Assembly: GCA_025201345.1 (NCBI GenBank)
Contig: JAIXMG010000002.1
Span: 1,674,001 to 1,738,000, forward strand
Direction: 5' to 3'
DNA from: Thamnidium elegans
Taxonomy: Eukaryota; Mucoromycota; Mucoromycetes; Mucorales; Mucoraceae
DNA: 64,000 nt
In this document: piece by piece, positions 1 through 64,000 of the stretch
Layout of the letters: the number at the start of each line of letters is the position of its first letter
How positions within the stretch are numbered: the stretch's first letter is position 1
Program-made: the position numbers and the translations under genes
Notes under the pieces: model-generated
Told to the model about the DNA's origin: nothing
The model's database searches: none
Seen by the model: only the letters and a program-made list of their open reading frames with translations

Positions 1-347
1 CTAATTTTAATATGTTTATTAGAATATATTTTTTTTTACCCTTTTTTTTCTTTCCTTGTACTTACTCAGTGTTAGCTTGCTTCAAGTTGGTTTCAGCAGT
101 CTCAAGTGATTCTTCCAACTCCTTGGCACGGGATTGAAGATTGCTTAACTCGTTATCCTTACTATCATGTTCAGCTTCGAGAGCACGAGCTTTTTCTTCT
201 AATTCAGTGGCACGCTTGTTGGCAGTATCAACTTCAGCACGAAGTGTAGCGAGTTTCTAATGTATATTATTAAGTATACTTTCCTTTTTCTTTATACTAG
301 TGTTTGCTTTTTATTTATATATATATTACCTCCTTAAACTTTTCCAT
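1..347 (-). CDS. Tropomyosin, N-terminal part (gene leaves the left edge)
   Basis: Actin-filament coiled-coil protein that stabilises formin-made cables. Exon 1 (347-330) encodes only MEKFKE and ends at GTAATA. Exon 2 (256-66) continues in frame with KLATLRAEVDTANKRATELE and keeps a heptad pattern rich in K, E, A and L to a GTAAGT donor at 65. The intron ends in AG exactly at base 1, so exon 3 lies outside the window. The start is chosen because fungal tropomyosins begin in the same way, with a six-residue first exon joining cleanly. If the second intron were retained, a TAA four bases into it would end the protein at 70 residues; fungal tropomyosins are about 160, so splicing is expected. 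Family assignment is firm; the remainder is unseen. Confidence 0.85.
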
Positions 348-538
348 TGTATGTTAAATGATGAAGAAGAAGAAAGAAAGAAAAAAAAAAAGAAAAAAAA
401 AGGGGAATCCAAATAAGTTTAAAAGTTGGGCTTAAAAAAACAAATGTGATGATTGCCTAAAACATAAGGTCTGGCACACTGCAGAAATCATTTGATTGGA
501 TTAACTTATAAATAAATTTAAAAACAGGGCTTTTTTAT

Positions 539-2266
539 TTAAGGAAAGTCGATTAATACAGTATCTCGCTTAAAACCACCGCGTCCTGTATGTATTTCCA
601 TCTTGATAGATTTACTAAATATAAATTTTACTGTGTCCGTGTTGGATGATACGCGATAGTCTCTATGTACATGTATTTTACCAGTAGTATTGTCTAACAA
701 GTAGCGCTTGTGGTTGTCACAGTGTACTTTTGTTAATATAAAACACGTGTCTCGGTAAGTTGTTACATGAGTGTGTTGAGTGTCCAATACAAACAAGTCT
801 AGAAAATTTAATTTTGACATATCAAATACAGTCTCTTCTGAATCAAATAAAAAAGTACATTTTATCAAGTGCAGTGTCTTTAGGTTGAGTAGGCGAGAAG
901 ATATAAAATGAATAAGATTAGGTGTCATTATGCCGCAGTCCAAGGTAAAGTTTGACACTGTATTGTATAATTCATTATGTTGTATGGGGAAGATTGCTAG
1001 AAAGTATATATTAGGGTAGTTTTGTTCAATGGAAATACGTATTTTTTCAAGGCTAGGACAGTGATGCAAAATAAAATACAAATCAAGTGCAGGTGATCGT
1101 GTTACGTGTCTTGAAATATGAAGTTCTAATGATTTAATATTGTTTCCATACTTTTGCAAGTGATTTATAAAAGGTAATTCAATGTAATTATTAATATCAC
1201 GTACAAATAAAAAATCGAGATATGTATCACCGTTTTCAGTTTTCAATTTGATATCTGTTCTTTCGGATCTACCACAATCTAGTTGAAAGCGAGCGCTTTT
1301 TATTTCTTCATTAGTGCTAAAGAATTGTGCAGATAAATCACCCATAGTAGAAGAACCGTTCATTTTTATGGTCAACGAGGATCGAGAAAGTGTCTTGATA
1401 AATGGAAAATATGTGTGCTGTATAAAATTACAAATATTTTGTTTGTCTCTTTCCCAATCTAGCATGCTTTGATTGATACAAACATCAAGTACAATTATAT
1501 TTACGAATCGATCCATTATATATTGTATATATTCAATTGAAAACATGGTTAAAAAGATTTCAAGTTGACGCATACTTTTGTAAACTGGTTTTAATTTAGT
1601 TGATGATTCTGTTGGTGGATATAAAGGGTGACCAAGTTCTATGACAAGCATCTCTAGCGTTTTACAATTATTTAATAATGTATCAAAATAGACAGGTACA
1701 CTTTGACTTCCATTAACTAATTTTAAACGTTTTAGATTTTCAAAGTGAGATAAGTATTCCATAATACAACTAAATTCTTGTTGTAGTACTTGGTCACAGG
1801 TACACGGGATATGTAGATCTTCAATTGAGTTACGATGTCGATATGCAACACGATAAAAATACTGATTGTCGTTACCAAGGCGCCAAGATACATCACCAAT
1901 CGATACCGATTTTAATCTATTTAATTCCAAGCCTTCTAACCATACCCATTCAAAATAAATACTATCTAACTTTAACTGCAATAAAAAGGGACAAGCTATT
2001 ATCAAGCCCATTAACCCTTCGTATGTTACTTGTCTATTGTGTGCCTTTACGGTCAGTGATTGAACAAAGGGTCCAGTTGTCTGTAAACTGGTAATTAGTT
2101 TGGATAGGTTGGTGTTTGAAAGTACGTTTATTCGCAAGAAATAAATAGGTTTAGCTGTAATGTACCAGCTTTTACAAACGGATAAACAAACTCGTTGAGT
2201 CGTATGTGGTAAAAAATGAAATATTTGTTCTAGAAGTTCAGGTGCGAGATGACATTTAGTCGACAT
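539..2266 (-). CDS. F-box / leucine-rich-repeat protein
   Basis: Single-exon gene of 575 residues from the ATG at 2266. An upstream in-frame ATG at 2329 would add 21 hydrophobic residues from AT-rich leader and is judged less likely. The F-box lies at residues 5-45 (LAPELLEQIFHFLP, then LSVCKSWY), the segment that binds Skp1 in SCF ubiquitin ligases. The rest is a long run of irregular leucine-rich repeats with phrases such as NLKRLKLVNGS and TLEMLVIEL, which normally form the substrate-binding arc. The substrate cannot be told. Fungi of this group carry large F-box/LRR families, and the decayed copy directly downstream (2560-4105) shows local tandem duplication. Function beyond substrate-adaptor is inference. 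Confidence 0.8.
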   Translation of the reverse strand: MSTKCHLAPELLEQIFHFLPHTTQRVCLSVCKSWYITAKPIYFLRINVLSNTNLSKLITSLQTTGPFVQSLTVKAHNRQVTYEGLMGLIIACPFLLQLKLDSIYFEWVWLEGLELNRLKSVSIGDVSWRLGNDNQYFYRVAYRHRNSIEDLHIPCTCDQVLQQEFSCIMEYLSHFENLKRLKLVNGSQSVPVYFDTLLNNCKTLEMLVIELGHPLYPPTESSTKLKPVYKSMRQLEIFLTMFSIEYIQYIMDRFVNIIVLDVCINQSMLDWERDKQNICNFIQHTYFPFIKTLSRSSLTIKMNGSSTMGDLSAQFFSTNEEIKSARFQLDCGRSERTDIKLKTENGDTYLDFLFVRDINNYIELPFINHLQKYGNNIKSLELHISRHVTRSPALDLYFILHHCPSLEKIRISIEQNYPNIYFLAIFPIQHNELYNTVSNFTLDCGIMTPNLIHFISSRLLNLKTLHLIKCTFLFDSEETVFDMSKLNFLDLFVLDTQHTHVTTYRDTCFILTKVHCDNHKRYLLDNTTGKIHVHRDYRVSSNTDTVKFIFSKSIKMEIHTGRGGFKRDTVLIDFP

Positions 2267-2559
2267 TGGGTTATATATATATAAAAAAAAAGAGAGATGG
2301 AGAAGAAAAAAAAGACTTTTCTTTCTCATTGCATATTTTTATATGTTACACTTAAAACAGTCAATCATGTGGTGTGATAAGGGGCTAGTAGTTTCGAAAT
2401 CCTCTGCGTGTAAAAATGAATTACAAATGTTCTTTTATTTTTAATTTAAGGACGTCTTGTTATTATCTGATAAGTTTATCCTCCCTTTACGTATTCCTAT
2501 CTTTATCAAGAAATTAAGTTTGATATTACGACTGATCTCCTTAGTGTTTGTTTGTGTGG

Positions 2560-4105
2560 GAGTAGTTTCTTTAAATCGCTATCATAGTTGCTCGTCAGAT
2601 AATACCCAATACGGTACGTGAGATGATATAAAATCAATAAGGTCAGGTGTAATACTACCACCGATAATGGTTATATCCAACTACGTGCTATATAATACAT
2701 GATGTGTTGATTTGCTTACTTTTACAATGGCCATGTACTAAGGAAAGGGGTGGGGTATTTTGTTCAGTTTTAATGCTTAGCTTTTTGAGATCGCAGTTGT
2801 GCAAGAAAAGATTAAAATCAACTGTCTATGAACTTTCGATTGATAACGATTTAATCAAGTGTCCGTACATTGTCAAGTAGTTTATGTAAGAAATAGGATA
2901 ATTCGGATTCCTGCTAATTAAAGAAAGTAAGAGTGGGATCTGTGCAAGTTGACTCTTTTACCGTTTTTAATTTGATGTTTGTTGTTGGACGTCCACCTTT
3001 ACTGATTTTGAAGCAGACGTTTTTTATATCATGAAATGTGGCAAATAACTCGGCAGCAAAGTCGTCCGTAGTAGTTGACTCCTTTATATAGATGGTAAGC
3101 AAGGATCGAGAAAGGGTTTTGGTGCATGGTACGTACTTGTGTTGTATAAAATAACAAGTTTCTTGTTTATCTCTTTTCTAATCCAAATTAGGTTGGTGGA
3201 TACTAACGCCAAGATTAGCTATATTTATAAATCTGTCCATAATGTATTGTAAATATTCAGCTGAAAACTTTATTATAACTATTTCAAGTTGACGCATACT
3301 TGGGTAAGGTGTTAAAATTTGTTCATTTGAGACTGTCGTTGGCGGATATAAAAATTGATCAAGTTTTATGACTAGTGTCTCCAGTGTTTTGCATACGTTT
3401 AATAAAGTATTAAAATAGACAGGTACACTTTGATTTCCCTCAATTAATGTTAAACGTTTTATATTTTCAAAGCGAAATAGGTATTTCAAGATACGATCAA
3501 ACCCTTGTTGCAGTACTTGGTCATTTGTATATATAATAGCTAGGTTTTCAGTTGAGCTGCAGTGTCAATATGAAATACGATACAAATACTAATAACAATT
3601 TTTACGACGTTTAGAAGTATATACGTGACAAATCGATATTAATTTTAATCCGCTTAGTTCCAGATCACATTTCCATACCCAACCACAATAAAGAGAGTTT
3701 ACCTCTAACCGCAGTAAAAAAGAGGTCGATTAGCCCATGATACGTTAAGCTATCATTGAAATTCATGGTCAGTGATTTGACAAGGTACCCAGCTGTCTAT
3801 AAGCTAATAATTAATTTTGATATGTTGGTGCTTTGCATTACGGTTATTTAAGAAAAATAAGCTAGTTTGGCCATAGTGTGCCAGCTTTTACAAACTGATA
3901 GGCAGACAAGACGAGTAGTGGGGGGGGGGGTAAAAAAATGAAATATGCATACAAGTAGTTCTTGAGGGAGATGAGGTTGGGTCGATATTGTGTTAAAAAA
4001 AGAAGAAAAAGGATTTTCTTTTGCGTATTCTATATGTGACTTAAAAAGTCGATCATGCGTGTTACATAAGTAGGAGACAGAGGCAGTGGTATCGACCTTC
4101 TTCAC
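2560..4105 (-). pseudogene. Decayed tandem copy of the F-box/LRR gene
   Basis: Three open fragments on the minus strand (4105-3848, 3489-3178, 3102-2914) match successive parts of the intact neighbour at 539-2266. Examples are the F-box stretch LPQELLVCIFHFF against LAPELLEQIFHFL, and SVPVYFNTLLNVCKTLE against SVPVYFDTLLNNCKTLE. Between them the frame shifts and stops occur, and a G-run at about 3920 sits inside the former F-box. DNA similarity continues to about 2560 (for example GATATAAAATCAATAAGGTC against GATATAAAATGAATAAGATT). The order of pieces is kept, so this is an unprocessed head-to-tail duplicate that has lost function. The exact 3' limit is approximate. Confidence 0.8.
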
Positions 4106-5026
4106 GTAACTTTATTTTATTTAGTTATTTAACACTAGTAATCCAATAAAGTAAGAGTTTAATTGATTACCATACCACCCACTAATGTAGTTCTAACAAA
4201 AAGGTGAAAGTTTTTAATCTTTTTTTTTTGTGAAGAAATTTGGCTGTGGTTCTAATGTTTAATCTCCTCTAATTATTACTACGTTTTTATAACTGACTTG
4301 GATAATATGGCACATTTCGCTGCTACATGCTCAATGTCAAAAGAAAAAACAAAATACATAAATAAAATAAAAATACATGTTGCAATTGGCGGATGAGATT
4401 AAGAAAAGAAAAGGAAAGTAAAAGAAAGAAAGAAATATATAAAAGAAACATGTAAAAGGAATTGTATTTGCATTTGTTTGAGCTTTAAAATAGGGGTCGT
4501 TGTAGTACAAAGAAGATGCAACTGTCAATTACAGAGTATAATAACAGAAATATAATTAAAAGAATATAAACTATAAGGCCGTACCCGAGAGAAGTACACT
4601 TTATAATTTTTTATTAAATAAAAGATAATATAATGAGAAGATCCAGCACCTCATTTACATGTACGCATTGCATAATTATAACTGTCTAGTATTATGCCAA
4701 ATGTTAAACCAAATAAGCCAAACATATTATATTTTGCTGTAAAAATAACAGCAAGTTTTATTAAGAATGTTGCGGATAGATTATTAAAATGAAAAAAAAA
4801 ACATTAAGGTAATGTTTACATTTAATGAGAATTAGGGCAGACATTATCGTCCCTTTTTAAGAAGTCTTCTCTTTTTTTATAATGCCTTCTTTTTTTTTTT
4901 ATAATGCCTTCTCTTTTTTTAAGACATTCTTTTTTAAAACGCTTTCTCATTCTCTTTTTAGGACACTCATTTTTAAGACATTCATTTTTAAAGACACTCA
5001 TTTTTAAAGACACTCATTTTTATTTA

Positions 5027-5030
<4 letters not shown>

Positions 5031-5091
<61 letters not shown>
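5031..5091 (+). repeat. 61-nt T homopolymer inside repeat copy A
   Basis: Uninterrupted T run between TTTATAGC and CGTTTTTA. The same position in copy B (54052-54060 on the other strand) has only nine. Expansion after the copies separated, or an assembly artefact, would explain the difference. Confidence 0.9.
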
Positions 5092-5230
5092 CGTTTTTAT
5101 TTTTTTTTTTGGCCCTTTGGGTTGGGTTGCTAAATAAGAAAAAGTTAGAAATCAACTTTTTTTTATTTGCAGCAGAATGTTTTATGATACTTTCCTTCTC
5201 TCCTCGTATCACTCCAACTTTCTACCAGCC

Positions 5231-5477
5231 AGTGCTTATGGTACCATTTGCGCCATGCAATTTTTTTTTTTTTGAGGGTTTACAGATTTGACCCATCTGC
5301 AGGGCTTTTTTCCAAAAGAGACAACTTGTGAATTTACATCCCCACCCCGCAGTAAGAGAAAGCGGAATGGGGATGTAAACCCACAACCTGCCTCTCCGGA
5401 AAAAAACCACCACGGATGAGTCAAACTGCAAACACACAAAAAAAAGATTACAAGGCGCAAATGGTACCATAAGCACT
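5231..5477. repeat. 247 bp imperfect palindrome (foldback/MITE-like) in copy A
   Basis: It begins AGTGCTTATGGTACCATTTG and ends with the reverse complement of the same bases. The two arms of roughly 110 bp pair imperfectly along their length (CATCCCCACCCCGC against GCGGAATGGGGATG near the centre). It could extrude a long hairpin, as foldback MITEs do. Copy B has the same structure at 53668-53914. Whether it was once mobile on its own or is an internal feature of the 1.4 kb repeat is unclear. Confidence 0.75.
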
Positions 5478-5705
5478 ACTATTACAGAAAAAAGACTTGA
5501 TCAGAGTCCCAAAAACTGTAATAATAGTTAGTAAATATCTGGCCAGTTACCTTTTGTAGTTGTGAAGAAAAAAAAAAGAAAAAAAAAAGACAAAAAAGGA
5601 AAAAAAACCCCGGGTCAATTTATACCCGTGATTTGTCGCCATAGTTTGTGTGACGTGTGGCATTTTTTGTGTGACCTTTTTTTGTAGTGTTGCCTAGTTA
5701 CAGTA

Positions 5706-6160
5706 AATCATAGTAAACTACGTTCATAATAAAATCAGAAAATATATCATTAGTTAAAACAGGATTTTTTTCCATTTCTGGATCATCACAAAGGTCGAGC
5801 CTGATAATTGACGTTTAATGGCTGCAAAGAAAATGGGTAAAAGCTATAATTGGTTTGAGTGACTCTTGATAATCGAATAATTCAGAAATTGAATCGATAC
5901 TATAGCTTCTGATGGTTCGAGCCCACATCTTACTGCTTAAAGTGTAATATCCGTTTTCCAAAGTAAATTTATTTAATAAGCCTTACTTGAAAATCCCTTT
6001 ATGGTAAATACTATAGCTTTAGGCATTACATTACGAACACCACTCGAATGTAATACCGCATAAATATCGAGCTACTTTTCTCCCTTCGTTTTAACACAAA
6101 GGCATTCTATATTTAAAATGGCGGGCTGGGTCCTACACCGATTATTGCAAAACATCCTCT
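5706..6160 (-). pseudogene. Degraded coding remnant of an unrecognised protein
   Basis: Read on the minus strand, about 130 codons of protein-like sequence survive in two frames broken by stops. First comes ILNIECLCVKTKGEK, a stop, then LDIYAVLHSSGVRNVMPKA and VFTIKGFSSKAY. After a frame change follow NGYYTLSSKMWARTIRSYS and DSISELFDYQESLKP, then a stop after HFLCSH. Codon-like composition contrasts with the surrounding AT noise. I do not recognise the family. Repeat copy A ends right at the 3' side of this remnant, so insertion may have truncated it. Boundaries are approximate. Confidence 0.45.
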
Positions 6161-6697
6161 TTTAATACAATATTGATTTTCTATATTTGAACATTTGCAA
6201 TAAGTGCTCTAAAGCACGGCGTTGCTTTAATAAGGACTGTATCTGTTTGTACGGACATAAAAGAAAACAAAGGCACTAAAAAAGAAGAAAAATAAAATAT
6301 AAGCTCCTTTAAAAGAGGCACATATAAAATACTTACTAGTGGTATGCGTAATAAATGAAAAAGAAAATGTAAAAGTGATTTCTAAAAAATAAAAGAGATT
6401 GATTTTATTAAGTATGAAAAAATACGCTCGTTAATCATTTGTATATACATGTTCTACACTCGTTGCTACAGCTTATTTTAATACACAAAAAAATGTTAAA
6501 AAAAAAATATGTCACATTTTTTTACTCGAACGTGTCAATAGAATGTGAAACAAGAACTCATCCACTGAAAAAAAAAAAAAAAAAAATATGCAATTATAAA
6601 CCATAATTTATAGTTGTAGAAAAAAAAAGTCAAAATAATAATAATAATAATAAATACTAATTGAAACAAATGTATGATTTTTTGTTTTGTTTTGTTT
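6161..6697. other. AT-rich intergenic stretch, nothing assignable
   Basis: Contains A-runs and a short ATT/AAT microsatellite near 6635-6655. No supported gene or RNA was seen. The last part is the 3' flank of the SHD1/F-box gene. Confidence 0.6.
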
Positions 6698-8376
6698 CTA
6701 AGTACACTTTGAACCGTGTAAATGTAAACATCGATCACAAAAATGATCAGTTTTACACTTGGCACACGTCTTTTGACATTTGCCACACACGTTTCTTTTC
6801 ATCATGCTTTTACTAGACGAGCTTGATTTTCCTTGAATCACAATACATTTACAGTGTCCCAGATGAGCCTTGGTCACACACTGACGGCACCACTGACCGT
6901 TGCATCCAGCAGAGCAAGCACTTAGTTCACAGTGAGGACACGCGACCACACCACAGCTAGTACATTGGTTTGATAGATAGGAACCGTCCAAGGTACGACA
7001 CCGAACATGGTAAAGACGATGACATGATTCGCAAGGTTTACGAGCCTCTTGACAGCTTTTACTCGTTTCCATGTTACATAAAGTCAAAGTAGATTCACAT
7101 CTACCGCATCGAGCGCTTTGAACTTTAATTTTAGGGTCAATGCAAGTATCTAATCCACATGTTCGGGTACCACACCTACAACATTTTTTTGTTTGTTTTA
7201 ATTACAAATATATTAGGAATTAAATGTATATATATACCTATCACAAAGAGGTGCACAACCAACACATTTTTTTAAAGGTAAAATACCACATGCAGCACAT
7301 AAAAAATCTTGCGATGCAGCACCTAAATGACAATGACCGCATGTGACCACATCAAAATTAACATTTTTGTTTGTTAATTTGTTTAACGCGGCGTTCATAA
7401 ACCAAGCATCTTGTCCAAACGATTTACTGTCCAGCTGAGATTGTTCTTCGGCAGTGATGGGACCACGGTGTAATACTTTACCTAGCGTCACTCGAGATAT
7501 TTTTGAAGGGTATTTATGCGCAGCTGTTTTCACCAGTTGCGTTAAATCAGCGGCTAATTGGTAACTGTACACGTTCCAACATGATTCAATTGAAATGGAG
7601 TCAATGTTTTCAATGTATTTAACGGACAACAAAACAGACGCGCTGGTAATCACTGTACTGTCCAGATGTACATAACAGATTGATTTTTGTAAATGGCCTC
7701 GTTGCTGTAAATAAATAACCAATTGGTAGTAAAATTTATCAGTAACCAAATGATGGTAGGATGGGTCGAATGTAATTGTTTGCCATACGTGCGGTTTAAA
7801 TATAATTTGATGTAGTCTGCGACATAAACTAGATAATCGAAGCTTGGATCTTACGTCTAAATAAGCACAGATAAGACCCAATGCTTTACTTGGCATACTG
7901 GCAAGGTTTTTAAGATCGATTTTGTTGTTGGGTATAAAAGTGTGTCTTTTCAATTGGTCGGTGACGGAGGAAAAAGAGGGGTTGGGTATCATTTGAGCGG
8001 TTTCATCTTGACTCATGCGATGCACATGTTGGTTTAAGGAAGATGGTGTCAGTTCTTTCAGTGGTTCTTCTAGACTTGTTTTGGTGTCGAAATGAGTAGT
8101 TGCCGAATGTAATAAACTGCCTTGTGAAGAGCAGTTGGGAGAAGACGTAGTAGAAGCTATTTCAAGTTTGCTCGTTAAAGTGGAATCGCTGGCGGGTACC
8201 TTTGATTGTGTGGCGATAAATGCAATGTCTTGCTGACATAGTAAAATTAAGGGGATCGCGATCATGACACCATTGGGTTTTCGAAGCTTAACTTTTTTGT
8301 CTTGGAATAGGCAGACGTACGTTGCTTGGACTTGGTATTTTCCGTCGTTTCCTAGCCAGAGTCTTTCTACTGACAT
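6698..8376 (-). CDS. SHD1 + F-box + cysteine-rich C-terminal protein
   Basis: Two exons, 8376-7238 and 7175-6698, joined AG|G at a GTATAT donor; 538 residues from the first in-frame ATG. The upstream frame stays open through a TTG, so a 5' exon is possible. Residues 3-55 (LWLGNDGKYQVQATYV, KVKLRKPNGVMIAIPL, LCQQDIAF) fit the SLA1 homology domain 1, a small SH3-like fold that in yeast Sla1 reads NPFxD endocytic signals. An F-box follows (LASMPSKALGLICAYLDVRS, then LCRRLHQI). The last 220 residues hold many CxxC pairs (CGHCHLGA, CESCHRLYHVRC, CGKCQKTCAKCKTDHFC) resembling stacked zinc-binding knuckles. The likely role is an SCF adaptor; the target is unknown. Domain order is seen directly, function is inferred. 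Confidence 0.75.
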
Positions 8377-9160
8377 GTTTTTTTTTTGGTTGTAAAAAAG
8401 GGTATCTTTTGGGCTCTTTCTTCTTTTGGGATTTGCTTTGATATTTGATGTTCCGCTTTTTTTATGGCCTATTTTGTCAAGAGCAGATGATGTCAAATAA
8501 TAACATTTGTTGTTTTTTGGATAATTTTTAGTAGCTCTTTTTTTTTTCTCGGTTTTTTATGCGGTGTTGTATCGTAGCAGAAAGGATAAAGAAAACCTTC
8601 TTTTCGTACCTGTTTAAATCTTACCCCCTTTTTTTATTAGGAAAAAGTGTATTTATGGGAAATGAAAATATTAGCACGCGTTTTTACTCGACAAAATAAA
8701 GAACTGCAACTTTTTTATTATTATTAAAAGGACTTGCTTCTTTATTTCCTTGTAGCCTAATATGTCTTACCAGTTTTTCACTCTCTACTGCCTTTCCATT
8801 TATATTCACCCGTTTGACATGTGTAACATGGCGTTAGCATTTTTAAACATTCGTTTGGTCATAATATTCCCTTTTTAAGATAATAAGTAGTAATATCTAT
8901 AAACCGGTTTTTTCGAAAGTGTTTTTTGGAATGGCCCTTTATTAAAAAACAACAACTTGTATCCGAATAAAGAACCCCCTCCCCATACGGCTTACTTTGT
9001 AAATGAAAAGATTGATTATTATAAATTGTAAAAGAGGGGTTTTGCTTGTGTACAGTTTATTTCAACTTTTATTAATTGAACAATAATAGGGTTTCATTGT
9101 AGCCATGGATATATATAGGACCCTATTAACCGCTTATAAAAAAAGGGCGTGCAATAAAAA
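8377..9160. other. Divergent intergenic region
   Basis: About 780 bases between the minus-strand SHD1/F-box gene and the plus-strand orphan gene, so both promoters should lie here. AT-rich with T-runs; no RNA gene or motif could be pinned down. The first 120 bases after the ATG at 8376 remain open in the F-box frame and may be coding if an upstream start exists. Confidence 0.5.
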
Positions 9161-9430
9161 ATGCTTGAAAATATTGGTTTCCCACAAGGTACTTTTTTTT
9201 TTTAAAAAAAAAAAAAAAAACTTCTGCCAAAATACTAACACGCACAAAAAGCAGGTGGAACAGGATACCCTAAAAAACTATCTGCCGCCAGCAAGAAAAA
9301 AGTCAGAGAAGGCAGCAAAAAGATTACTAAAAAGTGGATTTTAGCTAGCGGTAGATGTGTTGAAGATGTCATGTATAGTTTTACAAAGAACTTTTTCTTT
9401 GAACAGTAAGAATTTTTCTTCCTTCTGTAT

Positions 9431-9476
<46 letters not shown>

Positions 9477-10495
9477 TGGTATCGATAATTTTTTGTGTAG
9501 TCCTGCTCATTCTTGGTTGTTAAACTTTGAAGATCCTATTTGGGGAGACGCGTTTACCGTAACCGAAATGGAAGAAGTGAAATCACAGCATATGTGGGAT
9601 CTGACTAAGAAGACGCTTCCTAATGATTTAATGAATATTTTGTTTAAGCTCAACAATAAGGTAAAAGAGACAGACTCAAAAAAAAAGGAGGATTCCTAAA
9701 ATTTTTATTATAGTCAAAGCTTGAAGAAATATACAATGAATTTAATGGTCTTTGGATAGACCCTGTACAAGAAAGAGAAAGACATTGGATTAAAAGCGCG
9801 GTTATCGATTATTGTCTGTTGTTTGTAAATAACCGAGAAATAAATCATTATGGAAGTGAACGAGATTTATTTGAAGAAGTTTATAAGTTTATTCGACAAA
9901 GTAGGCAAATCAATTCCACTGAAACCAAATCGTAAGTATATGTATATTTTACAACATTCTTCTTTTTTAAATGTATATGTTTAGGACTTTTGTAAAATTC
10001 CTTAATGAAAAGAATAAAGTAACCGATGAAAAGGAAGATAAAAAACGAGAGTACGAGTCCACTATGGATTTTATTTACCGTGACATCGGGCTAGGCTTTA
10101 CAAAGGCGATTCTTCCCATGTACGACGCGGACATGTCTAAAGAACTCATTGAACGAGAGTTGGAGGTGCCTAAAATGCTGCGAAAGTTCTTGATCACTCT
10201 TGCCAAGAAAAACGACGTAAATCACGAGCTGCTAAAGACGGCAGCTATTGTCATTAACGGGTTCTTTATCTCGATTGTGGTGGTCAGCTTCAAAGGGTCT
10301 GTTTCGGTCGTGACAACGTCTCCAAGATTGCAGATGCCTGTTTCGGTAGAGGAAATACCTCGGTTATTACCGAGAGCGCTCAACTTGATCTATACGTACG
10401 CGATGATTATTAAGGATACTGTGGATCTCGTAAAGAATTCAGGAAGTATTGTAAAGTTGGAAGCTGAAGATACTTATTTCCCTGCTCCTATTTAA
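9161..10495 (+). CDS. Uncharacterised five-exon protein (orphan family)
   Basis: Exons 9161-9188, 9252-9405, 9501-9660, 9714-9931 and 9985-10495 join in phase to give 356 residues. The start MLENIGFPQ is preferred over the ATG at 9105 because only its frame joins exon 2; a TAA lies just upstream in frame. The second intron holds a T-run of more than 40. The protein has a basic N-terminus (KKLSAASKKKVREGSKK), a conserved-looking middle (RCVEDVMYSF, HPAHSWLLNFEDPIWG) and a C-terminal segment with an acidic or amphipathic helix and a hydrophobic patch (NGFFISIVVVSF). I recognise no domain and no catalytic motif. It converges on SSN6, with only 97 bases between stop codons. It may belong to a lineage-specific fungal family; function unknown. 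Confidence 0.65.
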
Positions 10496-10592
10496 TTTAA
10501 ATAAATCATGATTTCTTTTAAAAAAGTTTTTTTATTTATTTTTTCGTTGTCGTATATTAAATAATCACTTTTTTTCTTCTTTAAAAAAAAAG

Positions 10593-10979
10593 TTATTCTT
10601 TTTTGACGTCCATATCATGATCTTCTTCGTTTTCTGCATCGTTCATTTCTTCGTCTTCTACAGGTGCACTTGACTCAGGTACGAGAGAAGAAGGTTGAGG
10701 AGACTTTGGTTCTTCTCCTTTTGCAGGTGCAGTCAATGTATCCCTCTTATTAAGCAGCATAGGGTTCATACGCGAATTTTGGTGGTGCGCAGGAGGTGGT
10801 GATAGTACTGTTTTCGCTTCCAGGTCAGGAATATGGTGATGTACCTGTTCGCGATTGATGTTTGCAAGCATGGGTAAATCTCGTCCTGGTTCTGTAATAT
10901 CTCTGTGTTCAATTGATTTTGCACGACCAGTATGCTAATAAAATATTTGCTTTTTAGTGGGCACAAGATAATTTAAAAA

Positions 10980-11026
<47 letters not shown>

Positions 11027-12502
11027 TGGGTAAATGGTAATGCACTGCCGCTTAGACTTGAGTTTGTGTTATTGTATTGACTTGGATTCACTACGTCTTG
11101 AGGTACGGGGGCACTTGTATTTGAGGATTGCGAGGAGGGACGTTTCAAGATATCGAGACGTTGTTTGATGCGTGGGTTCGTTGGGTCTAAATCAGCAGCG
11201 CGTTGGTATGCGTCCAATGCGTCTTGCACTTGGTTGTTGCAGGTCTCGTAAAGCGTGCCCAAGTCATACCATACTTCGCTTATATACGGGTTTAATCGGA
11301 TCGCTTTGCTGTATGCGTCCAAGGCGTCACGGTACTGATTGATCTGGTAATAAAGCACGCCGATAGAGCACCAAAAGGTTGGGTTACGCGCATCACGGTA
11401 CACGGCTTGCTGGTACGACTCATACGCCTTATTATAATTCTGATCTACCATGTAACACCTGCCTAACAGATACCACGACTGAGCATCATTACTATCGATC
11501 TTTAAAGACTTGTTTAAGAACTGTACAGCTAACAACTGGCTAAAGAACGAGGTATCCTGCTGATGGTACAGCCAACCCAGCTGCTGCAAAACTTTGGCAT
11601 GATCTGGGTTCTCCTTCAAGACATGCTCGTAGCTTTCTTTGGCAGCCTCGTACTCTTTTTTTTGCTCGTACACGTGACCTGTTTGAAACCAAATGTCTGC
11701 TTCGGTTAACGGTAAAGGGGGCGTGTGCAAGATGTAACGAAAACATTGAAGTGAGAGATCAAATTTACGCTGCTGTTTGTAGATGATGCCGAGGCGGAAG
11801 TAGATTTCGTTGGATTTTTCAAAGTGCGGGTCCATCTTCATTACGGCCGAAAAGGCTTCTTCAGCATGTTCCAATGAGCCGTAGCGGTCGTAGAGGATAC
11901 CGATACCGTACCATAATTTGGGGTCCTTTTTGTGTGTGTATATTTTTGTTTGGTTAGTGAAGAGGGTAAATTTTTAAGGGGGATTGTAAAATTTACCTTG
12001 GGATTGGATAAATGGTACAATGCTTGTTGGTAAGCTTGGTAAGCATCTTGTAAATTATCCATCATTAAGTAACAGTGGCCCAATGACGCCCAGGTATCAC
12101 CATTATTTTCTTGAATGACTAGAATACGTTTAAAGAAATCGACAGCCTTTTTTTTATAAAATGGTAAATAAAATTGCTTTTTTTTTTAAAAATTAATTAA
12201 TTTTACTTTTGAAAATTGTTCTCTTCCTCTGCAGAGAGAAGCAATTTGAGTTAAAGCAGGTACTGAGTATGGGTTATGTCTTAGTGCGGATTCATAACAA
12301 TTGAGTGCTTTATCATAGTCTGCCATCATTTCTGCAAGACTACCTATTTTAGGATTTTATGAAGAGAGAGTTAAATATACTTTTTTTTTATCCATCTTGT
12401 TTTTTTTTTACCGATGGTTAACCAAGTTTGTTCATTAACAGCGGCTAGTTTTTGAACTGTGTTGGATTGTAGTTTCTGATGTTGTTGTAAAAGCGTGTTC
12501 AT
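10593..12502 (-). CDS. SSN6: General transcriptional corepressor Ssn6/Cyc8 (TPR protein)
   Basis: TPR scaffold that recruits Tup1 to promoters through DNA-binding repressors. Exons 12502-12412, 12343-12207, 12146-11997, 11925-11026 and 10934-10593 join in phase to give 539 residues. About ten tetratricopeptide repeats fill residues 20-400 (WLTIGSLAEMMADYDKALNC, WASLGHCYLMMDN, VWYDLGTLYETCNNQ). The stretch around the last motif is nearly diagnostic of Cyc8. After the TPR array the tail is short, Pro/Ser-rich, then acidic (EDEEMNDAENEEDHD). Budding-yeast Cyc8 is 966 residues with long Gln-rich regions, which are absent here. The fourth intron begins GT followed by about 45 A. The start is set by MNTLLQQHQK running straight into TPR 1. 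Confidence 0.92.
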
Positions 12503-12808
12503 CTTTGTTTAAAATAAAAAAATAAAAGAAAAAAAGGGAAATAAAAAAGAGAAACGTTTTTTTCTTTTTGGGTAAAAAACAACATTTAAGGTTAAAACTC
12601 AATATTTCTGACGCCGATCATTTTCATGTAACAGACTTTTTTGCAGCAAAACGTCGGATACATCATCGGTCTTCCCCTCTCTATCCTCCCCTTTTAAATC
12701 GCATGAATTTCGTTTCTTTAAAGCGTTTTTTTTATTATTGCTTTAAAAAGTAGTATAATACACATTTACATTTTTCTCTCTGTTCTAAAAAGTAATTTTT
12801 TTTTTCCC
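12503..12808. other. Tandem-gene spacer (SSN6 promoter / RPB6 3' flank)
   Basis: About 305 bases of AT-rich DNA with T-runs; no other signal identified. Confidence 0.5.
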
Positions 12809-13326
12809 TTATTCGATAATCAAGTTACAAACATCCCAATCCTCAAAAGTACCATCAGGTAAGAAACGTCTGACAATTAAAGGAATCTTCTTTTCTCTTA
12901 ATTCCTTCATGGCAATAGCTAATGCGTCTGACTCACCATCGAGTTCAACCATGACAGGTGCATTTAAACTATGTATACATATAAGTAAAAAAAAAAAAAA
13001 AAAAAATGACTTTCTTATACCCGTATATATCCTACCTGATTTGAAGTGCACGAGTACCTAAAATTCTAGCTCTTTCATATCTGGTCATATAAGGCGTAGT
13101 TTGTCTAACTTTACTTTCGGTAGCAGGAATAGCTTCGCTTTGGTCAAGAATCATGACTGTATCTTCCATCTACACAAAAAAAAAACAGTAACGTCAATTG
13201 CGTGTCCTTTTCTATCCTCTCACTTTTTTTTTAAAAAAAAAACTTACAGTAGCGCTGCAGAGTAATAAAGTTAGTATTCATGTAAACAACATTGACCGCA
13301 TGTAACTAAACTTACTCTCCGTTCAT
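12809..13326 (-). CDS. RPB6: RNA polymerase I/II/III shared subunit Rpb6 (ABC23)
   Basis: Small subunit common to all three nuclear RNA polymerases, needed for assembly and clamp stability. Exons 13326-13316 (11 nt), 13254-13248 (7 nt), 13169-13036 and 12968-12809 give 103 residues in phase. The core is unmistakable: [39 protein letters not shown], then [19 protein letters not shown]. The two tiny exons each have a GTAAG donor and, for the 7-nt one, a CTCTGCAG acceptor; joined they read MNGDAT before [10 protein letters not shown]. An alternative start at ATG 13169 removes them and loses only six residues. The usual long acidic N-terminal tail (human protein 127 residues) is much shortened. 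Family identity is certain; use of the micro-exons needs transcripts. Confidence 0.93.
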
Positions 13327-13358
13327 TTTTTATATGTGTATTTGTAAAAAGAAGAAAA

Positions 13359-13390
<32 letters not shown>

Positions 13391-13462
13391 CATTTTTAAA
13401 AAAAGACAAGCCTTTTAGTGACTATTTTTCATTTTTTATCTTTTTTATTAATACATTTTTTT

Positions 13463-15561
13463 TTAGCGGCGTACAGAGTTGTGAATTTTACTATAGATAC
13501 GTTTACCGTAAGGGGTATTACGAATAGAGGGTAATAAGGGACGAATGCGATCTATGAATTGAACGCGTTGGTCTTGTTCGGCAAAGTCTAGGCAGGTTTG
13601 AATGACATAATTTGCATACGAATCTCGTAAGAATTTTTCCATTTGTGGGTGGTTAGTGATACCTGCAATCAGTAGGCGTTTTGTATCCCTTTCGGCTACA
13701 CGAATGCACTACACAATATGTTAATAATTAGGACGAAAAAAAAAAAGGATTTTTTTTTATCTAACCTTTTCAATCACGTTGGAACTAAACTTTTGTACAG
13801 ATAGTTCGCGTATAGGATCAATAAATCGACGTATTAAATTATCCGAGTACTTGGCATCACCCAACTCTAATACATATTGTACAACGTAGTTTCCAAAAGG
13901 GTCTTGGACTAGCGGTAAAGCATGTTGTGTAATTACATTTACAAGTTGAGTCTAGTGCAAAGGGGAGAGAAAGAAAGGGGGAATGGGGGATGTCTTTAGT
14001 TAGTAATTCGTTTTTTCAATAAAAAAAAAAAAAAAAAAAAACCTTTTGTGTGGGTGTAGCATGGTCAATGCAACGTTGATAGACACAACATCCATGTTTA
14101 TGCGATGCAACTTCAATACAGTGCCGACTTACGGTGTCATAGATAAACTGATTGTGTTCGGGACTTAATTTATGTAGGCATTTTTGTATGACGTGGTTAC
14201 CATTCAAGTCTTTAATTAAAGCGACTACATTTGGTTCCAGGGCAACGATGACGGCTTGAATCTGATATTGTTTTTAGTTTTTATTTTTACTTTTTTTTAT
14301 GTGTATACTTACTTGTCTTTTAGTGGATAGAAACTCAATTAGCTTTTGTACGGCTCTTGTACCGTGCATACTAAGACAAATCTTTAAGAATTCAGGAGCA
14401 ATAACTTGCACAATGCTTGAACGCTGTGCATCATCGCACCTCTCCAACAATTTTTGACAGAGATAATTACCAAACGGATCAGTCATCAATTCAACAAAAT
14501 GTAAATTAATTTCTTTATAAATCATATCTACGTTTAATTTTGATTCCTCCAGTTTTAATTGTAAGAACCTACATCCATGTTGGTCTTTGCATAATTCAAA
14601 CAACTTGTCTTGAAATTCAATTAATTGAAGACCCGCAAATTTATTATTGTTGTTGGTTGCAGCAGCAGAAGCAGAAGCATCAGAAGCATCAGATTTTCTT
14701 TCTTGTTGTGTGTTACAAGTAGATGTAGAATTAGAGTACCTGAGTGAAGGCACTGATTCGGTAATATGAGAGTAGGTACAGGTGTCTTTAGTGGTACAGT
14801 GACCATATTGACGAAATTGTTGACATGGTTCAGATGTGATATGGTATGCACTGAGTGCAGCAGTTGTCATTTGAAGATCGCAATTGGATAATCTTGTCTT
14901 GTGGGTGTTGGTGTTGGTATTTGTGGTAGGTGTCGATTGGTTTAACCAACCATGAGAAAATCGTCTGGCTGGTTGAGCATAAAATGCAGATTGTCCAATA
15001 TTACTATTATCTAAGTAAGCTGAATTATTCCAATTTGATTTACTTGCTTCTAACTCTAGATCAGAAGTAGCAAACTATATTTAAACAGTTAGTTAATAAG
15101 AAGATTATTTCTAATATGAAATTTTAAATTACCAATCCATAGTTGGTATTATTATTAAACAAGTAACGTGAGCGTAAATAATTGTTTTGTTGAAATAAAG
15201 TAGTAGCTGCATTTAATAGTCAAAACCAAAACATATATATTTATCTATCTATTTTTTTTTTTTTTATACCTGTAGTGTTATCATCAAAGAATGATGATTG
15301 GCTATTGATTGAACCTACATCTATACTGAATGATCTCGAAGGTGGTTTGGTAAGGAAATCAATAGGTGTATCATAGTGACTGAATGACTTTTCAAATAAG
15401 CTGCGTAGTAACTAGTTAGTACGACAATTAAGTTTTTAACTTTTTTTTTTTTTTTTTTTTTACCTTCTGCTTTCGTCGTTTGAATTACGACGTGATCCAG
15501 GTACAGAACGCGATGCTATATCTTCAGTACCATAGTTTGTTTGTTTCTCAATAGTCATCAT
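13463..15561 (-). CDS. Pumilio-family (PUF) RNA-binding protein with a CCCH zinc finger
   Basis: Seven exons (15561-15464, 15400-15270, 15206-15133, 15074-14313, 14261-14043, 13951-13766, 13708-13463) join in phase to 571 residues. After a Ser/Asn-rich N-terminus lies a C-x8-C-x5-C-x3-H finger (residues about 190-209, CQQFRQYGHC then CTYSH). Eight PUF repeats follow. Their base-reading residues are C/R..Q, N/Y..Q, T/R..Q, N/H..Q, C/C..Q, N/Y..Q, S/N..E and N/Y..Q. By the established PUF code this predicts a 3'-UTR site close to UGUANAUA, as for Pumilio and Puf3. The likely role is cytoplasmic mRNA repression or decay. Introns 1 and 5 carry long homopolymers beside the donor. The family is certain; target transcripts are inference. 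Confidence 0.92.
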
Positions 15562-17154
15562 CTAATAATAATACAAAAAATTGGTAAGAATAAGAAAAAA
15601 GAAGAGAGAGAGTTATACAAAATAAAAAAGGAGTTAAACTTCATTTTATATATCTTTCTCTTTTTCTTTTTAAGGAGAAAAAAAAAAGTCTTTTTTAAAA
15701 AAAAAGTCCAAGTATACATTTTTTAGAAAAAAAGATGCAAGATCGACAGGGTTGTTTAAAAGGGAGCCCTTTTTTGTTTACTAGTAAAAAGAGGAGGAAA
15801 AAAATAAAGAAAACGAAGGAGATGCAGAAAAGGGGGGGTTTTTTATTTTTCAATAGTGACCGGATATTGAATTTTTTTGCATTAATTTTTCAACATATTT
15901 GAGCAGTGAGGCGTAAAAGGGTTAATTTACTTTATTTTCTCCCTTTGGATTGCAGGTAAATATTATAAAGACTTGTTTTGGCAGTAAACTCATTCCTTTC
16001 TTCTTTTATATTCTTTTTTTTTTCTATATGTAAAACGCTTTTTAATTTAAATTTTCCGTAACTGTAGCCATATTTTTGTGAGGGGACTTGTCCTCCTTTT
16101 ATTTATTGTTTCCATCATTGTCCATGATCTAGGTCACGTTTTTAACAAGTCACTATATATGGCATAATTAATCTCTTTCTTTGTACAAGAAGTTTATTTC
16201 AAGATGCAAGGAATAGTAGCAAGAAATATTGTTATTATATTATCTGAAATTAAAGCGTGACTCAGAGAGCTTCTTCATCCCTCATCTTCGGCAACTATAG
16301 TACTATCAAAAACCAGCACAATCCCAGACTTTCAAAAAGAGCAGATATAAAAAAAGTATACACAATCACCAGAAAAATGGAGCTGAAAGCCTACGATTAT
16401 GAAGACAAAGCCGTATACAATATATATGCGCATTTGTAAATAGCTCCTTTATAACGTTATGAGCCATCCAATTTTAGCATCGATAAATAGGAACCAAAAC
16501 GGAGCACCTAAAGTTTTATTAATGACACACTGCATATTATAGGCAAGTACGAGAGTCTGAAAGGTTTTATTTTATCATTTATTCGTACGTCAGCTCAAAT
16601 GAGTGCTGTGGCTGAAAGAAGAAATAAGAATTCATACCTATACTTTAATTGATTGTCTTTATATTAATACATAACTACATAATAACTAGACTGTATGACT
16701 TATTATGCTTGAGCTAAGGACGGGCCCTTGAAATATTTTTTGTTGTTATGGATACTTACTTCTTACTGAAGAAGCTCTTCCTTCTATTAGCGTGAGTGCT
16801 TATGACGGAGCATGGAATTACCGCTGGAAGGAGGTTATCCCGGTATGTGAACCCTTATTTATCCAGTTTGCCTACAAGTTGGCTGCAGGTAAAAAAAAAA
16901 CTCTTCTCATTCGTCCTAAACTTCTTCTGAACAGTGGAAATACCCCCCCCCCCTTTAAACTCAAGTACCAGAGTTCTGGTGACTCAACTCAGTCCGGGGG
17001 CCAAAATTTATTGGTGGTACAATTTTTAGCTTTCTAACTTTTTTGTATCAGTATAATAAGCTTTTTTTTTTTTTTTTTTTTTTTTTCGGTTCTTCTTTCT
17101 CCTTTCCTTACTTTTTATTAGTTTATTTTACAATATTCCTAGTTTTTTTAAAAC
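15562..17154. other. Intergenic region with weak coding-like remnants
   Basis: About 1.6 kb between the divergent PUF and Rab genes. A 60-codon open frame at 16257-16439 and another from 16792 (SAYDGAWNYRWKEV) look more protein-like than the rest but match nothing I know and have no splice context. A T-run lies near 17061-17086, close to the Rab promoter. Confidence 0.4.
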
Positions 17155-18125
17155 ATGAGTAGAGACGATGAATATGATTATCTTTTCAAAGGTACTTTAT
17201 TTAATACCTAGTTTACCTTCTTTTTAACTCCTCTCTCCTTTCCCAATTCTTATTTGCTAGTTGTCCTTATTGGTGACTCGGGTGTAGGTAAAACTAATCT
17301 ATTATCCAGGTTCACTCGTAACGAGTTTAATCTGGAGTCTAAAAGTACTATCGGTGTCGAGTTCGCCACTCGTAGTGTCCAGGTTGATAACAAAACTGTT
17401 AAAGCCCAGATCTGGGATACAGGTAAGAAAAAAAAAATTCTATTGTTCTATACGATTTCATCTCCCGGGGTAGAATAACAAAAACTAATCTGTATATTAG
17501 CTGGACAAGAAAGATATCGTGCCATTACCAGTGCGTAAGTAACCGAAGAAAAAAAAATATTATAATATTTCAAGTAGTAACAGTTTATTTAGTTATTACC
17601 GTGGTGCTGTTGGTGCATTGTTAGTCTATGATATCGCAAAATATGCAACTTATGAGAACGTAATGCGTTGGTTAAAAGAACTTCGTGATCACGCAGATTC
17701 AAATATAGTCGTCATGTTAGTTGGAAATAAGAGTGATTTACGACATTTACGTGCAGTACCCACGGAGGAAGCCAAGCAATTTGCAGGTAACTTATATATA
17801 CTCCATCATGTACACTACAATCCCCCCTTACATTGGTTTATTTTATTAGCTGATAATGGTCTTTCATTTATCGAGACTTCTGCTCTTGATTCAAGCAACG
17901 TAGAGCTTGCATTTCAAAGAATCTTGACGGGTACAAAAAAATTTTTTTTTCTAGATATTAGATCTAGTCACTTATTTTTTATTATTTTTATGTGTAGAAA
18001 TCTACCGTATTGTCTCTAACAAGGCACTTGAATCATCAAACGACGTTATTAGACCAACAGCTGGAGAGAAGATTACTGTTACTCAACCAGCTGAAGAACA
18101 AAAGCAAGGTGGCGGATGTTGTTAA
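17155..18125 (+). CDS. Rab11/Ypt31-type small GTPase
   Basis: Membrane-traffic switch of recycling endosomes and late Golgi exit. Six exons (17155-17191, 17261-17422, 17501-17534, 17593-17786, 17850-17930, 17998-18125) join in phase to 211 residues, the normal Rab11 size. The start [20 protein letters not shown] matches the family closely. All nucleotide motifs are present: GDSGVGKT (P-loop), STIGVEF (switch I), WDTAGQERYR (switch II), NKSDL and ETSAL. The protein ends in GGGCC, a double-cysteine geranylgeranylation signal. The hypervariable tail ([14 protein letters not shown]) is Rab11-like. Introns fall after short conserved blocks, and one exon is only 34 nt. Whether it is Ypt31/32-equivalent or one of several paralogs cannot be seen here. 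Confidence 0.95.
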
Positions 18126-18405
18126 TTATTTATTATTACTGTTGAGAAAAAACTTAATAACTATACACAATCCTAATTTATACCCTTTTACAAATAAAGA
18201 AAAAATACAGTAACTATAGCGATTTCATCACGTGGAGCCATTGTCGGTACATCACCCCGTTCTAACATTTATGATTGTTGGGGCGGAGAAATGATTAAGA
18301 CTCATACTTAATTCAGATTTTTTTTTTTGATTTTCTATTTATTTTACTTTTTCTTTTTTCTTTTGTTTTCTTTTAAAAAAAAAAAAATATATATATATAT
18401 ATTAT

Positions 18406-19702
18406 ATGAGTGTAAAAAGCACTTTTGAAAATGATTCTACAGGGTATCATTACGCAACAATAAAACCCATCATTCATTTAATACGTATCATGGCATGGAA
18501 AAAAAATTACACACGGCAGTCTATCATGTTGACATTACTGTGGACATTCTTTTGGTTTCATACATCAATTATAGCGTATGGTATGCCAATATGGATTATA
18601 TTGGCATTGTATCATTACTGCATTGATCATAAGCCAAATGATAACCAGTCTCGGTATAATGATGATATAGAGAAATTGACAGACGAATTAAAGGAGATTC
18701 AATTAGAATTATCATTATTACTCCCCAGTGCAGAATCAAAAGACCGATTTCGCCGTCGATCTCTATTTGTATTAGACCAGAGCTATTATTATCAAGCACT
18801 TGTATTTACTATAATATATACAGTATGGATCGGTTTATTAAACGTGTTTGGTGGTAATAAGATTGTTTGGTTTCTCGGTTGTTTTATTCTTACCTGGAAC
18901 AGTCCATTGTTGAAACTGATTCGATACTCGTATCATAGGGTTGAATTCTTATTTAACAAGCCCAACAACAAAGAAATCATTAAATCAACAACAATAAAAC
19001 CAAATAGTATGACACATACAAATGATCATATTGATCGTTTTTATAGATTTGTCATCATAGAACATCAACGTTGGTGGTTACATTGTGGTTGGACTTCACT
19101 ATTATTACCAAACGAAAGACCAGAATGGTAAGTTATTACTGAATATCACATGAACAACCATCATTAAATACTTTTTTTATTTTTTTTATTTATTTAGGTC
19201 GGACCAATATCTGTCTGAGGTACCGTCTACTACATTATTTCATTTACCCCCACCTACAACCAAATTTGATAAAGTAACTCACAAGACTATCAAGACAACT
19301 TGGGAGTGGATATCACCAGAATGGCAAATAGATGAAAATCACAATGTTGATAAAAATGGTTGGGAGTATGGTAGTTGGGATTGGACAGCATGGAGTACAA
19401 AATCTTCTGGTTTACGCGTGCTTACACGACGCAGACATTGGATTAGAAATGCACGCCTTGTGAAAGAAGAAATATCTACTTTACCTATCAATATTAATAT
19501 AAAGAAAAGTAAATGTGTATCAATCTCAACTTCATTATCTTCAGAAGATTCATTCATGTGTGCTACTCCCATTACATCACCTGTTTCCCTTTATACAAAG
19601 TCCATCAACACGAGTACTATAACTTTCAATCAGTCTGTGGAACCTACCCTGTTCTCCGATCGTCATTCTACAGTCGATAGTCAACTATGGCTGCGTCGCT
19701 AA
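18406..19702 (+). CDS. Pex30/Pex31-like dysferlin-domain membrane protein
   Basis: Two exons, 18406-19127 and 19198-19702, joined TG|G, 408 residues. Two hydrophobic double-spans (about residues 40-75, LTLLWTFFWFHTSIIAYGMP, and 125-165, ending FLGCFILTW) resemble the reticulon-like hairpins of Pex30-family proteins, which shape ER subdomains where peroxisomes and lipid droplets form. The C-terminal half has a dysferlin (DysF) signature: WEWISPEWQID, NGWEYGSWDWTAW and RRRHWIRNARL, the paired W/R pattern of DysFN and DysFC. The family is also filed as Pex24/Pex28-32 peroxins. The tail is Ser/Thr-rich. A separate ORF on the other strand across this gene is a shadow. The exact paralog is not resolved. 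Confidence 0.8.
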
Positions 19703-21141
19703 AAAAAAAAAATTTGAGCACGTTTTTTTCTCCCAACTTTTGTACCATATTTGTATTTCTTTTTAGCTGTATTACCCCATTATTACTAATTCCCCTTTTT
19801 ACTTAATTTATAATTCTTTTTGTACTCTTTTTTTTTAAAAAAAAACTTTATACATCTAATTCTATTCTAAAATAAACAACGTACGTCATGTTTATAACAT
19901 CTTTTTTATTTATATTTGGTTGTTGTATTATATCACTGCAACTTTATACTAACTGGGCTTGGAATATATAAAAAAAAAAGGGGGAATACTTAAAAAAGTT
20001 AAGCCAAGACAAACCAAAAAGTTATTGTATCACTTTTTTACTTCTATTTATACCCGAAAAATCCTGCGCAGTAAAAAAAAGATAATATGATGGCATACGC
20101 TTTAACATTGATAAGACACATCCTGGTATATAACTTTATTTTTGCTCATCTGACTGGATGCATTCTGAGATTTGACAGGTATTATGATGTATACGGTATG
20201 AGAAAAAAAAGTCTTAATATGGCAGTACAGATGAAAACACTGAACTGATTCCATGGCAACAAATTTCATTATTCTTCATCGTCATAATGAAGATCAATAA
20301 AAGCCATGTAAAAGCAAATAATGGAAGCATATTCTTTAAAAATGCTCAATACACAATCAGTGAATATTGCCTCCGCCCCTTTCTGTCATTACGTCCGGAA
20401 CAACTGATTAAGGCACGAGGCAGAGATATCAAGTTTTGTTGTTGTGATTATTACTGGAACGCTTCATGATCTGGAGTAATTATTCTTTAACTCTTTTACA
20501 ATGGTTCGGACAGGAACATATTGACAAGTCGGTGATAATGAACTCTAATTCATGAACGACTTCTTTCAACTTCATTTCTTGCCGAGAATCCTGGGTTCAA
20601 GTAAAAAAAAAAAAATTCAAAAATTTACAAGAGTATGATTTTAAAAGAATAAAAAAGAATAATACAAACAGATATAAAATCCAAGTTTGTATTTATACCA
20701 ATTGTAATGTTAATATTTAAGTCGGAAGTAAGTAACAAAAATAACGACTGATTACTATTATCATGATGAGCTAACAAGCAATTTGTCTGTATTTCACATC
20801 GTACTGGTAGCGCTTATTAAACTCACTAAACAAGTCTGATCATCGTTTTCAGTAATAACGTGTGTTGAAGATGCTGATAGTTAATTGCATGAATAAGTGG
20901 TACACAAGATAAATCATAAGATTAATAAAGTCGCGTCTTGATTCAACCGTATGTAAGTGCCTCAATTGCATGGTACCAGACCTAGAATTAATATTAGCAT
21001 TGATGCCAACATTAAAAATGCAATCAAATTTAAGCGCGAGATTTTTGTTCCGTGACTTGCTATAAAAAATTGTAAAAAAGTCGTGTTTTTTTAATACTCA
21101 TTGCTTATTGTTTCTTTTTTTTTTTTCCACAATTTAGAAAG
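19703..21141. other. Intergenic region, no assignable gene
   Basis: About 1.4 kb between two plus-strand genes. A 60-codon frame at 20287-20469 and a short frame from 20088 (MMAYALTLIRHIL) are the only protein-like stretches, and neither has homology I recognise. The last 80 bases with T-runs are the NDC1 leader. Confidence 0.4.
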
Positions 21142-21780
21142 ATGCAATCTGCCTTTGCACCAAAGCCGACGGCAACAAATAAAAAGGCAGAACCAGCCCG
21201 AGTTAATAGCAAATCATATACAAGTGCTTACAGCTATGTTAATAGCAAATTTTGCAAACGATACTATGTAACTCTTTACATGTTTTCTGGCTTATTAGCG
21301 ATTCTTTTTCAATTAGGATTCTCTCTCAATTACCGTAAGTAAAAGCTAAGGACTAAAATGAAGAACAAAACTAATGGGATATATTGTTTACTTATTGTAT
21401 AGATAATTTTTATAATGTACTCTCCTTGAAAACTTTTTTCTTTTCATTATTACTCTTTACAGTTGGTTCAACTCTCTCAGTATTACGAAGCTTGAAGTTT
21501 ACTGGTAATTACTACATGTATAAAAAAAAAGACTATCACTTTTTACTAACAATAAAAAATTAGTTTGGGAACCTACTTATTCTAGCAATATTGCAGAATT
21601 TTTATCTGTCTGTACATCTTCAGATAACTTGCTTATTTTGGCCGCTCATATTATCAGCAGTCTTGTCGTCATTTGCTCATATTTCTCTTGGATTATGGAA
21701 GAAAAATATACCTTGAATTTCTTGTTACAACCCCCTGGGTAAGATTTGACCTCTTTTTATATAGTCGTGAATTTTATTTT

Positions 21781-21828
<48 letters not shown>

Positions 21829-23466
21829 GCAGACATTATTTAGGTGCTCGTCAGTTAAACCAAGAAAAGATATTTATTTACCTTTACGCTTTTATTTTGG
21901 GTTTCAACTACACTGTAGACTTTTTAGTGAATAGAAATTTCGTTGTAAAGATTAACAATGTTCAGGTAATATATTTTATGTGTTTACTGCAAAAAAAAAG
22001 GTAATAATTGGTATTTCTATTTAGCAACCTTTTGATTATGAAATCAAGAATAGTCTTGGTACTGTTCTTTGCAAATCAGCTATGAGAGCTCTTAGATCTT
22101 TTAGAAATACTTATGTTATCTTTGTTATCTGCAATGGATCTATTTATTACTTTGTTGCTCGTATTTTTGGTTCTTATTACAGGTAAAAAAAAAAAAAAAA
22201 AAAAAACGATAGAAATTATACGTCGACAAAAAAAAGTGTTTAACAAGCAAGAATTAGGGTATTGGATTCACCTATTGTTGGGTTCCGTTGGATTGATATT
22301 CATCTCTTTTTGAGATTGATTGTTGCTGGTATCCTTACAACAACTGTTTTCAATCTTTCTAATCGTATTTATGACGCTATCTATTCTTATGTAAGTGTTT
22401 TTGGCTGAGATTTTTTTTCCGGTGTACTAATTACTGCAGTAGACTTTGCCTTATACCGATCCTTATGCTAACCAATTCGAGTGTTTGATTCAAGGCCTTT
22501 CTAACAAAGAACATGACCTTATTAGAGCAGTAGCATTTTCTGAACTTGCTCTCCTTTCCAATAAGCGACCCGATAAGCGCAAGGCGCTTTTTAATGTCGT
22601 AGGAAACGAATTGCATGAAAATGCATGGTATAAGATTATGACACAATGTTTACTTGTCATTGACGATATACGTACTAAAATTGATATCGAATATAATGGA
22701 GTTCAACCTGTTGCTACACCTACGCCAGTTGCAAAGCCAGTAGAACAAACCATTTCCAACCGTTTAACATTTTCAAATGGACCTATTTTTACTGAAACTA
22801 AAAAGAATCAAGTTTATTATGATGACAGAACCAGTTCAATCTTTTCAGAGGTATCCGAGTTGGCAGAAAATATTCCAGCACATTTACCTCAACCAGAGAC
22901 AGTGATTACTTCTTCTATTGGTTGTTTAAAAAAGAGCGTTGTTGTGGATATGATTAAGTCGTTGGAATTTAGATTTGGATCCATTGGTGTTTTAGAATCA
23001 GTTTATGCTGACACTGTATTGAGACGTATGCAAACTGTATTTAACAAGTATCAATTGGTTATTTGGGCAGTCCAATCTCTTGGAAGTTTAACTTCTGGTT
23101 CTTTAAAAGAAGATGCATATGGATTTGTGCAAAACGATATAGAACATATCTTGAATTCTTTGTTGGCTTGTTTGGTTCAAGTTGAAAAGTATGTACAATC
23201 TCCACCTACTGGTTACAAGAAATTATTAGATCAACATTTAATTCCTGGGGAAGTTGAAGCTGTTATTTTAGGTAAAGTTTTTTGCGAGTGAAAAAAAAAA
23301 AAAAAAAAAAAAAAAGTGTAATAACCGTGTTTTTTCTTTTTTAATTGTAGCTTTAAAAGAAGCTATTTATCAAATTACTACCACTTTTAGTAGTTATACT
23401 GAAAACTTCAAGATTGATAACAAGCATGCTAATAAGTGGAATAGCTTTTTAAACTTTCAAGAATAA
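21142..23466 (+). CDS. NDC1: Nuclear pore transmembrane nucleoporin Ndc1
   Basis: Membrane nucleoporin anchoring pores and, in yeast, the spindle pole body. Eight exons (21142-21334, 21403-21504, 21564-21738, 21833-21965, 22025-22182, 22258-22390, 22443-23271, 23351-23466) join in phase to 612 residues, near the yeast 655. The N-terminal half holds about six membrane spans (LYMFSGLLAILFQLGFS, AAHIISSLVVICSYF, FIYLYAFILGFNY, FLRLIVAGIL). The soluble C-terminal half has the family pattern around FSELALLSNKRPDKRKALFN and WYKIMTQCLLVID. The intron after exon 3 contains a T-run of over 40; the one after exon 5 starts GT then about 21 A. Assignment rests on span number, length and the C-terminal motif; other polytopic proteins are possible but less likely. 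Confidence 0.75.
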
Positions 23467-23536
23467 AATAAATAAAATCAAATGTACATAAAAAAAAGCA
23501 GTTAGGATGTTTTGTTTTTTTTTTTAGTTGTCCAGA

Positions 23537-24167
23537 TCACCGAAAGATTGTAATGTCGCCAATCTGGTGTGTTGAAAATGATTGGACAAGTTGAACCTGT
23601 TTAATTAAAATTATCAGTACAAGTCTAATTTGAGTTTTCATACTTGTTTGAATTATGATACACCTTTCACACGTCTTTTTCCGTTTTCACCAAATCGTAT
23701 AATTTCTTTGGTTGTAACTTCAAAACAAGAACTGCAGGTGACAGTAGATCTAAACTCATCTACAGTGAAGGTTTTATCACTTTCAACACTAGAGAACCTT
23801 TGCATAATATGTTCTAAGCTTGCTCATATCTTCTCTTGCTTCGAGCATTCTATTATCTGTATTTAATTTATAAGTCCTCTTTCTACTAGTTTTTGCACTT
23901 GCTCCCAGACTTTCTTGTTCAGAACCTTGAGAGGTAGAAGATGATTCAACTTCAACTCTCTTATATATATTTAAGTAAATTATGTGTTCAAGACAGTATC
24001 AGTATTACTAGGAATACCTGTTTAACGCGTCGTCTTCTTTTGTTAGAGTTATTACGTTCTCTTACTTCGGGATTCTCTCTTCGTTTAGCTTTTCGGATAC
24101 GCTCTCTTTCTCGTTTTTCTGTGTCTATTAATTTAGGTCCTGGCCTTATTTTTTTTTTTTTTTTCAT
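23537..24167 (-). CDS. Small basic protein of unknown function (multi-exon)
   Basis: Starts ATG 24167 with KKKKKIRPGPKLID, followed by a strongly basic helix (EKRERERIRKAKRRENPEVR, then NNSNKRRRRVKQ) reminiscent of the DNA-contacting half of a bZIP but without a following leucine zipper. Exon 1 ends at a GTATTC donor near 24018. Exon 2 starts near 23962 with RVEVESSSTSQG. Further on, another frame reads FTVDEFRSTVTCSSCFE and KRRVKG, probably joined by a short intron, and a last exon from 23599 encodes VQLVQSFSTHQIGDITIFR before TGA at 23537. The middle junctions are uncertain. Likely nuclear by charge. It shares a 70-base gap with NDC1 (convergent) and lies divergent to SEC12. Confidence 0.5.
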
Positions 24168-24348
24168 TTTACACTAATTCATTATGTAACAACAGATAAG
24201 TTTTTTTATTTATTTTTATTAACTATTTGAAAAACTTCTTTGTGTGTGTGATTAATCGGTAACTTAAAAAAAAAGAAAAAGAATAAAAGTGGTCTTTTCT
24301 TTTTCTTTTTTTTTCTATTCTCTTTCTTTTCTTTATTATTATAACATT

Positions 24349-25877
24349 ATGTCTTGTTCTACATTTAAAGTATCTGTTGGCATTCCAATCTTTGGCCTTG
24401 CGTTTACCTCTTCTAACCAGTTAATTATGGGCGGTGGAGGAGGTGCTGGTCGTTCTGGTGTAAAGAACAAGTTGGTAAGTTTTTAAAAAAGAAATTATCA
24501 CCTTTTACCCCACATAAATATTAACATATAAAGTTAAAAAGTCATCTTACAAAGTCGATGTTCGTAGAAAAGATCTTGAAGAAGATGCTACTTTTCAATT
24601 TGAAGCTGGAGAAGACGCACCAATGTGTTTAGATGCTCATCCTACTGTAAGTGTTTCCTCTTTTTTTTATTTTCGTTATTGGTATTAACACGTAGTACAG
24701 AAACCCTTTGTTGTTACTGGTGTCAATAGCTCGGTAGAGAATATGTCGGAAGGACGTAACGAAAATTGTCGTCTTTTCCAAATTGAGAGTGATAAGTAAA
24801 TTGATAATGAAATATATATATATAGATAAAAGTAATGTATAATAATGTTTTTAAGGGTAGGTTTAAATTAGAAAAGACTATCAATACATTATCAAGTACA
24901 AAGCAAGAGGATTTCCAACGTGTTGTTCGTTTTAGTCAAGATGGTACATTAGTAGCCACAGGCACTACAGATGGCAAAGTGCACGTATTTCGATATCCTG
25001 AATTTGAACTTTTATCAGAACCCATGATTGTATCTACCGAAGATGAGGTTTTAGACGTGGATTTTAATCTCGAGAAGGAAAAGCTGACTTGTTGTTTAAA
25101 AGATGGTTTAAAGTTGATTAATCTTCGTGGTAAAAATGTGGGTCAAGTTGTTCAAACTATCTCTACTAAATCTATTGTCAAAAACCAAAAGACTCAATTT
25201 AGAGCATTTAGGTAAATAACAATAACAATATTTAGAAATAACAATAAATTAATACAATGTAAAATTTTATTAGATATGGCCGTGGTTACACTAAAGACTT
25301 TGGTTTTGCTATTGTCAATGGTGTTACTAAACCAGGTTCATATGTTGTTAAATATGATGCTTATTCATTCGAGCAATTAAAGGTAGTCAATATTGGCGCT
25401 AAACCAGTTACTGCTATTAGTTTAAGTCAAGACGGTTCCATCTTGGCATTTGCTACTGCTGATTTAAGTATCACATTAATGAATGCACAAACGCTTAAAG
25501 TGCTTTACAAATTAAAGGATGCTCATAGTTTCCCTATTACAAGTATTGCTATTAGTCCCGATAGACTTTTATTAGCAAGTGCTTCTGCTGATAGTACATG
25601 TTGCATTGTTTCTCTTCCTCTTCAATTCAATAACCTGTCAACTGTCAATCCTATCTTTACGGTCTTGTTGGCTCTTTCTATTGCTGGCTTTTTGCTCTTG
25701 GTATTGACAGTACTTGATTTAGATGCTTATTTTGAAGAGAAATTAGCTCTTAGTAAAGCTGTTGTTACTGATGTAAATGCAATTGTTCCTGCAACAACTA
25801 CAGCTATTGAATCTATCGTTGAAACTATTATTTCTAAAGCACCTATTATTACATCTGTTATCAAAGATGAATTATAA
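24349..25877 (+). CDS. SEC12: Sec12-type guanine nucleotide exchange factor for Sar1
   Basis: ER membrane WD40 protein that loads Sar1 with GTP and starts COPII coat assembly. Exons 24349-24474, 24542-24646, 24701-24795, 24861-25211 and 25274-25877 give 426 residues in phase. The ATG at 24349 (MSCSTFKVSVGIPIFGLAF) is preferred to one 60 bases upstream that adds only a Phe/Tyr-rich leader. The glycine-rich K-loop (GGGGGAGRSGVKNKL, residues 28-42), which in yeast Sec12 binds potassium and contacts Sar1, is intact. WD-type repeats follow (VRFSQDGTLVATGTTDGKVH, TSIAISPDRLLLASASADS). One membrane span lies near the C-terminus (PIFTVLLALSIAGFLLLVL) with a short luminal tail, the expected topology. 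Confidence 0.88.
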
Positions 25878-26046
25878 AAATACACATACATTTCCCCCCC
25901 TTTTTTTTTAAAAAAAAAAAATAATAATAATAATAATGATTCCACATAAAAATAAACATTTAGAATTTGTTGCACTTTCGTTTTTGATTTTTTTATTCAA
26001 AAAAAATAATAGTATTTATATGTGTGTGTAATGTATTTTCATCAAT

Positions 26047-26581
26047 CTATTTTTGTTGATCCCTAAATTGCTTGGCCCACTAGAAAAGAAAGAAAAATAA
26101 AGAAAATATTTAGTTTATCTACACTGTACTGTACTATATATTAATTTACCATCATGGAAGGAATCCAACGCTTGGGTTGTTGATAACGAACCTATCATAA
26201 ATGTATTTTTTTGTTAATAATAATAATAATAAAAAAGCATGTCAAATATTTATTTCTACCTCCTTTTCAGCAGAGACTCTCCAAACAGCACCAAGAGTTA
26301 CTGCCATACCGAGAGCGGCAATAACTGTGTTTGACTTCCAGGTCTTGGGTCTTGACCACCAACCACCGGCAGGAGACCTATAACAAAACTTTTGTTTAAT
26401 ATACAATAAACTTGTCTCGCTACTAAAAAAAAAAAAAAAATATTTACCAAACATCTTTAGGATAAGGAAAACGACTAACAGCACCCTATCAATTTAAAAA
26501 AAAAAAAAAAAAAGAGGGGAAGAAAGAAACTATATTTTTAATTAAACTGAATTGAAATCATTTGCAAAAAAGAAATACCAT
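26047..26581 (-). CDS. 77-residue one-span protein, probably mitochondrial inner membrane
   Basis: Five exons (26581-26579, 26485-26448, 26377-26260, 26191-26150, 26079-26047) join in phase to 77 residues. Exon 1 is only the ATG, followed at once by GTATTT; exon 2 starts GAVSRFPYPKDVW. The middle reads SPAGGWWSRPKTWKSNT and then a single hydrophobic span (VIAALGMAVTLGAVW). The end, RWIPSMMWAKQF, is a conserved-looking motif. I recall the PKxVWSPxGGWW pattern in small fungal and animal proteins linked to respiratory complexes, so a complex-I-type accessory role is a guess, not shown. Five exons for 77 codons is dense even here. The exon chain closing without a phase error and ending on a stop supports it. 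Confidence 0.65.
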
Positions 26582-27116
26582 TTTATGTTATAAATGTAAG
26601 GATATTTAAAAAAAGAGAAAGAAAAAAAAATAACTCTTTTTCACAGCGTAAAAAAAAAAAATCACCGCCCAGCCCAGGGCCAGTGTTGGTGGCGACCTTC
26701 AATTTAGAAATAATTAGTTTATGTCGTCATCATTTTTTTATTTTAATTCACAGTCTTGTTTAAATGTTTATCACTTTCTTTCTGACAGTTTGCTCCTGTC
26801 GTGCACGCGAAAGCGCTAAAGGTCTAGACTTGATGTCATAACCATACTATATGTGCTTGACAAGCATCTCTCGAATGTTGATTGCTGCATTAAAGCCACG
26901 GTTCCAGATCTAGATCTTTGGAATTCCATGCTAATATCTTTATCTTATTTTACTCGTTATAAAGATACACTGTTTATATATTTTTTAAGGGTGAATGATA
27001 CGTAATTTTTTAGACGAGAAAGGAATGATAAAGTTAATAATGGTACAAAGTATTTTATGTATATATGTATAAAAGATATGTGTGTATGTGTGTCAGTGAG
27101 TGGAAGAAGGGAGGGT
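26582..27116. other. Intergenic region
   Basis: About 535 bases between two minus-strand genes. A short GC-rich island (26665-26696, CCGCCCAGCCCAGGGCC) stands out from the AT background, with no RNA structure I could name. TG-rich microsatellite-like bases occur near 27060-27100. Confidence 0.4.
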
Positions 27117-30100
27117 TTAAAAAGTATGGTATTTTTCTGATGATTCTTCAGCAGATTTATAAAGTTGTTTGATGGCATTATCACATTCACGTAAATTACG
27201 AGGGAAAGGCTATATTATTCAGGTTAATACAACACTTTCATATTATTATTATTATTTTACCTTTTGGAAATTGGAAACAGGTAAATATAGCATGGCTACA
27301 TCAAAATTACCTACTACCTTTAAAACGTCTTGATCAGGATCTTCTTTTGACGATGTCGCTCTTTAAATGATCTTGAATACCATGCATTAAAGCAATGGAA
27401 TTCAGCAGGATAAGTTGTTTCAACACAGACGGGTAACATATGCGCTAAAGCAAACCTAGCCTGTCCAATAGCACCATCTTCTTTATTTACATAACCAGAT
27501 AAAGATTCCTTCTTTTTCTTGGAAGAAAATAATCTTGAGAATGGGGTCTTTGATTTCATGACATAATCAGGACGTACGTGTAACGATATAGTAATGATCA
27601 TATCAGGGTGAGTATCAATCACACACTCGTAATCAAAATTAATATTTTGTGACAGAATTTCGTATCGAGACATGTATTCAAATCTACCATCGCTTACAAC
27701 ACAACGTACATAGGCTCTATCTTTTGGTAAAGGTAATAAAATATCTTGAATTCCATTGACGTGAAGGTATAATTTGCCGTTTTGTAAACGACCTTGTTGT
27801 ACTTGAATGGTTCGACTGGATGGTACAACATGGCGTTTAGTAGGAATAGTATTACTAGGGGCAATGTTATGTTTGGTTATATTGGTTTCTGAAATAGATG
27901 CTACAATTGGTTTACGAGAAATAGATTTAGCTGGTGCAAGTCTAGTTAATTCTGCAATTTGAGGTGGTGGTGGTGATCTCGCATGCTTTGGCTTTGATGG
28001 CGGTAAAGATTGTGATGAATAAGGTTGGTGTTGCGTAATAGAAGGAATGGTAGGCATTTCAAAATCATGAAATGAAATCATACTACTTGATCTAATAGGT
28101 GTTGTATTTAAAGATAAAGAAGAAGAAGGTACTTGGTGCATTAAATTAACTTGATTATTGTTATCATCATCATCATCATCATCAGAAATTTGTATTTTAC
28201 TACTCAAGTAATTAATAGTAGTAGCAGTAGAATGACGAATACTTTCTTCTTCGATTTTTTCAGATTGTAATGAATGTTGTCTTTCCTTCTTTTGTTGATC
28301 TAATTCATCCAGATTAAATTCACGATCTAAAATAGCAGCCCAAGAACTCATACTCATTGTCCATGCAGCCTTTTGACTTCCACTCATCCTCTTTTTTTCT
28401 TTTGAATCTACTACTGGTACTGCTTGGTTTACAGGTATTTCGTTTATTGGTACTGATGCTTTGCGGAGATCAGATCTTTGAGGTCGTACCGGTACAGGTT
28501 CCACAGGTGTATCTGGAATCAATACTTGTTGTGGTTCTTCTACTAGTATTTCACGGGTTCCAACAACAGATGTCTTTATATCCACACCAGCATCATCAGA
28601 TAGTTTACTGGAATTGTTATTGTTAAAGTATAATACATTGGGGTCCGATTTATCGGGTATTTCAAACTTTTCTTCGTTCATAATAACTACGGATTTATAA
28701 ACAGGTGTAATTAATCGAGTTGCAAATTGAACAGGTGTCGCTTCTCCATATTCATCATCATTTTCATCATCGTCATCGTCATCAGAATATTCTTCACTAC
28801 TTGTTGCGTGTATTGATGTGTTGTATATATCATGTTTATTATTGTCACTAGAAATAGATAAAGTAGTAGTAGTGTCCTTGGTTTGAGAGATATCTTCATT
28901 ACTGCTATTACTGGAGAAGGAAAAAGTTTGATTTGGCGGAGTTGATATTTCTTGATTACTGGTAATAATTGAAAAAGAATCATTTAGTGCTTCATTACTA
29001 CTATTGCTACTGCCGCCGCTGCTGCTGGTATTGGAAATAGGAGATGGTAATATTTCATTGCTTTGATTATTACTGGTATTTGCTTCAAAATAACAATCCT
29101 CTTCTTCATCATCATCATCATCATCATCATCGTCGTCGCTGGATAATAGATTGGAACAAAGTTTTTGTTGATCATTAGGTTGGGTACTGTAAATGGTAAT
29201 AGTTTGCGTTTCGTTATCCAAATTTTGTTTGGTGTCACAAGTAATAGTAGTAGTAGGTGAGGAAACCAACATGGTAGGAACAGGTGGTGGAATAGGTTTA
29301 TTAGCATCTACAGTTTCTTCGTCTGCTTGTACGAATATACTGGAGGATACATATGATTTCTTTTGAAGTGAAGAAATGACTTTTGAGTTTCGTTTTGGTT
29401 TTGATTCAATTATTATATTATCATTATTATTCTCTTCTTGTTTTAACGATTCCATTGAATCATGATGTGGTAAATGAGTTGCAGAAGTAGAAGGAGAAGG
29501 AGTAGGAGAAGTAACAAAAGTAACTTTTTCCATTTTTTTCCATAAAGGATTATTCTTGACAGCGGATTTCTTTACAAGTTGAGCGACTTCTAATTGTCTC
29601 TTTGATGTTTGTTGTTTTTCTACTTCATCTTCAGTGACTAGTACTTTCTTTTGTGTTTCTTTCACTCTTCCTTTACGAAAATAATGAACTTCAGATTGTT
29701 TTCGTTCAATAGTGACAGTTTGAACTCTTTTGTTATCGTCGCCAATGACACTTGATTCTTCAGCTAATTCTCTCAAGTGTTTAAATCGATCGGGAGTACT
29801 ATAATTTGGACGAACCACAGTGGATTTTGATCTTAATAGACTATCCTTCTTTTGTAATTTTGACAAAGAATGAATAATCAATTCTGAATTGGTAACATCT
29901 TTTGGTATAAAGCCTAATCCATTGGTAGGTGTAATTGAAACGCCTTTTGCGATTAATAATTGTGCTATTTTGGTATGACTCAAGAAACATACAAGATGTA
30001 AAGTTGAATTATTACATTCTCCCCAAAACCGAGTATCAAGATCATGTAACGTAGATTGCTAATATAATAAAAAAAGGTTAAAATAAAATTACGACTATTA

Positions 30101-30413
30101 TTATCATTATTTGTCTAACCTCAATTAAATAACTCAAGAATTTAAATCTTTCTAGCTGTATACTATCTTGACTATTTTCTCGGTATTGAAGTAGGGTAAA
30201 TTGAATAGCACTAACAGGCTGAAAAGAAGAACCAAGTTTAGTCAATTGGACAAGTTCATTTAAAAGATGATCAGTGTCATCTAAAGCATGAGGTATTGGT
30301 GTCCATAGTAACTCGGGTTCTTTCTCTAATAGTGTGTGGGCAATTGTTCGATTTAACTCGGTTACTGCTTGTGTCCAGTCCATGAGTAGTGGTGACAAGT
30401 ATCCAGCTACCAT
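27117..30413 (-). CDS. Ankyrin + Bud4/anillin-like C-terminal protein with an apparent frameshift
   Basis: Exon 1 is 30413-30120 (98 codons, MVAGYLSPLLMDWTQ start), exon 2 30058-27261, exon 3 27209-27117. An ankyrin-like unit opens exon 2 (NSTLHLVCFLSHTKIAQLLI). About 600 residues of Ser/Thr/Asp-rich disorder follow, with Asp runs encoded by GAT microsatellites. The C-terminus matches the segment before the PH domain in Bud4/anillin proteins: QNGKLYLHVNGIQDILLPLP, CFNAWYSRSF, then FDVAMLYLPVS and PRNLRECDNAIKQL. The first frame stops at 27320. The homologous sequence resumes one frame over from about 27360, at TTTAAAGAGCG, so a one-base indel or a -1 shift is implied. No PH domain follows. 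The likely role is septin or cortical scaffolding; the disrupted state may be an assembly error. Confidence 0.6.
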
Positions 30414-30564
30414 TCTTTTGCCGTTATAAAAAAAATAATGATAATAAAAAAGAAAGAAAAGAAAAAATAAAAATAAAGGCACACAAAATTATTAGAAAAA
30501 AAAAAACGGGGTTTATAAAATACAAGGGCAGTTTTTGAGGAATAAAAAAAAAACCATGTTTATT

Positions 30565-31395
30565 TTATGCCAACACGTTGTCATATTGAAATCCATTAAT
30601 GGTTCCACCAGCCATGGTTGCCTTTACATTATCTTGGAAACTCTTTCTATTATGTCTTAATACTTCAGCAGCATCTATTAAAAAAAAAAAAAAGTTAAAA
30701 AAGTTGTCTCTTTTTAGCCTTATTCAAAAAAAATTTACCTTTATTCAATGGATCATCCGCATTAGGCTCTAAAAACAAGTATTGCAAACCAACTAAAACG
30801 GCTTGTAATGAAAGGACAGGTTTCCAATCTTCTCTAAGAATATTCAAGCAGATATTACCTTCTAAATCAATATTTGGGTGATAGATCTATTTTTTTTTTT
30901 TTTTTTTTTTTGCCTTTGTTAGCTATCTCTCTCTCTCTATTCTCTTTTTTTATATTATATTTACCTTTTGGATACAACGAACTTTTGGTGGTTCGTGAGG
31001 GTAGTTGTTATTAATCGAAAATGTAAATCTATAAAATCCACCCATAAAAAAGCCTAAAAAAAAAAGGTATCAGATAAAAAAAAAACCAGTTTTTTTTTCT
31101 ATTGTTTAAATATAGTTTTTTTTTTTTTTAGAAGTACCTTCATCAGGGTGGATAGTAACGTTAAAATTAAGAATATTAGAAGCATCAGGGAATTCCAACT
31201 TGATGGTATCAGGAATGTCCAACTCTGCTAAATCTATATATTTCTTGCTTTGTTATTATCTCAGTATATATTTGTATTTTTTTTTTTTTGAAAAAAAAAC
31301 AAACCTTTTTGAACACGAATTTGTGCTGCGCTGGTTCTAGGCTTCTTCTTTTCAGCCTCGGCTTCCTTTGATTTTTTACCCCAAATTGAATACAT
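30565..31395 (-). CDS. UBC12: NEDD8-conjugating enzyme Ubc12
   Basis: E2 enzyme that passes NEDD8/Rub1 to cullins, so it activates SCF ligases. Exons 31395-31305, 31233-31138, 31053-30965, 30886-30739 and 30674-30565 give 177 residues in phase (family 180-190). The UBC fold is complete. The HPN triad residue set ([10 protein letters not shown]) precedes the catalytic cysteine in [14 protein letters not shown], a phrase specific to Ubc12 among E2s. The N-terminus ([18 protein letters not shown]) is the extension Ubc12 uses to dock its E1, though in yeast and human it starts MI or ML with a nearby Phe. The C-terminus [19 protein letters not shown] is normal for the family. It fits functionally with the F-box proteins in this window. 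Confidence 0.93.
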
Positions 31396-34090
31396 TAGTT
31401 TTTCTTATACAAGATGGTTATTTATATATTTGTATAAAAAAGTAAAAGAGAGAAGCTTTAGACTTACGAAAAAAAAATAAACCATCGTGATATAAAAAAT
31501 AGACAGTCCCAAACAAAAATCAATGGAACTGTATCAATGAACTTGCTACAAAGAAAGAGAGACACCTAAAAATCGTTCTGTAAAGGTGAAAAACGTATTA
31601 CCTTTGAACATACTTTCTTGGCGTGTTTTTTTTACTGTGCCATGTGGCCTTCTTGGCGTTATAACTACATGGAAATCATTTATTTCAAAACTATCTTCTT
31701 GTCTAAACATGGTGCTGGATAATTTAATTGCATTTCTTTTCGGGATAATGATACTAATGAAAAAAACGGATACCATACTTATGCCAGACTACTTCTATTA
31801 ATAACTGTCTCTTTATAATATATACCCTTTATTTAGACACAAAGATATTTTACTCCTTTTCTACAGGAACAATGTCAGTAAATCTTATTTTTGAACTTAC
31901 CCTAATGTTTGAGCTCTTCCAGAAAAAACGCTTATTATTACCTGTATATATATATTTTTTTTGTAGCGCTTATTTTCTTAAATCTTTGTGCATTTCATAG
32001 TCATGATTTTAGCATGTATATATTTAAGCCATTAGAGCTAGTTGCCCTATTTTATTCATCTGAAATATACCACAATGCCTCTATATACCTCTATATAATA
32101 CGATATCAGGCTCGTTGTAATATTCAACGGGTACCCATCAGAATGTAGTATCCACCCATCATAGTGTCAAAAAAAATTACCAGTGCGCTATTTTATTTTA
32201 ATTAGTGCAACTAAATGTGTACACAGGGTAATAGTGTAAGGTCAATGCTATAAGTAAGTGATGAATAGGATTAACAAAAAACTAAAATAAAAACAAAAAT
32301 GAAAAGGAAGAAGGTCTTTATATTTTATTTTATTTTTCTTTTAAAATAAGGGTTATAAACAGTGGTATCATTGTGTTTGATGGCAAAGAAGATCACATAT
32401 TAGAATAATAGTGTTTGGGCAGCAAAAAAAAAGAAAAAAGAAAAGAAAATCATTTTGGGGGACTCATTTATAATAGACATTTTGAATTTACTGCTCCCAT
32501 TGACAAAGTGTGTGTGCGTTTTTTTTTTAGAAATGAATCGTCAAATTGCAGAGTATAATAATAAAACTCTAGTGTGATAAGCTACTTTAACAAAACCATT
32601 ACATATATATATATTAGACAGTTATTAATACATGTATTGTGTGAACAACTTTTTCTACTTTCTTAGCTGGTACTATGATTATGTACGTACTTGTCAAACA
32701 TTTTAGTAAGTGCATTCAAATTATTTACTTTTAATTGCATTACTTATAAATCACTGTTTATTTATCGATGTATTATTATTCCAAATAAGCACCAAAAAAT
32801 GTTTGTGTAATGAACCTAACGACTAAAGTGGGATATTTCGATTTTATTTCTCACACTAATCATGGTTTATGTAAAAAGGTTTTTTAATTGTTGTGTGATA
32901 GGGTTAAAAGGCTTAATTGAAGATATCTAATTATTATAGTTTCTTTTTTATCTAGCTTTATTATGGTCCCATCATGTTCACACGAAAATATAGTGTTGAT
33001 AATATAATTTACAGATGACCTCTATACTGTGTTTCCCTATTATGTGAGAAAAATATACTGGAAGCGACTTGAAAAGAATAAAAGGAAGAACCGACATATG
33101 CCAATTCTCACGCTACAGCATATATAAATAAAATGACTGTGATTCAACTGCTGGCTCTCATTTTTCAATACTTATTGTTACATGTCAAACTTTTTTGGTA
33201 CATTTATTTGGTTTAGTTTTGACAATTCGTCGCTACATGAATTAATAATATTCTTCGGGCCAGCCGCTGAAAAAGTCAGCCAAAAAAAAAAAAAAATTTG
33301 TTTTTTTATTTCCACATTGCGGGTAACAAGTCTAACACATAGACAGTATGTATTACAAACTTGAAAGGAGTGCGGATCTTTCTTTCAGCTAAAAAGATAA
33401 TATTTCTAAAACTGTACTTTTTTTTTTAAAAAAAAATAATAAATAAATAGTATATACATATATATTTCGAAACACAGCTTCTATCGCTTCGGATCAGACA
33501 AAATGATTATCGAGGTAACTTGTAAAAGTTTAGATCAAGAGAGAGATACAGCTTTTTTTTTTTTAGTGTTTTAGATATGTATTCAAAAAGTAATAAAAGA
33601 CGGGAGATACCGATTGGTCACACTTGAATTCAATTATTAATAGTTTCTTTTAAGCCGTGGGTCCGCATATTACAAAAGAAATACTCTATTTTTATGTTGT
33701 TGTTATTTTATTTTTTTACAACCGATCATAACAACACAAATGTTTAGTCGTACATAGTAACACGACTACCTATAGTAATACACCGAAGAATACCAGAGAC
33801 GGGGTAAAATGGTTAAATCATAAAGCTAACAGGTCCCCCTGTTTTAAAACATTATGTTTTATTCACTTTACAGTCGTAACAGTAGTAGTTTGTTATAAAC
33901 ACCTGGAAGGATATTAATCTATTGTACATATCGTCTCAACATATACTTCAGTGGATTAAAAAAACCTTTTTACTAGATTCTTACAAGTTGCGCTAAAAAA
34001 TTAGAAAAAAAAAAGTTTTTTCTTGTAAACGTGGTACTATCGTGTATAGGTTTACAATATTTTCCCGCCTTTCCTATTTGCTTAGCAACC

Positions 34091-34122
<32 letters not shown>

Positions 34123-35196
34123 AGGAGGTACCTTACCTTTTTCCGTATGATAGAAATAAGTTTTGTGCCGATGTACAAAATGCACAGATATTTATTGTTT
34201 GGATGGACCCCGCTACTTCTAAAACCAATGGTTTTTACTCCTCAAGAACAGCGGATCATAAAAAAAAAAGAAAGAAGAGAGAACACACATTTCAATGTTA
34301 TACATACAAGCAAAAAAAAAAACCCCCCTTTTTTTTTACTAAATATATTGAAATAACATATAAAAATAAATATTTGAAACGGGAATCTACGAAAAAAATA
34401 TATAAAATGTTTTTTTTTTTTACTCGTTCAGTTACACTTCCACAAATACAATAGGAGCTGAAATTACCTTTTTCGGATTCCATGTCAATACTTCAAAAAA
34501 GATTTAGCAAACAATGCAATTTTTAAGATCAATTTTTTTGAGTTACTATGTAGAAAAAAACGTGAGATAAAAGATAGACAGGTATATTCTTGAAATAAAA
34601 TAATTATCATATGATGTACAAGTTATTGTGTGGTAGCATATGTATATTAGTAACAAAAATACTATTGTATAAAAAGTTATAATGGAAAGCCAAGATGTTA
34701 CACAGGGAAAGTTCTGATCAACCATTACAATCGTTTTTTTAAACATTTTAGCGGATAAAAGTTAAATTAAAAAAAATAAACGGGCCTTATCGGAAACATT
34801 TGAATTCCTAACAATATGAAATAAAACAAATGTATTTTAGTAGATAGTAGAAAAAGGAAATATAGATAAATTGTTATATTTCCACGATCATATGATTCAA
34901 CTAATCTTTGTTCGTAAGGTAATGAGGCGGAGTAAAATGTTTTATTAAGGAAAAAAAGAAAAGAGAAAGGGAGATATACAAGTATTAAAATTGAAGTGTG
35001 TGAGTGTGTGTTATAAATAGTATTAAAAAAAAAGGATTATATGTACAGAATAATAAAAGAAAGAATATATATAATACAATTAGAGCATATAATAGAGAAG
35101 AATGATCATCACTAATATTATATCCCTGGAATCACATTGTGCGTGAGTGTGTCGCCTGTTTGTGTGATGTTTGTACAAAAAAAAAAAAAATTAAGG
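31396..35196. other. 3.8 kb gene-poor region
   Basis: Largest gap between the two repeat copies. Two short frames look partly protein-like. Minus 31714-31607 begins MFRQEDSFEINDFHVVITPR and ends at a GTAATA donor-like site. Plus 34119-34260 begins MEEVPYLFPYDRNKFCAD and then dissolves into A-rich codons. Neither is recognised. The rest is AT-rich with A/T homopolymers (34090-34120, 33283-33296). No tRNA or rRNA signature was found by eye. Confidence 0.45.
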
Positions 35197-35811
35197 TTAC
35201 AATCGTTGTTGGTCCAGAACTTCTTCAACTAGATCCATTTCTAATGTTTTGCCATGTATATCTAAATATTCCTTAATTGCTTCTACGTTTACAAATAAAT
35301 TATATTTGATAAGGCCCAAAAAACTTCGCTCCATTAAATTCACATCTTTTGGTGTATAAACATGATCAGTCATGACCACAATTGCTTGACTTGTAAGACA
35401 AGTACCAGTTTCAGAGAGAAATTTAGAGGCTGTTAAAATAGCGGCAAGGAAAAGACGGTAGGGTGTATCAATATCTCCACGAGCATGGCTAGGTAAACTC
35501 GTCTTTAATCGTTGAAGGTAAATTAATGAAACAAGGCATACGCATGGTGATAATTTAGATCGTTTAAATACAGTTGCAATAAATTCATTTAACGGTGGTA
35601 AATTAAATTTCGTATTGAATTTGTGAACAGGTGTATTTGACTTTTTAAACTTTTTTGAGCAAGGTAATAATGATGTCGCTGTAGTCGTTGTAAACGCTAA
35701 TAATAAAAATTTGTTGTTAATAAACATATCCTTTTATATATATATAACATTGCAATTCTTACAAAGAAGAGCTTCTGGACTTCGTGAAGAAACAGTTGTA
35801 GTCATACTCAT
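35197..35811 (-). CDS. Pcl/Pho80-type cyclin
   Basis: Partner of a Pho85-like cyclin-dependent kinase. Two exons, 35811-35763 and 35696-35197, 182 residues. The junction T|CG uses an acceptor inside what looks like a longer open frame; the nearer AG at 35729 would create TGA, so the 35697 acceptor is chosen. The cyclin box shows the Pcl pattern: RSKLSPCVCLVSLIYLQRL, PYRLFLAAILTASKFL, YTPKDVNLMERSFLGLIKYN. The size suits Pcl1/2/9-type cyclins. A run of about 45 A/T lies just upstream of the ATG in the leader (35817-35861). Which morphogenetic or metabolic branch it serves cannot be told from sequence. Confidence 0.85.
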
Positions 35812-35816
35812 ATAAG

Positions 35817-35863
<47 letters not shown>

Positions 35864-36277
35864 AAAAGAGAAAGAAGTGAATTAAAAAAAAATCTCAGGT
35901 TGGGTTTAAAAGAGAATGATTTTCGCTGTCAACAAGGTGCTTATACAATCACACCAATCAATATTTGCTCTCTTATCTTTGTACACATTTAGTCTTTCCG
36001 AACTCATATGCTTGTACTTTTACAGACACGATTTATTTGTCATTTTCAGCTTCCGATATTTTATGTGTGTATATACACATCCCCCCTCTCCCTTTTCCCC
36101 GCTTTTTATATTTTCAGGACAGTGTGATTCAATTGTTTCTTAAAAAGTAGTATTTATTTACAAAAATAGAAAAAAATTGGCATAGAAACAATATTTTAAG
36201 TGAGTGGGTGTGTGTGAGAGAAAAAAAAGGATATATGAATATTTTAAATTATAAAAAAGTGAAATGATAGGTTAAAT
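35812..36277. other. Leader of the cyclin gene and 3' flank of ISU1
   Basis: 466 bases. Holds a homopolymer of about 45 A (35817-35861, T-run on the cyclin strand) and a pyrimidine-rich stretch near 36080-36105 (CCCCCCTCTCCCTTTTCCCC) on the plus strand. Confidence 0.5.
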
Positions 36278-36892
36278 TTATGCTTTAACACTACGCTTCT
36301 TTTGATAATCCTTGATAGCTGACTTGATAGCATCTTCAGCCAACACTAAAGAGAGAAAAAAAAAATTAATATCTGATGAAAGATCTCTTCTATTTATTTT
36401 ACTGGAACTTACTAGAACAATGTAACTTCACAGGAGGTAAACATAATTCCTTTGCAATCTCAGTGTTCTTAATTTGACCAGCTTGTTCAAGAGTCATACC
36501 ACGAACTCGTTCAGTCATAAAACTGCTGGATGCAATAGCTGAACCACATCCAAAAGTCTTGAACTTTACGTCAACAATTTTACCTGTGGCGTCATCAACT
36601 TTAATTTGCAACTTCATAACATCACCACATGCAGGTGCTCCAACAAGACCAGTACCAACATCGATATCTGTCTTGGGGAAAGAGCCTACGTTACGAGGAC
36701 GTTCATAATGATCAATGACCTTTTTTTTTAAAAAAAAAAAAATCAATTTGTTTAGTAATCAAAATACTACATAAAAAAAAAAAAATCTATTTTATTCACC
36801 TTTTCGTGATAGAAACGTGTTCCAGAAATTGAAAGAGGTTTGTGGATAAGACGGGTTGATCTGTTAATGGCGGAAATAGTAGTACGCAACAT
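36278..36892 (-). CDS. ISU1: Mitochondrial iron-sulfur cluster scaffold Isu1
   Basis: Matrix scaffold on which the Nfs1 complex assembles [2Fe-2S] clusters. Exons 36892-36800, 36719-36413 and 36345-36278 join in phase to 155 residues, the standard length. Residues 1-27 (MLRTTISAINRSTRLIHK) are a typical basic matrix-targeting presequence. The three cluster-ligand cysteines are present in PACGDV, FGCGSAIAS and KLHCS. The LPPVK motif bound by the Hsp70 Ssq1/Grp75 precedes the last cysteine. The second intron interrupts directly after that Cys-Ser. Two CCAAT-type pentamers (about 37018 and 37056) sit 125-165 bases upstream of the ATG; in fungi such boxes bind the HAP complex, which links to iron and respiration, but that is inference. 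Confidence 0.96.
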
Positions 36893-38270
36893 CTTTTAAT
36901 AAAAAATTTTTTATGAAAAAATAATAGAAAGAGGGAAAAAGAGAAATAAATACAGAAACAGCTGGGGGGGTCTATATAATCAGATTTTTTATTTTATTTT
37001 TTGAGACGGTGACTTTAATCCAATCATATCGCTTCAAAATTACTTTTTTATCTGATTGGGTTTGGTCCGGATTAGATCCCCCACAATAAAACCGAACTAG
37101 CCCGCATTATTAGTTCAACACTAGCAAATTTATCTTTTTTTTTTTAACAATTACATCACTTTTGTATTGACTAGTATTTTTAGTATATTAAAAAAAGAAT
37201 GAAATAGACCTACATATTTGTTCTTCCACACCCCCTCTCATGAACAAATATCGGTTTTTTGTGTGTGCTTTTTTTTACCTGGTGGCATCATGGAATTTCT
37301 TGTACATCCATTAAAGTAAAAAGAAACGTGGAAGAGGGGGGGGGGTATGTAATACTGGGAGTTTCTTTTTTTTTATTAGTAATGCCATTCACCTCGATAT
37401 ATAATGTTTTTTGTACACATTTATGCCAATGGCATGTATCGTAACACACTTGTTTTTATATCTTTGTAAACTACTGTTCATTATGGTTACAATTACAGAT
37501 ACGACTACTACTAGTCATGGTGGTGCATGGGCTCCTACTTGACTCCCCAATCCAAGGGTAATGCTTGGCATTATCCTTCTTTTTTTTATACGCTACAAAG
37601 ACCAAAAAAGAAAGATTGCATACTTGACATTTTTTACTTTAAAGTTTTTTTTTTGCATGCTAAAAGTGTGGGTGAAATCTATGGTGGTTTCTTATTTTGA
37701 CTTTCCGATACTTTTTTTCATGTCAAAAAAAAAATGTCCTCTTGCATGTGAGTTACACCCACCCTTATGAATGTAATTTTTTTTTAAATAAGCTATAGCT
37801 GTCACTTATGACGTTCTTTACACTAACTGTTACTATGGAAACCGTTACCTATGGAACCGTTGAATAATTTACTGCTGCTAGGTGACAACTTTTTTTTTCC
37901 TTTTTTAGTCTTTTTTTTTTCGTTCAGACACAGAAATCAGAAAAGTAGTTTAATATACCACTTTTTTTTTAAAAAAAAAAGGGGGGAGGGGGACGGGAAA
38001 AGAAAAAAGGAGGGAGAAAGAAAAAGAGAAAGACTTTGGAGGGTTTAAATATGTCATATGCTGGAAATATTTAAAACGTTTCCGCACAGACAATATTATT
38101 ACTGTATAAAGTTTTTTTTTTTTTTTTTTTTTCGTTAGCTTTTTTTTTTTTTTTTTTTTTTTTGCTTTGGTCATCCTTATAATTTAGGCAGGCTATTATT
38201 TATTTTTTTAATTTCCCACTTTTTTTTGTTTTTTTCCTCTTCTAAAAAAGCACCTTTTTTTTTTTTCTCT

Positions 38271-38305
<35 letters not shown>

Positions 38306-38394
38306 CCTTTCTTTTTTTTTTTTGTATATTTATATACATAAAAACAAAAAGGTATTATTAGGGAAAATATTTTTGTGGTTATTCTAGTTGTCCA
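36893..38394. other. Divergent intergenic region with many homopolymers
   Basis: 1.5 kb between ISU1 and the coiled-coil gene. CCAAT-type pentamers at about 37018 and 37056 may belong to ISU1. From 38110 to 38325 the sequence is almost only T-runs with rare breaks, just ahead of the ATG at 38395. The open frames here are low complexity and not credible. Confidence 0.5.
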
Positions 38395-40065
38395 ATGCTA
38401 TCAAAGGACTTGGCGGCTAATGCTAAGGCTGTCAATATAATTCGACCATCTAACGACTACACATTCTTCTCTTCTGCCCAACCAACGCAACTTAACTATT
38501 CTTCTTCTACAGATTCGTCCTCTTTTTCTACCGCGTCCGTCCACACCACGACGCTTTCACCCATGATTCGCCAACCATCTATTGAAAGCAATCCGGGACT
38601 TTCATTCTTTTGCCAACCTGTTAAAAATAAGCAGCCGACTACTTATAAACCGCATGCGTCGTTTGAAAAGATTCAGTCTCAACCGCTTGTAATAAGTAGA
38701 ATCAATTTAACGCATCGTCGTCCTACAGCTGATCTGGACGATATCGATACCGATGAAAGCAGCACACATAATTTGAAATCGACGACAACCATAGCCGAAG
38801 ATTCGTTAAATGTGGTAAGGCTGCCTTCGTTTAAGACTGGGTTTGGCATTATCGGGAGTGGCGGGGGAGCCGGCTTAGCTTCGTTTATGTTGAGAGGAAA
38901 TATCTCTCAAGTAAAACAAGAGGATGCTAGAGTGAGTCGAAAGGTAAATTCTTTAAAATAAATAATAATTTAGCACTAAAAAGAAACAACATATCTCCTC
39001 TTTTTTTTCACTTCCCCCCCCCCTTTTTTTTTCTTAATTTAGATTCAGGACTTGGAAATTGAAAAAAAATCTTTGTTAACACTAAACAAGACGTTGGAAA
39101 CCGTAGTAAAAGAACAGTCAAATACCATAAGTGATTTACAAGATAAATTAGCTGCGTAAGTATTTTTTTTGGGAAAGAGAAAAAGAGAAAAAGAGAAAGA
39201 GAGAGAGAGAGAGAGAGAGAAGAGAGAAGAGAGAAGAGAAGGAGGGGGAGGAGGAGGAGGGGGAGGAGTTTGCTGTGGCTCATCATCATGCAGAATAGAA
39301 AGGCCGTTAACTCCTGGCTTAGATACTTCTCTTAGTAAAAATGGTATAATGGTATTTTTGAACAAATGACTTTTTTATATATATAAATATATTATATATG
39401 TATATATTTACTATTTACTAACCTATACAAATAGTCTTCTGCTGATATACTTGAACCATCTGATTTGGAGCGATATATGGAAGATGAGGATGCAGCTTAT
39501 GAGAGGATTCGGATCATGTTGTTGGACCTTATTGAGCAGGCTCAATCTGCAGTTTCGCAAAATAAAAAGGTTTCAGGCCGTGTGTTAACAGATGGTAACA
39601 AAAGGAGAGATAATACGAGAGAGAGTGTGTGTGAAAAATTAATTTTCCGTGTTAGTCAATAGAGGCATGAAACGTAATGATCCAATTTATAATGGGAGAC
39701 CTAGATCAGTTGCAGGAGATAAAAGTATTACAAATACTCGAAACTTTGTTATTTCAAACCAACAAAATAGATCGGCAACCAGAAGAGTATCGCTTGGTAG
39801 CATAAATAGTGCATCTTCTACTACCCCTTTACAGATCAATAGACCGAGAAGGGATTCACTAAAACTACCGTCTCCGACAACGTCACCTATACCGCATAGA
39901 CGATACTCTATACAGCGCTCGGTTTCTCCGGCTCTGATGACGAATAATAGTACCAGTAGCAGTAGCTCTGTAGTATCGAATACCTCTTCCAGAGCTTCAA
40001 AGTATAGTAACAAAAATGCTAAATCTTTACAACAAAATTCTGGTACCAAAAAATGGTCAAACTAA
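38395..40065 (+). CDS. Ser/Thr-rich protein with central coiled coil, function unknown
   Basis: Exons 38395-38943, 39043-39155, 39294-39351, 39435-39594 and 39656-40065 join in phase to 429 residues. The N-terminal 180 residues are Ser/Thr/Pro-rich and look disordered. Exon 2 is a clean heptad coiled coil (IQDLEIEKKSLLTLNKTLE). Exon 4 has a second helix (EDEDAAYERIRIMLLDLIEQ). The C-terminus is Ser/Arg-rich with repeated R-x-x-S-type sites (RRVSLGS, RRDSLKL, HRRYSIQRSVS) that suit basophilic kinases, then a serine run. A polypurine GA/GGA tract of about 90 bases fills the second intron. I do not recognise the family; cytoskeletal or polarity scaffolds often look like this. An upstream 5' exon is possible, since TTCTAG lies just before the ATG. 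Confidence 0.65.
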
Positions 40066-41401
40066 ACAAACGAAAAAACAAAAAAAATTGAAAAATGTCA
40101 ACCACAACCAAAAAAAAAAAAAAAAAAAAGATATGAAAAACACAATACGTTTTATGTAATACCACGCAAAAAAAAAAAAAAGACCCTCACAACTCGAAGC
40201 ATGCGACTTATGCGATTATGATATACCACCATTATTTCACTTACTCACAACCAAATCTTTTTTTACTTGTTAGAAATGATACCTTTTTTTTATTTTTTTA
40301 TGTAACCACTTTTTTTTCTTCTCTGAGCTATTATTTTACATTTATAATCCCCCCTTTTTTTTTCTCCATCTCTCTCTCTTTTTTAAAAAAATACACGTAT
40401 GTATAGTACGTGCTTTTTTTTTTTTTAAAAAAAAATAATTCTTATTTATTATTTCTACTTATTACATATATCTTTTTTTCACCTACAAAAAAAAAAGAAA
40501 AAAAAAAAAAAGAAAATGCTGTACTTTTTTTTTCTGACTAATCAAATTTGAAAGAAAAAATCTTTGTACGCATGTTTGACACTTTGGGTATTAGTAACCC
40601 CCTTTTCTCTTTTATACTTATTGATGGGCCACAAAGAAAAAAGGTTCATTTTTGCATAGTAAACCCTATTTGGGAAATTTGAGGGGGAAAATCTCGGTTT
40701 AACAAAACCTTTTTATTTTATCAAAGAGAGTTTCAAACGCTTCATTATCATCAAAATGCAGGATATCTTTTATGACACTGTCAAAAACTCTACTTGTAAA
40801 AATTAGCTTATTCATTATTTTACTTGAAAGATTAGGTTTCGAAGATAGACTTAAAAAGTGAAACGCTTTTTTGCCCAATCACTTTAATACATTAGTAATA
40901 AGTCATACGCCTTGTGGCGAATATTCCCCCCCCCATTACTCAGCAAAAAAAAGGGGGTATTTTATTGTATGCAATTCAAAGAACACTCGCAAAAAGGATG
41001 TAAGAATATTTTTTGATCGGCATAAAAATGTACATTTCGAGTTTCATGCAAAAAAAGTTTTTTTCCCCAAACATTTTTTAATATTACAAAAACAATTGTT
41101 TTGCATATTTATTTATATATCATTACTTTTTGTTATTTGCTTTTTTAAGATAAATAACAAAATATTTTTTTTTTTAATTGTCCAAAATAAAAAGTACAAA
41201 TATGAAGGGGGGGAAAATACAATACAAGAAGTGTTATTTTTCACAATGAAGAGAAAGAGAGAGAAAAAGAGGTTTTTTTAAAATAAAAAAAAAGTTAAAA
41301 AAGGGGGGATATAAAATAAACAAAAAAAGAAGAGGGGGAACGCAGAAATGATTTTTAAAAAAAAAAGTGAATAATGCACAAAAAAAGGAATTTAGAGATT
41401 T
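40066..41401. other. 1.3 kb convergent intergenic region
   Basis: Lies between 3' ends of the coiled-coil gene and ZWF1. Rich in A- and T-runs (40110-40130, 40168-40180, 40415-40435). A 136-codon frame at 40871-41281 is Lys/Phe/Ile-biased and crosses homopolymers; I do not accept it as a gene. Confidence 0.5.
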
Positions 41402-43278
41402 TTAAAGTTTGTTAGCAGAGGGATTGACATTTTGAAGAGGCCAGGTGTAATCAGCCTTTTCATCACGATGGTAACCATACTTCTTTACGAATGCATCTAA
41501 TTCTTTAGGACCACGAGAACCGTATGCATATTGCTTGATATCTACTTCAGAATCATGAGTTTCAATCTTGTGAAGTAAAGGTGTAAAGATGTTCCATGCA
41601 CGTTCAAGCTCATCATCACGAACAAAGTTAGAATGATCGTTACGCAAGACATCGAGAATCAATGACTCATAAGCATCAGGTATATGTAAATCAGAATAAC
41701 GTTGGTGATAAGTTAAGTCCAAATCAGTTTGAATGGTTTGATAAGACAAACCAGGTTGTTTGTTATTGAACTTCATGTATACGGCTTCTTTAGGTTGAAT
41801 ACGAATAACTAATTCGTTACGAGCAGAACCGCTGAACAAGTTACCGGCAACATGATGGAATTGGATACGGACTTCGACCTTGGCTTCGTTTAAGGCCTTA
41901 CCTGCCTTTAAGATAAATGGAACACCTTCCCAACGCTCGTTGTTAATCCAGCATACTGCAGCAGCAAATGTAGGTGTAAGACTATCCTTGTTTTTTAAAG
42001 TTTCGTCTTCGAGGTAACCAGGGTTACTATCAGCAGCGACATACTGACCCAAAAGAGTATCTTCAATAGCAATAGGTTGAATACATTTCAAGACCTTGAC
42101 CTTTTCATCACGAATAGCTTCAGAGTCAGTAGAGATGGGTCTTTCCATAGCAATTAAGGTAAGTACTTGAAGTAAATCTATTTGAAAAAAAAAATCGTTA
42201 TTTTTCAAATGTCACACATGCATTGCCTAATCATCTCTCTCTCTCTCTCTTTCTCTCTCTTTAGGAATTTTTCCCACCCTCATCTACTAATTCAACTTAC
42301 GGTTTTGCATCACATCACGAATAATGCCAAATTCATCAAAGTATCCGCCACGACCTTCAGTACCGAAGGGTTCCTTGAAAGTAATTTGAACGTTGTCAAT
42401 AAATTTACGATCCCAAGCGTGACCAAATAAGACATTAGCGAAACGAAGGTTCATAATGTTCTTGACCATTTCTTTACCGAGATAATGATCGATACGATAA
42501 ATCTTCAAAAAAAAAAAAAAAAAAAAAATTAGCATCTTGATAGTAAAAAAAAAAAAAAAAGATTTTTTTTGAAAGTGTGACTCACCTCGTTTTCACTAAA
42601 AAGAGCACTTAATTCACGACCCAAATGGTTAGAACTATCAGAATCCATACCAAAAGGCTTTTCGACGACAACACGGTTAATACCTTCCTTTGCATACACA
42701 TTGCGCTTTAAACCCTTAGCGACAGGTACAAAGACAGAAGGGGGTAAAGCCATATAGAAGACACGGTTTCTCTTACCAGCATCAATACTTCTTTCGACCT
42801 CGCTTTTATAAATAAATTGATCCAAGTTTTGATAAGAGGTATCGTCATCGTATTGACCAGAAACATAATCCAATAATTCTTTGAAGCTTTCTAATTTATC
42901 GCTATCTTCACCGAATTTAATGTATTGAGTAACACGGTTTAAATAATCTTGGTGATCCATCTTGGTACGTGCATAACCAACAATACGAACATTATCGGGT
43001 AAGAAACCGTTACGGTAAAGTCCAAATAAAGCTGGGTAAGTCTTTTTTTTGGCAAGATCTCCAGAGGCTCCAAGGACTAAATATTATTATTAATGATTAA
43101 ATTCTGACATGTAATTTTTTTTTTGTATTATTAATACACTATAAAATGCAACCCCAGCGAGAAAAAGGAACGCGTACAATACAAAAAAAAGAGGTGTATT
43201 TTACTTACCAATAATTGTAACAGAACCTTGAAGTTCTTTAGCTACTTGATCACGAAGTAATTGAACTGCACTAGTCAT
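41402..43278 (-). CDS. ZWF1: Glucose-6-phosphate 1-dehydrogenase
   Basis: First, NADPH-making step of the oxidative pentose phosphate pathway; cytosolic. Exons 43278-43209, 43076-42586, 42502-42301 and 42177-41402 join in phase to 512 residues, the usual size. The NADP-binding [20 protein letters not shown] is split by intron 1 just before it. EKPFG and the substrate/catalytic RIDHYLGKE motif (at the exon 2/3 junction) are intact, as is the conserved C-terminal [12 protein letters not shown]. Start [19 protein letters not shown] fits fungal homologs. CCAAT/ATTGG pentamers lie upstream (about 43426, 43785, 43852). The third intron has a CT microsatellite (42235-42262). Together with OXR1 next door it belongs to oxidative-stress defence, though no operon logic applies. 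Confidence 0.97.
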
Positions 43279-44190
43279 TTTTTTTTTTTAGAAAAAGGTG
43301 TTTTTTTTTGAAGAAGTAAAAGAGAAAAAGAAAAAAAAAAAGAAAAAAAAGGTTTTATAAAGTTCTTGTCACCGGAATTATTAATTTTAAAATCCCTTAA
43401 ATCTTTATCCCTTGCACCACTTTCAACCAATAACTGATAGTTCTTATGTTGCTTATAAACGCAAAAAAAAAAAAAAAAGAACGCTTAAAAGTTAATAATT
43501 TATTATTAATTTGTTTAGAGCCCTGTACTCGTGAGAAACTTATTTTTCCCATTACATATTATTTACTCATCTGATATGACAAGCTTTTTTCTTTTATAAA
43601 CAAAAAAAAAAGACTCTCTTTTCCAGCATTTTTTTTTCGGTATTACAAGTTTAAAAAATACACAAGATTTTGTTACACACGCGGTGACACGTTTTCAAGG
43701 GAGCCTGATTGTTACATTACAGTATAGGACTGGCTTTCGCTAATGACTATTTTACCAAGTGATATTGCGATATACTACCATTAACCAATCATTGCTCATT
43801 TTAAACCATTCTTACTTTTTTTTTTGGGGGGGAAGAAATTAACCTATTTTTGATTGGACCCTTTTTTTTATTTAATCAATATGTCAAACTTGTGGACCCT
43901 GAAGTAAAAAAGAAGTTATTTAGACACGACATTAGAACTTCCAGTGATTTTTATAAGTATACCCGTTAAATCCCGCTAACATTTATTTAATTATTAATCC
44001 TTTTTTTTAAAAAGTATACGCGTCATTTACATATATAAAAAGGTATTAATTTACCCGACATTTCCTTTATATTCAGTTTTAGGAAAATCCAGATTAGATA
44101 AGGAACGACCTTTCCCACTGTATATAGATCATCTGATTATAAAATAAATAATCCGGTTTGGCGAGAGAGAAAATGTTCCTTTTTTTTTTA
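43279..44190. other. ZWF1 promoter region
   Basis: 912 bases. CCAAT-type pentamers at about 43426, 43785 and 43852, several A-runs, and nothing coding. Confidence 0.5.
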
Positions 44191-44570
44191 TTACATACGA
44201 AATCCCCAAACTTCTAGCTCAACACACTCAAATTCTGGGTCAGGTGTTAGCCTTTCATTATCAAAAGTAGGACAAGGTTGACTGTACCCTTTTTCCAATT
44301 CAGAGTTAAGCCACAAACCAAACACGCCCTCACTAACAAAAAAAAAAAAAAAAATTAGCCCCAACCATTTTTTTTTTTTCGTTGCTTTGTATTGTATAAT
44401 AATAAATACTTCTTTACCCTCCGCCAATCGCAATAAAATCTGGTTCTGAAAGAATCATGTATTCATTTTTGCCAGTCCATCGGTACGTCTTAATTTGGGA
44501 TTCCGTTTCGTTCCACTTCCAAAGAAAACTAATTTATTCATGCCATTTTGCATTAATTTTTTTTTTCTTT

Positions 44571-44612
<42 letters not shown>

Positions 44613-45032
44613 CCATTCTCCGGTGCCATAGTAACGAGGTCCAGCTTTTAAAGTTTCGTTTAAAAAGGCTCCAAATACCTGTTTTTATAATACCTTTTTA
44701 AAAAACCCACTTTTTTTTACTTGTTTTTTTTAAAAAAAAAACTTACATTATCATCTGCATCCTTTACTACTAATACAATAGGCCCCTTCGTATTTTTAGC
44801 TTGTCTGTAAAGTGTTGATAAACTGATGCCGTGCTGATCAAGACTATATAACAAGTTCATCTCGGTCGCAAGCTTATAACGTCGAGGTAAATGAACTCTC
44901 AACTAACTTGGAATGTTATTGACAATGTCGACATTTTTATATAAATTTATCCTTTACCGCATCTGCTATTTTGGTGGTTAATACCACATCAGTATCGCTT
45001 CTACGATCTGTGAGTTTTATTGGAGAACTCAT
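44191..45032 (-). CDS. OXR1: OXR1-type TLD-domain protein
   Basis: TLD proteins protect against oxidative damage; many bind the V-ATPase and promote its disassembly. Exons 45032-44958, 44902-44747, 44678-44614, 44528-44418 and 44332-44191 give 182 residues in phase. The protein is nearly all TLD domain: LYSLDQHGISLSTLYRQAKN, GPIVLVVKDADDNVFGAF, YYGTGECFLWKW, FIAIGGGEGVFGLWLNSEL, and the closing FECVELEVWGFRM. The GxxGLWL and ELEVWGF signatures are diagnostic. The N-terminus lacks the LysM or other domains of long animal forms and is even shorter than yeast Oxr1 (273 residues). The intron at 44569-44609 holds a run of about 35 T/A next to its donor. It diverges from the CoA-transferase across 394 bases. 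Confidence 0.9.
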
Positions 45033-45426
45033 TTCTTTTTTTTTTTGTATGCAAAATGTTGGTCTTTAAAATTCGTGCTGTATAATAAGTAATTATTACC
45101 TTGCAAAGAAAAAAAATATGGGGAGGGGGAAAAAATAGCTACGCGTAGAAAATTGATTAAATAAACAAAAAAAAAAATGCCCCGGACATCAAGAGACCTT
45201 TATTTTGGTCCCCCGCAAAAAAAACATGTTTTATAAAAAAAAGAGAGTATACCTTAATCTTTTTTGTTTGTATCAGAGAGTACCTTTTTTTTCTGTTCAG
45301 TGTCACACACTAGTAAGACTTTAAAAAAAAGGTAAGTTGATTGGATTAGACTCATCTATCATCTAAGTGGTCCCTGATTTTTTACTTATTATTTTCCATT
45401 TTTTTGTATTTTTATTTTCTTTTCTT
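45033..45426. other. Divergent promoter region (OXR1 / CoA-transferase)
   Basis: 394 bases shared by two divergent genes; AT-rich with A-runs at 45164-45176 and 45216-45223. No motif could be assigned. Confidence 0.45.
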
Positions 45427-47254
45427 ATGCTTCGAACAAATTCTTTAAAAAGCTTATATTTTAAAACTTTGGGTAAAAAAAAAAAAAAAAAAATTATAAT
45501 GGTTATTATTAACGACTGAAAAAAATCACCTCGGTTAGATATTCCAAAAAGGTTTAATTCTAATAAAGTAACGAAACCGTTAGAAGGCATTAGAGTTTTA
45601 GAACTTGGACAAGTAAGTTGCATCTTATTTATATATGACAAGTTTATCAATTTTTTCTTGCATTAGCTTGTTGCTGGCCCTTTTTGCGGATCTATTCTCG
45701 GATACTATGGTGCAGAAGTGGTTAGTATCTAAAAAAAAAAGAAAAAAAAAAAAGTGAATTCCAACATGATTTTAGATAAAAATTGAACCACCTACTATTG
45801 GAGACCCATTACGTATTTGGCGTAATCTAGACCAAGATGGCCAAAGTACTTGGTCAAGGTCACTTTCCAGAAACAAAAAATCTGTTTGTATTGATTTAAG
45901 GACAAAAGAAGGGCGTTGTCTTATTAAACGTTTAGCTGAAGAATCTGACGTTTTAATAGAAAATTTTAAACCGGGAACAATGGAAAAATGGGGATTAGGA
46001 CCTGGTAAGATTTTTATTTTTGTTTAGTAGATTTTTATTTACTTATGTGATTTGTTAGAGGATATTTATCCTACAAATCCAAAGTTAATTTATACACGTA
46101 TTTCTGGTTACGGACAGACCGGTCCTTACTCTAAGAGACCAGGATATGCTTCGGTATGTGAAGGTATGGGCGGCTTTAGATTTATTAACGGACATTCGGG
46201 TCAGCCACCTGTAAGGCCCAATATGAGCTTGGGTGATTCGTTGGCTGGATTACATGCTGCTTTAGGTGTACTTTTAGGGTTGGTGGCAAAGAATAAATTA
46301 GGTCAGGCTCAAGCGGAGAGAACTGGACAAGTGGTGGACGTAGCTATTTATGAAAGTATGTTGAACATGATGGAAGGCGTTATACCAGAGTATGATCGAT
46401 TTAATCAGGTAAAGAAAAAAAAAAGCAGAGCAGAAAAAAAAAAGTTTATTTACATATGTGTAGATTCGTCAACCTTCTGGAACAACTGTTACCGGGATCG
46501 TTCCAACAAATACGTATCCATGTAATGATGGAAAACATGTTATTATTGGTGGTAACGGAGATAGTATATATGTACGATTGATGAATGCAATTGGAAGAAG
46601 CGATTTGGTAAGACTAAACTTGGAGGTATTTTAATAGAGGTTTATGATTAAATCTTTTTAATCAGACAGGTGAAAAATATAAAGTAAATGCTGATAGAGT
46701 AAAACATCAGTTGGTTATTGATGGTGCCATTGGTAAGACTTTTTTTTTTTTTTTAAAAAAAACAAGTTATTTATAAACATAAATTATTTTAGCTGCTTGG
46801 ACATCGGATCATACAACTGATCAAGTCCTCAAAGTCATGGAAGAGGCATCTGTACCGGCTGGAAAAATTTATGACGCAAAGGACATAATTGAAGATGAGC
46901 ATGTTATTGCAAGAGGTATGGTTCAAGATGTAACCATTGGGTCGAAAGAAGATGGACGAGGATGGAATCTTAAGGTACTACAAATATTTTATTCTTTTCT
47001 AAAAAAAAAAATCTTATTTTTTTTATATATAGATCCCAGGAATGTCACCCGTTATGGGTACTACACCTGGATCCACTGAATGGGCTGGTAAGAACGATAA
47101 TATATATATATATATACGAGCATGTAACTCATTATATTTTTATGTAGGTCCTGATTTAGGCGCTCATACTGACGAAGTTTTAATGGATCTTCTTGGTTTA
47201 ACAAGATCAGAAATCGAAAAATTAGAAACTAATGGTGTCACTAAACCAAAATAA
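45427..47254 (+). CDS. Mitochondrial class III CoA-transferase (SUGCT/CaiB-BaiF type)
   Basis: Transfers CoA between dicarboxylic acids; the animal relative is succinate-hydroxymethylglutarate CoA-transferase, which acts on glutarate. Ten exons (45427-45472, 45539-45612, 45667-45720, 45776-46004, 46059-46408, 46464-46607, 46666-46732, 46793-46974, 47033-47087, 47148-47254) join in phase to 435 residues. MLRTNSLKSLYFKTL is a probable matrix-targeting presequence. The CaiB/BaiF fold shows in LEGIRVLELGQLVAGPFCG, KIEPPTIGDPLR, SLSRNKKSVCIDLRTKEG, LIENFKPGTMEKWGLG and RISGYGQTGPYSKRPGY. NMSLGDSLAGLHAALGVL carries the Asp expected to form the acyl-CoA anhydride. Substrate specificity cannot be read from sequence. 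Confidence 0.9.
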
Positions 47255-47460
47255 AAAAAAAATACATATCTTTTTTCCTTACAAAAAGTTAAATTAGAGC
47301 AGGGGAACAGACCTTTTTTTTTTTTCTGCTGTAGAATCCATTCATGCATATATCTATATTACGGTTTCGTAGTAGTTAAGAATTTAAGTGTATACAATGA
47401 GTATACAATTTTAATTATTTATTAAAGTATATGTATTTGAGAGGAGGAGGAAAACTAAAT

Positions 47461-47958
47461 CTAGAACAGAGCAAGGGTAATTACAGAAGCTAACAATAAA
47501 ATAACTACACTTGCTGGCTTTGACATCAAATTAGCAGCACTGGTATGAAGCATAACAGGACGAGAACGCAAATTCACGCCATCCTTATAAAGCGCGGTCC
47601 TAGTATTTCCAGTAACAGTTAACCAAAAGGTACTGTTAAGACCACGAGGTACCTTCCAAGTATAAGTGCTGTTTAAAGTAAAGGCGACTTTAATACCAGA
47701 AGAATTTCCGGCCGTGATAGGTTCATTTATTACAACATCGGAAACAGGAATGGTCACGGCTGCGTCTTGCCATAATTGAATATCAATTGAATAGTCGCCA
47801 GTACCCAGGTTTTGATATTCGTATACAATGTCGACCTTGCTTCCTGGATCAACTGTGGCGTTTTGGATAGGTGATAAAACTTTTGGTCCAAGTTGTGCCT
47901 TGGCTAATTGTAGCAAAGTTAATAAAATAACAGATATAAAAAAATATCTTTGAAGCAT
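47461..47958 (-). CDS. Secreted GPI-anchored surface protein (165 aa)
   Basis: Single exon. Residues 1-21 (MLQRYFFISVILLTLLQLAK) are a signal peptide, with cleavage likely after AKA. The mature part begins GPKVLSPIQNATVDPGSKVD, a pattern like the P-x-x-G start of Kre9/Knh1-type Ig-like domains of fungal wall proteins. It has three N-glycosylation sequons (NAT, NSS, NST). The last 20 residues (SKPASVVILLLASVITLALF) are a hydrophobic GPI-attachment signal after small residues (SAANLM). No cysteines and no catalytic motif are seen. The likely role is a cell-wall or plasma-membrane surface protein; the exact function is unknown. Confidence 0.75.
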   Translation of the reverse strand: MLQRYFFISVILLTLLQLAKAQLGPKVLSPIQNATVDPGSKVDIVYEYQNLGTGDYSIDIQLWQDAAVTIPVSDVVINEPITAGNSSGIKVAFTLNSTYTWKVPRGLNSTFWLTVTGNTRTALYKDGVNLRSRPVMLHTSAANLMSKPASVVILLLASVITLALF

Positions 47959-48324
47959 TGTATATTTTTTTTAAAAAGGAGAAAGGAAAGGAAAGGGAGA
48001 GTAGGGAAGTTAAGCTGGCAATTTTTTTTTTAAAAAAAAAGCGCTTAAAAAAAGAGTGTGTAAGATAAAATAAAGAGAAGGAAAAAGGAGAAAGTGAAGA
48101 AAAGACGCTCGAAATGACAAACTTAAATATTAATTTGTTTATAGAGGTACAGTCATTGATAAACACATGTTATGAGAGTGAGGAAATCAAGAAAATGTTA
48201 CATCGTACAAACGTTGTACAGGTAACATTTTATTATTACTTATAAAGTATGTATTACGTTATACAGCTACAACAATTGTCCATTTTATGTTCCAATTGTA
48301 GTAAATGTCTAATTTTAGTGCTTA

Positions 48325-48356
<32 letters not shown>

Positions 48357-49158
48357 CGTAAAGTTATGCTGAATGGTATCAATATTTCAGATCCCAAAAA
48401 GGAAATAAAAAAATGTTAGCTTTTAAAATATTTCTACTCTACCCCAAGTATTCAAACCGCACAGGCGGCGAAGCACAACCTGGCGCACCACCGCTTTAAA
48501 GCGTGTGTTTTTCAGGTGACCAGGGGCGAAAAAGATATATATTGTTAACGTATAGAAAAAGGAGGAAAGTTTTGTTTAAAAGTTTTTTTTGTCATTGCGT
48601 GTATCCAGTAGGAACCATTCCGATCATCAAGAGCATCATAAGTATAACAGGGAAGCCTCTTACGTTCTTCTTCTTTGCGTTCAATGGTGGGCCCCGTGTC
48701 TCCAAAATACCTTGGGTATTTTAAAAAGTATTTTATTTTAAGCACTGAAAATTATGAAATACCTTTTCTGTCTCAAGCGGAATTGGAGACACACTGTCCA
48801 CCACTGGTCCACTTTTATTGGGATACTGTACAAAGATGACTTAATGTTGGACAGTCCTAGATATTTAAAGGTATCAAATACATTTTGAAGGCAAAATTTT
48901 ATTTAGATGATGAAGAATGGCCAATTTAAAAAAGGCGAACATATATATTTTTTATAGCAATAAACTACATTTTTATTTGTAAGTGTTTTATCGCGAAAGG
49001 TTAAAAATGCAGTAATGGAAATATTGCCCCTTTTTTTAAATATGAATACATTCAGTTACCCTAATAATAAGTTATGATAGTAAATTGGGAAGAAAAAAAA
49101 ATAGGGGAGGGGGAAGGTAGAAAAAAAAATACAGAAAGAAGAATGAAACGGAAGATAT
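47959..49158. other. 1.2 kb intergenic region with a GC-richer island
   Basis: Between 48450 and 48530 the base composition jumps (GCACAGGCGGCGAAGCAC, CTGGCGCACCACCGC), and short frames around 48503-48745 run on both strands without recognisable homology. A T-run of about 30 lies at 48328-48356. No gene is called. Confidence 0.4.
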
Positions 49159-50520
49159 TTATAATATGATTACTTTTGAATTCATAAAATCAGTATGCCA
49201 TCTTATAAGTTCTTCGTTGGTTACATGACCTTTTATGGAGTTCAATACGGCAGACATGAGTTGAATATTGTCTTTAGACCAGCTAGTTGGACTTTTTTTA
49301 CAATGGTGGAGAGCGTTTATATGGTCTAGGCTAAGCGCCCAGTAAGGAAGGCGATTATGTCTTCCGGAATGAAAGTATAGATAATGACCGGTTATGGCAC
49401 ATTTAAATTTACTTTCAATACAGAGACAAAAAAGCTCACTCGACGTTACTAGTTCGCTGCCATCACCTTGGGCTCTCTCCACTCTTTTTTCCATACACTT
49501 TCTACGTTTGATAATACGACGCATTATACTACGATAAGTAGATTCAGGGGGAAGATCGTAAGACGGAATTTTCCCCGTTACTAGCCATCTAATAATATCT
49601 GAAACTTCTTCATCACAGATAGCAAATGCGTGTAATCTTTTTTTTTTTTTAAAAAAAAAAAAAAATTAGTAATTCGTTCAGTACTTTATTGGATAAAACT
49701 TACCTCGAACATCCTAAACAATACGGTTGACGTTTGTTTCGTACATAGGAAAGGTTTGATAACAGGTCTACCTCATTTCTAGTTGTTAATATGTTACACT
49801 CATTACATCGTACTGAGTCCGTCTATGATTTTTAAAGAATAATTAAGAAAAGTATTGTATACTTGATAAATTGACTTACTCCATAGTCTTTTGGTGCTAT
49901 TCTAATATTATCATCCTATAAATAAAAGTGTAAATAATAATACTGTAATAATAATCTAATCTACTTGCCAAATATTTTTTAGACCTTTTGACTTTTCTTT
50001 GCCTTGGAAGTACTTTTTGTCTCTTTGATTTTTTTTTTGCTTTGTTTTTTCTTCTTTTTAAGTGTCTTCCAAAACGCTCAAAAATGTGTGGTATTGTCTC
50101 ACAGATAAACTCCACTTCACTATCATCATCGTCTATGACAATAATATCTCTAGTATTATCTGTAATAGGCCGTACCGACTCACTACCACTAGCAATATCT
50201 AAGCGTGAGATATCATCTTCAATTTCAGGAGGTGAAAAACCATGTGTATTACAAGTGTAATAACTGCTATCACTGTCATTATCTTCACTAGTATGGGGTA
50301 TCCCTATATATCCTTTAACGGCGCTGTCGCCTGTTTCTTCGTCTTCTGATTCTTCATCAGATGATATATAAATAACATCTGGATCTTGTAGTGCCTGTTC
50401 ATTAAGATCGTTAATGTATTGTGGGATCGTTTGATTTCCAATCGGATCCTCTTGCAATTCTCGATCTCTTTCCCGACAGTATTCAAGGAACCTGGCATCT
50501 TCAAATGTACTGTCTTCCAT
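49159..50520 (-). CDS. HNH-like nuclease-fold protein with zinc ribbon and SIM-type motifs
   Basis: Exon 1 starts at 50520 (MEDSTFEDARFLEYCRERD). Exons 49915-49880, 49822-49704 and 49636-49159 are joined by good GTAAGT-type signals. The exon 1 donor is unsure (a GTACTT at 50013 keeps phase). The N-terminal third has two hydrophobic-then-acidic stretches, DVIYISSDEESEDEE and DIIVIDDDDSEVEF, which fit SUMO-interacting motifs, followed by a Lys/Arg-rich nuclear signal. Then CNEC and CLGC 33 residues apart form a zinc-ribbon-like pair. The C-terminus reads CAITGHYLYF, SLDHINALHH, DNIQLMSAVLNSIKG, the spacing of an HNH ββα-metal domain (D-H, N, N). I infer a nuclear DNA-acting enzyme; activity is unproven. 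About 370 residues in all. Confidence 0.55.
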
Positions 50521-51999
50521 ATATTTTTATTGATACTATATGTATAAACTATTAATGTATACTTCCTGCTGTTGTTGGTTTTTGTTGTTGTTGTCTTGCT
50601 GCGGTTATTTACAGCTAAAATTAGGTAACAGGTTAAACAAAAAAAAAACAAAAAAAAAATAGCAGGAATATGACTTTTTTTTTATTAATGCGATTTATAA
50701 TGGAATTTTACCTCATATTAATGCGATACCTTTACGTGTCAATTTCATAAACTCATTTATTTCAGACTAAATGTACCTGTGGTAGACAAGTCAAAAAACT
50801 AATACTAGCTCAAATATAAGATTCACCGCATATGGAAAAAGAATGCCAATGGTCTCTATTCATACCTCGGTTTAACGACATAAGGTGTTCCTTTTACAGT
50901 CAAAAATAACTAAATGTAATTATAGAATAAAAATTAAAGAGATCTAATAATGTTACAAGTAATCTAATAAAATTGTAATAAGGATAAAGAATAAGAATCG
51001 TTGAACTAAAAGAAGAAAAGCTAATGAAAATAAATGCAACGAAAATGTGTATAACAGAATGAAAAATAATAAAATTACATAATAAATGAAGTGATCAGGT
51101 AAAATGTGAAAATTGGATCTTAAAGAAGTACAATATTCTTTGATGTAAACAACACATAGAAATGGTCATGCAAAAAAAAACAGTTAATATCAAAAAGAGA
51201 GGAAGTACATCTAGTACTGATATCAGGCCTAGATTCGTGCACATTAAGTCCACGGACAACTAGTGCAGTTGCTAGGGTCTAGGTATCCTACATGTCGTTG
51301 TCTATCCTTCCTCAATACTTGAAATCATTTTCATCTCTTATATAGGCGACCAAAAACGATGACAACTCAAATTGTGGTTCAAATTTTCGTTTTTTTTTTT
51401 TTTTTTTTTTTTTTCCTTTTTTTTTTGATACTTCAATGCAAGTACTTTATTAGAACAGATCGTACGAACCCGATCTTTTCGATCTTTTGTGTGTAAAGAT
51501 ATAACGCGTTTCTTTTTCTTTATAAAGACCTTTTGAGTATAAAGCTATTGACGTAATAATTGCAATTTAATTGGTCTTTTTTTTTCTTTTTTTGGATTAG
51601 GTCTAAAATTTTACTATGGCAGCTTATAAAAAAAATCTGTTTCAGGAGTGTTTACTGATTAAAAAGAAAAATAAAAGAAAGGTACTGGTGATACCGAATG
51701 TGGATTGGTCTCCTATGGACATTGATGTGAACGCACAATTTAAAAAAGGTCGACAAGGCTCTAGTATAGATTGCAAGATTACTTGTAATGTATGTGATAA
51801 AGTTGGCCATGTCATTGAAGGACTGTTAGATTCTACAAGAAGCTCTCGGTCGTCAAGATAAGAAGATAAATCCCATTTTTCTCTTACAATAGCTGTCAGA
51901 TTTTTAAGTTCAGCATAATTGAACTTTTTCATATAAGGAGTTACATCATTAAAGGGACAAATAGTACGTTGTCAAAATCAAACAAATACAAGTCTATTT
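50521..51999. other. AT-rich region bordering the transposase remnant
   Basis: Mostly A/T noise. Overlapping frames on both strands at 51616-51932 are partly protein-like (plus KRKVLVIPNVDWSPMDIDV and TCNVCDKVGH; minus FNYAELKNLTAIVREKWDLS), perhaps another element fragment. A T-run of about 24 lies near 51390-51414. Confidence 0.4.
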
Positions 52000-52965
52000 G
52001 GACTACGACTACTACTACTACGACCAAAGGAATATTCGTAGATGTTTGTCGTTTAAAAAATAAAAAAGAGAAATGTGTATATTAGAACGGTGTTTTATTA
52101 TAACATTTAATGATTTGGCATTTAGAGTGACTACAAAAGCTACGAAGATCACTGATGAGTACATCATTACAGGCATCGCCAATCCTATTGCCCGAAATTG
52201 TTCGATGGGGTTCAATTCAGGCAAATAAGGAGGTAGATACATGACTTTGTAGCCTTTACTTTCAATTTCCCGTAACATCGGCTTGGATTTATGAATAGAA
52301 GCATTATCCATAACGGTTTAACTTCCCTTAAAAGTTTCATCAAGATTCATTACACTAAGAAGCTCGTTCATAAACCTGATAAAATGAACAGTAGTCGTAC
52401 CTTTTGGTGTCGGCTTATTATCGGCAGGATCGCCGTCAACTTCTGGATCCTCTGTACTAATCTCGGTTGCGGTTCTCTTTTTTCTGAATATAACAGGGAG
52501 CCATTACCAAGTAGTTCGTTATGCTCGGTTGTAAATGAGCTTTTCGGACCACTGTTTTGTTCAGACTTTTTATACATAACCTCTTCTGTTTCTTCGGTAA
52601 TACTTCCACCATCTTAACGAAGTGCACTAATTAATATTTAAGTCTCTTGCAACCTTGAGGGTTTTCGAGCATACGGTCTATAAACGTTTCTCTGGTGAAG
52701 TCGCTGTAATTGTTGTATAACTTCACTGATGGCTTTAACTTACCAGGTTTCGACTGCTTTTTAAGTGAGAGCCCTTCAGCATTTTTTTTTGGGGGGGGGG
52801 CGCTTAACGCTCAAGTAAGTTTGTCGACTAGTTATTGTTTCAAGAACTAGGTTGGGATCATCGATATATGTTAAAATATCCTCCATCGGATCGTAAACTT
52901 TTTCTTTTTCATTAAAAATGTTTTCCTGTCCATCTTCATAAAAAAAAAGTATTCATTATTATGTT
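52000..52965 (-). pseudogene. Broken IS630/Tc1-mariner-type transposase
   Basis: On the minus strand a transposase can be followed in several frames. An N-terminal piece (EKVYDPMEDILTYIDDPN) breaks at a G-run near 52790. A helix-turn-helix-region piece follows (SVKLYNNYSDFTRETFIDRM, PQGCKRLKY), then a stop. A DDE piece follows: TVHFIRFMNELLSVMNLDE, stop, VMDNASIHKSKPMLREIES, YLPPYLPELNPIEQF. A last frame-shifted piece is RIGDACNDVLISDLRSF. The DNAS..HK and PELNPIE motifs are the second Asp and the Glu of the DD(34-35)E active site. At least three frameshifts or stops make it dead. No flanking inverted repeats could be identified with confidence. Old insertion; boundaries approximate. Confidence 0.8.
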
Positions 52966-53385
52966 ATATTCTATTAGAAAGAGAGAGGGACAAAAGCAGG
53001 TATAGAAGATATGCGACAATTGGTGGTATATTGTTATAAAATTCGTTAAAAGTCTAAAATAAGATGGTTTTTAATAATTTGAAAAAGGATAGCTATTTTA
53101 TATGAAAGTGAGATTTGAATTCAATGAAAGTTGAATTGATTGTGTTAAAGATAACCGCTTATAGATTATTGTGATTATTGGTGCATAAATAATCTGTGCC
53201 TGACGTTTGTATAAAAGGGAAAATAGTGATTTTCCTGCTGTACCACAAATAAATAAGTACTTTAATTATTGCACAGGTAAATAATTAAGTTTGTCAAATA
53301 AAATCCAAAATAGACCTTGAATAGTAATCAAAAGGTTAGATATATAACTGGTATATATCAACCAGCTTCACTGTAACTAGGCAAC

Positions 53386-53470
53386 ATTACAAAAAAAGAT
53401 CACACAAAAAAAGGCCACACAAAAAAGGTCACACAAAAAAGGTCACACAAAAAAGATCACACAAAAATGT
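53386..53470 (+). repeat. Short tandem repeat, unit about 15 bp (GGTCACACAAAAAA)
   Basis: Five to six head-to-tail units of GGTCACACAAAAAA-like sequence at the end of repeat copy B. The same place in copy A (about 5648-5683) has only about two, so the array length varies between copies. Confidence 0.75.
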
Positions 53471-53667
53471 CGCACGTCACACAAACTATGGCAACAAATC
53501 ACGGGTATAAATTGACCCGTTTTTTTTTTCCTTTTTTGTTTTTTTTCTCTTTTTTTTTTTTTTTCTCTTTTTTTTTTCTTCACAACTACAAAAGGTAACT
53601 GGCCAGATATTTACTAACTATTATTACAGTTTTTGGGACTCTGATCAAGTCTTTTTTCTGTAATAGT

Positions 53668-53914
53668 AGTGCTTATGGTACCATTTGCGCCTTGTAATCT
53701 TTTTTTTTGTGTGTTTGCAGTTTGACTCATCCGTGGTGGTTTTTTTTCCGGAGAGGCAGGTTGTGGGTTTACATCCCCATTCCGCTTTCTCTTACCGCGG
53801 GGTGGGGATGTAAATTCACAAGTTGTCTCTTTTGGAAAAAAGCCCTGCAGATGGGTCAAATCTGTAAACCCCCAAAAAAAAAAATTGCATGGCGCAAATG
53901 GTACCATAAGCACT
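53668..53914. repeat. 247 bp imperfect palindrome in copy B
   Basis: Same foldback structure as at 5231-5477, from AGTGCTTATGGTACC to GGTACCATAAGCACT. The arms meet near CATTCCGCTTTCTCTTACCG. Preservation in both copies shows it predates their separation. Confidence 0.75.
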
Positions 53915-54792
53915 GGCTGGTAGAAAGTTGGAGTGATACGAGGAGAGAAGGAAAGTATCATAAAAACATTCTGCTGCAAATAAAAAAGAGTTGATTTCTA
54001 ACTTTTTCTTATTTAGCAACCCAACCCAAAGGGCCAAAAAAAAATAAAACGAAAAAAAAAGCTATAAATAAAAATGAGTGTCTTTGAAAATGAGTGTCCT
54101 AAAAATGAGTGCCTTAAAAAAGAGAATGAGAAAGCGTTTTAAAAAAGAATGTCTTAAAAAAAGGGAATGCATTATATATAAAAAAGGGAAGGCATTATAA
54201 AAAAGAAAAGGCTTCTTAAAAAGGGAAAGATAATGTCTGCCCTAATTCTCATTAAATGTAAACATTACCTTAATGTTTTTTTTCTTCCTTTTAATAATCT
54301 ATCCGCAACATTCTTAATAAAGCTTGCTGTTATTTTTACAGTAAAATATAATATGTTTGGCTTATTTGGTTTAACATTTGGCATAATACTAGACAGTTAT
54401 AATTATGCAATGCGTACATGTAAATGAGGTGCTGGATCTTCTCATTATATTATCTTTTATTTAATAAAAAATTATAAAGTGTACTTCTCTCAGGTACGAC
54501 TTTATAGTTTATATTCTTTTAATTATCTTTTTGTTATTATACTCTGTAATTGACAGTTGCATTTTCTTTGTACTACAACGACCCCTATTTTAAAGCTCAA
54601 ACAAATGCAAATACAATTCCTTTTACATCTTTCTTTCTTTCTTTTACTTTTCTTTTCTTTTTTTTTTCTTAATCTCATCCGCCAATTGCAACATGTATTT
54701 TTATTTTATTTAGTATTTTGTTTTTTCTTTTGATATTGAGCATGTAGCAACGAAATGCGTCATATTATCCAAGTCAGTTATAAAAACGTAAT

Positions 54793-57188
54793 AACAATAA
54801 AACACTCCAAAGGGACAAGAGCAAAATAATTGAAAGAAGAGAGCAATTGTGGCGTGATAATTATTGCGGTATTGCAGCTTAAAAAATCGCTCACATAAGA
54901 AATCACTGCTAATTTTACCAGCTATAACAAATAATGGTTCTTAATTTATTAAAAAACAGAAAAAGCTTTTTGAACCCAAGCTGTATAATACAAAATAGTT
55001 GTTTTAAATACATCTTTGATAAAAAAAAATTAAAAACGTACTTTTTTGTTTTTTTTTTCGTTTTTCATTTTTGGGGGTCAACCCCTTTTGTTTTTCGGCC
55101 AAAAATCACGGATGTTTTGTGATTTCTCTGGATCCACTTTGGCTTTTGTTATGCGCAAATTGTTGACAATAAAGTGCTTTTTTATACACTTCTAATCCAT
55201 CTTAATTTATATTTCTAATGCAAAAATTGAAAGAGTGATCACTGTTTAAAAATTACTTTTTTTGGACAAAAAAAACCTTACTTTTTTTTTATCACGTGCG
55301 CTCACCTATTTGCTTTATTTTCGTGATTACATCGAATTCAGTTTGCTACTACTATTATTAAATATAACAAAGACTAAAGATCTTTAATAGTTCATTTTTA
55401 TTCATTTATAAATAAAAGTGCTACATCCAAAACTGAGAGAGTAAATACGCTTTTAATAAAACGCCAACTTAACGTCCGCTTAGCTAAAGCGTCAAGTAAA
55501 AAAAAAGGCCTTTAAACAGTAGTTACTCGTTCATTATCTTTAGTAATAATATTATTTTTAATGTATTAGAAGCGCCTGAAAGAGTATACTATCACCGTTG
55601 TTTTTTTCTATAAAGATACATAAATTTGATCCCGAGTAATCGCTAATAATCCGCGAAAAAAAAATCCCATCGCTCTTTAATAATTATAAAAAAAAGTTGA
55701 AAAATATAGAACAAACAGTTTTCAATGTTTGATATTAAAGACATCTTTCTAATGACTAACTTTTACTATGAAATCTGGACAAAAGGATAATTTCCAGACC
55801 CTCAATTCTACTTTATTTCAATCACAATTAAAATGATTTTTTTTAGAAGTGATGCCTAAACATTCATGTAAAACGAGTGTTTTAAATGGATGACAGACGA
55901 AAAATGATGGATTATAACATTGTAAATAGTTCTTGAGCTCGTCCGAGTTATTGTACAAAAAAATATGCCGTATATTTTATTTTTATTTTTACAAGAGCTC
56001 GAACATTAGAATTATTTTAAATTCTATTAAAATCTTCATTGTTATCAATTAAAATAGTACAGAGCTATGTAATAAAATGATTACTTTGTAGTATTTATTT
56101 TATTTCCATCTATTTATCATTTCAATTATTATCCTTTTGTTTATGAATAGCATCGGTGAATAATACGCTCTTGAAGACTAGAGGCTTTCGTACAATCTCT
56201 TCATAAATTAAGTAAATAAATTATGGCAAATTACTTTTTTATTGCTGCTATTTCTTAAACTTATAACATACACTTCCTAAAACCTATACTTATAACTTTA
56301 TTCATGACTCGAATAAAAATATTGTGGTTTATTTCAGATGTATAGGACAAGACAGTTATTTAAATATATGTCACTTTTGGAAAAAATAAAATAGAATAAA
56401 AGGAGAAATTAGTAAAAAGTTAGTAAGAAAATAAACATGAAAACTTTCAATTGATTATAAAAATGGAAAAGAGACAGACAGAACGAAGAGACAGAATGAA
56501 TGAAATAAAAGAATAAACAAGTAGAAGGTTAGCATATGAAAGAATGAAATGAATCACTTGAGCTTACCGTCCGGTGAAGGAGATACATCTTGTGGTAGAC
56601 AACAGGCGATAAGCTGGTAATGTAAGTGGCATAAGCGGTAAAAGTATACATGCATAGAAGTAAAACTCTGAATAAAAAGTAATCACTGGTTTTAATAAAT
56701 AACTACATCCTTCAAAGTTGAGATTTAAATACACTTGAAAATCTTTGGTAGATAGGGACCTTAACATTGATATGATTGTTATGGAAGCTTCGTCAGGACA
56801 GAAGGATGAAGACCTTATACGCACTAAGGATGAATAAAATCATTGCCAATGTGTTTCCTAAATTTTACTTCTTAAGTATACGATTTTTCTTTTAGTGTAC
56901 GAAAAAGGTGTATATAAAAGAAAAACGTCAAAGTCGTATATAAAAGTAAAAAGTTAAAGTCGTGAAACATCCATAAACTCTTTCTTTTTTTGGTATGTGT
57001 ATTTGCATGAATTAAATGTCATGTATATTGGCCCACTCCCAAAAAAAAAATATTAAAAACAGAACTATATATTCTTGTTGTGTTACCTATTTGGTGAAGA
57101 AAGGGGGACGAGATAATACAAAAACAAGAGAGGTTTTTTTTTATTGAGTATCATTATGCGAGAGAGAAAAAAAAGAAGAAGGAATAAT

Positions 57189-57234
<46 letters not shown>

Positions 57235-57241
57235 CTGTTTT
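54793..57241. other. 2.4 kb gene-poor region
   Basis: Very AT-rich. The only coding-like trace is on the plus strand at about 56740-56837, reading DLNIDMIVMEASSGQKDEDL and ending in a stop, with stops scattered upstream; it may be the tail of a decayed gene. A (GA)n microsatellite precedes the next gene. Confidence 0.4.
57191..57230 (+). repeat. (AG)20 dinucleotide microsatellite
   Basis: About 40 bases of pure AG, lying just past the stop of the CFEM-like gene. Confidence 0.9.
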
Positions 57242-57846
57242 TTATAATTGAAGTACAAGACCTATGATAAATGTAACAAGCATAAACCCAGTAGCTGGTG
57301 TAATCTGAGTTCCAAATGAAGGTGAAACGGACTGACTAGACGAAGGGGCACTAGTTGAACCAGTTGTGGTAGGTGCAGTCCAGGTAGGAGAGACTTGTGT
57401 TGGTCCTACTCCAGATCCAGATGGTAAAGGAGCAATCGATGTAGTAGGTACAGCTGCACAAATACCTGTTGCAATTCTGGATTGTTCATTTGCGTCAATA
57501 CTATATTCAGGACAAAGATTAAAGCATTGTTGAATCAAGCGCTAAATTTAAAAATTAGTATATCATATATATATATATATATATATATATACTTTTTTTA
57601 AAAGCCTACCTGTGCTCCACATTGGCAGCTATAATCAACTGGACCACATCCATGAAGTAAGCTTTCTTCGATAGCTTTACATGCTTGAAAACTAATTTAT
57701 TTTGGTTTGAGATTTTATCGTAACGAATAATGAAAAAGTACTTACTTTGCTTCTGCCGCACAACCAATGACAGCAGATACAGTGTACACACCAAATTGAA
57801 GTACAAGGAAAATAGCAGCAACCCAAGTAATTTGACGATTGAACAT
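57242..57846 (-). CDS. CFEM-like cysteine-rich GPI-anchored protein
   Basis: Three exons (57846-57746, 57691-57610, 57541-57242) join in phase to 160 residues. A signal peptide (residues 1-25, ITWVAAIFLVLQFGVYTVSA) is followed by an eight-cysteine region: IGCAAEA, FQACKAIEE, LLHGCGPVDYSCQCGAQ, QQCFNLCPEY and GICAAV. The D-Y-S-C-Q-C segment resembles the D-x-x-C-x-C core of CFEM domains, which bind haem iron or take part in wall adhesion in other fungi. A Thr/Ser/Pro-rich stalk and a C-terminal hydrophobic signal (PATGFMLVTFIIGLVLQL) indicate GPI anchoring. The cysteine spacing is not a perfect CFEM match, so a lineage-specific cousin is possible. Confidence 0.75.
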
Positions 57847-58084
57847 TGAGTAACAAAGAATAATAAAAAGAAAAGAAAAAGAGAATTATTATGTCGTTTG
57901 AAGATCTCCCTTTATACACATACACTTTTTTATTGAATCCCCCCTCAATTTAAATGCAGGATACAAAGGAAGTCTTTTTTCCCTCTCTCTTTTCTCCTGT
58001 AAGAGAACGAGAGTGATCTGCTGACGCAAATAAAATTATAAACTTGTCTGATTATTATAATATATGTACACAATTTTATTTTAT

Positions 58085-59686
58085 TTATTCTAATTTAGAT
58101 GTCATTAATCCAAACATTTTACGGACTTCATCAACAGTCATTGTTCCTAATACTTCACCCTTTCTGGTTCTAACATTGACAGTACCTTGATCCATTTCCT
58201 TTTGTCCAACTACAAAAATAAAGTTGTATTGATCAAGTTGTGCTTGACGAATCATCTTGTTTAATCTATCACGAGGTGATTTATCAACATCTACATAGTA
58301 CTGTTCTCTAATAGTCGTTTCTGCATTCTCTCCTAATGATAATTCCTTGGCTACCTTTTGAGCGTATTCTCCAAACTGTGTAGAAACTGGAATAACTACA
58401 CCTTGACGTGGACTTAACCAGAATGGCCATTTACCTCCTGTATGTTCAATCAAAATAGCCATCATACGTTCAATAGACCCTAAAATGGCTCTATGCACAA
58501 TCACAGGCGTACGCTCTACATCGTTTTCATCTACATATTTAAGTCCGAATCTTTGTGGTAATTGAAAATCAAGTTGGATAGTGGCAGTTTGATGTGATTT
58601 TCCACTAGAGTCTTTGACCATGATATCAATCTTGGGACCGTAAAATGCACCATCACCTTCTTTAATTGACCAAGGTCTACCAGTGGCATTTAGGGCTTTG
58701 GTTAAAGATGATTCAGCATGTGTCCATTCTTCAAGACTACCCATGTATTGTGTCTCGGGTCGGGTGGAAAGCGTTAAGTCGTAGTGAGGGAATTGGAATG
58801 CGGAGTAGACACGATCAACAAAAGAAAGACACGACGTGATCTCGGATGCAATGTGGTCTTCAGCACAAAAGATGTGGGCGTCGTCTTGATGGAATCGACG
58901 CACTCTTGTTAATCCTGAAAGTGCACCTGAAGCTTCATTTCTGCATAAAATTATATATATAAATAAACAAACAAAAAAAAACCTTTTTTTTTTTTACCTG
59001 TGGAGAGGACTAAAATCAGCTAAACGAATAGGTAAATCACGATAGGATTTGGGTGTACTATCAAAAATTAAACAATGACCAGGACAATTCATTGGTTTCA
59101 ACCCAAATAATCCTTCATCAGTATCAATCACTTCATCGTGATTATGAGAACACTTTTGCTCTCTTCCACTTTGTACCATAAACATATCGTCTTTATAGTT
59201 TTGCCAGTGGCCACTGGTCTCCCAAAGATCCTTCTTGTAAATCAAAGGTGTCATTACTTCTTGGTACCCATATCGTGCGTACTCGGATCGCAAAAACTCT
59301 TGAAGCTTATGCACAATACGGGTTCCGTGTGGTAACATAAAAATTGAACCGGGACTGACGGCGTGTGTCATAAATAATGATTGTGCTTTACCGATAGCAC
59401 GGTGGTCGTGTTCGTTGGTCTTTGAAACGTCTATAAAAAAATGGTTTAATTTTCTGGGACTTTTGAAGTTGGTGATTTATTTTTTTTACCATTGACTTTA
59501 GATACTTTGTTTAAGCAACCTTTAGAGGTATGCAATGAACGTGCTGTGATAGCATATGCTTGCAATAAAGCACCTGTATGAAAAAAAAAAACTTTGGTTA
59601 GTTTTTTTGTTTTTTGTTTCGATTTGGTAAGGTTAATACGAACGAGAATTGGCTTGCAAGGATCGAGTCAATTGCCGAGGAAACAT
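58085..59686 (-). CDS. MST1: Mitochondrial threonyl-tRNA synthetase
   Basis: Class II synthetase charging mitochondrial tRNA-Thr. Exons 59686-59644, 59573-59490, 59430-58998 and 58940-58085 join in phase to 471 residues, close to yeast Mst1 (462). The N-terminus MFPRQLTRSLQANSRALLQA is a likely targeting peptide, and the protein goes straight to the catalytic core, without the TGS and editing domains of the cytosolic enzyme. Motif 2 (RVRRFHQDDAHIFC) and motif 3 (ILGSIERMMAILIEHTGGKW) are intact. The zinc ligands Cys in PMNCPGHC and His in RFHQDD are present, as is the C-terminal anticodon-binding domain (VVIPVSTQFGEYAQKVAKEL). The first donor (GTTCGT) is weak but the only one keeping phase. 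Confidence 0.93.
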
Positions 59687-60090
59687 TGTATATGTAATAA
59701 AAAAAAAGAGGAATGGGTATCGGGTTACCAGGTCTGTTTAAACACCCCCAAGCTCTTGAAGAGGGGGGCAGTCACCTACGTACCGGTGTTTCAAAAGTTT
59801 TTGACGTTTCAGTAACACATAGTAAGCTACTGTTGTATATTGATTTTCAGGGCAACATGGTTTAAAGCTATTTTTTTTTTAGTGAGTGGGCTAAATACAC
59901 ATTTGAATAGAAAAATAACAATATATAAAAAAAAGAATTAAAAGTATTTTACAAGTGATAATGTAAGCTCTCATAATTATGATCCCGTCTTTTTATGTAT
60001 GCATATCAGTCTACTGAATAGTTTAAAAAGATAGTTTATTTATTTTGTTAAAAAAATAATACACAGGCATAAAATAAATTACAGTAAAGT
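59687..60090. other. Promoter of the ThrRS gene / 3' flank of the PARP gene
   Basis: 404 bases, AT-rich; a short frame at 59594-59815 on the plus strand overlaps exon 1 in antisense and is a shadow. Confidence 0.5.
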
Positions 60091-63000
60091 TTACTCTTCA
60101 TCTGTTTCCATATAATCATCATCACCGTCTTCTTCTTCTTCTTCTTCTTCTTCCTCTTCCTCTTCCTCTTCCTCTTCCTCTTCTTCGGTTTCGTCTCCAG
60201 TATGTTCTGCTTCTTCTTCAGTCTCCATATCAGATTCGGAGAGTCCTAATTTTTTAATAGAGAACTTGTATTCACCAGAGACGTCTTCTTTAAGCCAATG
60301 TTGATACTTTTTGATATGGCTCATTGTTGCTTGCGTACGACATTCTTTACCGTACATGCATTGAGGTTTACTTTTAAGGAATTCTACAATATGAAAATAT
60401 TAGAATACGACTTTGAAAGTAAAATAAAATAATAGAAAATTACCAGGAATATCAGCATCTTTACTAGTTACTCTCTTTTCTAACATAATGGCTACAATGC
60501 TATTTGCACATTTACGACATACTTTACTGTCGTGACATAAATCAAGAGGCGTATCCCATTTTTTCTCTATTTATGCAAAAAACAATAATAATTAGTTTTT
60601 GTATTGTACAAATAATTTTAAAAAAGAAAAAAAAACTTACTGTAAATTCCAGATTCTATAAACTCGTTCAAGTCTTGATCAAAGATACCTTGAGGAGCAA
60701 GGTTTTCATAAGTCATATAAGATTCAATCACTTCTCTTTCAAATTCATTAAATCGAATATAGTTATAACTCTTGAAGTTATGTTCTTGCAAAGGCTTTAA
60801 ATTCCTTTCTTCAGGTTTGGAACATAAGAAGCAACTGGTAGAGTCTCGAATAATGAGCAGGTATCGGATTTTGACTCGGTTTTGGTCGTAGACTGCAAAT
60901 TCGTTGTGTTTAAGGAAAGGTGTAGAGTTGATTTGACCGTCTTCACCAGCAGTACGAACAAAGGGGATACAAGGACCCATAGGAATACATACACCGTTGC
61001 GGTCATAGACCGCATTGTCGGGGTCTGGTGTACTGCTTCCTTCTCCCTTCATCGAATCTAAGTTATCGGTTGAGAGTTCGTAGTTGCTCTGGTCGTAGAT
61101 GGCGGTCTTGGATCCTAATGCAACTTCACATACAAATAAGAGACGGTAAGCAGATTGATATGTACCGTAGTTTTCAGTAGAGTAGTTTAATGATTTTGCG
61201 AAAGTATCACCAAAGTAAACACCACTACCAAGCATCGCACCCTGTAAATAAAATAGAGTTAGTAATCTTTATCTCTTTTATATATGTATACTTATATAAA
61301 ACTTACATTTGAAGTAGATGTACGTGGACTAACTCGAAGCCCTTGTTTTAAAATACCCATAAAGTTACCAATACGTGATCCATGCCATAAAAGCTTTCGA
61401 TTGGATTCCTGTTCAAATGGACGGAACCTTTGTTCTTCGTCTGCACGGTTGACAGCCAACAAATTAAGAATTTCGTAAGTTCCAGTAGCAGTAGATTGCA
61501 TATAGTTATGTATAAGTTGATATTCAGTAGATTCAGGTTCAATGGGCCTTAAAGAGCAGTTTAATGCATGGTAAGCGTATTGCAATGGGTTGATGGTATT
61601 GAGATGATGTTTGGCGGCCAAGATAACATTAGCTGCAAATCCAACATAACTTAAATCTTCTATACGCGATAATTCGTTTTTGAAGTTGTTGTTGTAGTTT
61701 TCAAGAAGGTTTCTGAACGGTTGGTTTCGATCGTCGTTGCGAGGTAACAAGCGAGCGTAGTCGACACATTGTTGAGCAATTTTAAATTCCCATGCTAAAT
61801 TAGGAGAGAGGTGAGTGAGCTACTAAAAAAAATATTTTTATATTACTTACTTCTAGATTCCATTACTTTAGCTTTGTCAGAGTACCGTTTTCTACATTCT
61901 TGAAGCTTAAAATTCATTCTTTGAACATTAAAAAGAATTTGACGGGCTGATTCAATAGTAGATTGGGGTACTTGACCAAGGGGCATATCAACATGAGAAT
62001 CATCATACACTCTTGTAAGATAAGTATGATTACAAATAAGCTTCATCACGTTTATAACTTCTTGAGGCAACTGAGCTGGAATAGACGATTTTAAAAAGTT
62101 AAAGTCTTTAACAATAACGTCTCGTGGATGCTGAGAAATCTTAAGAAGCCCATATCGACCTTGCTTTTGTACAAAGGATGTTAAACGGTCCTCCCAAATG
62201 TTGGCTGTCTTAGCTTTAAAAATCAATTTGAATTCAGCAATAGCTTCTTCAAGATGCAAAAATGGAGTCTTTTGATGTTGACCTTCATCGCCATAGTTAC
62301 CCCAACGTGTCCAGAGAATATTGAGGTTTAAAATCTTGTTATGAATAATACTCATCTTGTAGAACCTAAATGTATATATTTATACGTTAAATTTTTGGGT
62401 TTATAAAAGAAAATAAATTCTTATACACTTACGATGTATCTGTATATACTCCCCAACCTCGAAGCTCTACTTTGATTAACATAATATCATATGGTTTGCT
62501 ATTCTCGTCCAACATGACATATCCTACTTTTTCCAACTTCGAATAAGAATCCACTTTAACAGTATCATCATCGGTCTGGGTAGAAAGTGTATTGTCTTTA
62601 GCTTTTTCAATATCTTTTTCTTTTTGAAGTATTTCTCTTTCAATTCTGGCGTCCTCGTCAATGGTTTCAGTAGATATGTAGTCAATATCCATAGGAGAAT
62701 CTTCTTCTTCACGAGGTTCTTGAAGGGGTTGTGTAATTTTAGCCGTAGGTTCGAGACGTACGAAGGCGGTGTAAAGGTCTTTGCTATGTCTTTGATAAGC
62801 ATATTCGACTGGTGTGAGCCCTAAAGATATATATTTTAAAAAAGAGCGCAACAAATAAAAGACAGCTTAAATAATTACCATGTATATCGCGCATTTGTAA
62901 GAGCTTCTTGAAAATCTTGGGGCTCATTTTTTCAGCGACGAATTCTAAAATACCGATATTTTCATGCGAAATACCTCCAATACTTCCAGCAATAAACGAT

Positions 63001-64000
63001 AAAACGTTACGATTTTCTTTATCTTTCCAAATCCAGTTCATTTCGTCCTGAGCATGTTCAAAAATAAATCGAAGCAAGCTCAAATTGTTTTGAATAATCG
63101 CATGAACGGTAGCAGGAAGGTTTTGACAGGATGGGTTTAAAGCATTTGAGGATAATAAGTTGTTGACCTTGTTACAACTTTCAGTATTGATATTGGCACC
63201 CAAAGATAGCAAACGCTATGAGTTGATGGTTAGTTATGAGGCAAAAAAAAAAAGTGTTATTCTAATCGTTGTACCTCTACAATAATTAGGTTCTTTTCGC
63301 GAATAGCGAGTTCTAATGGAGTCATGCCCGTTACTTCATCAATTGAGTTGACATCTGGTGTGAACTTTTGAATCATTTTTTCATAGATAGCATCATCGAA
63401 CTTCAAACAATCGTAATTCGTATTAGATTTATCTTTAAAGTTTTGATCATATTTCATCTTTCCAAAAAAGAATTGATAAAAAATAGTTCTGGTTGTCTTT
63501 GAGTCTTTGGCGTTTAAGTCAACATTATATCCAAGAAGCGTCTATTAGAAAAGAGAAAATTAAAATATGAACGGCTAATAAATATGTCAAAAGAATGCAT
63601 TACATGTTGGTTTTGAAGCGCCTCAATAGAAACGTTGTACATGAAACAAGATCTACCGTACTCTGGCTTTGAGTCTGGGCCATAAACATTTGGATTCGCA
63701 CCGGCTTTTAACATTACTTCTAATAAGGTAGAGTCGAAATAGGAGGCTGCAAAGATAGGATAGAGAACCACAGTATACTTCTTTCCAAAGTCTTCTCTGC
63801 GTTCTACATGACTAGGTGAATTTAAATCGGCGTTATGAGAGATCAAAAGTTTCAACATCTCCAAATTTTTGTTCTGACATGCGACCATGACAGCATTAAT
63901 ACGACCGTATCCGCTGTCTTCATCAGAGGGGGCACCATATCTCAACAAAAGTTCGGTGATTTCATAATGGTTTGATTGTACAGATTTCAAAACAAGAGAT
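60091..64000 (-). CDS. Ankyrin-WGR-PARP with C-terminal PBZ-type zinc finger (5' end beyond the window)
   Basis: Poly(ADP-ribose) polymerase, more than 1,130 residues. Exons run >64000-63604, 63541-63275, 63215-62879, 62820-62433, 62365-61851, 61794-61307, 61241-60641, 60566-60444 and 60383-60091, all in phase. Domain order: several ankyrin repeats (NAVMVACQNKNLEMLKLLIS), a WGR domain (from VGYVMLDENSKPYD; motif RWGNYGDEGQ, so WGN not WGR), the helical PARP regulatory domain (from LPQEVINVMKLICN), and the ART domain with the full H-Y-E triad (LLWHGSR, GSGVYFGD, NEFAVYDQNRVKIRYL). A cysteine cluster (CFLC; CHDSKVCRKC) and a PBZ-like finger follow (KPQCMYGKEC, then H-x5-H, at about 60369-60296), and the protein ends in 19 Glu plus Asp residues. 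It is expected to act in the nucleus in the DNA-damage response. An intact active enzyme is predicted. Confidence 0.9.

What the first reader, a model, noticed from the sequence alone, without database searches (positions are those of the whole stretch)
60091..60660. PARP carrying its own PAR-binding-type zinc finger and a polyglutamate tail
Downstream of a complete ART domain the same reading frame encodes KPQCMYGKEC, seven residues, H, five residues, H. That follows the PBZ pattern (K-x2-C-x-Y/F-G-x2-C ... H-x5-H) of APLF and CHFR, differing by one extra residue between the second Cys and first His. PBZ fingers bind poly(ADP-ribose). A writer that ends in a reader, next to another cysteine cluster and 19 glutamates (possible auto-modification sites), would be a self-reading PARP. 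I know of no described PARP with this order, though I could not search.
Basis: partly seen in the sequence, partly recalled or inferred. Interest (0 to 1): 0.75.

Follow-up and report, generated by a model that had tools for sequence, protein, structure and literature searches.

The report
Fungal PARP with CHFR-like PAR-reading tail
In Mucor-type moulds, an enzyme that makes poly(ADP-ribose), a DNA-damage signal, ends in a zinc-finger tail resembling the one the human checkpoint protein CHFR uses to read that signal, so writer and likely reader are fused in one protein.

Summary
The minus-strand gene encodes a predicted 2,689-residue ankyrin-WGR-PRD-ART PARP (20-exon model) whose last exon carries KPQCMYGKECRTQATMSHIKKYQH. 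This passes Pfam's PBZ cut-off (24.7 vs 22.7 bits), and its C-x5-C-x7-H-x5-H spacing equals human CHFR's. The 'cysteine cluster' resembles the second half of CHFR's cysteine-rich domain: zf-CRD matches 9 of 9 tails that contain that part, but only 2 reach the cut-off. A profile of the whole tail finds only CHFR (E 3.8e-9) and APLF's PBZ in the PDB at E<=10. Nine named Mucorales PARPs carry all or part of the tail. The end of ART and the start of the CRD-like part lie in one exon. One PARP gene was found in the genome. The 19-Glu run is a microsatellite and not conserved. PARP+PBZ proteins are known outside fungi; one survey could not find PBZ in fungi, so this is a new variant. PAR binding is predicted, not shown: AlphaFold left the finger at low to middling confidence, and without the PBZ the CRD-like part does not find CHFR in the PDB.

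The parts
60298..60369 (-). PBZ zinc finger (K2598-H2621): C-M-Y-G-x2-C-x7-H-x3-Y-x-H
   Evidence: PF10283 24.7 bits over cut-off 22.7; profile match to CHFR and APLF PBZ chains
60641..60857 (-). First part of CRD-like region (from residue 2480; contains CFLC), same exon as the end of the ART domain
   Evidence: gene model; zf-CRD PF17979 24.1 bits over the joined tail, cut-off 26.3; this C-x2-C is present in 8 of 9 tails, Pilobolus lacks it
60444..60566 (-). Second part of CRD-like region (contains CRKC), own exon
   Evidence: both Cys of this C-x2-C invariant in 9 of 9 tails; this exon scanned alone has no Pfam match
60384..60443 (-). Last intron (60 nt, GTAATTTT..TTGTAG)
   Evidence: P0001 has a 19-residue non-conserved insert at the same place, as if an intron were read through
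60567..60640 (-). Second-last intron (74 nt, GTAAGTTT..AAATAG)
   Evidence: tail continuous across it in named homologues
60128..60186 (-). Poly-Glu run (19 E) coded by a TCTTCC-type microsatellite
   Evidence: not conserved
60852..61531 (-). PARP catalytic (ART) domain in two exons (intron 61242-61306); H-Y-E at LLWHGSR, GVYFGD, NEFAVYD
   Evidence: PF00644 79.0 and 66.6 bits; positions of the three motifs; the same columns are invariant in a 16-row alignment of homologues (window not a row)
61571..62073 (-). PARP regulatory (helical) domain in two exons
   Evidence: PF02877 31.0 and 17.7 bits
62185..62365 (-). WGR domain
   Evidence: PF05406 55.4 bits
63604..64000 (-). Ankyrin repeats; gene model continues past the window to about 69460 in window numbering (L002)
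   Evidence: PF00023, PF12796; gene model

Best explanation
A Mucorales PARP of the ankyrin-WGR-PRD-ART type carries, after its catalytic domain, the C-terminal PAR-reading module known from the ubiquitin ligase CHFR: the second half of the cysteine-rich domain plus the PBZ finger. SHOWN by sequence: the architecture, the CHFR-type PBZ, conservation of the tail in Mucorales, an intact H-Y-E triad, and no second PARP found. INFERRED: WGR senses DNA breaks, ART makes PAR on itself and neighbours, and the C-terminal module holds that PAR, in cis on the modified enzyme or in trans between enzymes. The enzyme would thus be retained and concentrated where it has already worked (a feed-forward loop), and the CHFR-like ligase of the same genome may read the same PAR and limit it.
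Against: No biochemical data. PBZ passes Pfam's cut-off only in the window sequence (relatives 21.0, 20.9, 15.0, 14.8 [fragment], 9.5 bits; none listed for Mucor saturninus and Halteromyces). zf-CRD reaches its cut-off in 2 of 9, and in full-length P0003 falls to 17.9 bits. The CRD-like part without PBZ does not find CHFR in the PDB, nor align significantly with the genome's own CHFR-like CRD; that gene in turn finds only RING chains in the PDB at E<=0.01, and its degenerate finger is seen by eye, with no Pfam PBZ match. AlphaFold gave the PBZ low to middling confidence (44-51 in P0004; 69-77 in the window exon) and Foldseek found nothing for the exon model. The two basic residues of the PBZ consensus are absent (also in CHFR). 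In Halteromyces the finger has lost Tyr-Gly. Pilobolus lacks the first C-x2-C.
Confidence: 0.6

Rival explanations
1. The tail is a structural zinc module or protein-protein docking site; the finger has drifted and no longer binds PAR.
For: PBZ below Pfam cut-off in relatives; finger degenerate in Halteromyces; the genome's CHFR-like ligase also has a degenerate finger; basic pair missing.
Against: Both consensus aromatics (CxYG and HxxxYxH) and all four ligands kept in the window and in the Mucor and Rhizopus relatives; CHFR, which binds PAR, lacks the basic pair too.
Confidence: 0.25
2. The tail reads PAR but to limit or shape the chain (product inhibition, chain-length control, release from DNA) rather than to retain the enzyme.
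For: The tail starts directly after the ART domain in the same exon, so it may lie close to the active site; no PARG found (controls silent) and PMC4245714 reports no obvious one in Mucor or Rhizopus, so self-limitation could matter.
Against: No direct evidence; the ART-tail arrangement was not examined.
Confidence: 0.1
3. Gene-model artefact: the last exons belong to another gene.
For: Gene model is computational and no transcripts were at hand; four relatives' models stop before the PBZ exon.
Against: End of ART and first CRD-like Cys pair lie in one exon; database models of Mucor, Rhizopus and two Phycomyces species join the same parts; P0001 reads both last exons in one frame.
Confidence: 0.03
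4. The 19 glutamates are the auto-modification site read by the finger.
For: Acidic tails recur in several relatives; HPF1 not found (control silent), so Glu/Asp modification is conceivable.
Against: Run is a microsatellite; P0001 has mixed residues and both Phycomyces proteins have none.
Confidence: 0.02

Closest known systems
Human CHFR C-terminal CRD-PBZ (PDB 2xoc, 2xoy, 2xoz, 2xp0)
   Same: Order CRD second half then PBZ, C-x5-C-x7-H-x5-H spacing, CRTQ at the second Cys; profile E 3.8e-9
   Different: Here it follows an ART domain, not FHA-RING (CHFR's N-terminal domains from its full name, PMC4030884); the first half of the CRD is not matched
Clade 1A PARPs with ankyrin repeats (e.g. Dictyostelium)
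   Same: Ankyrin-WGR-PRD-ART; PMC2964712 (passages) describes clade 1A in Dictyostelium, fungi and Paramecium
   Different: No CRD-PBZ tail mentioned in the passages read; not compared by sequence here
PARPs carrying a PBZ in Dictyostelium, Entamoeba, Capsaspora and lancelet (PMC4245714 section 3.4)
   Same: Writer and PBZ reader in one polypeptide
   Different: Outside Fungi; order of domains and presence of a CRD not stated in the passages read
APLF PBZ fingers (2kqb, 2kuo)
   Same: Zinc finger type; weak profile hit, E 0.35-0.4
   Different: Only the PBZ part of the profile is matched, no CRD-like part

Membership tests
PBZ finger (PF10283) | C-x-[FY]-G-x2-C ... H-x3-[FY]-x-H | tested here: met
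   24.7 bits vs cut-off 22.7
PBZ finger (PF10283) | Two basic residues after the second Cys (consensus in PMC4030884) | tested here: not met
   TQ in their place; human CHFR, an accepted PBZ, has TQ too
PBZ finger (PF10283) | Binds poly(ADP-ribose) | not testable with these tools
   needs a binding assay
CHFR-type CRD-PBZ module | Sequence similarity over CRD second half plus PBZ | tested here: met
CHFR-type CRD-PBZ module | CRD recognised by its own model over the cut-off | tested here: inconclusive
   24.1 bits in window vs 26.3; 2 of 8 homologues reach it; CRD-only profile does not find CHFR
CHFR-type CRD-PBZ module | Full-length CRD | tested here: not met
   matches start at profile position 51-79 of 158; the ART domain lies directly upstream
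CHFR-type CRD-PBZ module | Zinc-site fold | tested here: inconclusive
   PBZ low confidence; PARP chains filled the fold lists
Clade 1 (1A) PARP | WGR + PRD + ART with H-Y-E, ankyrin repeats N-terminal | tested here: met
Clade 1 (1A) PARP | Groups with Dictyostelium/Paramecium 1A proteins in a tree | not tested
   those sequences were not fetched; tree holds the window, nine Mucorales rows and ten others

The most novel reading that the evidence does not exclude
In Mucorales the poly(ADP-ribose) signal is largely closed on itself: the genome's only PARP is also its main PAR reader, through a tail captured from a CHFR-type ligase, and that ligase keeps a diverged copy of the same module, so writer and ligase share and compete for one signal.
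Probability: 0.38. Interest if true: 0.72.

Novelty: new variant of a known kind. Interest (0 to 1): 0.55.

Why it matters
A survey of PAR systems used PBZ as a marker of PAR signalling and could not find it in Fungi (PMC4245714, section 3.4). A conserved CHFR-like CRD-PBZ on the PARP itself would fill that gap, and it offers a simple system, with one PARP gene found, in which self-reading of PAR can be tested by changing one domain.

Tried and rejected
Rejected: the poly-Glu run as a functional site; the 'extra residue' as an oddity; two-gene artefact.

Led nowhere or spoke against: a search with the Phycomyces tail had 91 candidates and 0 hits at E<=10, and did not return the Rhizopus protein P0004 (914 aa, inside its size range), so its silence says little. 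CRD-only profile vs PDB: no CHFR. hhalign of CRD-like tails vs the genome's CHFR-like CRD: probability 0.9%, E 0.064. The spliced CHFR-like gene vs PDB at E<=0.01: 36 sequences, RING chains, no CHFR. The second CRD-like exon alone: no Pfam match. P0001 and P0002, also scanned, have no zf-CRD match; they are fragments that lack most or all of that part, and are outside the '9 of 9'. Foldseek and VIA for the whole P0004 model: the 50 rows shown in each are PARP chains, so the tail is not tested; none for the 96-aa PBZ exon model. PARG, microbial PARG, HPF1 and WWE gave no match, but the controls were silent too, so absence is not shown. The genome searches are exon by exon: one search did not list the split, degenerate finger of the CHFR-like gene, so 'one PBZ' and 'one PARP' are lower bounds. 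Literature: searches gave listings in which, as far as titles, abstract starts and the passages opened go, I saw no PARP with a CHFR-type tail and no PBZ in Mucorales; the library lacks most subscription papers (Ahel 2008: not looked up, nothing seen; Oberoi 2010: not held).

Rows dropped: P0011's tail was not scanned or aligned because its model breaks up; P0007-P0009 tails were cut before read-through residues. One search lists 120 of 292 hits; I did not see the rest.

Full report

THE FINGER. KPQCMYGKECRTQATMSHIKKYQH sits at 60369-60298. The last-exon frame passes the Pfam PBZ gathering score (24.7 vs 22.7 bits), and a six-frame search of the 34-Mb assembly lists only this match (exon by exon, a lower bound). 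The motif in relaxed form appears in 0 of 3000 shuffles of the protein.

THE TAIL IS A CHFR-LIKE MODULE. The joined tail matches the human CHFR CRD-PBZ crystal chain (2xoc, E 2.6e-5). A profile of 11 tail rows gives CHFR at E 3.8e-9, and the only other hits up to E 10 are two APLF PBZ sequences. Pfam zf-CRD, the cysteine-rich domain family, is matched in 9 of 9 tails that hold this part (window 24.1 bits; homologues 20.5-27.9; cut-off 26.3, reached by 2 of 9), including three tails whose models end before the PBZ; in the full-length Mucor protein it falls to 17.9 bits. Against this: the CRD-like part alone does not find CHFR in the PDB, and its second exon alone has no Pfam match. The C-x2-C at 60519-60508 is kept in 9 of 9 tails and that at 60833-60822 in 8 of 9; that the two pairs form one zinc site, as the last one of the CRD, is inferred.

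RELATIVES. One search (292 hits, 120 listed) returned nine named fungal PARPs with ankyrin repeats; their genera all belong to Mucorales, in six families. The precomputed Pfam lists show neither PF10283 nor PF17979 for any of the 120 listed rows, so that annotation misses the tail. The finger is complete in the window, P0001, Mucor saturninus, Rhizopus stolonifer and two Phycomyces; it begins inside the fragment P0002, is degenerate in Halteromyces, and is not reached by the models of Cokeromyces, Sporodiniella, Pilobolus and Fennellomyces. Only the window sequence passes the PBZ cut-off. In the ART tree (20 rows) the window and the nine Mucorales rows group together (92/84, short of the starred level), the window next to Mucor saturninus (94/86); an ankyrin PARP without the tail (P0026) falls outside on a long branch. 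That the organism belongs to Mucorales is inferred from this.

NOT AN ARTEFACT. The end of ART and the first CRD-like half lie in one exon (60641-61241). P0001 carries a 19-residue insert at the place of the window's last 60-nt intron; flanks are conserved and the insert is not.

GENOME CONTEXT. One PARP gene (two exon matches), one macrodomain match, one ADP-ribosylhydrolase locus (two exon matches). PARG, microbial PARG, HPF1 and WWE gave nothing, with silent controls. PMC4245714 (passages and section 3.1.1 read) reports no obvious PARG in Mucor and Rhizopus. On contig C45 lies a RING gene with a CRD (zf-CRD 51.7 bits) followed, by eye, by a degenerate finger, C-x5-C-x8-H-x5-H without the aromatic (no Pfam PBZ match). 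Its PDB search lists RING chains only. So the genome probably holds two modules of this kind; that one gave rise to the other was not shown.

MECHANISM. From established knowledge, WGR-PRD-ART enzymes make PAR at DNA breaks and PBZ fingers bind it. With one PARP found, PAR read by this finger most likely comes from this enzyme: binding in cis or between copies would retain and concentrate it. In human cells CHFR's PBZ binds PARylated PARP1 (PMC4741567, abstract and passages). Structure prediction did not settle the zinc site: pLDDT 44-51 for the finger in P0004 (residues 860-883), 69-77 in the window exon, no Foldseek match.

NOVELTY. PMC4245714 section 3.4 names PARP+PBZ proteins in Dictyostelium, Entamoeba, Capsaspora and lancelet and states the motif could not be found in Fungi. 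PMC2964712 (passages) describes clade 1A PARPs with ankyrin repeats and notes clade 1 PARPs in Rhizopus and Mucor but none in Phycomyces blakesleeanus; the Phycomyces protein found here (P0005) differs from that. The combination is therefore a new variant of a known kind.

Noticed in passing
L009:2105-3705 (- strand), contig C45 of the same assembly: CHFR-like RING gene with a CRD (zf-CRD 51.7 bits) and, by eye, a degenerate PBZ split over two exons; no FHA match is listed on this contig (15 matches).
   Followed up: partly
P0005, P0006: Phycomyces blakesleeanus and P. nitens encode a full ankyrin-PARP, whereas PMC2964712 (passages) reports no PARP for P. blakesleeanus.
   Followed up: no
window 57242-57890 (-): Small predicted secreted or GPI-anchored cysteine-rich protein with a Ser/Thr-rich stretch and hydrophobic ends, CFEM-like by eye (label recalled); no Pfam hit at E<=0.1.
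   Followed up: partly
window 58085-59690 (-): Next gene downstream looks like a (mitochondrial?) threonyl-tRNA synthetase, by eye from the ORFs; not scanned.
   Followed up: no
G000 contig C8:336241-336405 and C8:333810-334007: The only macrodomain match listed for the genome lies about 2.2 kb from an FHA match, both on the + strand; possibly one FHA-macrodomain gene, which would be another ADP-ribose reader.
   Followed up: no
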